The notes under the pieces: generated by a model
Seen by the model: only the letters and a program-made list of their open reading frames with translations
Told to the model about the DNA's origin: nothing
Database searches by the model: none
DNA from: an uncultured Clostridia bacterium
Lineage (GTDB): Bacteria > Bacillota > Clostridia > Christensenellales > Borkfalkiaceae
NCBI GenBank assembly: GCA_947589085.1
Contig: CANPZD010000009.1
Location: forward strand, 1-39,019
DNA: 39,019 bases
Direction of reading: 5' to 3'
Translations under genes and position numbers: made by a program
In this document: positions 1 through 39,019 of the stretch, piece after piece
How the letters are laid out: each line of letters starts with the position of its first letter
How positions within the stretch are numbered: the stretch's first letter is position 1

Positions 1-26
1 AGCAAAAGTTTGGTTCTTTTTTTCAT
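1..26 (-). CDS. 5' end of a lipoprotein gene, paralogue of the 21786 gene (partial)
   Basis: Only the first eight codons are inside the window. They read MKKRTKLL on the minus strand, against MKKRTRLL at the start of the BspA-type lipoprotein at 21786. The ribosome-binding site GAGGAGGAAGTAT directly before the ATG is also shared, and the next ~60 upstream bases (27-90) are recognisably similar to 21787-21850. This is the start of a second member of the same lipoprotein family. Its body lies left of the window, so nothing can be said about its domains. Like its paralogue, it has a copy of the palindrome/promoter module upstream (417-558), but here about 390 bp of REP-like repeats separate the two. 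Confidence 0.75.
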
Positions 27-208
27 ATACTTCCTCCTCTTTATTTATTCCTTTTCAGGAATATTGCCGACTTCCCATTGCCGATCCGCACGATCTGCCC
101 CCCGTTTACACGCAAAAAATCCCAAAAATCCCGCTTTATTTCGCGGTTTTTTTGCGTTTTTTTGCTCATGTTTGCCCGATTTTTTTACGGTTTTTTCCCG
201 CTTTTTCT

Positions 209-380
209 GTCATTCCGAACGTTTTTCTTCCGTCATTCCGAACGTTTTTCTTCCGTCATTCCGAACGAATGTGAGGAATCTCAGTTTTTTCGCGGTTCTT
301 GCCCGTATTTTTGCGTTTTGCCCGTTTTTTACGGTTTTTTCCCCTTTTTCTGTCATTCCGAACGAATGTGAGGAATCTCA
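209..380. repeat. REP-like repeat cluster (GTCATTCCGAAC family)
   Basis: The unit that begins GTCATTCCGAACGAATGTGA and continues GGAATCTC occurs in full at 255-282 and 352-379. Truncated GTCATTCCGAAC units lie at 209-220 and 232-243. Inverted full copies occur at 16892-16919 and 17143-17170. The stretch between 90 and 420 is otherwise T-rich, low-complexity sequence full of GCGGTTTTTT-like runs. Open frames across it (for example on the plus strand from 10 to 438) are translations of the repeat and are not genes. Intergenic repeats of this type are common in gut bacteria; their function is not known. Confidence 0.8.
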
Positions 381-416
381 GTTTTTTCGCGGTTTTGCCC
401 GCTTTTGCAGTGATCC

Positions 417-440
417 TCTCAAAAAGTATACTTTTTGAGA
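417..440. repeat. Left palindrome of module copy 1
   Basis: A perfect 24-bp palindrome centred on GTATAC, with core CAAAAAGTATACTTTTTG. The same core returns at 525-542 and in module copy 2 (21852-21881 and 21959-21984). No T-run follows it on either strand, so it does not look like a terminator. It could be an operator or an inversion site. Confidence 0.85.
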
Positions 441-448
441 AAAACCTC

Positions 449-477
449 TTGACAGCAAAATGAGCCTGTGATATACT
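449..477 (+). promoter_or_regulatory. Sigma-A promoter inside module copy 1
   Basis: TTGACA at 449-454 and TATACT at 472-477 are separated by exactly 17 nt. Transcription would start near 484, just before the small hairpin at 485-497, and head away from the lipoprotein gene at 26. No protein-coding gene lies downstream on this strand before the converging hpt gene. Confidence 0.8.
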
Positions 478-483
478 CAAAAA

Positions 484-558
484 CGTGCTGGGAGCACAAA
501 ATTGCCACCCGATTTCCGCTCTCTCAAAAAGTATACTTTTTGGGAGAGTTTATTTTTT
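484..558 (+). ncRNA. Putative ~75-nt small RNA, module copy 1
   Basis: The predicted transcript runs from the 449-477 promoter to an intrinsic terminator. It starts with a hairpin (485-497, stem GTGC/GCAC around a TGGGA loop), followed by an unstructured-looking middle (498-518). It ends in a stem of about 15 bp (519-548, centred on GTATAC) followed by TTTATTTTTT (549-558). The second copy at 21922-21996 has the same order; between the start of the promoter block and the end of the 5' hairpin the two agree at 49 of 54 positions, while the middle differs. I do not recognise a known RNA family. Alternatively this is only the 'off' state of an invertible promoter. Confidence 0.5.
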
Positions 559-559
559 C

Positions 560-800
560 CAACCGCCTTTTCCGCGGTTTTTTTCGTGTTTTTTTGGCTT
601 TTTGCGCAGCTTTTCTTGTCATTTTGAACCGTATTCGCCCGCCGTTCTCCCCGCCTTTTACTGTCATTTGAACCGTTCCCGGTCGTTGAAAAAGGACGAG
701 ATCCACTCGCTAACGCTCGGGATGACAGGACGGTGCGCTCGCCGCCTCCTATTGTCATTTCGCCCAGCCCTTTCTGTCATACCGTCCCGCCCCTTTTGGA
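560..800. repeat. Mosaic of degenerate interspersed repeats
   Basis: There is no gene here. Short units each starting with TGTCAT (about 618, 662, 753 and 775) are strung together. The piece at 679-727 (GGTCGTTGAAAAAGGACGAG onward) has an inverted near-copy at 17047-17083. Open frames crossing the region encode only repeat-derived peptides. Confidence 0.65.
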
Positions 801-813
801 AACGGGCAGGCTA

Positions 814-848
814 TAAAAAATCCCTCCGGAACAATACGTTCCGGAGGG
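814..848 (-). terminator. Intrinsic terminator of tilS-hpt
   Basis: An 11-bp stem (CCCTCCGGAAC at 822-832 with its complement at 838-848) and a 5-nt loop are followed on the minus strand by ATTTTTT. It lies 17 bp past the hpt stop codon. Confidence 0.9.
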
Positions 849-864
849 CCTCTCCTTTCAAATC

Positions 865-1404
865 CTACTTTTCATAAACAGACCGCTTCAAAATCCCAAT
901 ATACGGCAAATTCCTGTACCTTTCATTGTAATCCAATCCGTAACCAACTACAAATTCGTTTTCAATATCAAAACAGTTGTAATCCGGCACAATGTCGTAT
1001 TCCCTCCGCGCCGCTTTGTTCAACAACGTAACAATCACCACCGACGCCGCTCCCCGCTCCAGCAACAACGCCTTAAGATTCGCAAGCGTAAATCCGCTGT
1101 CGATAATGTCCTCAACCACTATAACGTCGCGACCAAGTACACCTTTATCAAGATCTTTCTTGATCTTCAATTTGCCCGACGACACCGCCCCCGATCCGTA
1201 CGACGACACCGCCATGAAATCCAACTCCACAGGACAGGTCAATTCCCGGATAAAATCCGAGTAAAATATTATGCTGCCCTTCAGAATCCCGACAATCAGC
1301 GGTGTCTTGCCCGCGTACCGCTCGTCTACCTGCCGTGCAACTTCCTTTACCCGGCTCCGAAGTTCTTGCTCCGTCAACATGATCCGTTCGCAATCTTTGT
1401 GCAT
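865..1404 (-). CDS. hpt: Hypoxanthine phosphoribosyltransferase
   Basis: This purine-salvage enzyme converts hypoxanthine or guanine plus PRPP to IMP or GMP in the cytoplasm. The 179-residue product has the family's usual length. It shows the LKG loop (residues 41-43), the flexible-loop SSYG region (67-70), the PRPP-binding motif EDIIDSG (98-104) and the family tail VVGYGLDYNERYRNLPYIG. I chose the ATG at 1404 because GGAGGA lies 8 nt upstream and the protein then aligns end to end with Bacillus HprT; an in-frame ATG at 1437 has no ribosome-binding site. It follows tilS on the same strand with a short gap, an order that Bacillus also has (tilS-hprT-ftsH), but here a terminator follows and there is no ftsH. 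Confidence 0.96.
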   Translation of the reverse strand: MHKDCERIMLTEQELRSRVKEVARQVDERYAGKTPLIVGILKGSIIFYSDFIRELTCPVELDFMAVSSYGSGAVSSGKLKIKKDLDKGVLGRDVIVVEDIIDSGFTLANLKALLLERGAASVVIVTLLNKAARREYDIVPDYNCFDIENEFVVGYGLDYNERYRNLPYIGILKRSVYEK

Positions 1405-1446
1405 CCGCTTTTTCCTCCGTATCTTTTCCGCCCCCATGGAACGGGT

Positions 1447-2763
1447 TTAGCCTATCACCGCCGCACGACGCGTTTTTTCCGTCAATTTTACGCCGTCCGC
1501 AATCTCCACCCCCACCACAACGTATACCTCGCTCCCCTTTGCGATCACCGCCAGCCCGCGCCCGAGCCGCGCAGGAATTTTTCGATCGGTCAGGAATTTT
1601 TTGAGCGTCTTTCTTCGGGCATGGTATGGGGTAATCATGTCGCCATCCCGCCGCGTACGCACAACGCAACCGGACGGGAACGCGTCGAGATCTACATAAA
1701 GTTCGCCCGCCTTGCGCGGATATTTCCCCGCCGCCGCTTCGAGCTTTCGCACGGAAAAATTCATCGGATAGGGATATGCGCCCGCTTCCGGCTGAAACGG
1801 AACTTCCGCAAACAAAACCCCTTCGCAACCCGATGAAAACACAATGTACTTCCCCTCGCGAAAGGCATACCGCGCGGCAACATCGCCCCGCTTGGAAAGA
1901 GGCATCGCAACCTTTTTTCCGCTCTGCGCCGCCTTTAACTTTGCAATCTCTTCGAGATTGGCGCGCGCATACTCGCCGCCCGCCGCCCGCCGCATGCAAA
2001 TCAGACAGGCACGGCGAAACAGCACGTCGGGCAAGTCGACAGGTACCCATTCTTCGCCCGCGGCACGCAAAATCGTTGCCTCCGCAAGCCGCTCGAGAAA
2101 TTCGTCCTCCTCCGACGCAAGCCCGGCAAACCGCACAAGATGCTCCTTCGCGTTTGCATGAACCTTTTCAAACGCCGGCAAAACCGTCCGCCGGATATAG
2201 TTGCGCGCATAAGTTTCGTCTTCATTCGAAGAATCTTCGACATGGGACAGATGATTTTCTTCCGCGTACGCCGCGATCTCGGCACGGGTCAGCTTCAGAA
2301 GAGGGCGGACTATGCCCCCGTATTCCGTGATCGCCTTCATGCCGGAAAGCCCCGTTCCGCGCGCGAGACGGAAGATGATCGTTTCCGCAACATCGTCGGC
2401 ATGGTGCGCGGTCGCCACAAGATCGGCTTCGCCCCTCTCAAGCAGAGAACGAAACGCTTCGTAACGCACGGCCCGACCCGCTTGTTCCACGCTCTCGCCC
2501 CGCGCTTGCGCAAGCGCGGGAACGTCTGTTCGCAAAATCGTCAAAGGAACGCCCCAGCTTTCGCAGAGCGCACGGCAGAATTCCATGTCGCGCTCGCTCT
2601 CCTTTGATCGGATCCCGTGCTCGATATGTAGCGCGGAAAGAACAATGCCGCATTTTAACGCCTGCTCTTTGAACGCGTGTAGCAGGCATACCGAATCGAC
2701 GCCGCCCGAAAGAGCCACGCAAATTCGCTTCCCTCTGTATTTTTCCGCGTTGAATAACGTCAT
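1447..2763 (-). CDS. tilS: tRNA(Ile)-lysidine synthase
   Basis: TilS uses ATP to attach lysine to C34 of the CAU-anticodon tRNA-Ile, so that it reads AUA and is charged with isoleucine. The 438-residue product has the PP-loop ATP-pyrophosphatase signature SGGVDS at residues 19-24, followed by the N-type core (HIEHGIR, ATAHHADD, RPLL) and the C-terminal TilS domain (RRKTLKKFLTDRKIP). The length is normal for the family. No good Shine-Dalgarno is visible in front of the ATG, but the N-terminus fits. A promoter (2832-2860) lies about 70 bp upstream, and hpt follows in the same unit. The two CAU tRNAs at 2966-3122 are initiator and elongator tRNA-Met, not its tRNA-Ile substrate. Confidence 0.95.
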   Translation of the reverse strand: MTLFNAEKYRGKRICVALSGGVDSVCLLHAFKEQALKCGIVLSALHIEHGIRSKESERDMEFCRALCESWGVPLTILRTDVPALAQARGESVEQAGRAVRYEAFRSLLERGEADLVATAHHADDVAETIIFRLARGTGLSGMKAITEYGGIVRPLLKLTRAEIAAYAEENHLSHVEDSSNEDETYARNYIRRTVLPAFEKVHANAKEHLVRFAGLASEEDEFLERLAEATILRAAGEEWVPVDLPDVLFRRACLICMRRAAGGEYARANLEEIAKLKAAQSGKKVAMPLSKRGDVAARYAFREGKYIVFSSGCEGVLFAEVPFQPEAGAYPYPMNFSVRKLEAAAGKYPRKAGELYVDLDAFPSGCVVRTRRDGDMITPYHARRKTLKKFLTDRKIPARLGRGLAVIAKGSEVYVVVGVEIADGVKLTEKTRRAAVIG

Positions 2764-2831
2764 TTTTGTATCGTTTACAGCTTTTCGGCGCGTTTAAGCA
2801 CGTTTCCGTTCAAAAAAAATTCTATGGGAAT

Positions 2832-2860
2832 ATTATACCATAGCCGCCTCAAAAACACAA
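2832..2860 (-). promoter_or_regulatory. Promoter of tilS-hpt
   Basis: On the minus strand, TTGTGT (2855-2860), a 17-nt spacer and TATAAT (2832-2837), with a TGG extended -10 immediately upstream of it. This predicts a leader of about 60 nt before tilS. Confidence 0.65.
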
Positions 2861-2902
2861 GACCGCTCTTTCAAAAAAAATTATTTTCGCGCGTAAAATC
2901 GA

Positions 2903-2931
2903 TTGACAAACGAAACGCTATCCGTTACAAT
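2903..2931 (+). promoter_or_regulatory. Promoter of the tRNA cluster
   Basis: TTGACA (2903-2908), a 17-nt spacer and TACAAT (2926-2931), about 35 bp ahead of the first tRNA and divergent from the tilS promoter. A small hairpin (ATTCG/CGAAT around a T-run) lies between the promoter and the tRNA. Confidence 0.8.
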
Positions 2932-2965
2932 AAATAAGCTATTCGTTTTTTTCGAATATCCATAT

Positions 2966-3042
<77 letters not shown>

Positions 3043-3045
3043 TAT

Positions 3046-3122
3046 GGCGATGTAGCTTAGTTGGTTAGAGCGATCGGTTCATACCCGATAGGTCAGCGGT
3101 TCGACTCCACTCATCGCTACCA
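3046..3122 (+). tRNA. Elongator tRNA-Met (CAU)
   Basis: A 77-nt cloverleaf with encoded CCA, a G1-U72 wobble and the anticodon loop TTCATAC. It closely follows the Bacillus elongator tRNA-Met pattern, which argues against the lysidine-modified tRNA-Ile (also CAU). It starts 3 nt after the initiator tRNA. Confidence 0.92.
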
Positions 3123-3185
3123 CGATTTCTTTCGGCTTTGCCGTATTCATAATCCGGCTCCGCCTGCGCGCGAGTTGCTTTATAT

Positions 3186-3260
3186 GGCCCGTTGGTCAAG
3201 AGGTTAAGACATCACCCTTTCACGGTGGTATCGTGGGTTCGATTCCCGCACGGGTCACCA
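3186..3260 (+). tRNA. tRNA-Glu (UUC)
   Basis: A 75-nt cloverleaf with encoded CCA and anticodon TTC in the loop CTTTCAC. It is very close to Bacillus tRNA-Glu. It shares the 2903 promoter and the 3268 terminator with the two Met tRNAs. Confidence 0.95.
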
Positions 3261-3267
3261 AGTCTTG

Positions 3268-3303
3268 ATAAATCCGAACACCTTTGTTCGGATTTATTTT
3301 TTT
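3268..3303 (+). terminator. Terminator of the tRNA cluster
   Basis: An AAATCCGAACA/TGTTCGGATTT stem (3270-3295) is followed by ATTTTTTT, starting 10 nt after the tRNA-Glu CCA end. Confidence 0.9.
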
Positions 3304-3380
3304 GTGCCTTGAATGCCTTTTATGCGCCATGCGATTTGTCTTATGAGAAAGATTGGAAACTCTTATAAGTAATTTGAGCT

Positions 3381-3421
3381 ATTATAAAACGGCGAGCACG
3401 GTATATATCTGCTCGCCGTTT
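3381..3421 (-). terminator. Terminator of the 3440 gene
   Basis: A 12-bp stem (AAACGGCGAGCA at 3387-3398, complement at 3410-3421) is followed on the minus strand by TATAAT. It lies about 20 bp past the stop codon. Confidence 0.75.
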
Positions 3422-3439
3422 CCAGATTTCATGAGATGC

Positions 3440-3964
3440 TTATACAAGTTCTACCGACAAACCCGAATTGGGCCCGGGAGGCAACCCTAACGCGGTATCC
3501 GTGCCGGGATTTTTTCTCAAATCCAAAAGAAGTTGTTCGACGTCAATAAAAGAGCCTATCATTCTTTGAGAATCAATTCGGGGCGTCTGGGAAAATTTGG
3601 CTCTGTATATTTTTAACTTTTTACCCGTAAGCAATGCGATCCTGCATAAAGCCCTTATGTAAAATCGATTGAATTCCCCCTCCGCCAACATTTGATGCTG
3701 ATTATTCGGCATTGCCGCAGACGTGTACCCGCCATTCGGTTTTTTTCTTAAATAAGTCGGATTAAATTTCCCCATAAGAGCTTGTGCAAGTGTTTCTTCA
3801 TTTCCATTTTGAATATTTTGCAGCAGCAGATCCGGATACATCGATTTCCCCATGTGGGACAATCGATCGGATAAGTAAAGACTATGATTTTGAAGATCGT
3901 AATTGACCTCTTCCACCATATACCGACGAGTTTCATCGGTTAAGTTCTTGAACGTAAACGACAT
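3440..3964 (-). CDS. Hypothetical protein, AT-rich accessory gene
   Basis: I do not recognise this 174-residue protein. It has no signal peptide or membrane segment and looks soluble and mostly helical, with charged helices and a Pro/Gly-rich tail (LGLPPGPNSGLSVELV). The ATG is supported by AAGGAGA about 7 nt upstream, and the gene has its own terminator, so it is a real single-gene unit. Its base composition is clearly more AT-rich than the neighbouring core genes, and it sits directly beside a tRNA cluster, a usual place for acquired DNA. No integrase and no repeat of the tRNA-Glu 3' end is visible nearby, so transfer is an inference. Its leader contains a hairpin with AAAAAGT/ACTTTTT arms (3994-4019), like the core of the palindromic module. 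Confidence 0.8.
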   Translation of the reverse strand: MSFTFKNLTDETRRYMVEEVNYDLQNHSLYLSDRLSHMGKSMYPDLLLQNIQNGNEETLAQALMGKFNPTYLRKKPNGGYTSAAMPNNQHQMLAEGEFNRFYIRALCRIALLTGKKLKIYRAKFSQTPRIDSQRMIGSFIDVEQLLLDLRKNPGTDTALGLPPGPNSGLSVELV

Positions 3965-3993
3965 AGCTTTTCTCCTTTTGTTTTTTATTTACC

Positions 3994-4019
3994 GCGCAAA
4001 AAGTAAAAAACTTTTTCGC
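3994..4019. repeat. Hairpin in the leader of the 3440 gene
   Basis: GCG-C-AAAAAGT and ACTTTTT-CGC arms surround an A-rich loop, about 30-55 bp upstream of the start codon. The AAAAAGT...ACTTTTT arms match those of the palindromes at 417, 525, 21852 and 21959, but the spacing between arms differs. Confidence 0.5.
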
Positions 4020-4351
4020 AAGTTTCAAATTTTTAATTTTCTTAATTTACAGAAATACACGACTGCGTGCGCTTAACATTCCTAAAAAGGAGATCTTTCC
4101 CTACTGATTTGAATGAAAAAGAAAAATGCCTGAAGTTTACCAAATGAAGCAATGGGGTTCAAATTTCTTAAATTCGGAAATGAAAAAAGGTACTTGTTTG
4201 ATCTAATTTGTTTTTTCGGCCGCCGAAAGTCCGGACCGAACGCAGCGGAGCGGACTTTCGCGATGATCCCCGCCCTTTGATTTGCACGCTTGTACATTTC
4301 GAAGGACGGTTTACGTTGTGATACGGCCGATCAAAGCAGATTCGGCGACGG
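4020..4351. other. Intergenic stretch without a supported gene
   Basis: An AT-rich stretch with no convincing gene. The only notable structure is a perfect 10-bp inverted repeat, CGAAAGTCCG (4224-4233) and CGGACTTTCG (4251-4260), without a T-run on either side. A 71-codon minus-strand frame (4082-4297) has no ribosome-binding site and an implausible composition. Confidence 0.5.
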
Positions 4352-7300
4352 TCAGTCGGATTTATCCTCCGGCTTGTCGTTCAGCAGCTTTTCAAGCATT
4401 GCAAACATTGCCTCGATATTGATTGGCTTTGCAAGATGTCCGTTCATGCCCGCGGCATAGGCGTTCGATTTATCCTCTTCGAATGCGTTGGCGGTCATGG
4501 CGATGATCGGGATCCCGGCAAGCGCCTTGTTTTCAAGCGCACGGATATGTCTCGTCGCTTCGTAGCCGTCCATGATCGGCATCTGAACATCCATCAGCAC
4601 GAGGTCGTAATACCCCTCTTTCGCGTTCTCGACGATCTCACAGGCAACTTTGCCGTTTTCGGCGCTCTCGACCTCGAAGCCGGCTTCGGTGAGGATATCC
4701 TGCGCGATCTCTCTGTTGAGTTCGTTGTCCTCGACCAAAAGGATCCGTTTGCCGACGAATTTGTTTTCCTGCTGCGCCGGTTGAGAGTCGGCAGGCGTTT
4801 TCCCCAAACTCTTCTCGAGCGCGCGGTGAAGATCGGAAGCGAACAGCGGTTTGCTGATAAATCCCGTCACGCCCGCCTGAAGCGCCTCCTGTTCGATATC
4901 CGCCCAGTCGTAAGCCGACATTAAGATGATGGGAGAATCGTCTCCGATGATCGCACGGATCTGTTTTACTGTGGCAATGCCGTCCATATCGGGCATGGAC
5001 CAGTCGATGATATACACTTCGAACGGATGCCCCAGCTCGATCGCCTCCGTGGTGCGGACGATCGCTTCCTTTCCCGTGACCGTCCATTCGGCGTGCATTC
5101 CGATCTGGCGAAGCATCTTGGATACGCTTTGGCAGGAGACGAGATCGTCGTCCACGACGAGCGCGTAGAGACCGTGCAGTTCGGTGAGCGCGACCTCTTC
5201 CGGTTCGCTGTCGGCAAATTTCAATTCGAGCGAGACGACGAACTCGGTGCCTTTGCCCTGTTCGCTCTCCACGGAGATGGTCCCGCCCATGATGTCTACG
5301 ATGTTCTTGGTGATCGCCATGCCGAGGCCCGTGCCCTGGATCCCGCTCACCGTCGAATTGCGCTCGCGCGTGAAGGGATCGAACACGTTTTTGATGAATT
5401 CCCGGCTCATGCCGATGCCCGTGTCGCTCACGCTGAATTCATACTTTCCGTACCCCTCTTTTTCGGAGGGCTTCTGGGTAACTTTGATAAACACGGAACC
5501 GCCGCTCTTGGTAAATTTGATGGCGTTCGAAGTGAGATTCAGAAGGATCTGGTTGAGGCGAAGTTTATCGCAGTACACTTCTTCACGGGTGATATCTATG
5601 GTGTCGATGAAGAGTTCCAGATGTTTCGAATGGATATCGGATTGAATGATATTCCGAAGGCCCTGCAAAATGTCGGCAAGATTTTCGGGACGGTCCTCGA
5701 TGTGGACCTTGCCCGCCTCGATCCGGCTCATGTCGAGAACGTCGTTGATAAGCGAGAGCAGATGATTGGAAGCCTGCGAGATCTTCGTGAGATAGTCGAA
5801 TGCGCGCTCCTTGTTGTCGAGATGCGCGGTGGCGAGCGCCGTAAAGCCGATGATCGCATTCATGGGAGTACGGATATCGTGCGACATATTGTTGAGGAAC
5901 GTGGTCTTGGATCGATTGGCGGCGTCGGCGGCGTGCAGCGCGACGGAAAGTTCCTCCGTCTGCGCCTGAAGTTTGGCGGTGGCCTCGGTCACCTTCTGTT
6001 TCAATTTGCGTTGATTGTGCGTTCTGATTGCGAGCAGCGCGATCACGAAGAACAGCACCAGCACCGCGGCGACGATGATGGCGATATAGATGGGGTTGCG
6101 GCGGAGGAAATAGAGGATCCCGCCCGTCGAATTCGGGCGGAACTTGGTCACTTCCGCGGTGATGATCGATGACGAAGCGCCGCGGTCGAACGCCGCCACG
6201 CACTTGCTGAGCACGGAAAGGAGGGTGACGTCGCCGTCCGCGCGCACGCCGATCGCATAGGTGGTCGAAGCCTCGCCGATGAGTTCGGAGGTGAGTTCGT
6301 TCCTCGTATCCTCCCAGATGAAAAGCTCGGCGACATAGGAGAGGGCGATCGTCGCATCGCATTCCCCCTTTCTCACCGCGCGGATGCTCTCCGCGAGCGA
6401 ATTATAGTATTTGAGTTCGGCGTCGCCCAGATTTGCGTAGTCGGCGAGATAGTGAGAATAAGAGTTATCGGCATTGTTGATGACCGCCATGCTCTTGATC
6501 GTGCCCTTAAGATCCCTCCGCTTGATGAGGGTATGGGTGGAGCTGAAATAACTGTCTGTGAGTTTATAGCCGTCCCTTTCCGCAATATTGAAGTCGTCGC
6601 CGAAATCGATGACGATATCCGCCGCCTGCGCCGCCCGCTTTTCCGCATAGTCCTTGCGATCCTTCACGGGAACATACTCGAAGGAGATGGAAAGGCTTCC
6701 CGTCATCTTCTCGAAGAGGGCGGGAAAGATGCCGCACGCCTTGCCGTTTTCGAAATAGGAATAAGGGCGGCGGTCGGGATTCATGAGCACGGTGAGCGCT
6801 TTGTTTTCGTCTTTCAGAGATTTGAGATAGCTCCGCTCTTTCGCGTCGAGGATCACGCTGCCCTTGCTGTCCGTCGAATAGTATTTGTTCTGTAAAACAT
6901 TTCTCCAATCCGGCTCTTGCAGATCCATCGCGGCGATGGCGGCGTTGATGCGCTCCATGAGCTGCGTATCCTGCAACCGCGTGCAGACATAGAACGGACT
7001 CGGCTCGATCGATTCGATGACCCACTCGTTTTCGAGGGCGCGCAGGCTGCTCGTGACGATGCCGTCCACCTCGCCCTTTTGCAGGGCGGCGGTAAGCTCG
7101 GGTTCCGTTTCGTATTCCTCTTTCCACACGCAGTCGAAATCGTGATCTTCGGCAAACTGTTTGAACGTGGCGTTTTTGGAATTGATCTTGAGCATTCCGA
7201 CTTTGAGTCCGTTATAGGTCGCATAGTTGCCCTTTTCAATGGAATCGTTCCCCGCTTTCACCGTAAAAATCGTGGATTTCACGCCGATGCTGTCTTTGGA

Positions 7301-7654
7301 AAAGAGATATGTTTTTGCGCGTTCCTCGTCGTAAGAGACGGATGTGACGAGATCGACCTCGCCGTTCCGGAGCATGGCAAGGGAATCGTCGTACGATTTG
7401 TCGTAACCGACGTATTCATACTGCCAGCCCGCGTGCCGCGCGAGATGCTGCAAGAAATCGTAGCCGTAACCGCTGCGCCGCACTTCGTCGGAATTCTCGA
7501 TCGTCTCCTCGATGTGATAGCCCGAGAAGGCGAAAAAACCGACGCGGATGACCTCGGGCGCGGAGGCGGCATGGGCGGCGATCGCGCCGATTGGAATTAT
7601 GGTCAGAAGCATCAGAAATGCCAAAAATGCGGTGAGAAAATGTTTCGGTTTCAT
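4352..7654 (-). CDS. Hybrid sensor histidine kinase with two periplasmic-binding-type sensor domains and two receiver domains
   Basis: A 1100-residue membrane kinase built like BvgS/EvgS. A signal segment (about 7-30) precedes two extracellular substrate-binding-protein family-3 domains (about 35-255 and 285-500), one transmembrane helix (about 521-543) and a coiled linker. HisKA follows with the phospho-acceptor H592 in SHDIRTP, then HATPase with N710, DTGIGMS (744-750) and GTGLGMA (774-780). Two receivers end the protein, with acceptor aspartates D884 (IIDWSMP) and D1022 (LMDVQMP). The extracellular pair probably binds a small solute such as an amino acid. No Hpt domain, DNA-binding regulator or transporter gene lies beside it, so its output partner must be elsewhere. 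It is transcribed alone from the promoter at 7703-7731. Confidence 0.93.
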   Translation of the reverse strand: MKPKHFLTAFLAFLMLLTIIPIGAIAAHAASAPEVIRVGFFAFSGYHIEETIENSDEVRRSGYGYDFLQHLARHAGWQYEYVGYDKSYDDSLAMLRNGEVDLVTSVSYDEERAKTYLFSKDSIGVKSTIFTVKAGNDSIEKGNYATYNGLKVGMLKINSKNATFKQFAEDHDFDCVWKEEYETEPELTAALQKGEVDGIVTSSLRALENEWVIESIEPSPFYVCTRLQDTQLMERINAAIAAMDLQEPDWRNVLQNKYYSTDSKGSVILDAKERSYLKSLKDENKALTVLMNPDRRPYSYFENGKACGIFPALFEKMTGSLSISFEYVPVKDRKDYAEKRAAQAADIVIDFGDDFNIAERDGYKLTDSYFSSTHTLIKRRDLKGTIKSMAVINNADNSYSHYLADYANLGDAELKYYNSLAESIRAVRKGECDATIALSYVAELFIWEDTRNELTSELIGEASTTYAIGVRADGDVTLLSVLSKCVAAFDRGASSSIITAEVTKFRPNSTGGILYFLRRNPIYIAIIVAAVLVLFFVIALLAIRTHNQRKLKQKVTEATAKLQAQTEELSVALHAADAANRSKTTFLNNMSHDIRTPMNAIIGFTALATAHLDNKERAFDYLTKISQASNHLLSLINDVLDMSRIEAGKVHIEDRPENLADILQGLRNIIQSDIHSKHLELFIDTIDITREEVYCDKLRLNQILLNLTSNAIKFTKSGGSVFIKVTQKPSEKEGYGKYEFSVSDTGIGMSREFIKNVFDPFTRERNSTVSGIQGTGLGMAITKNIVDIMGGTISVESEQGKGTEFVVSLELKFADSEPEEVALTELHGLYALVVDDDLVSCQSVSKMLRQIGMHAEWTVTGKEAIVRTTEAIELGHPFEVYIIDWSMPDMDGIATVKQIRAIIGDDSPIILMSAYDWADIEQEALQAGVTGFISKPLFASDLHRALEKSLGKTPADSQPAQQENKFVGKRILLVEDNELNREIAQDILTEAGFEVESAENGKVACEIVENAKEGYYDLVLMDVQMPIMDGYEATRHIRALENKALAGIPIIAMTANAFEEDKSNAYAAGMNGHLAKPINIEAMFAMLEKLLNDKPEDKSD

Positions 7655-7702
7655 AGAGATCTCTTCTTGCGGGATTTTCCGATCCGGAATTTTAATGTCG
7701 AT

Positions 7703-7731
7703 ATTATATCATATTTATGCGGCGCCGTCAA
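7703..7731 (-). promoter_or_regulatory. Promoter of the hybrid sensor kinase
   Basis: TTGACG (7726-7731), a 17-nt spacer and TATAAT (7703-7708) on the minus strand, giving a leader of about 40 nt. Confidence 0.8.
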
Positions 7732-7781
7732 CGACTTCTCGCAAGATTGCATGATCCGCGGGGCAAAAACCGGGCGGTAAA

Positions 7782-7815
7782 AGGAAAAAGAGCAACGGAT
7801 CTCCGTTGCTCTTTT
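7782..7815 (-). terminator. Terminator of the 1199-residue lipoprotein gene
   Basis: A 14-bp stem (AAAAGAGCAACGGA at 7786-7799, complement at 7802-7815) is followed by a T-rich run on the minus strand, about 30 bp past the stop. Confidence 0.85.
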
Positions 7816-7843
7816 CGCCGCTCAATAACTTGGGCGCGGTCGC

Positions 7844-10800
7844 TTAACCTTTCGCTCCTTGCTGCTTGGCGAGGTGCTCTCCAAGCGCCGCTTCATACTT
7901 GGTGAGATCGTTCCGCGCGAATTGCTTCACCGCTTCGTCCCAACCCAAAGTATCATTGAAGAGGTCCGTCGTGAGTACTTTGCAGATCAGGAAGCGGAGG
8001 CCGTGGAGCTTTTCGAGCACTTCGTTCTTGTCTCCCGCGAGCCCATCGAAATCCCATTCATCCGCCTTTCCGTCGGCAACGATCCTGCAATCCTTGATCG
8101 TATTATACAGGGTCTCGACCTCGGTTTTGATGAGCTCGGCGTAACTGTCAAGGATCTCCTTTGCGATGGCGCCTTTCAAGAACGAACGGTTGAGCGTGTT
8201 GAGTTCGCTGACTTTCGCCTGGTCGTCCGCACTCAGATCCGTCGGCTTTAAGGCGGTGAGCCACGTCTTTCCCCAAGGCTGTATTACTGTGTCTGTATTG
8301 GCTACCCAATAATCGTAACCGAATCCCCACGCATTCGCCTCGGAGAGCTTCTTCATTGTTCCAAGAAGGTCGTCGATCGAAGCGTTGCCCTTTTCGATCA
8401 GCGCATCCACTTCGTCTTTGACCGCGTTATACGCTTTCGTCACTTCTTCGAGGTTCTTTTGGTAAACCTGTTTCACAAACTCTTGATATCCCGTGCCTTC
8501 TTTCAATTGGTCGGGAAGTTTATCGTAGACGGGTTTGAACTCTTTCACGATCTTGGTGAGCCCTTGGGTCCAACCGTCGCGAGTTTGATTTTCCTCCGCT
8601 TCAAATGCCGTCTTTGCGGCGGCAATCTGTTCTGTAAGTTCCCGCGCCAGTTTCGACTCATGCGCCGCGCGCTTTGCGAGGTAGTTTGCAATCGTATCTT
8701 CGCCGATTGCGGTTTTGAGAACTTTGCTTTCCTTGACCGCGGGAACTTGGATATCGGATACGGTGGCCGCTTTGTCGTAAAGGGCGTTGAGGGCGTCCCA
8801 TTCGGTATCGGGAGAGTCCGCCTTGATGGTTTTTACCGTCGATTTGAACTGCTCCGCGCGGTTGTGATAGAGCTCTGCGGTGAGAAGGAGAACGGTGTAC
8901 GTTTTGTCGCCGACGGTCTTTTCCGCGAGGTAGGAGTTGTTGGACATGAGCGTTTTCACCGCGGGATCCAGCCCGTCGATCTCATTTTGCAGCGCGGTGA
9001 CCTTTTCGACATACTGGGTGTAGCCTGCCTCGGAAACGTCCATGCCGTCGATGAGCTCTTGCAGCTTTTCGGCGTATTCCGTCGCCTTTGCGCTTGTGTC
9101 TTTGAGGGCTTTTACCGCCTTGTCCGAAACGAGATCCGCCGATTCCGCAGCCGTGAGAGGCGCCTTATCGGTGATGGTGAGGTCAAGAAAAACCCTTTCG
9201 GAATAATCACCGTTCGGATCGCGGCCGGGCTTGCCGTAGATCGTGAGGTCAAAGGTGACTTTCTTTTCGTCGGTGGTGCCGAGGAAAACTTCCACGCCCG
9301 TGATCTCCCCGCCGAGCCAACCGCCAAAGACTATTTTCGCCATCCCGGCCATACCCGGATCGAGCCCTTCCGTCATCTTTTGCACCAACGAATCGATCAG
9401 CCCGTTATATGCGGCGGCGATCGCCTGAACGGCGGGTTCGCCGAGCGCAAGTTTTACGCCGTTCGCCGAAACGGTGAGCGTGAAGGGAAGGAGGCTGAAC
9501 GTCTGCTCCGTCGTGCCGGGGTCGGTGGTGCCGGGATCGGTCGTGCCGGAGTTTGCGATCGTCTCTTTGAGGTTGACCTCCGTCGTGCCCATGGGAAGGC
9601 CTTGCGCGTTGTTGAAGGCGAGGGTGAGCATGCCGTCGCCCGTGTAGTAGAGATCGAGGCTCGAAAGCTCTGCGCTGATGAAGGAAGGCAGATCGGGGAT
9701 CATGCTGCCGAACATTCCGAGCATTTGGAGAAGGGGTGCCGCAGGCGTAAGATCGAGGCGAAGATGCGCCTTTGCGGCCGCAAAATAGTCGCCCGCCCAG
9801 ATCGCCGCGAGGTTGAGACGGATCTCGAGATCGCCCGCAAACGGCCTTTGGAACGCGCCGCCGAAGAGCTTGGTCTCGAGGGAGACGGCGATCTTTTCGC
9901 CCAACGTGACGTTTTCGGAGGGGTTTGCCGCGACGGAGATCGAGACCCCCGTGGTCTTATCGATTCCCGCAAGCTCGAGCTTTAGCTCCGTGAAGGTGAA
10001 GCCGAGCAGGGAGCGGATGTAGCCGTTCGTATCGCCCATTTTCTCCGCGAACGACGTAAGAAATCCTTCATAGGCCGTATTGAGCTTTCCGACCGTTTCC
10101 TCTGTGAGGGTAAGCGTGTAGCCCGCGTCCGTCTTTTCGACCCCGATCGAAGATTCCAACGTTTCGCGAAGCGCTTCGAGCGAATCCTCTCCCGCGAGCG
10201 ACGAAAGTTTCTCGCCGAGATCGGCGGTATATGTAAAGAGATAGTTGTCCTTGCCGTCGACTTTATTGTTGAGCATGAGAAGAAGCACACCGTCGCCGGG
10301 GTAGCGTACCGTGAGGGTGTTCGCAATCCCCGAAATGAGCGGGATCTTCGCAAGGTCGAGATCGAAGCGGGCCGAGATCGCGTCCGCGAAATCGCCCTTC
10401 TCCAAAGCCTCCCGCCGCAGTTTGAGCTGCAGATCCCCCGTGAGATTTTTCGTCGCGTCCGAGAGGCCGAGATCCAAAGAGACAGGCAGTTCGGCTGCGT
10501 TCTCCTCGCCGAGGGTGTCGCCGACCGCCCCCATTAGTTGCATGAGGGGATCTTCTTCCTCCTGCGGGGGAACGGGGGTCGAGGGCGTCGTGCCGAGCTT
10601 TTGGTTGAACTCCTCAACGCTCGGGATCTCCACTTCATCGTTTACCTTGGAATAGACGGATGTGATGCGCTCTTCCACGCTCATGTTGAGGATCTTTTTC
10701 GCGGTGTAAGAGCAGGAGGACGTGTAGGAGACGGGCGTCCAGTCGTTTTTGACGGTGAGGCGCAGATCCACGTCGGAATAGGCGGGAAGGTTGCCGAGGG

Positions 10801-11443
10801 AGCCGTATGCCTTGGCTTGGTAGCGGATGAGCGCGGTCGCCGATTCCGTTGCCGAGCCGTTTTCCACCGATTGGTCGCCCGCGAGGCGGTAATGATAGGT
10901 AAGGGTGTCCCCCGTCGTGCTCTCGAGTTCGCTATAACGGAGCGTCTTGGGGTTGATGATGAATCCCCCGAGGGTCACTTCATCCGCCGTGAACCCGTAG
11001 ATCTTCTTATATTCCGCCTTCTCGGCGACCTTCATCTCCCCGTCATAACTGTTGCGGTAGACGACCTTTCCGCCCTTCGAGAAGGACTGATGCTTCATAT
11101 TCACGAGCGAGGAATTGGAGCTTGCCTGATTCAAGAAGTCCTCCCCGTTCCGATATGTAATGTTGTGGATATTCTGCTTATAGCCCGCGAGGCTGGCGAC
11201 CGCCGTCCCCTCGGCTGTGATCACATAGCTCTGTAGTTCGCTCTGCTTCTGCAAAAAGGCGTAGATGACCTCGTCGGGCGTGAGCTTTTCTGGTAATTTT
11301 TTTGTAACGAGCGTCGTGGATTCTCCGTTTTCCACGACGGGCGTTCCGGATTTGCCGCACGCCGCGATCCCCGCCGACATGGCGAGAATGCATCCTCCCG
11401 AAAGGATCATGATTGCGATTTTCGATTTTTTGATATGTTTCAT
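7844..11443 (-). CDS. Large secreted lipoprotein with an internal duplication (unknown function)
   Basis: A 1199-residue predicted lipoprotein: basic N-terminus, hydrophobic segment and lipobox IAAC with the lipidated cysteine at residue 29. I chose the ATG at 11443 because it has AAGGAGG upstream and begins the signal peptide; a longer frame to 11530 overlaps the promoter. Residues about 50-290 form one beta-rich domain that loosely recalls LolA/LppX-type lipid-binding folds. Residues about 335-530 and 536-745 are two copies of another unit, each with a GDL-x-L opening, a DLDL/LDL strand and a Y-x-GDG-x-L-x-L-x-x-NN hairpin. A GTTDPGTTDPGTTE linker (633-646) interrupts the second copy. Residues about 760-1199 are helical and charged, probably coiled coils. 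It probably sits on the outer face of the membrane. It is a single gene with a perfect promoter and its own terminator; no enzymatic motif was seen. Confidence 0.85.
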   Translation of the reverse strand: MKHIKKSKIAIMILSGGCILAMSAGIAACGKSGTPVVENGESTTLVTKKLPEKLTPDEVIYAFLQKQSELQSYVITAEGTAVASLAGYKQNIHNITYRNGEDFLNQASSNSSLVNMKHQSFSKGGKVVYRNSYDGEMKVAEKAEYKKIYGFTADEVTLGGFIINPKTLRYSELESTTGDTLTYHYRLAGDQSVENGSATESATALIRYQAKAYGSLGNLPAYSDVDLRLTVKNDWTPVSYTSSCSYTAKKILNMSVEERITSVYSKVNDEVEIPSVEEFNQKLGTTPSTPVPPQEEEDPLMQLMGAVGDTLGEENAAELPVSLDLGLSDATKNLTGDLQLKLRREALEKGDFADAISARFDLDLAKIPLISGIANTLTVRYPGDGVLLLMLNNKVDGKDNYLFTYTADLGEKLSSLAGEDSLEALRETLESSIGVEKTDAGYTLTLTEETVGKLNTAYEGFLTSFAEKMGDTNGYIRSLLGFTFTELKLELAGIDKTTGVSISVAANPSENVTLGEKIAVSLETKLFGGAFQRPFAGDLEIRLNLAAIWAGDYFAAAKAHLRLDLTPAAPLLQMLGMFGSMIPDLPSFISAELSSLDLYYTGDGMLTLAFNNAQGLPMGTTEVNLKETIANSGTTDPGTTDPGTTEQTFSLLPFTLTVSANGVKLALGEPAVQAIAAAYNGLIDSLVQKMTEGLDPGMAGMAKIVFGGWLGGEITGVEVFLGTTDEKKVTFDLTIYGKPGRDPNGDYSERVFLDLTITDKAPLTAAESADLVSDKAVKALKDTSAKATEYAEKLQELIDGMDVSEAGYTQYVEKVTALQNEIDGLDPAVKTLMSNNSYLAEKTVGDKTYTVLLLTAELYHNRAEQFKSTVKTIKADSPDTEWDALNALYDKAATVSDIQVPAVKESKVLKTAIGEDTIANYLAKRAAHESKLARELTEQIAAAKTAFEAEENQTRDGWTQGLTKIVKEFKPVYDKLPDQLKEGTGYQEFVKQVYQKNLEEVTKAYNAVKDEVDALIEKGNASIDDLLGTMKKLSEANAWGFGYDYWVANTDTVIQPWGKTWLTALKPTDLSADDQAKVSELNTLNRSFLKGAIAKEILDSYAELIKTEVETLYNTIKDCRIVADGKADEWDFDGLAGDKNEVLEKLHGLRFLICKVLTTDLFNDTLGWDEAVKQFARNDLTKYEAALGEHLAKQQGAKG

Positions 11444-11497
11444 TGATTCCTCCTTGACGGTATTCAAAACCACTTGTGTTTTTTCACACCTCTTACG

Positions 11498-11526
11498 AGT
11501 ATAGCACTTGCATGACAACTTGTCAA
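11498..11526 (-). promoter_or_regulatory. Promoter of the 1199-residue lipoprotein gene
   Basis: TTGACA (11521-11526), a 17-nt spacer and TATACT (11498-11503) on the minus strand, a consensus-quality promoter about 55 bp before the start codon. Confidence 0.85.
11513..11525. promoter_or_regulatory. Palindrome over the -35 box (possible operator)
   Basis: TGACAACTTGTCA is a perfect 13-bp palindrome lying across the -35 element of the lipoprotein promoter. A further inverted repeat (CAAAC/GTTTG) follows on its right. Its position suggests repressor binding; no regulator gene is adjacent. Confidence 0.4.
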
Positions 11527-11586
11527 ACAATAATCGTTTGATATGACAAATTTTTTACGAGAATCTTTGCCCGAAAGAGACAAGGA

Positions 11587-11615
11587 TTGACAACGCCGTG
11601 AATTTTCCATATAAT
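11587..11615 (+). promoter_or_regulatory. Promoter of the CDF-dprA-like-yggS operon (leaderless start)
   Basis: TTGACA (11587-11592), a 17-nt spacer and TATAAT (11610-11615), matching the consensus completely. Only six bases (AGAGGC) separate the -10 box from the ATG at 11622, so transcription should begin at or next to the start codon. Confidence 0.85.
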
Positions 11616-11621
11616 AGAGGC

Positions 11622-12725
11622 ATGAAATCATCGGAAAGAACGCGCGACGGGATCCTGACAAGTCTTTTCGGCGTCATCTGCAATCTGATCCTCTCCGCGG
11701 GGAAAATCGTCTCCGGAATTTTGTTCGGGCTTGTTTCGGTCGCGGCCGACGGGATCAACAATCTGAGCGATTGCGGCAGCGGGATCGTTTCGCTGGTGTC
11801 GTTTTTCATTTCCGAAAAACCCGCGGATCAAAAACACCCGTTCGGGCATCGCCGCGCCGAGTATATCGCCGCCATGGTCACGGGATTTCTCGTGCTGTTC
11901 CTTTCCGTGGAGCTGCTGCGCGAATCCGTCGCCAAGGCGATCCGGGGAGAAGGTTCCGCCGGGCCGTGGATCGTCTATCCGATCCTCGGCGTCTCCATCC
12001 TCGCAAAGGCGGGAATGTTCTTCTTTTACCGGATCAAGGCAAAACGCCTGTCCTCCGACGCGCTGCATGCGGCGGCTATGGACAGTCTCTGCGACTGTAT
12101 CGCCACGGTCGCCGTGATCGCGGGCATGACAATGCAGCAATTCGGGATCCCGGCCGACGGTTGGGCGGGGATCGCCGTTTCGCTCTTCATCGCATGGCAG
12201 GGGATCCGGATCCTGCTGGAAGCCGGTTCGAAACTGCTCGGGCAGGCGCCCGACCCCAAACTTCTCGAGCAGATCAAAACCATGATCCTGAAAACGAACG
12301 GCGTTCTCGGATTGCACGATCTGCAAATTTTCGGGTACGGATACGGCGCGTCGTTCGCGACGGTGCATGTGGAAATGGACGCGCGCTTTTCCGCGCTCAC
12401 GTCCCATGCGATTTTAGACGGCCTCGAGCGCCGCGTGCGGGAAGCGACGGGCGTTTCTCTCACGACGCATCTCGATCCCGTAGACCTGCGGGACGGCGAA
12501 GCCGAAAACCTCAAAAAGAAATTGGCCGAACGGATCGGCGAAGCCCTCGAAGGAGCCGAACTGCACGATTTCCGCATGATCCGCGGCGTGAAAATCAAAG
12601 TGATCTTCGACGTCTGCGTCCCCTATGCCTGCAAGCTCAAAGACGAACAGATCCGCCGCCTTCTGGAAGCCGCCGTGAAAGATCTCGGCGAATACGAGCC
12701 GGCGATCACGGTCGAGCGGGCGTAA
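11622..12725 (+). CDS. Cation diffusion facilitator family metal exporter, probably manganese-type
   Basis: A 367-residue inner-membrane antiporter of the CDF family, with six predicted membrane helices and a C-terminal cytoplasmic metal-sensing domain (about 240-367). Family marks include ADGINNLSD in TM2 and HPFGHRRAEY after it. The metal site reads N46/D50 in TM2 and D154/D158 (DSLCD) in TM5. A DxxxD in TM5 in place of HxxxD is the pattern of manganese exporters such as MntE, so Mn(II) efflux is my inference. The ATG at 11622 gives the family's usual short N-terminus. The -10 box ends six bases before it, so the mRNA is probably leaderless. Two genes follow at 35- and 16-bp gaps. Confidence 0.9.
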   Translation: MKSSERTRDGILTSLFGVICNLILSAGKIVSGILFGLVSVAADGINNLSDCGSGIVSLVSFFISEKPADQKHPFGHRRAEYIAAMVTGFLVLFLSVELLRESVAKAIRGEGSAGPWIVYPILGVSILAKAGMFFFYRIKAKRLSSDALHAAAMDSLCDCIATVAVIAGMTMQQFGIPADGWAGIAVSLFIAWQGIRILLEAGSKLLGQAPDPKLLEQIKTMILKTNGVLGLHDLQIFGYGYGASFATVHVEMDARFSALTSHAILDGLERRVREATGVSLTTHLDPVDLRDGEAENLKKKLAERIGEALEGAELHDFRMIRGVKIKVIFDVCVPYACKLKDEQIRRLLEAAVKDLGEYEPAITVERA

Positions 12726-12760
12726 AATTTACGGATGGGTTCGGAAAAGCGAGGTCTCAT

Positions 12761-13699
12761 ATGAATGCGAATTCGGAAGCGATCGTAATATTCTGCAGCC
12801 GTATGCGCGCGGACAGCGGCGCGCCGCCGCTCGCGCCGAAAGAATGGCGCGAGCTTACGGAGAGAATGACGGAAAACAACTTGCAGCCCGGCGACGTTCT
12901 GGGATTTTCCGCAAGAGAATTCGCGGAACGGCTGCAGCTCGACGCGGCGTTCGCGGAACGGCTGGCGCGGCTTACGCAGCGGAGCGCCGTTCTCTCCCGA
13001 ATGATCGCAAAGTACGAGGAGCTGGGGATCCGGATCATGACGCGCGCGGACGAAGAATATCCCGTTCGGCTCGAACGGGCGCTGAAACGTCTCTGCCCTC
13101 CCATCCTGTATTACGCGGGCGACGCGCGGCTCTTGCGGGCGCAGACGGTAGGTTACGTCGGCGCGCGCGACGCGGACGAAGCGGCGCTTGCCTTTACGGA
13201 GCGAACGGTCGGCCGCACGGCTGCGCACGGATACGGCGTTGTGACGGGCGGCGCGAGGGGCGTGGACAGCGCGGCGGAGCGGGCGGGTCTGAAGAGCGGT
13301 CCCGTGATCTCCTATCTTGCGGGTTCGTTGCTGCGGCGGCTGAATTCCTCCGTCCGCGCGGTCCGGGACGGGAATCTGATCCTGCTTGCGGCGGTTCCGC
13401 CGGAAGCGGAATTTACGGCGGGCGCGGCCATGACGCGCAACCGCTTGATCTATGCGCAGTCCGCGGGGACCGTCGTCGTAAAGGCCGATTACAACAGGGG
13501 CGGCACGTGGGCGGGCGCGAGCGAAAATCTGAAAAACGGCTGGTGCAAAGAATTCTGCTGGGACCGCCGCGAATACGCGGGCAATCCGGAGCTGATCCGC
13601 CGCGGCGCGATCCCCATCGACGCGGCATGGGACGGCGACGTTGCGGGGACCGGGGCCGACGCGCCCGTGCAGACGGGCCTGTTCGACGAAAAAAATTGA
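12761..13699 (+). CDS. DprA-like Rossmann-fold protein (second, divergent DprA paralogue)
   Basis: A 312-residue cytoplasmic protein of the Smf/DprA superfamily. A helical N-terminal part (about 25-115) precedes the Rossmann domain with VGYVGARD (130-137), GGARGVDS (163-170), TRNRLIYAQS (225-234) and RGGTWAGA (246-253). These match the GSR, GLARGID, RNR-ILAG and SGSLITA blocks of DprA, but less closely than the canonical copy at 29303, and the C-terminal winged helix is missing. The ATG at 12761 has GAGG six bases upstream. Sitting between a metal exporter and yggS, it is unlikely to serve competence. It could bind single-stranded DNA, or a nucleotide in the way other Rossmann relatives do. 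The function is unknown. Confidence 0.8.
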   Translation: MNANSEAIVIFCSRMRADSGAPPLAPKEWRELTERMTENNLQPGDVLGFSAREFAERLQLDAAFAERLARLTQRSAVLSRMIAKYEELGIRIMTRADEEYPVRLERALKRLCPPILYYAGDARLLRAQTVGYVGARDADEAALAFTERTVGRTAAHGYGVVTGGARGVDSAAERAGLKSGPVISYLAGSLLRRLNSSVRAVRDGNLILLAAVPPEAEFTAGAAMTRNRLIYAQSAGTVVVKADYNRGGTWAGASENLKNGWCKEFCWDRREYAGNPELIRRGAIPIDAAWDGDVAGTGADAPVQTGLFDEKN

Positions 13700-13715
13700 G
13701 TTACGGAGGCGGGAT

Positions 13716-14378
13716 ATGATCGAAGAAAACGTGCAAAAACTTTTAAGCGAGCTGGCGGAAGGCAACTGTTTCAAAGAGCCGGTGACGTTGGTCGCCGCGA
13801 CAAAGACGCGCACGGCGGAAGAGATCCTTCGGGCGATCGGCGCGGGGATCACGGATATCGGCGAAAACAAGGTGCAGGAATTCCGCGAAAAGAGCGGCAA
13901 GATCCAAGGCGCGCGGCAGCACTTCATCGGGCATTTGCAGCTCAATAAAGTAAAATATGTGGCGGGAAAGGTCTGTCTGATCCACTCGGTGGACCGCGAC
14001 GAGCTTGCGCGCGAAATTTCCGTGCGGGCGGGCGCCGCGGGGGCCGTGCAGGACGCGCTCGTGCAGATCAACATCGGGTGCGAAGCAACCAAGGGCGGCT
14101 ATGCGCCGGAAGAAGGGCTGAACGCGTTCGAAAGAATGACCGCGCTGCCGAATCTCCGGCCGGTGGGATTCATGGCGATGCTTCCCCTCTCGGACGACGA
14201 ATCCCTGCTCTCCGCGCTGGCGGAAAAAATGCGCAAACTCTACGACGAGGCGAAAAAAGCGTTCCCCCATGTCCGCTATCTTTCGATGGGCATGAGCGGG
14301 GATTGGAAGCTGTGTCTCGGACATGGTGCCAACATGATCCGTCTCGGCACGGCGATCTTCGGGGAACGGCACGTGTGA
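13716..14378 (+). CDS. yggS: YggS-family PLP-binding protein (PLP homeostasis)
   Basis: A 220-residue single-domain alanine-racemase-fold protein that binds pyridoxal phosphate and helps regulate free PLP and amino-acid pools. No enzyme activity is established for the family. The PLP lysine is K30 in VAATKTRT, followed by GENKVQEFREK, HFIGHLQLNK, VHSVDR-like (IHSVDR), VNIG-like (QINIGCEATKGG), LMAMLP-like (FMAMLP) and the phosphate-binding LSMGMSGDW and GTAIFG segments. The length is typical. The start follows GGAGG, 16 bp after the DprA-like gene, making it the last gene of the CDF operon. Bacillota usually carry yggS (ylmE) beside sepF in the division cluster, so this location is unusual. 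Confidence 0.94.
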   Translation: MIEENVQKLLSELAEGNCFKEPVTLVAATKTRTAEEILRAIGAGITDIGENKVQEFREKSGKIQGARQHFIGHLQLNKVKYVAGKVCLIHSVDRDELAREISVRAGAAGAVQDALVQINIGCEATKGGYAPEEGLNAFERMTALPNLRPVGFMAMLPLSDDESLLSALAEKMRKLYDEAKKAFPHVRYLSMGMSGDWKLCLGHGANMIRLGTAIFGERHV

Positions 14379-14419
14379 ACAAGCGCGTAATTCCGTGCGC
14401 GAACGAAAAAACTTCCGAC

Positions 14420-14460
14420 CGCCCGACGAACTCGTCGGGCGAATCGTTTCACGATTTTTC
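14420..14460 (+). terminator. Possible terminator after yggS
   Basis: A 10-bp stem CGCCCGACGA/TCGTCGGGCG (14420-14441) is followed by a smaller AATCG/CGATT hairpin and TTTC. The T-run is short, so termination may be partial. The rest of 14379-14537 shows no gene. Confidence 0.45.
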
Positions 14461-14537
14461 GGAAAATCGCAAATTTCAAGCGCTTTTTTGCAAGAAAGGG
14501 AAATAATGGAAGTATCGGAACCGAAAAGGAGAGAACC

Positions 14538-15401
14538 ATGCCTTCGAGTATCACGCACGAACTGATCGCGGCGGAAGCGGAAGAACAGATCCCGGCGGGC
14601 GCGCGGGAGATCGCCCGGACCGCGCCCGACTATTATTTTCTCGGGGCGCAGGGGCCGGACCTGTTCTTCTTTTACCGGCCGTTTGCGCGGCGGGAAGAAA
14701 ATTTAGGGCGGCGTTTGCATCGCAGACAGATTTATGATTGGTTTACGGCGCTCATGAAGGCGCTGCCGGAATTTACGGGGGAAGAATTCGGGCAATGTCT
14801 CGCCTATGCGCTGGGATTTTGTTCGCATCTGGCGGCGGACGTAACATTTCATCCGTTTATCTACAATTATCTGAAAGAAAACGACCCCGGGCGGATGACG
14901 CATCAGCAGATTGAAAACGATTGGGACGTATACTTTCTGCGGGAACTAAAGGGGCAATCCGTGCTGCGCTATCGGTATCCGTTCGACCTCAAAGCCATTG
15001 CGCAGGCGGGCGTATTGTTCCGCTATTTAAGCCGTACGGGCGAGCGGATCGGCATTCCGTTCCGCGCGGGCGCGTTCCGCCGCATGATCCGCAATTTTTC
15101 GCGCTATCTGACGCACTTTCACAAGGGCGGCGTAAAAGTTCTGCGGCCGTTCGGCCTTGCGGCGTTCTATCCGCGCTCTGCGCCCGAGCCGACGTTTTTA
15201 TGCGGAGAACGGTTTTATGCGCTCTCCGAGGGCCGCGGAAACAGCGCCGACGAACTCTTTCTGTATGCGGTGCGGGAGAGCGCGGCGTGCATCGAGGCCT
15301 TTCTCGAAGCGTTCAATACGAACGCACAGCTGCCCCGCGCGCTGTTCTCGCGGAATCTTTTGAGCGGGCGGGAAGCGGAGGAAGAAAAACCCCGTTCTTG
15401 A
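14538..15401 (+). CDS. Zinc-dependent phospholipase C-like protein
   Basis: A 287-residue member of the zinc-dependent phospholipase C / S1-P1 nuclease-like family found in many Clostridia. Metal-ligand motifs are visible: THELIAAEA with H7, the GAQGPDLFFF signature (about 36-45) and CSHLAADVTFHP (about 95-106). There is no signal peptide, unlike secreted alpha-toxin-type enzymes, so it is probably cytoplasmic and its substrate is unknown. The ATG has AAAGGAG directly upstream. The 3' end of the gene overlaps the stem of the terminator used by the converging queH gene. Confidence 0.85.
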   Translation: MPSSITHELIAAEAEEQIPAGAREIARTAPDYYFLGAQGPDLFFFYRPFARREENLGRRLHRRQIYDWFTALMKALPEFTGEEFGQCLAYALGFCSHLAADVTFHPFIYNYLKENDPGRMTHQQIENDWDVYFLRELKGQSVLRYRYPFDLKAIAQAGVLFRYLSRTGERIGIPFRAGAFRRMIRNFSRYLTHFHKGGVKVLRPFGLAAFYPRSAPEPTFLCGERFYALSEGRGNSADELFLYAVRESAACIEAFLEAFNTNAQLPRALFSRNLLSGREAEEEKPRS

Positions 15402-15410
15402 AGAACGGGG
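15385..15410 (-). terminator. Terminator of ruvX-queH
   Basis: A CCCCGTTCTT/AAGAACGGGG stem (15390-15410) is followed by TTTTT on the minus strand only. The stem overlaps the last codons of the converging phospholipase-like gene. Confidence 0.85.
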
Positions 15411-15418
15411 TAAGAAAA

Positions 15419-16018
15419 TCACGGATCCGTGCGGGTTTTGGAGAACGCGCAGCCGCAGTAATTCTGGCGGTAGAGGCCGTATAATTTGGAGAGTTCCACG
15501 GAGCGGAGATATCCGCCCCGTTTTTTGAAATCGCTCGGAAGATAAGAGACGCCGCACGCCGTTTCGATTTCGAAGCCGATCCTGTTGATGCGTTCGGCGT
15601 TTTTCAGGGGCGAGAGCGTGAGCGTGGTGGCGAAAAAGTCGTACCCGCGCGCAGCCGCTTCCCGGGCCGTGCGTTCGAGGCGGAGCCTGAAACAGACGGC
15701 GCAGCGGGCGCCCCCCTCTTTTTCCCGTTCGAGGCCCTTTGCCGCCTCGCGGAACGCTTCCGGTTCGTAATCGCAGTCGAGAAAATCGGCAAGGCCCGTT
15801 TCGCGGAGATAGCGGATCTGTTCGGCCTTGCGGCGGTCGTACTCCTCGCGGGTGTCGAGATTGGGGTTATAGAACAGCACCGTCGTCGAAAAGGATCTTG
15901 CAAGCTCTTCGAGACAGTAAGAAGAACAGGGCGCGCAGCAACTGTGGAGAAGCAGCCGCTTCCCCTGCGACCGCGCGGCGATGCGCTGCATGGTGAGGTC
16001 GTAATTTTCCCGGTTCAT
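15419..16018 (-). CDS. queH: Epoxyqueuosine reductase QueH
   Basis: QueH (formerly DUF208) carries out the last step of queuosine synthesis, reducing epoxyqueuosine in tRNA to queuosine. It is the non-cobalamin alternative to QueG. The 199-residue protein carries the cysteine ligands of its iron-sulfur and metal centres: HSCCAPCSSYC (C27, C28, C31, C35), ARCAVC (C106, C109) and the C-terminal YCGC. The domain is full-length. No clear Shine-Dalgarno precedes the ATG at 16018. It lies 27 bp after the ruvX-DUF1292 stop, so it is probably translated from that transcript. Other queuosine genes are not in the window. Confidence 0.93.
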   Translation of the reverse strand: MNRENYDLTMQRIAARSQGKRLLLHSCCAPCSSYCLEELARSFSTTVLFYNPNLDTREEYDRRKAEQIRYLRETGLADFLDCDYEPEAFREAAKGLEREKEGGARCAVCFRLRLERTAREAAARGYDFFATTLTLSPLKNAERINRIGFEIETACGVSYLPSDFKKRGGYLRSVELSKLYGLYRQNYCGCAFSKTRTDP

Positions 16019-16045
16019 AGCGTTTGGAGACGGCGTTCAAGGCGG

Positions 16046-16375
16046 TCATTCGGGATCTTCGGAATCCTCAGCTTCCTCGTCGTAACGGGTCATGAACTCT
16101 TTGAACACTTCGTCGAGCAAGGCTTCGTCCTCGACGGGTTCGAGGGTTTCGTCGTCTTCGCTGCCGGCGATGCGGAAGATCACGACGTCCTCCGCCTCAT
16201 CGTCGTCCTCGCCGTCATCCGCGGCTTCCGCCGGCTCGGAGGCGGGCGTGAAGGCGCAGTACCATTCGCCTTGATATTCGAAGGTCATGAGATGTTCATA
16301 GCGATAGGTGTTGCCCTCTTCGTCTACGATCTCGACAATGTTGTCGTCATCGTAATCGTTTCTTTCCTCTTTCAT
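16046..16375 (-). CDS. Possible internally started DUF1292 protein
   Basis: A 109-residue product would start at the in-frame ATG (residue 144 of the fusion), preceded by AAGGAG at a good 7-nt spacing. It equals a normal free-standing DUF1292 (YrzB-like) protein, a small acidic conserved protein of unknown role. Whether both the fusion and the short form are made cannot be told from sequence. Confidence 0.45.
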   Translation of the reverse strand: MKEERNDYDDDNIVEIVDEEGNTYRYEHLMTFEYQGEWYCAFTPASEPAEAADDGEDDDEAEDVVIFRIAGSEDDETLEPVEDEALLDEVFKEFMTRYDEEAEDSEDPE

Positions 16376-16804
16376 GGCATTGCTCCTTTTTTCCGACAAA
16401 TAATATTCGAGAATATAAGCTGCGGCGAGGGAATCGACGCGCTTTTTTTTCTTGTCCTGTTTGCTGCTGACGCCGATTCTGCCGAGATCGCTCCGTGCGG
16501 CGCGGGTCGTATAGCGTTCGTCCTGCCATTCGACGGGGACGCCTGCTTCCTTTTCGAGGGCGGCGCCGAACTTCCGCGTTTTTTCCGACTGCACGCTCTC
16601 CGAACCGTCCTCCGCGAGCGGAAGGCCGCAGACGATGCGCGTTGCGCCCCGCTGTTTTGCAATGGCGGCGACGGCGGCGACGTCCTCGCGGAAATTCCCG
16701 GTGCGGAAATAGGTATCCGAGGGCATGGCGTACGTACCGAACGGATCGGAAAACGCAACGCCGACGCGTTTATCGCCGATGTCGAACGCAACAACAAGCT
16801 CCAT
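16046..16804 (-). CDS. ruvX: RuvX (YqgF) fused to a DUF1292 domain
   Basis: Residues 1-143 are a complete RuvX/YqgF RNase-H-fold protein: FDIGDKRVGVAFSDP near the N-terminus, VCGLPLAEDGSE, WQDERYTT and the KKRVDSLAAAYILEYYL end. The family works in pre-16S rRNA 5' maturation and Holliday-junction-like processing. Residues 144-252 are a DUF1292 domain (IVEIVDEEGNTYRYEHLMTF...) with a very acidic tail. In other Bacillota these are two neighbouring genes; here no stop codon separates them. An internal ATG at 16375 keeps its own AAGGAG seven bases upstream, so a separate DUF1292 protein may also be made. The start at 16804 lies six bases after a TATAAT, suggesting a leaderless mRNA; an in-frame extension to 16921 lies upstream of the promoter and crosses a repeat. 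Confidence 0.9.
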   Translation of the reverse strand: MELVVAFDIGDKRVGVAFSDPFGTYAMPSDTYFRTGNFREDVAAVAAIAKQRGATRIVCGLPLAEDGSESVQSEKTRKFGAALEKEAGVPVEWQDERYTTRAARSDLGRIGVSSKQDKKKKRVDSLAAAYILEYYLSEKRSNAMKEERNDYDDDNIVEIVDEEGNTYRYEHLMTFEYQGEWYCAFTPASEPAEAADDGEDDDEAEDVVIFRIAGSEDDETLEPVEDEALLDEVFKEFMTRYDEEAEDSEDPE

Positions 16805-16810
16805 AGGGGC

Positions 16811-16839
16811 ATTATAGCACGTTTGCGGAAAAAAAACAA
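16811..16839 (-). promoter_or_regulatory. Promoter of ruvX-queH (leaderless start)
   Basis: TATAAT (16811-16816) with an extended -10 TGC, a 17-nt spacer and a weak -35 TTGTTT (16834-16839). Six bases (GCCCCT) separate the -10 box from the ATG at 16804. Confidence 0.75.
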
Positions 16840-16891
16840 CGGTTTGGAGAAAAAACCCGTATTCTCTCGCCGCGCCCTTTGAGGGAAAAGC

Positions 16892-17370
16892 GAGATTCCT
16901 CACATTCGTTCGGAATGACAATAAAAACGTGGGTGCGCTCCCCCCACTGTCATACCGAGCGTTAGCGAGTGTATCCCCCGGTCATACCGCCCCGCGCGAG
17001 GCTTCTATTGTGTAACCAAGCGCGGCACGAGCCGAAGGCGAAGTAGCGTTAGCGAGTGTATCTCGCCCTTCTTCAACGACCGGGGGGATTTGCTCGCCGT
17101 CGCATACGCTCCGGCTCGAAATGACGTGGAAATAGAAAAAACGAGATTCCTCACATTCGTTCGGAATGACGGGAAAAACGTGCGGGCGGGACGAAATGAC
17201 GTGGAAAAAGAACGCGGGGGCGGCGCACTTTCTCGGCGCCCCCTTGAGGGGGAGCTGGCGAGGCGAAGCCGAGACTGAGGGGGTGCGTTCCGTTTTGCGT
17301 ATGCCACCCCTTTCGGCATGCCGCAAAGCGGCATGCCACTTTCCCCTCGAGGGGACAGCAAGAGCATTCT
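16892..17370. repeat. Mosaic of interspersed repeats
   Basis: There is no gene in this stretch. It contains inverted copies of the 255-282 REP unit (16892-16919 and 17143-17170). It also holds an inverted copy of the 679-715 unit (17047-17083), a shorter relative near 16950, and a separate family, CCTTGAGGGGGAGCTGGCGA, with a downstream GACTGAGGGGG (about 17240-17284). TCCCCTCGAGGGGA lies near 17341-17355. Several units contain short inverted repeats. The mosaic matches the intergenic material at the left end of the window. Confidence 0.75.
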
Positions 17371-17374
17371 CTGC

Positions 17375-17409
17375 AAAAAAAATTTCTCCCTGCGGAGACG
17401 CAGGGAGAA
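17375..17409 (-). terminator. Terminator of the BspA-type lipoprotein gene
   Basis: An 11-bp stem TTCTCCCTGCG/CGCAGGGAGAA (17384-17409) with a GAGA loop is followed on the minus strand by ATTTTTTTT. It lies about 115 bp past the stop codon. Confidence 0.9.
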
Positions 17410-17523
17410 GGTTGGGGGAAGTCGGACGAATTCGTTTCAGTCCGCGCCGTGGAAATTCGTGGATATATCCAACGATCGCAAACGAGACTGAATTCCTTCA
17501 AATCCGTTGGGGGAATGGCTTGA

Positions 17524-20500
17524 TCAGGTTGCGGGTACCACTCTTCTGAAGTAGTTGGCCGTATTCTCCGAATTCGAAACAAGCAATTCGGCAGCCTTCG
17601 CAGCATCTTTGAGATCGACCGAAACCGCGGTGCCCGTTGTAGCGGTTGCACTCGTCGCGACGACCCAATTTGCCGTCTGCGCGAACGTAACGCTCGTAAG
17701 ACCCGTGCAGCCCTTGAACGCCGTCACGCTGATCGTATCCACGGAAGCCGGGATCTGGATCGCGGTAAGCGACGTGCAGTTCTCGAACGCCGTGCCTTCG
17801 ATCTTCGTGAGTGCGGCGCCGAGCTTCAGCGTTGCGAGGTTCGTGCAGCCGGAGAACGCGCCGGAGCCGATCGAAGTGACCTTATCCGGGATCGTGACCT
17901 CCGTAATTGCCGCGCAGTTCTTGAACGCGCTGGCGTTGATCGCGGTGAGATTTGCGGGAAGCGTGACGTTGCCCAGCGTCTTGCAGCCGCAGAATGCAGA
18001 GCTTCCGATCGTCATGACGGTCGAAGGGATCGTAACGCTTGTAAGTTCCGCAAATCCGTAGCACCAGTAATTTCCGATGGCCGTGGTGCCCGCTGCGAAC
18101 GTGACGTTCTTGACATGCGTGGATCCGGTGAACACACTCGTGCTGCTGATCGTAACCTTCGGCGAGTAGATGATCGTTTCGAGCGCAGTGCAGTTTCTGA
18201 ACGCCATCGTACTGACGCTGCCCGCCATATTCTTGAAATCGATCTTGGTGAGGCCGGAGCAGCCGCTGAACGCCGACGTGCCGATCGACGTCATCGTATC
18301 GGGGAAGGCGATCTCTTGCAGCGAAGTGCAGTTGCTGAACGCAGAGCTTCCGACCGACGTCGTTTTGCCCAAATCCACCGTGGCGAGGTTCGTGCAGCCC
18401 GAGAATAAGGAGGAGCCGATCGACGGCACAAGATCGGGGATCTTGACCGCGGTAAGCTGCGTGCATTTCTGGAACGCGGAGCTGCCGAGCGAGGTGAGCG
18501 CCGCGGGAAGCGTGATCGCTGTAAGGCCGGCGCCGCTGAATGCGGAGCCGCCGATCGAGGTGAGCGTTGCGGGAAGCGTGACCGTTGTAAGGCCGGTGCA
18601 TCCGCTGAACGCGGAACTTCCGATCGACGTAAGTTTATCCATGTTGTTGACCGTTGTAAGGGCGGTGCAGCCGGAGAAGGTCGAAGCGGGAATTTCGGTG
18701 ATGCCTGCGGGCAGCGTGACCGTTTCGAGACCGGTGCAGCCGTAGAACAGGTTGGTGCCGAGGACCTTCGCCTTCAACGTGAAGGAGGTCAGCTTGACGC
18801 ACTCCGCAAAGGCATAGTTGCCGAGAATTCTCATTTCGCCCGAAGGAAGGGTGAGATTGTCGAGCGCGGAAAGTCCGCGGAACGCGTTCGCACCGATGCG
18901 CGTGACCGTATCCGGGATCACGACCTTCGTGACGTTGACGAAATTCTTCTTGTTCTTGTCGTAGAACGCGTCGGCCGCGACCTCCACGACGTCCCACTTG
19001 CCGACTTTGGCAGGGATCACGATCTCGGTGAGCTGCGAAAGATCTTCGGGAAGTTTGCTGAATCCCGTGACGATCGCGCCCGTGTATGCGTCGTTGACGA
19101 GGAACTTCAGGTTCGGCGTGCCGTTGTCTTCGCCCTGCTGAACGCGCTCGTACTTGCAGACCGAGCAGACGTCATCGACAAAGCTGTGCGCGTAATGCTC
19201 GGAAGCGACCGAGGTGTGGCAGGTAGCCATGTACCAGTGTCCGCTCTCGTCGCTGTATCTTTCGGTACCCCAGGTATGCGTGTGCTGATAGTTGCACTTG
19301 CTGCACTTGTAGGTGCTGGTGCTCAGCGAGTGCGCCGCGTAATCCTTCTTGAGGTCGCAGCCGCAGGTCGCCTTGTGCCAATGGCCGTTGGCGTCGGAAG
19401 TCCACGTATCCGCAAAGGTATGCGTGTGCAGATATTCGCAGACGGTGCAGTATCCGTCGAGATCGTACGTATGCGCCCCGGCGGGAGCTTCGAGCGCGCC
19501 GCACACCGTGCAGCGCAGCCAGTGCTGCTTTTCGGTCGCGCGCACCTTGTAGACGTGCTCGTGCACATCCAACTTGGTGAGCGTCGGCTCTCCCAGCTTG
19601 AAGAACTCCTCATAGGCGGCTTTCGAGTCGGAGAGCAGATCTGCGGTGAGCACGATCTTTTCGGTGCCGGAGGTGTAGACCCAGCCGTTGGGATCCGCAA
19701 ATTCGAGCGCGGTCATCGTGCCCTTGTATTTCCCGAAGAGCGCGCTGCCGATGGACTTCACGCTCGCGGGAATGCGCAGCGTGACGAGCGCCGGATATTG
19801 CGGGGTCTTTTCGACGCCGACCAGAAGTCCTGAGAACACGGATCCGCCGATCTTTTCAAGCCCTTCGGGCAGCTCAACGGAGGTGAGCAGCAGGTCTCCG
19901 AGGAAGGCTCCGGCGTTCAACGTCTTGAGATTGCTGCCCGCTTCGAACTCCACGCTCTGCAAGCTCGTGCAGTAGCGGAATGCGTAGGAATCGATCGTGA
20001 CGACGGACGCCGGGATCGAAAGCTCGACGAGCCGCGTCGATTCGAACGCGCTCTCTCCGATCGTTGTAAGGCTCTTGGAAAACTGGACCTTATAGAGATT
20101 TGTTGCCGAGTAGAACGCGCCTTTTGCGAGCGCGGTGAGCGTATCGGGAAGCGTGATCGTGGAAAGGTTGCTGAACGAGAACGCATAGTCTGCGATCGAG
20201 ACGACGCCGTTGCCGAGGTCGACCTCTTTCAGCCCCGTCATGTTGCGGAAGCTCATCGAGCCGATCTTCTTGACGCTGTCCGGCAGCGTAACTTGCGTGA
20301 TATTCGCAAATTTCTTTTTGTTATTATCGTTGAACGCATTGTTGCCGATCTCCACAACGGGCTTGCCGTTGAACCCGTAAGGGATCACAAGATGCGTGAG
20401 ACCCGCGGGAAGCGTATCGCCGTCGTATCCCGTGACGGAGTAGCTCGTCTTATCCGCAGAGATCTTATAGGAAAGATCTTCCGTATACAGCCAGTGACGG

Positions 20501-21786
20501 CCGCAGACGGAACAGACGTTGTCTACCGTCCAGGTGTGCGTTGCGCACTCGGGCTTATCCGCCTTTTCATAGCCGCACACGTCGCAATAGGCGTCGCCGC
20601 CGAATTCGTGCTGCGCCGTGAGATCTTTGTTCTCCACGCCGTCGTCCGGGCAGACGCCCCAGTGGTTCGTGTCGTCGTGCGCGTATGCCGAATAATTGTG
20701 CTCGTGCTTCCACACCTCTACCTTCGGAACGGCGTCGCCGATCTTCCACGTGATGGAGAACATGCCCTCGGACTGCACTTTGAGATCGTTCCCCGTGCCC
20801 GTCGGATAGTAGTTATCCGTCTTGAGGTTGTAGACCTTGAACGCGTCGGAAGGGGTAAGTTTGATCTCGCCGCGGAACGTTGCGCCGTCCGCCTGAAGCT
20901 CCATCTTCCGCATCTTATTGGGGCTTTCTTCCCAGTTGCTGCCCAAAGCCGCGATCTGGCCGATGATGTACATCTCATACTGCGTGGAAATATCCAAAGG
21001 ATCGAGATGCTCGACAAGGCGGTATTCGACCATGTTCGCCGTCGCGCCGCCATCCGGCTTCGTACGGATATAGAATTCGTACACGCCGTCGTGCCCCGCA
21101 AGCGGCGTAATGTTGCCGCTGCCCGCATCCTTGAAATCCTTGCTGCCGAGCGCAAGATTGCCGAATCCGAAATACCCGAGACCGTCGTCCCAGTCGAGAT
21201 CCTGCACAAGCTTGAATTCGTCGCCCGAATACAGCTTCAATTGGATCGAATACACCGTGTTGCCGTTGGAATCCAACTTCGTGAGCTCTTCGATCGGTTT
21301 CAGCTTGGAAAGCACGTCCCAGCCGACGCCGTTCAGATCGCCCGCGCCGCTGCCCGCAACGTACCACTTGCGCGTATCGAACGTGCCCTCGGGCGCCGTG
21401 CCCTCTTTTTCGCACACGATACATTTGCCGTCATTGCCGTAAATATGGCCGAAACGTTCTATGTAATCGTTGTCGACAGGGCACTCGTACCAGTGGTTCG
21501 TCGCGTCTGCCTGAAGCTGCGTGTACGCATGTACGTGCTCTACCGCCTCTTCATAGTCGCACACGGTACACTTGCCGTCTACCATCGTGTGCTCTTCGCG
21601 CGTACTTTCGTCCGCCGCTTCGTCCACAGGGCACTCCCTCCAGTGGTGCGTGCTGTTGTATGCCCATGCCGTATACTCGTGTACGTGCTTCTTCGGTTCG
21701 TTCTTGCAGGCAGCAAACACGCCGAATCCGAGACACAAACACAGAGCCGCTACGAGAACGAGCAAAAGTCTGGTTCTTTTTTTCAT
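17524..21786 (-). CDS. BspA-type leucine-rich-repeat surface lipoprotein with Cys/His repeat modules
   Basis: A 1420-residue lipoprotein: signal peptide with lipobox FAAC, lipidated at C27. Cys/His-rich repeats (H-x-W-x-x-C-P ... G-x-C-x-V-C-x-Y-E) occur at about 34-126, 361-432 and 741-880. Their CxxC and HxH spacing resembles zinc ribbons. Residues about 131-355 hold two beta-sandwich modules that recall SusE/SusF-type carbohydrate-binding domains. Two blocks of BspA-like (LRR_5) repeats at about 460-700 and 905-1400 carry the consensus L-x-x-I-x-x-x-A-F-x-x-C-x-x-L-x-x-V-x-L-P. BspA proteins mediate adhesion to host or microbial surfaces; a role in surface binding is inferred. The ATG has GGAGG upstream. 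A paralogue begins at 26, and both carry the palindromic promoter module upstream. No clear promoter reading into this gene is visible between it and the module. Confidence 0.93.
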   Translation of the reverse strand: MKKRTRLLLVLVAALCLCLGFGVFAACKNEPKKHVHEYTAWAYNSTHHWRECPVDEAADESTREEHTMVDGKCTVCDYEEAVEHVHAYTQLQADATNHWYECPVDNDYIERFGHIYGNDGKCIVCEKEGTAPEGTFDTRKWYVAGSGAGDLNGVGWDVLSKLKPIEELTKLDSNGNTVYSIQLKLYSGDEFKLVQDLDWDDGLGYFGFGNLALGSKDFKDAGSGNITPLAGHDGVYEFYIRTKPDGGATANMVEYRLVEHLDPLDISTQYEMYIIGQIAALGSNWEESPNKMRKMELQADGATFRGEIKLTPSDAFKVYNLKTDNYYPTGTGNDLKVQSEGMFSITWKIGDAVPKVEVWKHEHNYSAYAHDDTNHWGVCPDDGVENKDLTAQHEFGGDAYCDVCGYEKADKPECATHTWTVDNVCSVCGRHWLYTEDLSYKISADKTSYSVTGYDGDTLPAGLTHLVIPYGFNGKPVVEIGNNAFNDNNKKKFANITQVTLPDSVKKIGSMSFRNMTGLKEVDLGNGVVSIADYAFSFSNLSTITLPDTLTALAKGAFYSATNLYKVQFSKSLTTIGESAFESTRLVELSIPASVVTIDSYAFRYCTSLQSVEFEAGSNLKTLNAGAFLGDLLLTSVELPEGLEKIGGSVFSGLLVGVEKTPQYPALVTLRIPASVKSIGSALFGKYKGTMTALEFADPNGWVYTSGTEKIVLTADLLSDSKAAYEEFFKLGEPTLTKLDVHEHVYKVRATEKQHWLRCTVCGALEAPAGAHTYDLDGYCTVCEYLHTHTFADTWTSDANGHWHKATCGCDLKKDYAAHSLSTSTYKCSKCNYQHTHTWGTERYSDESGHWYMATCHTSVASEHYAHSFVDDVCSVCKYERVQQGEDNGTPNLKFLVNDAYTGAIVTGFSKLPEDLSQLTEIVIPAKVGKWDVVEVAADAFYDKNKKNFVNVTKVVIPDTVTRIGANAFRGLSALDNLTLPSGEMRILGNYAFAECVKLTSFTLKAKVLGTNLFYGCTGLETVTLPAGITEIPASTFSGCTALTTVNNMDKLTSIGSSAFSGCTGLTTVTLPATLTSIGGSAFSGAGLTAITLPAALTSLGSSAFQKCTQLTAVKIPDLVPSIGSSLFSGCTNLATVDLGKTTSVGSSAFSNCTSLQEIAFPDTMTSIGTSAFSGCSGLTKIDFKNMAGSVSTMAFRNCTALETIIYSPKVTISSTSVFTGSTHVKNVTFAAGTTAIGNYWCYGFAELTSVTIPSTVMTIGSSAFCGCKTLGNVTLPANLTAINASAFKNCAAITEVTIPDKVTSIGSGAFSGCTNLATLKLGAALTKIEGTAFENCTSLTAIQIPASVDTISVTAFKGCTGLTSVTFAQTANWVVATSATATTGTAVSVDLKDAAKAAELLVSNSENTANYFRRVVPAT

Positions 21787-21851
21787 ATACTTCCTCCTTT
21801 ATTTATTCCTTACGGAACATTTCGATCTCCCAACGCCGTCGCACACCCCCC

Positions 21852-21881
21852 TTCTCTCAAAAGGTATACTTTTTGAGAGAA
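21852..21881. repeat. Left palindrome of module copy 2
   Basis: A 30-bp palindrome, perfect except one G-T pair, centred on GTATAC with arms TTCTCTCAAAA. It lies 66 bp upstream of the lipoprotein start codon and matches the palindrome at 417-440. Confidence 0.85.
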
Positions 21882-21886
21882 ACCTC

Positions 21887-21915
21887 TTGACAGCAAAAAA
21901 AGGGTGTGATATACT
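21887..21915 (+). promoter_or_regulatory. Sigma-A promoter inside module copy 2
   Basis: TTGACA (21887-21892), a 17-nt spacer and TATACT (21910-21915). Like copy 1, it faces away from the lipoprotein gene. Confidence 0.8.
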
Positions 21916-21921
21916 CAAAAA

Positions 21922-21996
21922 CGTGCCGGGAGCACATTTTTGACCCCTGAAACCAACTCTCTCAAAAAGTATACTTTTTGGGAGTGTTTTTTCTTT
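21922..21996 (+). ncRNA. Putative ~75-nt small RNA, module copy 2
   Basis: The predicted RNA starts with the hairpin GTGC-CGGGA-GCAC (21923-21935). A middle part that differs from copy 1 follows, and it ends with the stem at 21959-21984 (core CAAAAAGTATACTTTTTG) and a TGTTTTTTCTTT tail. Spacing between all elements is the same as in copy 1. Confidence 0.5.
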
Positions 21997-22017
21997 CACG
22001 ACTTTTCAAAAAATCCG

Positions 22018-22046
22018 ATCGCCCCGAATTTTTCGGGGCGATTTTT
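22018..22046. terminator. Hairpin with T-runs on both strands
   Basis: An ATCGCCCCGAA/TTCGGGGCGAT stem (22018-22042) with TTTTT on the plus side and a T-rich run after CGGA on the minus side. It can back up termination of the converging small RNA and of trxA. Confidence 0.75.
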
Positions 22047-22057
22047 CAATAAATTAT

Positions 22058-22088
22058 AAAAACAGCGGCATTTTTTACCGCTGTTTTT
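22058..22088. terminator. Bidirectional terminator after trxA
   Basis: An AAAAACAGCGG/CCGCTGTTTTT stem around a 9-nt loop, T-run on both strands. It is the first terminator after the long comM-to-trxA run. The rest of 22089-22245 is AT-rich with no visible feature. Confidence 0.8.
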
Positions 22089-22245
22089 GCATTTTTTAGA
22101 ATTTACTCAATTTTTTCATCGATGAAAAATTTTCCGTTTTTGCCAAAAATTTTTCAAAAAAATTTTTTTCGGACGGCTTTTTCCGCAAAAAATCGCAGAT
22201 CGCGCCGAATACGCCGGAATCCGCCCGAAAAACGCCGCAGATCTC

Positions 22246-22560
22246 TCAGAGATTCTCTTCGAGAAAGGCGCGCATCTGCTCCTTGGGAACAAACCCGAGA
22301 CTGTGATTTTTTACCTGCCCCTCCGTGAATACGAACACGTCCGGGATCGAAAATACGCCCAGCGACGCCGCAAGATCCCCGTCGTCGTCTACGTTCACCT
22401 TTACGAAGTCCGCGCGGCCCGCGTATTCCTCCGAAAGTTCCTCCATCACCGGCCCGAGCATCCGGCAGGGGCCGCACCACGCCGCCCAGAAATCGCATAC
22501 CACCGTCTTGCCCTGCCCCACAAGCTCATCGAGTTCCTTGCCCGAAACTTCCCTTACCAT
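22246..22560 (-). CDS. trxA: Thioredoxin
   Basis: A 104-residue cytoplasmic thioredoxin, a dithiol reductant for ribonucleotide reductase and other proteins. The active site is WCGPC with C29 and C32, preceded by the usual VCDFWAAW strand. The cis-proline strand FSIPDVFVF and the GFVPKEQMRAFL end are present. I chose the ATG at 22560, which has GAGGGG upstream. It overlaps the hisS stop by seven bases (ATGGTAA), so translation is probably coupled to hisS. The pairing with hisS is unusual. It is the last gene of the long operon. Confidence 0.94.
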   Translation of the reverse strand: MVREVSGKELDELVGQGKTVVCDFWAAWCGPCRMLGPVMEELSEEYAGRADFVKVNVDDDGDLAASLGVFSIPDVFVFTEGQVKNHSLGFVPKEQMRAFLEENL

Positions 22561-23819
22561 GTTTTCACCCCTCGCTTCACATATTGCGCAAGCGCGCCGA
22601 ATTCTACGCATTGAGACGTCGAATCGCGCATGTTCTTTACCTGCGCCGCGCCGCTTGCAAGTTCGCTTTCGCCGATCGTCGCCACATACTTCGCACCGAT
22701 CTTATCCGCATACTTGAATTGCGCCTTCACCGAACGCTCCAAAAGATCCGTCTCGCACGAAAGACCCTGCCGCCGAAGCTCCTCCGCCAGCAAATACGCC
22801 TGCATGCGCGACGGCCCGTCCAGTCCCGCAAGATAGCAATCTACCCCCTCCCTTGCGGGCATGGGCGCCCCCTCCGCTTCCATTACCATGATGAGACGCT
22901 CGATCCCGGCCGCAAATCCCACGGCCGGCGTGGGGGATACGTCCATCTGCTCGAGCAGCGTGTCGTACCTCCCGCCCGCAAGCACCGTGCCCTGCGCGCC
23001 CGCCGCCTGCGTCGTGAATTCGAATACCGTGCGGCTGTAATAATCCAACCCGCGCACCACGGACGCGTCGACCGTGTAGGCGATCTTCGCCCGATCTAGA
23101 AGCGCTTTCACTTCTTCGAAGTGCGCACGGCAATCGCCGCAGAGAAAGTCGAGAATGCGCGGCGCCGCAGCCGTGAATTTTTTGCATTCCTCCCGCTTGC
23201 AGTCGAGAATGCGCATCGGGTTTTTTGCGAACCGCGTGCGGCAATCTTCGCACATTTCGTCGATATGGGGTTCGAAATACGCTCGCAAAGCCTCGTTGTA
23301 TTTCTTTCTGCATTGCTTGCAGCCGATCGAATTCAGTTTCAGCTCGATATGGGAAAGTCCCAGCTTTTTCAGAAACAGATCCGCAAGGGAGATCGTCTCC
23401 GCGTCCGCGGCAGGCCCCGCCGCGCCGTACAGCTCGGCGCCGAACTGGTGAAATTCCCGCAGCCGCCCGGCCTGCGGACGCTCATACCGGAAATTCGAAT
23501 ACAGATAGTACGCCTTAAAGGGCAGCACGCCGCCCTGCAACCCGTTCTCCGCAAACGCCCGCGCAACGCCCGCCGTCCCCTCGGGACGCAGCGTCACCGA
23601 ACGGCCGCCCTTGTCGAGAAACGTGTACATTTCCTTCGTGACGACGTCGGTCGTCTCGCCCACGCCCCGCGCAAACAGTTCCGTATGCTCGAATACCGGC
23701 GTGCGGATCTCACGGAAATTGTACGCGCGCGCCGTCTCCTTCGCAACGCCCTCGATATATTGCCAGATGTGCGACTGCGTAGGCAAAATATCCTTACAGC
23801 CCTTTGGTATTTGAATCAT
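22554..23819 (-). CDS. hisS: Histidyl-tRNA synthetase
   Basis: A class II aminoacyl-tRNA synthetase charging tRNA-His, 421 residues, the normal length. Visible landmarks are the N-terminal IPKGCKDILP, motif 1 region FREIRTPVFEHTELF, TLRPEGTAGVARA, motif 2 FRYERPQAGR, the histidine-specific VVRGLDYYSRTVFEF segment, GGRYDTLL and motif 3 AVGFAAGIERL. The anticodon-binding domain lies at about 325-421. AAAGGAG precedes the ATG. It sits 27 bp after hslU. No T-box leader is present here, so control must come from the operon promoter. Confidence 0.97.
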   Translation of the reverse strand: MIQIPKGCKDILPTQSHIWQYIEGVAKETARAYNFREIRTPVFEHTELFARGVGETTDVVTKEMYTFLDKGGRSVTLRPEGTAGVARAFAENGLQGGVLPFKAYYLYSNFRYERPQAGRLREFHQFGAELYGAAGPAADAETISLADLFLKKLGLSHIELKLNSIGCKQCRKKYNEALRAYFEPHIDEMCEDCRTRFAKNPMRILDCKREECKKFTAAAPRILDFLCGDCRAHFEEVKALLDRAKIAYTVDASVVRGLDYYSRTVFEFTTQAAGAQGTVLAGGRYDTLLEQMDVSPTPAVGFAAGIERLIMVMEAEGAPMPAREGVDCYLAGLDGPSRMQAYLLAEELRRQGLSCETDLLERSVKAQFKYADKIGAKYVATIGESELASGAAQVKNMRDSTSQCVEFGALAQYVKRGVKTW

Positions 23820-23846
23820 GTCCGCTCCTTTTTCCGTCGCACGCCG

Positions 23847-25157
23847 TCACAGCACGTACTTTTTCAGATCGCGGTCTTTCGTCATCTTTTTGAGATGCTC
23901 CTCAACGTACGCGCGGTTGACTTCCACCGGGATCACCGGATAATCTCCGCCGCCCGCATTGTACGAGATATCTTCCAGCAGATACTCCATCACCGTGTGC
24001 AGCCGCCGCGCCCCGATATCTTCGCTCGTGAGGTTGATCTCCTCGGAGATCTCCGCGATCGCTTCGATCGCGTCCGGCGTGAACGTGAGATCGATGTTGT
24101 CGACGGCGAGCAGCACCGCGTATTGCTGCGTGAGCGAATGCTCCGTGCTCGTGAGGATCTGCACGAAATCTTCCTTGGTGAGCGAGTTCAGCTCCACCGA
24201 TACGGGGAAACGCCCCTGCAATTCCGGGATCAGATCTTCCACGCGCGATACATGGAACGCGCCCGCCGCAATGAACAGCATGTAGTCCGTCTTGACCGGA
24301 CCGTACTTCGTCATCACCGTGCTCCCCTCGACGATGGGAAGAATGTCCCGCTGGACCCCTTCGCGCGAAACGTCCGCGCCCGACGTGTTGCCCTTGCCGG
24401 CGATCTTATCGATCTCGTCGATGAAAATGATGCCGTCGTTCTCGGCGCGGCGCAGGGCCTCTTCGGTCACCGCGTCGTCGTCGATCAGCTTTTCCGCTTC
24501 CTCTTCGGTAAACAGCTTCATCGCCTCTTTTACCGTGAGTTTTCTCTTCTTCTTGCGCGAGGGCAGCATTTCGCCGAAGATCGACCCCAAATTGATCGCC
24601 GCACCCCCCGGCACCAGCTCCATGTTCTTCGGCTCGTCGCGCACTTCCGCCTCGATGACCGTAGAGTCGAACGTGCCCTTCTGCAAAGACGTAAGAAGAT
24701 TTTCTTCGAAGATCTTGCGATCCAGCTCGCCGCGGTCGTTCTTTTTAAGCTCCGCAAGGATCCTCACCATGCGCTGCTCGGCCGCCTGCCGCGCCTTTAC
24801 CGAGACTTCCTCCGTCTTTTCGTCCTTGACCAGCCGAATGGCGCACTCCACAAGATCGCGCACCATGCCCTCTACGTCTTTGCCCACATAGCCGACTTCG
24901 GTGTACTTCGTTGCCTCGACCTTGATGAACGGCGCCTTCACAAGTTTGGCCAGCCTGCGCGCGATCTCCGTCTTTCCGACGCCCGTCGGACCCTTCATGA
25001 TGATGTTCTTCGGCGTGATCTCTTCGCGCAGCTCCGCCGAAAGCTGCGACCGCCTGTACCGGTTGCGCAGCGCGATCGCCACAGCCTTTTTCGCCTCTTC
25101 CTGTCCGATGATGTGCTTGTTCAGTTCGTTTACGATTTTCTTGGGGGAAAGATCCAT
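23847..25157 (-). CDS. hslU: HslU (ClpY) AAA+ unfoldase
   Basis: The ATPase ring that unfolds substrates for the HslV peptidase. The protein has 436 residues. Walker A GPTGVGKT is at 56-63, Walker B IIFIDEID at 243-250, and the substrate-gripping pore motif is KYTEVGYVGKDVE. The inserted I-domain covers about 105-235. The C-terminal DLKKYVL is the tail that docks into HslV. AAGGAGG precedes the ATG, 12 bp after the hslV stop. Confidence 0.97.
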   Translation of the reverse strand: MDLSPKKIVNELNKHIIGQEEAKKAVAIALRNRYRRSQLSAELREEITPKNIIMKGPTGVGKTEIARRLAKLVKAPFIKVEATKYTEVGYVGKDVEGMVRDLVECAIRLVKDEKTEEVSVKARQAAEQRMVRILAELKKNDRGELDRKIFEENLLTSLQKGTFDSTVIEAEVRDEPKNMELVPGGAAINLGSIFGEMLPSRKKKRKLTVKEAMKLFTEEEAEKLIDDDAVTEEALRRAENDGIIFIDEIDKIAGKGNTSGADVSREGVQRDILPIVEGSTVMTKYGPVKTDYMLFIAAGAFHVSRVEDLIPELQGRFPVSVELNSLTKEDFVQILTSTEHSLTQQYAVLLAVDNIDLTFTPDAIEAIAEISEEINLTSEDIGARRLHTVMEYLLEDISYNAGGGDYPVIPVEVNRAYVEEHLKKMTKDRDLKKYVL

Positions 25158-25169
25158 GCCGCGCCTCCT

Positions 25170-25703
25170 TTATACCGTCTCGCAGATAATATGATCGTTG
25201 GTATACACGCAGATCTCGCTCGCGATCTTGAGGGATTTTTTCGCGATCTCCTCCGCGGAGAATTCCGTGTTCTGCGCAAGCGCGCGCGCCGCCGCAAGCG
25301 CATAGTTGCCGCCGCTGCCGATCGCACAGATCCCTTCGTCCGGCTCGATCACTTCGCCCGTGCCCGAAAGGATGAGAAGCGTATCATGATCCGCCGTGAT
25401 CATCATCGCGTCCAGCTTGCGGCCGATCTTATCGCTTCTCCAAAGATCGGCAAGCTCCACCGCCGAGCGCATCAGATTGCCCGCAAATTTGTTGAGCATC
25501 CCCTCGAACCGCTCGGAAAGCGAAAACGCGTCCGTCACCGAACCGGCAAAGCCGAGGATCACCTTGCCGCCGTAAATTCTCCTTACTTTGATCGCCGTGT
25601 TCTTGAACACGACGCTCTCGCCCATGGTGACCTGTCCGTCACCCGCGATCGCCGTGACGCCCCCGCGCTTGACGGCGCAGATCGTCGTTCCGCGAAATTC
25701 CAT
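25170..25703 (-). CDS. hslV: HslV (ClpQ) peptidase
   Basis: The proteasome-beta-type threonine protease of the HslUV complex, 177 residues. After a five-residue leader (MEFRG), the catalytic T6 begins the mature TTICAVKR strand. GDGQVTMG with the conserved aspartate and the KVRR lysine follow as in the family. A cleaved short leader, rather than Met alone, is common in Bacillota. GGGAGG precedes the ATG, 37 bp after trmFO. Bacillus has xerC (codV) between trmFO and hslV; it is absent here. Confidence 0.97.
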
Positions 25704-25740
25704 GTGTAACCTCCCTATAATTTCGGTACTTGCCTCTTAT

Positions 25741-27027
25741 TTACCCCAAAACTTCCCGTTTGAAACGCCCGATGTCGGAAAGCGCGCGCTCGGCAATGAG
25801 TTTTTTCCGCTCCGCCTTGTCGCATATGCCTTCATAGCCGCCGTCGAGGATCCCGTAATTGGCGTTCATGGGAGAAAAGTTTTCGTTTTCCGTCGAAATA
25901 TACCGCGAGAGCGCACCCATGACCGTGGTCCCCGGCGGCACCGCAGGCTCTTTTCCGCACAGTCTGTTCAAGACATGGTACCCGCATAACAGCCCGACGG
26001 CCGCACTCTCGACATATCCCTCGACCCCCGTGATCTGCCCCGCAAAAAACAGCTCCGGCCGATCCCTGACGGAAAAATCCGCCCGCAGACACTTGGGAGA
26101 TTCGAGATATGTATTGCGGTGCATCACGCCGTAGCGCTCAAACTGCGCGTTTTTCAGCGCGGGGATCATGGAAAATACCCGCTTCTGTTCCTGAAATTTC
26201 AGATTCGTCTGACAGCCGACGAGATTATATCCCGTTCCGGCTGCGTTTTCCTTTCTGAGCTGCAAAACCGCGTACGGCCGCTCTCCCCGGTATTCCAGTC
26301 CGACGGGCTTGAACGGGCCGAACCGCAGCGTATCTTTCCCCCGCGCGGCCATCACTTCGACGGGCATGCAGCCTTCGAAAATTTCCTTCGTCTCGAAATC
26401 GCGCAGCACGACCCGCTCCGCGCCGACGAGCGCCTCCGTAAACGCTTCGTACTCCGCCTTCGTCATGGGACAGTTCACGTAGTCGCCCGTGCCCTTGCCG
26501 TAGCGATCCTGCACGAACGCCTTTTCGAAATCGATGCTTTCCGCCGAGACGACGGGCGCGGAAGCGTCGTAAAAATGCAGCGTGCCGAAACGCGCTTTGA
26601 TACATTCGAACAGTTTTCCCGAAGTCAGCGGCCCCGTCGCGACGACGCCGCTCTCGGGAAGCGTTTCGACTTCTTCGCTCACGACCGTGATCCCGGGGTG
26701 CCCTTTCAGCCGTTCGGTCACATAGGCGGCGAACTTCTCTCTGTCGACGGCGAGCGCACTGCCCGCAGGCACCCGCGCCTCCCTTGCCGCTTCCATGGTG
26801 ATCGAACCCAGAACGCGCATCTCCGCTTTCAGAAGTCCGCAGGCATTGCCGTAGGCGTCGTCGCTTTTGAGAGAATTCGAACATACCAGCTCGCAGAACA
26901 GATCGCTCGTGTGCGCAGGCGTTCGCTTCGGCTTCATATCGATGAGTTCCACCTCGACGCCGTGCGAGGCCAGAAAGTAGGCCGCCTCGCTGCCCGCAAG
27001 CCCCGCGCCGATGACGGTGACGCTCAC
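25741..27027 (-). CDS. trmFO: Methylenetetrahydrofolate-tRNA-(uracil-54-C5-)-methyltransferase
   Basis: A folate- and FAD-dependent enzyme making m5U54 in the T-loop of tRNAs, 428 residues. It shows the FAD-binding IGAGLAGSEAA at residues 6-16, and the family motifs DMKPKR-TPAHTSDLFCELVCSNSLKS, RVPAGSALAVDREKF, the substrate-site CPM in NCPMTKAEYEAF and QITGVEGYVESAAVGL. The start codon is GTG at 27027, overlapping the topA stop as GTGA, so it is translationally coupled. An ATG alternative would cut into the FAD motif. Confidence 0.97.
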   Translation of the reverse strand: MSVTVIGAGLAGSEAAYFLASHGVEVELIDMKPKRTPAHTSDLFCELVCSNSLKSDDAYGNACGLLKAEMRVLGSITMEAAREARVPAGSALAVDREKFAAYVTERLKGHPGITVVSEEVETLPESGVVATGPLTSGKLFECIKARFGTLHFYDASAPVVSAESIDFEKAFVQDRYGKGTGDYVNCPMTKAEYEAFTEALVGAERVVLRDFETKEIFEGCMPVEVMAARGKDTLRFGPFKPVGLEYRGERPYAVLQLRKENAAGTGYNLVGCQTNLKFQEQKRVFSMIPALKNAQFERYGVMHRNTYLESPKCLRADFSVRDRPELFFAGQITGVEGYVESAAVGLLCGYHVLNRLCGKEPAVPPGTTVMGALSRYISTENENFSPMNANYGILDGGYEGICDKAERKKLIAERALSDIGRFKREVLG

Positions 27028-29246
27028 TCCGCTTTGGGCGCTCCTTTCGCCTTGCGCTCCGAAGGAACTTTATACGTACACTCTTTGTTCGAGCACTTCA
27101 CAACGCCCCGCGGAGACCGGACGAGCGCAGCGCCGCAGACGGGGCATTTTTCGCCCGTGGGGACGTCCCAGCTCATGAATTTGCAAGCGGGATATCCGCT
27201 GCAACCGTAATACGGCTTGCCCGTGCGCGTTTTCAGCTGCCTTGTCGGTTTTCCGCATTCCGGACAAACGCCCATGAAGATCTCCTCGCGCGGCACATCC
27301 TCGAGCGGAAGCGTGGATTTGCAGACGGGATAGTTGGGACAGGCGAGAAATTTGCCGTATTTGCCCGTCTTGACGACCATGAGCGCGCCGCACTTGGGGC
27401 AGGGCGTTTCGGAGGTTTCCATCTCACCCTCGCTCACGATGTTGGAACATGCGGGATAATTCGTGCAGGCAAGATATTTGCCGTATTTGCCCGTCTTGCG
27501 CACCATGGGATGCCCGCATTTTTCGCAGAGCACGTCGGTGAGTTCGTCTCCGTCGGTATTGGCAAAGCGCAATTTCTCCTCGAACGGGGGATAGAATGCC
27601 GCGATAATGCTGCGCCAGTCCTTTCCGCCGTCCTCGATCTCATCGAGCTTTTCTTCCATATCGGCCGTGAACCCCACATCCATGACGTCGGTAAAATATT
27701 TTACCAGCATGTCGGTGATCCGGTAGGCGATCTCGGTCGGCTTCATGTATTTTCCGTCTTTTTCCACATATTTCCGCTTCGTGAGCACGGAAATAATGGA
27801 AGCGTAGGTGGAAGGTCTGCCGATGCCCTTGTCCTCCATGGCCTTGACCAGAGAGGCGTCGGTATAGCGCACCGGGGGCTTGGTGAATTTTTGTTCCGCC
27901 CCGAGTTTTTCGGCGTTGAGCGCCATTCCCTCTTCCAGCGGGGGAAGAAGGCCCTTGGCTTCATCCTCGTCCTGCGCTTTGAAATCGGCATAGATCGCGG
28001 TAAAGCCCGCAAACCGAAGCGCGCGGCCGCTCGCTTTCAGCGAGTAGGCGCCGTTGGCGATCTCGATCTGCATGCTGTCGTACTGCGCCTCGGCCATCTG
28101 CGAGGCGATGAAGCGCTCATAGATGAGTTTATACACATTGTAATGCTTCCGGTCGAGCAATTTCTTCACGGACTCCGGCGTGCGCGCAAGATCGATGGGA
28201 CGGATCGCCTCGTGCGCGTCCTGCGCGCCCTTTTTGGAAGCGTAAAAATTCGGCTTTTCGGGCAGATATTCCTTGCCGTACTTCTCTTCGATGAAGGAAA
28301 GTGCCGCCTTCTGCGCGTCCTGCGAAACGCGCGTGGAATCCGTACGGATATACGTCACGAACGCGACATGCCCCTCTCCTTCGAGATCCATGCCCTCATA
28401 GAGGTGCTGCGCCATGAGCATGGTCTCGGGCGCGGTCATGCCGAGCTTGTTGGAAGCGTCCTGCTGCAGCGTGCTCGTTGTGAACGGCGCGGGCGCGTGC
28501 GATTTTGCGATCGTCTTTTTTACCCCGGCGACGACGTATTTCCCCGCGCGCAGCGCGGCGAGCACGCTGTCTGCCTGCGCACGATCGGAGACCTTGATCT
28601 TTTTGTCTTTGAATTTTTCCAGCACGGCGCAAAAAGGCGCAAATTTTCTGTCCGCATCCTGCATTTCCGCGGAAATCTTCCAATACTCTTCGGGAACAAA
28701 GGCCGTGATCTCCCGTTCCCGCTCCACGACGAGGCGAAGCGCGACGGATTGCACGCGGCCCGCGGAAAGTCCGTTCTGGATCTTATTGTTGAGCAGCGGC
28801 GAAAGTTTATAGCCGACCAGACGGTCCAGCACTCTCCGCGCCTGCTGCGCGTCGACAAGATTGTAATTGATCTTACGCGGATGTTTCAGCGCTCTCTCCA
28901 CCGCCTTGGGCGAGATCTCGTTGAACTCGATCCGGTTTTCCCCGTCCTCGGGCAGACCGAGCACGGATTGCAAATGCCACGAGATCGCTTCCCCTTCGCG
29001 GTCGGGGTCGGTCGCGAGATATACACGGCCGGCGCGCTTCGCCTCGTCCGAAAGGCGCTTGATCGTCTCCTCCTTGCCGGGAGACGTCACATACCGAGGC
29101 TCATAGCCGTGCTCGATGGAGACGCCGAGCTTTTTTTGCGGCAAGTCGCGGATATGGCCGCCCGAAGCGTCCACACGGTACTTCCCGTTCAGATATCTCG
29201 CAATCGTTTTCGCTTTGGAAGGAGATTCCACTATGATCAAATCCAT
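27024..29246 (-). CDS. topA: DNA topoisomerase I
   Basis: A type IA topoisomerase relaxing negative supercoils, 740 residues. The Toprim domain starts IIVESPSKAKTI and holds the acidic ATDPDREGEA (78-86). The catalytic tyrosine is Y299 in FVTYIRTDSTR. Four C-terminal Cys4 zinc ribbons (LCEKCG, CPKCG, CPECG, CPVCG with matching CxxYPxC partners) follow from about residue 570. AGGTG precedes the ATG. It follows dprA by 56 bp, the same order as in Bacillus (smf-topA-trmFO). Confidence 0.98.
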   Translation of the reverse strand: MDLIIVESPSKAKTIARYLNGKYRVDASGGHIRDLPQKKLGVSIEHGYEPRYVTSPGKEETIKRLSDEAKRAGRVYLATDPDREGEAISWHLQSVLGLPEDGENRIEFNEISPKAVERALKHPRKINYNLVDAQQARRVLDRLVGYKLSPLLNNKIQNGLSAGRVQSVALRLVVEREREITAFVPEEYWKISAEMQDADRKFAPFCAVLEKFKDKKIKVSDRAQADSVLAALRAGKYVVAGVKKTIAKSHAPAPFTTSTLQQDASNKLGMTAPETMLMAQHLYEGMDLEGEGHVAFVTYIRTDSTRVSQDAQKAALSFIEEKYGKEYLPEKPNFYASKKGAQDAHEAIRPIDLARTPESVKKLLDRKHYNVYKLIYERFIASQMAEAQYDSMQIEIANGAYSLKASGRALRFAGFTAIYADFKAQDEDEAKGLLPPLEEGMALNAEKLGAEQKFTKPPVRYTDASLVKAMEDKGIGRPSTYASIISVLTKRKYVEKDGKYMKPTEIAYRITDMLVKYFTDVMDVGFTADMEEKLDEIEDGGKDWRSIIAAFYPPFEEKLRFANTDGDELTDVLCEKCGHPMVRKTGKYGKYLACTNYPACSNIVSEGEMETSETPCPKCGALMVVKTGKYGKFLACPNYPVCKSTLPLEDVPREEIFMGVCPECGKPTRQLKTRTGKPYYGCSGYPACKFMSWDVPTGEKCPVCGAALVRSPRGVVKCSNKECTYKVPSERKAKGAPKAE

Positions 29247-29302
29247 GTTTCACCTGAAGATCCTTTATTCTTATTCCATTGAAATTTTGTGCCTTGCCGC
29301 TT

Positions 29303-30379
29303 TCAGACGGCTGTGTAACGGTTTCCGCCGGCCTTGACCGCGACGCCCTTGATCTCCAACGCGGAGAGCACGGCGGACGCCTCGAAAATGCGCATGCCCG
29401 CAAGATTCGCGAGTTCCGCAAGATGCAGTTCGCCCCTCTCCCGAAGCACATGAAGCAGCTTTTCCTCTTCTTCGGAGAGTTGCGTCTCCCGCTTCGGCGC
29501 CGGCTCGATCCCGTAAACGGAGAGGATGTCTTCGGCGCCCGTTGCAACATATGCGCCCTTTTTGATGAGTTCGTTGCAGCCTTCACCCTGCGCGGCGCCC
29601 ACGTTGTGCGGAAACGCAAACACGTCGCGCCCGTATTCGAGAGCAAGATCCGCCGTGATGAGCGCGCCGCTCCGCACGGCCGCGGAGAGGACGAGCACCC
29701 CCTCCGAAAGGCCCGCAAGAATGCGGTTGCGCGCGGGAAAATAAAATTTCCGGGCGCGCTCCGCGGGAGGATATTCGCTCAATATAAGGCCGTATGTCCG
29801 GATCCGTTCTTTCAGCGCCGTATGCGCGACGGGATAGCATTCGTCCAACCCGCACGGCAGAACGGAGATCAGATTTCCGCTTGACGCCGCGCCGGCGATC
29901 GCCGCGCAGTCTCCCCCCTCCGCCAGTCCCGTAACGACGACGAATTTTTCCGCCAGCTGTTCGGCGACCGTACGGCCGAGCTTCTCCGCCCACGGCGGGA
30001 TCTTGCGGGAACCGACGATACAGAATTTGCGTTCGGAAAGCAGCGCGCGGTTGCCCGCTCCGTACAGGACGAGCGGGGGCGCCTCCGTATGTTTCAGCGC
30101 TTCGGGATAGTCCTCCGAGAGCAACGTGACCGCAAAATATCCCTTTTTTTTGAGATATGCGGCGCAGGCGTCCGCTTCGCGTTCCCGCGCGGGCAGCGCG
30201 GAAAACTTGCCGCGCGCCTCGGGGAGGACGGCGGGGAAGATCTCCTCCGCGCGCTCCAACAGCTCGGCCGGAGACGCCGCGCGCAGCAGCGCGACGCGTT
30301 CGCGGTAATCCGTATCCGTGCAGGCGCACAGCCACAGGTACGCCCGCTCCTGCGCAGCATCGTTTTTCATTCGGATCAT
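29303..30379 (-). CDS. dprA: DNA-processing protein DprA (Smf)
   Basis: The canonical single-stranded-DNA-binding RecA loader used in transformation, 358 residues. An N-terminal SAM-like part (about 1-60) precedes the extended Rossmann domain with VGSRK (122-126), TGLAEGGD (150-157), LPCGLDECYP, FPARNRILAGLS (214-225) and SGALITADLALEYGRDVFAFP (237-257). A C-terminal winged helix covers about 300-358. The start overlaps the comM stop as ATGA. With comM it forms a competence-type pair. A second, divergent DprA-like protein is at 12761. Confidence 0.95.
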   Translation of the reverse strand: MIRMKNDAAQERAYLWLCACTDTDYRERVALLRAASPAELLERAEEIFPAVLPEARGKFSALPAREREADACAAYLKKKGYFAVTLLSEDYPEALKHTEAPPLVLYGAGNRALLSERKFCIVGSRKIPPWAEKLGRTVAEQLAEKFVVVTGLAEGGDCAAIAGAASSGNLISVLPCGLDECYPVAHTALKERIRTYGLILSEYPPAERARKFYFPARNRILAGLSEGVLVLSAAVRSGALITADLALEYGRDVFAFPHNVGAAQGEGCNELIKKGAYVATGAEDILSVYGIEPAPKRETQLSEEEEKLLHVLRERGELHLAELANLAGMRIFEASAVLSALEIKGVAVKAGGNRYTAV

Positions 30380-31899
30380 CCTATCTTATCGCTGAGACGG
30401 TAGGAGACCGCCTCAAAGACGTGCTTGGGCAAAATTTGTTCCGAACAATCGAGATCGGCGATCGTGCGGGCCACCTTGATGATGCGCGCCCGCGCTCTCG
30501 CGGAGAGCTGCATGCGTTCGAAAGCGTTCCGGAGGATCTCATCCCCCTCGCGCGTGAGCGTGCAGAACGCGCTGATCTCCCGTTCCCCCATCTCGGCGTT
30601 GGTATGGATGTCCCCGCCCTCGAAGCGGTTGCGCTGGATCCGGCGCGCGGCATCCACGCGCGCCTTGACCGTCGCGGAATCCTCCTGCGCCTCCTTGGAA
30701 GTGAGTTCGTCGTAATTGACGTCGTCTACCTCCACCTGCAGATCGATCCTGTCGAGCAGCGGGCCGGAGATTTTCTTGCGGTAGCGTCTGATTTCGGCGG
30801 GCGAACAGGAACAAGTGCGCTCTGTCGAGCCGTAATTGCCGCAGGGACAGGGGTTCATGCTGGCGCACAGCATAAAGCGCGCCGGGTATGTAAAGGTACC
30901 GCCTGCGCGGGAGACGGTGATCTTTCCGTCCTCCAACGGCTGGCGAAGCGCTTCGAGCGTGGAACGCTTATATTCGGGAAGCTCGTCCAGAAACAGAACG
31001 CCTCCGTGCGCGAGAGAGATCTCCCCCGGGTGCACGACGCGATTGCCGCCGCCGCACATCGACACGGTGGTCGCCGTATGGTGCGGCGTGCGGAACGGTC
31101 GCTCCGTGACGATCCCCTCCTCGCCCAACACGCCCGCAACGGAATGGATCTTGGTGATCTCCAACGCCTCTTCGAACGTGAGATCGGGCATGATGGTGGG
31201 CAGGCAGCGCGCAAGCATCGTTTTTCCCGTGCCGGGAGGGCCGCTCATCAGAAGATTATGGCCGCCCGCGACGGCGATCTCCAGTGCGCGGCGCGCCATC
31301 GGCTGTCCCTTGACGTATTTGAGATCGGCGGAACTCTTCACGCCGGCATGCGGCACGAATTCCGCCGTTTCGATCCGCGCGAGCGGCTGCGTGCCGAAGA
31401 GATGCCGGATCACTTCCGAGAGCGATTTCGCGGCATAGATTTCCGCGCCGCCCAAAAAACGCGCTTCTTTCGCGTTCCCCGCGGGAATGATAAAGCGGGA
31501 AAACCCGTGCCCTTTCGCGGAAATGAGAATGGGCAGCAGGCCGGCGATCGGCCGAAGGTCTCCGTTGAGGGCCAGCTCGCCGAGAAAAACCGTGTCCGAC
31601 ACGTCCGCGCCGACCAGCTGTTCGCTCGCCTTCAACAGACTGACCGCAACCGCAAGGTCGAACGCCGCGCCCTCTTTTTTCAGATCCGCGGGCGCAAAAT
31701 TGATCGTGATCCGGTTCATGGGGAAGAGCAGTCCGCTGTTTTTGAGCGCGGAACGCACCCGTTCGCGGCTCTCTTTCACCGCGGTATCCGGAAGTCCTAC
31801 CATTTCATAAGACGGAACGCCCTTGTTGACGTCGGTCTCCACTTCCACGGGGACCCCCTCCAATCCGTTCAGCGAATAACAAATGATTTTCGCGATCAT
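30376..31899 (-). CDS. comM: YifB/ComM-type Mg-chelatase-like AAA+ ATPase
   Basis: A 507-residue AAA+ helicase-family protein; ComM promotes branch migration of incoming DNA during transformation. An N-terminal Lon-S16-like ChlI domain (about 20-140) precedes the ATPase with Walker A GPPGTGKT (220-227), Walker B GVLFLDELPEY and a Mg-chelatase C-terminal helical domain (about 400-507). I chose the ATG at 31899, preceded by GGAGGAACGTT; a longer open frame to 31998 lacks family similarity and overlaps the upstream gene. It sits 19 bp after the membrane protein gene. Confidence 0.95.
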   Translation of the reverse strand: MIAKIICYSLNGLEGVPVEVETDVNKGVPSYEMVGLPDTAVKESRERVRSALKNSGLLFPMNRITINFAPADLKKEGAAFDLAVAVSLLKASEQLVGADVSDTVFLGELALNGDLRPIAGLLPILISAKGHGFSRFIIPAGNAKEARFLGGAEIYAAKSLSEVIRHLFGTQPLARIETAEFVPHAGVKSSADLKYVKGQPMARRALEIAVAGGHNLLMSGPPGTGKTMLARCLPTIMPDLTFEEALEITKIHSVAGVLGEEGIVTERPFRTPHHTATTVSMCGGGNRVVHPGEISLAHGGVLFLDELPEYKRSTLEALRQPLEDGKITVSRAGGTFTYPARFMLCASMNPCPCGNYGSTERTCSCSPAEIRRYRKKISGPLLDRIDLQVEVDDVNYDELTSKEAQEDSATVKARVDAARRIQRNRFEGGDIHTNAEMGEREISAFCTLTREGDEILRNAFERMQLSARARARIIKVARTIADLDCSEQILPKHVFEAVSYRLSDKIG

Positions 31900-31918
31900 A
31901 ACGTTCCTCCGGAATCTT

Positions 31919-33958
31919 TCAGAATATGCTTTCGAGAAGCGACGCCGGCAGCGGGATCGAGAACGTGAACACGGCAAGCAACGCAAACACCGCGGCAAGC
32001 AGGACGATCCCCGCCACGTTCACGGCCTTGAACGCCTTTGCCGCCTTTCCTTCATAGTCGCCGCCGAAACAGCCCGCGGCAAGAATGAACCCGAACAGCC
32101 ACGCAAGCAGAATGAATACGAGCGGGGTTTTTACGCAGAGCGCCGTAAGCAGCGAGAGCGCAAGTCCCGCAAACGGAATGAGCGTACGGCGGAGTTCCGT
32201 GCGGAATTTCTTTTCGTCCGCGCGTTGTTTCCATGCGGCCGCGATCCGTACGACGGCGAATACAAGTCCGACGACGACGGCAAGCACGGCGATCCAGTTG
32301 ACCATCGCGCCGGTCACGGCATAGACGGTTCCTGATCCGCGGAACAGCGTATGGAATATGCTCCAACCGGCGCCGCCCGCATACGGATTCTTGCCGATAA
32401 ATCCGTTTGCAAACGTTTTCCACGACATCGCAAACAGATTCAGTTTGGGCGCCGCAGGATTATCGTAAAATCTCTGATAGGCGAAGTATGCGGGCACCAT
32501 GCCGATCAGCGAGAACAGGAAACATCCCACGATCAGTCCCGCAAAAAAGAGCACGCCCGCAGAAGTATTTTTCAGACGGTATTCCGCAATGACTTTCGCC
32601 GCGCGTTTTTCACGCGATTCGGGCGCGGGCGCGGCTCCTTCCGATTCCGAAGAAGCGGGTGCAAGCGCAGGCTCCGGCTCTTCGATGATCTTTTCGAGAT
32701 GATACCGTTTGGCCTTCTGCTGCCGCACAAGTCCGAGCACGAAGAGCACGGCAACGCCGGCGACCGGGATCAGGAAGGCGCCGTTCGTGCAGATCGCCGC
32801 CGCGCAGAACAATCCCGCGCCAAGGAGCGGCATCAGCGAGAGGAAACTCACGCGCTTGATCCCCGCCGCATAGAAACGGTGCGTAAGAGAGAGCGCGCAG
32901 GAGAAGAAGAACACGCCGATCATGAGGGGCGCGCCGACGTGCGCCAGAGAGAGCGTGATGCAGGACAGCACATAGAGAAGCGAAAAGGCAAACGCGGCTT
33001 TTTCGCTCCGGAACAGACGTTTGACAAAGCGGGAAAGCACGATCAGCGCGCCGAACGCCGCGAGCATCGGGAAAAATCTGACGCCGAACTGACTCATGCC
33101 GAAGATCGCCGCGCCGAGCGCAAGAAAATCCGTGCCGAATGCGCCGTAAACTTCATCCGCATGGTATGCGTGATGCAGGGGCGCGCCGGCTGCGTCCGTG
33201 GCGTAGGTATTCCGCCGCATTTCGGAGATCGTCATAAGGGTAGGGATCTCGCTCTGCGAAAAGCGCGTGTACGTGGACTGCGAAAGCGCGGGCACCGATT
33301 TCGGCTGCGCGTCTATAAGCGCTCCGGCGCGGTCGATCCCGGCCTGCGCGCTCTCGTTTTCGTGGTACGTCGCCGCATGCACTTTGACGTCCTCGATGAC
33401 AAAACGTTCCGCTTCCTCCCCGCTCCCCGTCTCTCCGACAAAGACGATCTCGTTGACAAGAACGTTGGCGCCGCCCGTTGCGGTCAATCCCACATAGCAG
33501 TAGGTGCTGCTGACGCTCCAACCCGTGATTCCGAAGGGAACAAAGTGATAAAATCCGTCTTTGATCTCCGGTCCGTCGGCGTTGCCCCCGTCCTGTTCCG
33601 CGGTATAAAAGTTTTCGAACGTCAGCGTGTCGTGATACGAGGACATGCTGAACGAATTCGAGCGCGAACCGCGCTGGATCGTGAGCGCCGCGGGCGTGCC
33701 CGGCTCCGCATAGATGATCGCAACGTCGACATACACTTCGGCGAGCGTCGTATCCGAGGGCAGCGAAGAATTGTAGATCTCAAACACGACGCCCGGCTCG
33801 GAACTGCTCTCCTGCGCGGCTTCAAGTTCGTACGCTTTCCCGGGGGCGTAAACGGATCCGAGCGTGCCGAGACCGACCGCCAGAAAGGCAAGCGACAGAA
33901 TGAAAAATGCGAGGAAAAACCCCTTGAACTTTTTGGATCTTGCAAAAGTTTTTTTCAT
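31919..33958 (-). CDS. Polytopic membrane protein, possibly a PMT/GT39-type glycosyltransferase
   Basis: A 679-residue integral membrane protein. An N-terminal transmembrane helix (about 14-35) is followed by an extracytoplasmic beta-rich domain (about 50-200) that reads like a carbohydrate-binding or jelly-roll module. About ten helices follow between 280 and 675, interrupted by a charged cytoplasmic loop with EEPEPALAPASSESEGAAPAPE (described, about 425-450). The segment HHAYHADEVYGAFGTDFLALG followed by FGVRFFPMLAAFGALIVLSRF recalls the first loop and helices of phospholipid-carrier-dependent glycosyltransferases, so transfer of sugar outside the membrane is a guess. AAAGGAAAC precedes the ATG. 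It heads the comM-dprA-topA run. Confidence 0.8.
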   Translation of the reverse strand: MKKTFARSKKFKGFFLAFFILSLAFLAVGLGTLGSVYAPGKAYELEAAQESSSEPGVVFEIYNSSLPSDTTLAEVYVDVAIIYAEPGTPAALTIQRGSRSNSFSMSSYHDTLTFENFYTAEQDGGNADGPEIKDGFYHFVPFGITGWSVSSTYCYVGLTATGGANVLVNEIVFVGETGSGEEAERFVIEDVKVHAATYHENESAQAGIDRAGALIDAQPKSVPALSQSTYTRFSQSEIPTLMTISEMRRNTYATDAAGAPLHHAYHADEVYGAFGTDFLALGAAIFGMSQFGVRFFPMLAAFGALIVLSRFVKRLFRSEKAAFAFSLLYVLSCITLSLAHVGAPLMIGVFFFSCALSLTHRFYAAGIKRVSFLSLMPLLGAGLFCAAAICTNGAFLIPVAGVAVLFVLGLVRQQKAKRYHLEKIIEEPEPALAPASSESEGAAPAPESREKRAAKVIAEYRLKNTSAGVLFFAGLIVGCFLFSLIGMVPAYFAYQRFYDNPAAPKLNLFAMSWKTFANGFIGKNPYAGGAGWSIFHTLFRGSGTVYAVTGAMVNWIAVLAVVVGLVFAVVRIAAAWKQRADEKKFRTELRRTLIPFAGLALSLLTALCVKTPLVFILLAWLFGFILAAGCFGGDYEGKAAKAFKAVNVAGIVLLAAVFALLAVFTFSIPLPASLLESIF

Positions 33959-34003
33959 GAGTTTCCTTTCCCTATTATAGAGTGATATTTTTTATTTTAA
34001 CCG

Positions 34004-34033
34004 ATTATACGCAAATTGTAAACGAATTTTCAA
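34004..34033 (-). promoter_or_regulatory. Promoter upstream of the membrane protein/comM operon
   Basis: TTGAAA (34028-34033), an 18-nt spacer and TATAAT (34004-34009) on the minus strand. A second TATAAT at 33974-33979 lies closer to the start but has no good -35. No strong internal terminator is seen before trxA, so one transcript could cover nine genes. Confidence 0.6.
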
Positions 34034-34083
34034 CGGATTTTCAAAAAATCTTTCCGAACGCGGAAATTCGGCTGCGGAAGAAG

Positions 34084-34112
34084 AAAAAATCCGCCGTTGA
34101 CGTTCGGCGGAT
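34084..34112 (-). terminator. Terminator of rplS
   Basis: An ATCCGCCG/CGGCGGAT stem (34089-34112) with an 8-nt loop is followed by TTTTTC on the minus strand, about 15 bp after the stop. Confidence 0.88.
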
Positions 34113-34125
34113 CTCTTCTTGCGGA

Positions 34126-34467
34126 TCATTTCTTTTCCTTGATTTTGGCGGCCTTTCCCGTAAGCCCGCGAAGATAATACAGCTTCGCTCTTCTTACTTT
34201 GCCCTGTCTCACCACATTGACGTATGCAATCTTGGGAGAATGGATCGGAAAGCAGCGCTCGACGCCCACGCCGAACGAAAGACGGCGAACGGTAAACGTT
34301 TCGCGGATCCCGCCGTTCTTTTTGGCGATGACGACGCCTTCGAAGTTCTGGATCCTCTCCTTGCCGCCCTCGATGATGCGGTAGCCTACCTTGACGGTGT
34401 CGCCGACATTGAAGGAAGGAACATTCTCCTTCATGCCCTCGGCCTCGATCATTTCGATGAGTCCCAT
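34126..34467 (-). CDS. rplS: Ribosomal protein L19
   Basis: A 113-residue 50S subunit protein at the interface with the 30S subunit. The sequence is typical throughout: [60 protein letters not shown] and [22 protein letters not shown] (positions about 19-113). GGAGGT lies eight bases before the ATG. It is transcribed alone, with its own promoter and terminator, rather than after trmD/rimM. The leader of about 65 nt is long enough for autoregulation, but I recognise no known L19 leader. Confidence 0.98.
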
Positions 34468-34537
34468 TTGACTTTACCTCCATTTGTTACGCGGCGTTCA
34501 TGCCAAAAGGCAGAGGACCGCCCGAAGTCACTCGACT

Positions 34538-34566
34538 ATTATAAGGGATATTTTTCGAAAAAGCAA
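34538..34566 (-). promoter_or_regulatory. Promoter of rplS
   Basis: TTGCTT (34561-34566), a 17-nt spacer and TATAAT (34538-34543) on the minus strand. Confidence 0.75.
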
Positions 34567-34653
34567 CCGTTTTTTGCGCCGTTTCATAAAAATTTTGCGA
34601 ATTCTTCTTAATTTCCCCTCATCGGAAACGGATCTTGCCGCAAAGAGGCTCCC

Positions 34654-35895
34654 TCATGGGAACGTTTCCGGTTCCGGCTCCGGCACGAGCAGCGAGGGCA
34701 TGCGTTCCTCGATCCCGCGGACGCAGGAATAGGTGTCTCTTCTCACGAGCGAACGGGTAAGGAGCGTTCCGTCGCCGCCGTAGCGCAAAAGCCAACTCTC
34801 GCTCGCGATCCCCCGCTTCTGTTCCCGAAGCGTGCGGTTGACGCTGCCCTCGACGATCTCGGCGGGCGGCGGATCGATGAAAAAGAGGATCTCGCTCTCC
34901 ACCTCATAGCGGCTTCCGTCCGGCGCGCCGAAAAAATGAAATTCGACGGCGCCCTTTTTTGCGCTGCCGAGCAGATATACCGGAAACGAATAGGGATTCC
35001 GGATCTTCAGATCGCTGTAATCCGATACCATTGCGTCCTGCGAGGGCTGCACGTATCCCACGGAAAGAGAATGCGGATGGCTCTCGGTGATTTCCAGTCC
35101 CGCTCTGAGCGCCGCGCCGAACAGCGTCGTGCTCGCCTGGCAAACTCCGCCGCCCACGCCCGGCACGAATTCGCCGCTCTGAATGACCGCCGCCTCTTCG
35201 AATCCGTTTTCCCGCGTGCGTTTCCCGACGGTCTCGTTGAAAGAAAGTTCTTCCCCCGGCCCGATCACCGTGCCGGACAGGCGCGACGCCGCCAAAGCGA
35301 TATTGTGCGCGCGCGGCGCATTCGAGCCGTCGAATTTCGTGGAAAACTCCGAGAGAGGCTGCGTGCGCGCCCTGAGTTTTTCTTCCGTGACCTCGGGCGG
35401 AACTTCGACGCATGGAAGCGAGATCTCCGTCTTGCCCGTCTTCAAGGCCTCCTGCGCCATCGCGCAGATCCCCGTGAAATCGCAGGCAATGCCGTTGATC
35501 TCATGCGTATATTCGAACCCATCCTGCGAAAACGCCAACGCGGCGTCGACCCCGTCCCGCGCATTGGAGACGCACAGCGCGAGCAAATCCCGCTCCATTT
35601 CGACCCATTCCCGCCGCACTTCCGCCGTCAAAGATGCGCCCTTTTTCGCACGGCCGAGCACTTCCTCCACGTTGTCCGGATAATCCAATGCCGCGACATG
35701 GTCCCCCTCGGGCGTGCGAACGGTCAGCGGAAGCCGTTCCAGAGAGTTCCGCACGCGCGCCACCGCCTCCGTGTAAGGCATGCCGCCCACACGGATCCCG
35801 TTGACCTCCACGTCTTTTGCGATTTTTCCGCTTCCGCAACCCGATAAAAAAAGGCTCCCCGCGAGGAGGAGCGCCATCGTTTTCATGTATTTCAT
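34654..35895 (-). CDS. VanW-family lipoprotein
   Basis: A 413-residue predicted lipoprotein: signal segment with lipobox LSGC, lipidated at C20. Residues about 30-190 resemble the peptidoglycan-binding-type (YoaR-like) domain usually found before VanW. The VanW domain covers about 195-320, with HNIALAASRLSGTVIGPGEELSFN, VPGVGGGVCQASTTLF and ITESHPHSLSVGYV. The family is linked to vancomycin-resistance clusters and cell-wall metabolism, but its biochemical role is unknown. I prefer the ATG at 35895, with GGGAG six bases upstream; a TTG 18 bases earlier is in frame. No terminator is evident. It lies 143 bp after recF. Confidence 0.9.
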   Translation of the reverse strand: MKYMKTMALLLAGSLFLSGCGSGKIAKDVEVNGIRVGGMPYTEAVARVRNSLERLPLTVRTPEGDHVAALDYPDNVEEVLGRAKKGASLTAEVRREWVEMERDLLALCVSNARDGVDAALAFSQDGFEYTHEINGIACDFTGICAMAQEALKTGKTEISLPCVEVPPEVTEEKLRARTQPLSEFSTKFDGSNAPRAHNIALAASRLSGTVIGPGEELSFNETVGKRTRENGFEEAAVIQSGEFVPGVGGGVCQASTTLFGAALRAGLEITESHPHSLSVGYVQPSQDAMVSDYSDLKIRNPYSFPVYLLGSAKKGAVEFHFFGAPDGSRYEVESEILFFIDPPPAEIVEGSVNRTLREQKRGIASESWLLRYGGDGTLLTRSLVRRDTYSCVRGIEERMPSLLVPEPEPETFP

Positions 35896-35962
35896 ACGCT
35901 CCCGTCGAGACAAAGCAGCCTCTCGGAAAGTTCCTCGTCCGCTTCAAACAGCAAATCCGGGA

Positions 35963-35989
35963 GCATACTCCGTCTCTGTGACAGTATGC
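35963..35989. promoter_or_regulatory. Inverted repeat upstream of the VanW gene
   Basis: GCATACT (35963-35969) and AGTATGC (35983-35989) form a 7-bp inverted repeat with a 13-bp centre, about 70 bp upstream of the VanW start codon. An extended -10-like TGC-TATGAT lies just upstream on the minus strand. It could be an operator or a hairpin in the leader. Confidence 0.3.
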
Positions 35990-36038
35990 GTCGTATCATA
36001 GCAATCTATGCCGCCTAACGAAGCCGCAGAATCCGCTC

Positions 36039-37124
36039 TCACCGCACGATCCGCCCGCCCGAGATCCTGATCCTGTTGCCCTCCGCGCCGCTGAGCAGGC
36101 GCTCCGCGTGCGTACAGGTGAGAATACATTGCAGTCCGCGCACGCGGCCGAGCAGCTTTTTTCTGCGCGGCAGATCGAGTTCGCTGAGAACGTCGTCGAG
36201 AATGAGCACGGGCGGCTCGCCGGAAAGTTCCCTGAAGATCTCCGCTTCGGCAAGTTTCATAGAGAGCGCGGCGGTGCGGGCCTGTCCCTGCGAACTGTAT
36301 CCGCGGGCGTCCGTGCCGTCGATCAGAATCTTTATGTCGTCGCGGTGCGGCCCGACGGAAGTGAATCCGAGGCGGATATCCCGCTCGTAATTGGCGGAAA
36401 GTTCCCCGAGAAGTTTCGCCGCGATATCCCCCTCTTCCCCCCTGTATTCCTTGTCCGGCCCGAGCGAAAGCGTCTCCGCGCCGTCCGTGAGAAAGGCGTG
36501 CGCGTCTTTTGCGAGAACGGAAAGTTCGGCAAGATAATCTCTCCGCCGTCGGACGAGACGCGCCGCGTTTGCGGCGAGCTGTTCGTCCCAGACGGGGAGC
36601 GTTTCGAAGATGACCGCGGGGTCTCTCTCCTTCAGAAGATTGTTCCGCTGGTCGAGAATGCGGTTGTAGCGCAGCAATGCGGAGGCATACTCGCGGGACG
36701 TCTGCGAAATGGAGAGATTGAGAAATCTTCTGCGCTCGTCGGGGCCGTCCTGAATGAGCCGCAGTTCCCCGGGAGAAAAGAATACGCTGCGCATGTTCCC
36801 GACGAAATCGACGCTGCGGGTGACTTTGTTGCCGTTGAGCAGAAGATCCCGCCTGTTCTCATAGATCTCCGCGCCCAGAGAGATCGAACCGTAGCGGGTT
36901 TCCGCCTCGGCGGAGATCTTCGCGCAATCCGTTCCCAATTTGACGAGCTGACGGTCGTGGCGGATGCGGAGCGAAGCGCCCGTGCAGAGATAGAACACGG
37001 CTTCGGCGCAATTCGTCTTGCCCTGCGCGTTTTTGCCCGTGAGGATGTTCAGGCCGTCGACAAACTCGAAGGCCTCTTCCTCGTAATTTCTGAAATTTTT
37101 CAGCGTCAATTTTTTTACGACCAT
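36039..37124 (-). CDS. recF: DNA repair and recombination protein RecF
   Basis: An SMC-like ATPase that helps load RecA at single-stranded gaps, 361 residues. Walker A GKNAQGKT is at 30-37, the ABC-type signature region appears as YSSQGQART, and Walker B as VLILDDVLSELD. The length is normal. No clear Shine-Dalgarno precedes the ATG. It is divergent from dnaA; dnaN, which normally stands between dnaA and recF, is missing from the locus. Confidence 0.96.
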   Translation of the reverse strand: MVVKKLTLKNFRNYEEEAFEFVDGLNILTGKNAQGKTNCAEAVFYLCTGASLRIRHDRQLVKLGTDCAKISAEAETRYGSISLGAEIYENRRDLLLNGNKVTRSVDFVGNMRSVFFSPGELRLIQDGPDERRRFLNLSISQTSREYASALLRYNRILDQRNNLLKERDPAVIFETLPVWDEQLAANAARLVRRRRDYLAELSVLAKDAHAFLTDGAETLSLGPDKEYRGEEGDIAAKLLGELSANYERDIRLGFTSVGPHRDDIKILIDGTDARGYSSQGQARTAALSMKLAEAEIFRELSGEPPVLILDDVLSELDLPRRKKLLGRVRGLQCILTCTHAERLLSGAEGNRIRISGGRIVR

Positions 37125-37138
37125 TTCGGCAAAAACAC

Positions 37139-37167
37139 TTTCTTTTCGGACGATTTTGTATTATAAT
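37139..37167 (+). promoter_or_regulatory. Likely dnaA promoter
   Basis: TATAAT (37162-37167) with a weak -35 (TTTCTT, 37139-37144) about 75 bp before the dnaA ATG. No DnaA box (TTATCCACA-like) is seen in the 118-bp gap between recF and dnaA. Confidence 0.45.
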
Positions 37168-37195
37168 GGGAATACCTTACTTCACCGTAAATCAT

Positions 37196-37224
37196 ATTAT
37201 ACCAAATTTTGCAAAAAAGCGAAA
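37196..37224 (-). promoter_or_regulatory. Likely recF promoter
   Basis: TATAAT (37196-37201) with an extended -10 TGG on the minus strand; the -35 (TTTCGC, 37219-37224) is poor. It overlaps the dnaA leader, so the two divergent transcripts cross. Confidence 0.45.
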
Positions 37225-37242
37225 GCGTTTGAGAGGGAGAAA

Positions 37243-38592
37243 ATGGCCGAAAAAACACAATTCGAAGTACTGTGGGAAAAAGTGAAGGAGCGGGCGCGCC
37301 CCCTGATCAACCCCGTTTCGTTCGATACCTTTATCGACGGGTTGGTCCCCGAGGACGTCGTCAACAAAAAACTGGTCCTCCGCGCGCTGACCGAAACGGG
37401 CGCGAGCACGATCATCAAGAGCCATCTCGGCCAGCTCCGCGAGGCGGTGGCCGCCGCCGACGTGGGTCTCGTCGACGTCGTGATCGTGGTGGAAGGCAGC
37501 GAGATCTATTCGCTGAACGAACAGCCGGACGCGCTCGTCGAAGTATCCGTTCAGACGGACAAGCGGTTCACGTTCGAATCCTTTGTGGTGGGGAATTCGA
37601 ATAAATTTGTCTGCGCGGCCGCAAAATCCGTGGCAAGCGCACCCGGAGAAAATTTCAATCCTCTCTACATCTACGGCGGCTCCGGGCTGGGCAAGACGCA
37701 TCTTTTGCAGGCGATCGCAAACGAGATCAACGAAAAGAAGCCGTCGCTGAAAGTGCTCTATACCACGAGCGAGAAATTCCTCAACGAATATGTGGACAGC
37801 ATCGTTTCCTCGAAATCGGGGGAAGGCAGAGAGGCGAACGCGCGTTTCCGCAACCGCTATCGCAACGTGGACGTACTGCTCATCGACGATATTCAGTCTT
37901 GGGCGGGCAAGCGCGGCGTGCAGGAGGAATTCTTCCATACCTTCAACGAACTGTTCGCGCAGAACAAACAGATCGTCATTTCTTCCGACTGCCCCGCAAA
38001 AGAACTGACCACGCTCGAAGAACGGCTGCGCACGCGCTTCGAAGGCGGCCTCATCGCGGACATCCAGCCGCCCGACGTGGAGACGAAGATCGCGATCCTC
38101 AAGAGAAAGGCGCTGGAAAAAAAGTATATCATTCCCGACGACGTGCTCGCCTTCCTCGTAAAGAATTCCGACAACAACGTGCGCACGCTCGAAGGAAGGC
38201 TGAACACGGTGATCTTTGCCAGCAAACTGCACGAACAGCCCATCTCTCTGCAACTGGCTGCGACCGCGCTTCAGGAGGCGATCAACGTCGCGGAGCCGGA
38301 AGAGGTCACGCCGGAGACGATCGTGCGCGCGACGTGCGCATACTTCTCCATCTCGAAAGAGGACTTATTGGGACGGAACAAGCGGCAGGAGTTCGTGCGG
38401 GCGCGCCAGATCTGCACCTATCTCATGTGTGAAATGCTCACGCTTCCCCTCGTCACCATCGGAAAGGAAATGGGCGGCAAAGATCATTCCACGGTGATCT
38501 ACGCGCGGGACAAGATCGCCGATCTCATGCGCGTAAACGATACGATCCTTAAAGAGGTCAACGACATCAAGAGCGTCGTGCTCAAACAATAA
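37243..38592 (+). CDS. dnaA: Chromosomal replication initiator DnaA
   Basis: The AAA+ initiator that melts the origin, 449 residues. Domain I lies at about 1-85, a very short linker follows, Walker A GGSGLGKT is at 145-152 and Walker B LLIDDIQ at 212-218. The DNA-binding domain IV carries GRNKRQEFVRARQICTYLM and the DnaA signature GGKDHSTVIYAR. The ATG at 37243 has AGGGAG directly upstream; an in-frame TTG extension to 37156 starts ahead of the -10 box. A strong terminator follows the stop codon and mnmG is next. Confidence 0.97.
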   Translation: MAEKTQFEVLWEKVKERARPLINPVSFDTFIDGLVPEDVVNKKLVLRALTETGASTIIKSHLGQLREAVAAADVGLVDVVIVVEGSEIYSLNEQPDALVEVSVQTDKRFTFESFVVGNSNKFVCAAAKSVASAPGENFNPLYIYGGSGLGKTHLLQAIANEINEKKPSLKVLYTTSEKFLNEYVDSIVSSKSGEGREANARFRNRYRNVDVLLIDDIQSWAGKRGVQEEFFHTFNELFAQNKQIVISSDCPAKELTTLEERLRTRFEGGLIADIQPPDVETKIAILKRKALEKKYIIPDDVLAFLVKNSDNNVRTLEGRLNTVIFASKLHEQPISLQLAATALQEAINVAEPEEVTPETIVRATCAYFSISKEDLLGRNKRQEFVRARQICTYLMCEMLTLPLVTIGKEMGGKDHSTVIYARDKIADLMRVNDTILKEVNDIKSVVLKQ

Positions 38593-38597
38593 AGCAT

Positions 38598-38635
38598 TCC
38601 CCGCTTGCCCGCGGCGGGCAAACGGGGATTTTTTT
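38598..38635 (+). terminator. Strong terminator between dnaA and mnmG
   Basis: A 14-pair stem with one mismatch (TCCCCG/CGGGGA plus TTGCCCG/CGGGCAA, 38598-38628) is followed by TTTTTTT (38629-38635). It starts six bases after the dnaA stop and ends 11 bases before the mnmG ATG. Confidence 0.93.
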
Positions 38636-38646
38636 GCGGTGAAATC

Positions 38647-39019
38647 ATGCAGACATTTTCCGAAGGAGCCTGCGACGCGGTCGTCGTCGGCGCAGGGCAT
38701 GCCGGCGCGGAAGCGGCGCTGGCGCTCGCGCGGACGGGCCTCAAAACCGTCGTCCTCACGCTCAATCTCGACAGTATCGGCTTCATGCCCTGCAACCCCT
38801 CCGTCGGCGGAACGGCGAAGGGGCAGTTGGTGCGCGAAATCGACGCGCTCGGCGGCGAAATGGGCGTAAACGCCGACCGATGCGCGCTGCAATACCGCAT
38901 GCTCAACGAAGGCAAGGGCGCGGCGGTGCAGTCGCTCCGCGTGCAGGTGGATAAAAACAAATACCATACCGAGATGAAACGCACGTTCGAGCACACCGAA
39001 AATCTGCGCGTCGTGCAGG
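38647..39019 (+). CDS. mnmG: tRNA uridine 5-carboxymethylaminomethyl modification enzyme MnmG (partial)
   Basis: The FAD-dependent partner of MnmE that modifies U34 of several tRNAs. The first 124 codons are inside the window. They carry the FAD-binding [12 protein letters not shown] (13-24), [22 protein letters not shown] and [13 protein letters not shown], all characteristic of MnmG/GidA, then [15 protein letters not shown]. The ATG is preceded only by a weak GGTG, and a strong terminator ends 11 bases upstream, leaving little room for a promoter. Transcription therefore needs read-through from dnaA or an element inside the hairpin region. Confidence 0.95.

Follow-up and report, generated by a model that had tools for sequence, protein, structure and literature searches.

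The question raised by this locus was what is specified by two nearly identical intergenic modules, each of which lies upstream of a lipoprotein gene and carries a promoter directed away from that gene. The modules are in a 39,019-nucleotide stretch of DNA (the window; contig C9) from the genome of an uncultured Clostridia bacterium (G000; 1.38 Mb in 28 contigs). The initial annotation interpreted them as a family of short RNAs made divergently from surface-protein genes. Our analyses point to a different answer: the modules are very probably invertible promoters (invertons) of surface-protein genes, and they are most likely flipped by a 199-aa serine recombinase.

Both copies of the module were found where the initial annotation had placed them, at positions 417-558 (element A) and 21852-21996 (element B), and its reading of their parts was accurate. 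The block from CCTCTT to GCACA is 54 bp long in each copy (445-498 and 21883-21936), and recomputing its identity gave the same value, 49 of 54 positions. Each element has two 26-bp palindromic sites with GTATAC cores. In element A, the gene-proximal site is at 416-441 (core 426-431) and the distal site, exactly 105 bp away, is at 521-546 (core 531-536). The corresponding sites in element B are at 21854-21879 (core 21864-21869) and 21959-21984 (core 21969-21974). Their role as recombination sites is inferred from inverted copies elsewhere, as described below. The predicted invertible inner segments (442-520 and 21880-21958, + strand) each contain, as judged by sequence, a sigma-A-type promoter with a 17-nt spacer (TTGACA-17-TATACT; 449-477 and 21887-21915, + strand). 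This is followed by a predicted leader with a 5' hairpin that has a GTGC/GCAC stem (GTGCTGGGAGCAC at 485-497 and GTGCCGGGAGCAC at 21923-21935, + strand). The distal palindrome is followed by a T-run at 549-558 in element A, outside the invertible segment, and by a T-rich run, TTTTTTCTTT, at 21987-21996 in element B (both + strand). Together with the distal site, each is predicted to form a terminator-like structure when the promoter faces away from the gene, the orientation that we refer to as OFF and that is found in both elements. The genes on the other side are on the complementary strand and start with MKKRT(K/R)LL, as had been noted. Gene A (MKKRTKLL...) is cut by the contig end and only its 5' end is present (complement of 1-26). 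Gene B (complement of 17524-21786) encodes a lipoprotein of 1420 aa whose leucine-rich repeats are of the BspA type (PF13306, E = 3.7e-153). A repeated intergenic sequence, TGTCATTCCGAACGAATGTGAGGAATCTCAG, and its variants are found near element A, at 210-390, and three tRNA genes (Met-Met-Glu) are at 2966-3260.

A search of the whole genome, which had been proposed as a check on the RNA family, revealed at least 11 copies of the module rather than the two visible in the window. Eight are complete (two on C9, three on C3, and one each on C7, C28, and C17) and three are cut at contig ends (C16, C25, and C4). As anticipated, the copies are linked to lipoprotein genes. The GTGC/GCAC hairpin, which had been expected to be conserved, was kept in seven of the eight complete copies and lost in the other (C3a). 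All eight have an inter-site spacing of exactly 105 bp and, by sequence, TTGACA-17-TATACT in the inner segment; that is, inverted repeats flank a promoter in every complete copy. There were 19 sites with at most one mismatch from CAAAAAGTATACTTTTTG in the 1.38 Mb, 16 in the eight complete elements and three in the half-elements, and no solo sites: all 19 were in complete copies or at contig ends. Two further matches carried three mismatches, which is the level of the reversed-pattern control (three matches at up to three mismatches and none at up to two). The abundance of sites in this genome is far beyond chance. By DNA similarity, the whole element appears to be nearly private to G000: three of 61 genomes matched, including G000 itself, and the other two did so over 22-40 bp only.

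One of the complete copies, that on C17, was inverted. The loci on C28 and C17, which are apparently paralogous, have near-identical outer flanks on both sides and an inner segment that is reversed in one relative to the other. When the C17 sequence was inverted in silico between the core centres, it matched C28 without interruption through the element, and the two sequences diverged again further out. This restoration of identity indicates that the module is an invertible promoter and that the palindromes are its recombination sites.

The remaining comparisons were between genomes, and a flip of a single locus within one strain was not observed. Three loci in three other genomes (L179, compared with L225 and L196), all from MAGs with isolate names of the form 'Lapin-...' (presumably rabbit), had flanks that were 97.8-99.4% identical and a reversed inner segment. 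Scripted inversion left two mismatches in 210 bp in each comparison, in place of a long mismatched stretch. Orientation was also compared for 120 elements from 114 sources, leaving out loci with more than three pairs. Among the matches listed, this gave 321 alignable pairs of elements, 272 in the same orientation and 49 reversed; because the pairs share loci and descent, they are not independent and the counts are descriptive. Each MAG contig presents one consensus orientation, and contigs often break at elements. Both orientations thus exist between matching flanks, in the paralogous loci of one genome, in the three Lapin loci, and in the 49 reversed pairs. The outer half-sites kept their place beside the flanks, and the segment carried the inner half-sites along with it, which maps the exchange to the shared central stretch, inside the sites, that contains GTATAC.

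The orientation of the promoter relative to the adjacent gene gives each copy a predicted state. In G000, seven complete copies are OFF, including both in the window, and one (C17) is ON. Targets start with MKKRT(K/R)LL in seven of the eight cases, although for target A and the C7 target only eight residues are present before the contig end. BspA-type leucine-rich repeats (PF13306) were found in all five targets that could be scanned (those of the second C9 copy, C3a, C3b, C28, and C17). The C3c target is a lipoprotein of another type (168 aa), for which Pfam gave no match. In three other genomes (G127-G129), four elements were ON and 42 were OFF, with promoter direction confirmed in 46 of 46. 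These 46 come from 57 element regions, of which 11 were left out because contig ends near the element leave the target missing; one pair in G129 (19 counted, 18 shown) is outside the tally. Gene calls were based on an open reading frame with a hydrophobic N-terminus, and one of the ON calls (L280) depends on taking the lipoprotein ORF, and not one on the opposite side, as the target. The total for the four genomes is five ON and 49 OFF. We considered whether exactly one switch is ON per genome, as in mutual exclusion, and rejected this because G129 carries two strict ON copies (L300 and L310).

Most targets across the matches are proteins with signal peptides. At three recombinase-bearing loci (L150, L160, and L230), an ORF located 67 to 511 bp from the site pair is one that we take, from its N-terminal sequence, to be flagellin-like, and its position near GTATAC pairs and a serine recombinase suggests flagellar phase variation. 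Two observations concern ORFs of other kinds. A conserved ORF of approximately 324 aa (MFLDKLFKKKTE...) is behind an invertible promoter at L266 (G127), L282 (G128), and L301 (G129); it has no hydrophobic N-terminus, unlike the usual secreted targets. At L056 9569-9711 (C3, 24068-24210, in G000), the ORF that the OFF promoter faces, on the same strand, presumably resembles argininosuccinate synthase, and a shorter T-run is present between the two. The OFF orientation of this element might have a target of its own.

If the elements are inverted by site-specific recombination, then a recombinase should be encoded in the same genomes. G000 encodes a single small serine recombinase, of 199 aa (C5, 5282-5878), in which the resolvase catalytic domain spans residues 4-148 (PF00239, E = 2e-25). 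R8, S10, R68, and R71, which we take to be the catalytic residues, are invariant across six aligned members. The closest entry in the PDB is 2r0q (7.7e-28), deposited as 'Tn552 DNA-invertase bin3', which we assume to be Sin, and entries for Sin and gamma-delta resolvase rank ahead of the 'DNA-invertase' entries 4m6f and 3uj3 (about 2e-10).

Relatives of the G000 enzyme adjoin site pairs, or close variants of them, in four genomes of the same genus (G019, G011, G020, and G002). Among the matches listed, a serine recombinase of approximately 200 aa was present at 11 of 116 loci, and in all 11 its ORF was no more than about 330 bp from the first core of the pair. In a sample of 101 genomes from the genus, strict pairs were found in seven of the 21 genomes with the recombinase (E of 1e-20 or better) and in none of the 80 without it (Fisher, 6.8e-6; 3.3e-5 when G000 is omitted), and the control pattern matched in none of the 101. 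The strict pair was absent from the other 14 recombinase-bearing genomes, two of which (G002 and G011) have pairs of variant sites. Recombinase was found in nine of 11 genomes with site pairs; the search gave no match in the other two, G126 and G130. The link between enzyme and sites is one of association across genomes, as the two are not adjacent in G000: a search for GTATAC sites of the form used here was negative in the 16 kb around the G000 gene and in shorter stretches around seven other orphan copies of the recombinase. A strict search for 26-bp palindromes beside recombinases recovered no element and one unrelated repeat, and a looser search for inverted repeats recovered pairs beside several recombinases. 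We infer the identity of the enzyme, as we do the effect of inversion on gene expression and the termination of transcription.

Pairs of GTATAC sites are widespread. A pattern scan of a collection with one genome per species detected at least 116 stretches in 59 genomes, and the record titles of most stretches name Clostridia or one of its families. Eight of these genomes were counted in full and had 23, 12, 24, 16, 19, 4, 8, and 5 site pairs, a few of which are chance neighbours, and there were no matches to the control pattern in any of the eight. Viral contigs had 3, 11, and 8 stretches in three ranges of spacing, with mixed spacings. A segment of approximately 6 kb with one inverton was found in separate MAGs (98.6% identity between L179 and L196), and ORFs next to the inverton at L179, L196, and L225 resemble, in our reading, relaxase and MobC. 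The shared segment and these neighbours indicate that invertons may travel on mobile elements.

The distances between sites are clustered, near 95, 105, and 115 bp. Using one modal spacing per genome, with limits set at 94 and 124 bp, and leaving out two Spirochaetaceae genomes with arrays of sites, the 57 genomes among the matches listed had spacings of 94-95 bp (9 genomes), 99-100 bp (2), 102-105 bp (10), 113-118 bp (31), and 122-124 bp (5). The DNA helix has 10.5 bp per turn, and the clusters place most sites at separations close to 9, 10, or 11 turns. The spacings concentrate strongly at a 10.5-bp period, with an R of 0.60 among the matches listed (nominal p about 1e-9, for species that share descent and an allowed range that spans only three turns). 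For 72 genome-spacing combinations among the matches listed, R was 0.60-0.61 at periods of 10 to 10.7 bp and 0.56-0.57 at 9.5 or 11 bp. The strict pairs in the genus sample had spacings, derived from match lengths, of 104, 105, 113, 114, 115, 115, and 116 bp (87 to 123 bp allowed). Separately, copies of the palindrome AAAAGGTATACCTTTT form arrays in a Spirochaetaceae MAG, where each spacing is a multiple of 21 bp, or two helical turns (L153, L203, L206, L241, L243, and L245).

Solo sites, as deletion would leave behind, were also sought in G128. This genome had 42 matches to the short motif, 31 in 16 pairs (two of which share one site, and one of which, C17:29408, is likely a chance pair), eight that are no more than 70 bp from where a contig ends, and three inside contigs. 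The arms characteristic of the family were absent from the three contig-internal solo matches of G128, from an unpaired site in G083, and from another in G127; among the contig-end sites of G128, arms were examined in three of eight. Motif matches outnumber those explained by the counted pairs in G125, G126, G129, and the remainder of G127.

Several features of the OFF copies are those that gave the appearance of a small RNA. In all eight complete copies in G000, 8-11 of the 16 nucleotides past the distal site are T, compared to 2-6 of 16 in the gene-proximal flank. This asymmetry suggests that the site hairpin would act as a terminator only in the OFF orientation, and a terminated OFF RNA of approximately 75 nt is plausible in G000. 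The length given in the initial annotation, about 75 nt, fits the fixed geometry of the OFF copies, with assumed start and end points. Likewise, the description of short RNAs divergent from surface genes holds for the OFF state and fails for C17, where the promoter faces the lipoprotein gene. A distal terminator was considered as a general feature of the elements and was rejected. In the independent 95-bp family (G127-G129, n = 46), the distal side was more T-rich than the proximal side in 19 elements, equal in 5, and less T-rich in 22. A terminated OFF RNA is therefore not general.

These data bear on the proposal that the modules encode trans-acting RNAs, some 75 nt long, in which the 5' hairpin is conserved and the centre varies and pairs with targets. 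The OFF copies do have a promoter, a 5' hairpin, and a terminator-like end at the right distance. However, C17 and loci in other genomes have the inner segment the other way round, and the 95-bp family has no trend in T-runs. An Rfam scan of the window at the gathering score matched tRNAs only (three), which agrees with the statement in the initial annotation that no described RNA family could be recognized. A trans-acting role is without support in these data. The proposal also leaves the fixed 105-bp spacing and the linkage to a recombinase unexplained, and we consider it very improbable. The spacing could instead be accounted for if the palindromes were operators for a DNA-looping repressor, separated by an integral number of turns for looping rather than for recombination; the clustered spacings in other genomes and the similar GTATAC palindromes at other spacings on some phage contigs would be compatible with such a protein. 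There is little chance that this is correct, given that inversion maps inside the sites and that a recombinase is linked to them. The recombinase might conceivably have a repressor role in addition.

Reversed copies would also be produced by MITE-like miniature mobile elements inserted either way round. The modules are multicopy with palindromic ends, and one related element is on the shared, mobile-looking segment of L179, L196, and L225, but at matching places the flanks and outer half-sites run on unbroken whichever way the segment is oriented, the copies are upstream of surface genes, and their length is fixed. Insertion of this type is extremely improbable. Another alternative is that the modules are invertible promoters flipped by a recombinase other than the 199-aa enzyme, for example a tyrosine recombinase. 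G000 has four tyrosine recombinase matches and three further serine recombinase matches in open frames of over 500 aa, and in the available part of a gut inverton catalogue the enzyme tied to a large Clostridial group is a tyrosine recombinase (PMC11892184). Yet it is the small serine recombinase that adjoins the pair in all 11 loci that carry one among the matches listed and that co-occurs with pairs across the genus, and phmmer searches with the four G000 tyrosine enzymes as the only queries found no tyrosine recombinase neighbour at the 116 loci among the matches listed. We therefore think it unlikely that another enzyme is responsible, and favor invertible promoters flipped by the 199-aa serine recombinase.

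Clostridial invertons are already known, and the elements described here can be compared to several systems. The candidate enzyme is a serine recombinase, unlike RecV of Clostridioides difficile, which is a tyrosine recombinase. The elements resemble the switches of C. difficile as instances of Clostridial phase variation by inversion; in the portion of the literature available, a cell-wall protein and flagella of that organism phase-vary in this way (PMC5903667). They also resemble gut invertons catalogued by PhaseFinder-type analysis in that the promoters near surface genes are flanked by inverted repeats; the portion of that catalogue considered here includes Clostridial groups, and the strongest link it names is that from a Clostridial group to a tyrosine recombinase (PMC11892184). 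A literature search for GTATAC together with inversion found no account of this class of site (the match concerned Salmonella fimbriae, and supplementary motifs were outside the search). The hix sites have a 12-2-12 layout. Compared to Hin and Gin, the inverted segment here is short, about 0.1 kb, and the G000 enzyme is nearer to resolvase entries than to 4m6f and 3uj3. The small serine recombinase and the inverted orientation of the sites are shared with Hin and Gin, as far as the excerpted account describes them, and control of Hin is exerted through a Fis-bound enhancer (PMC3798978).

Of the known systems, the closest is Mpi of Bacteroides fragilis, in which, according to the available part of its description, one master serine invertase acts on 13 invertible regions (PMC4747536). 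As in that description, a single small serine recombinase gene in G000 is accompanied by numerous dispersed, apparently invertible promoters for surface features. Capsule loci are prominent among the Mpi targets in the same account, whereas the targets here are leucine-rich repeat lipoproteins together with secreted proteins of other kinds and flagellin-like ORFs. Unlike Mpi, the hosts of GTATAC pairs are mostly Clostridia, the sites are GTATAC palindromes with short, clustered spacings, and the enzyme falls outside the Mpi protein family (NF009949 in NCBIfam; 31.9 bits, far under the cut-off of 272). Taken together, these comparisons indicate phase variation that is of the Mpi type in its working, in a short, helically phased Clostridial form that is distinct from Mpi in site, spacing, and host range.

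We propose the following model. Two inverted 26-bp sites, 105 bp (about ten helical turns) apart, flank a sigma-A promoter and leader hairpin. The recombinase encoded on C5 would bind both sites as dimers, and a short loop would bring the sites together. Strand exchange in the symmetric shared centre would then invert the inner segment. In the ON state, the promoter would face the surface-protein gene, and transcription would pass the gene-proximal site, which lacks a T-run on its far side. In the OFF state, the promoter would face away, and the hairpin of the distal site and the T-run would end transcription after about 75 nt. A symmetric core could in principle be ligated both ways, so that deletion would also be possible; on our hypothesis, the short, phased loop could fold only as a U, which would account for symmetry and spacing alike. 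We suggest tentatively, and with considerable doubt, that the elements represent a widespread, mainly Clostridial, enhancer-less and resolvase-like switch with sites about 9, 10, or 11 turns apart, in which a U-only loop forces inversion and forbids deletion. The clustered spacing and symmetric core raise the testable question of how inversion is chosen over deletion.

Under this model, what appeared to be a small-RNA family becomes a readable switchboard. Most likely, single cells of this gut bacterium switch surface proteins ON and OFF by promoter flipping. With at least 11 switches, and seven of eight visible targets in one lipoprotein family, a population would be expected to contain cells in mixed surface states. 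In five of the eight genomes counted there are 12 to 24 site pairs. Since orientation can be scored from DNA reads, the surface-protein states of uncultured gut bacteria should be measurable in existing metagenomes.
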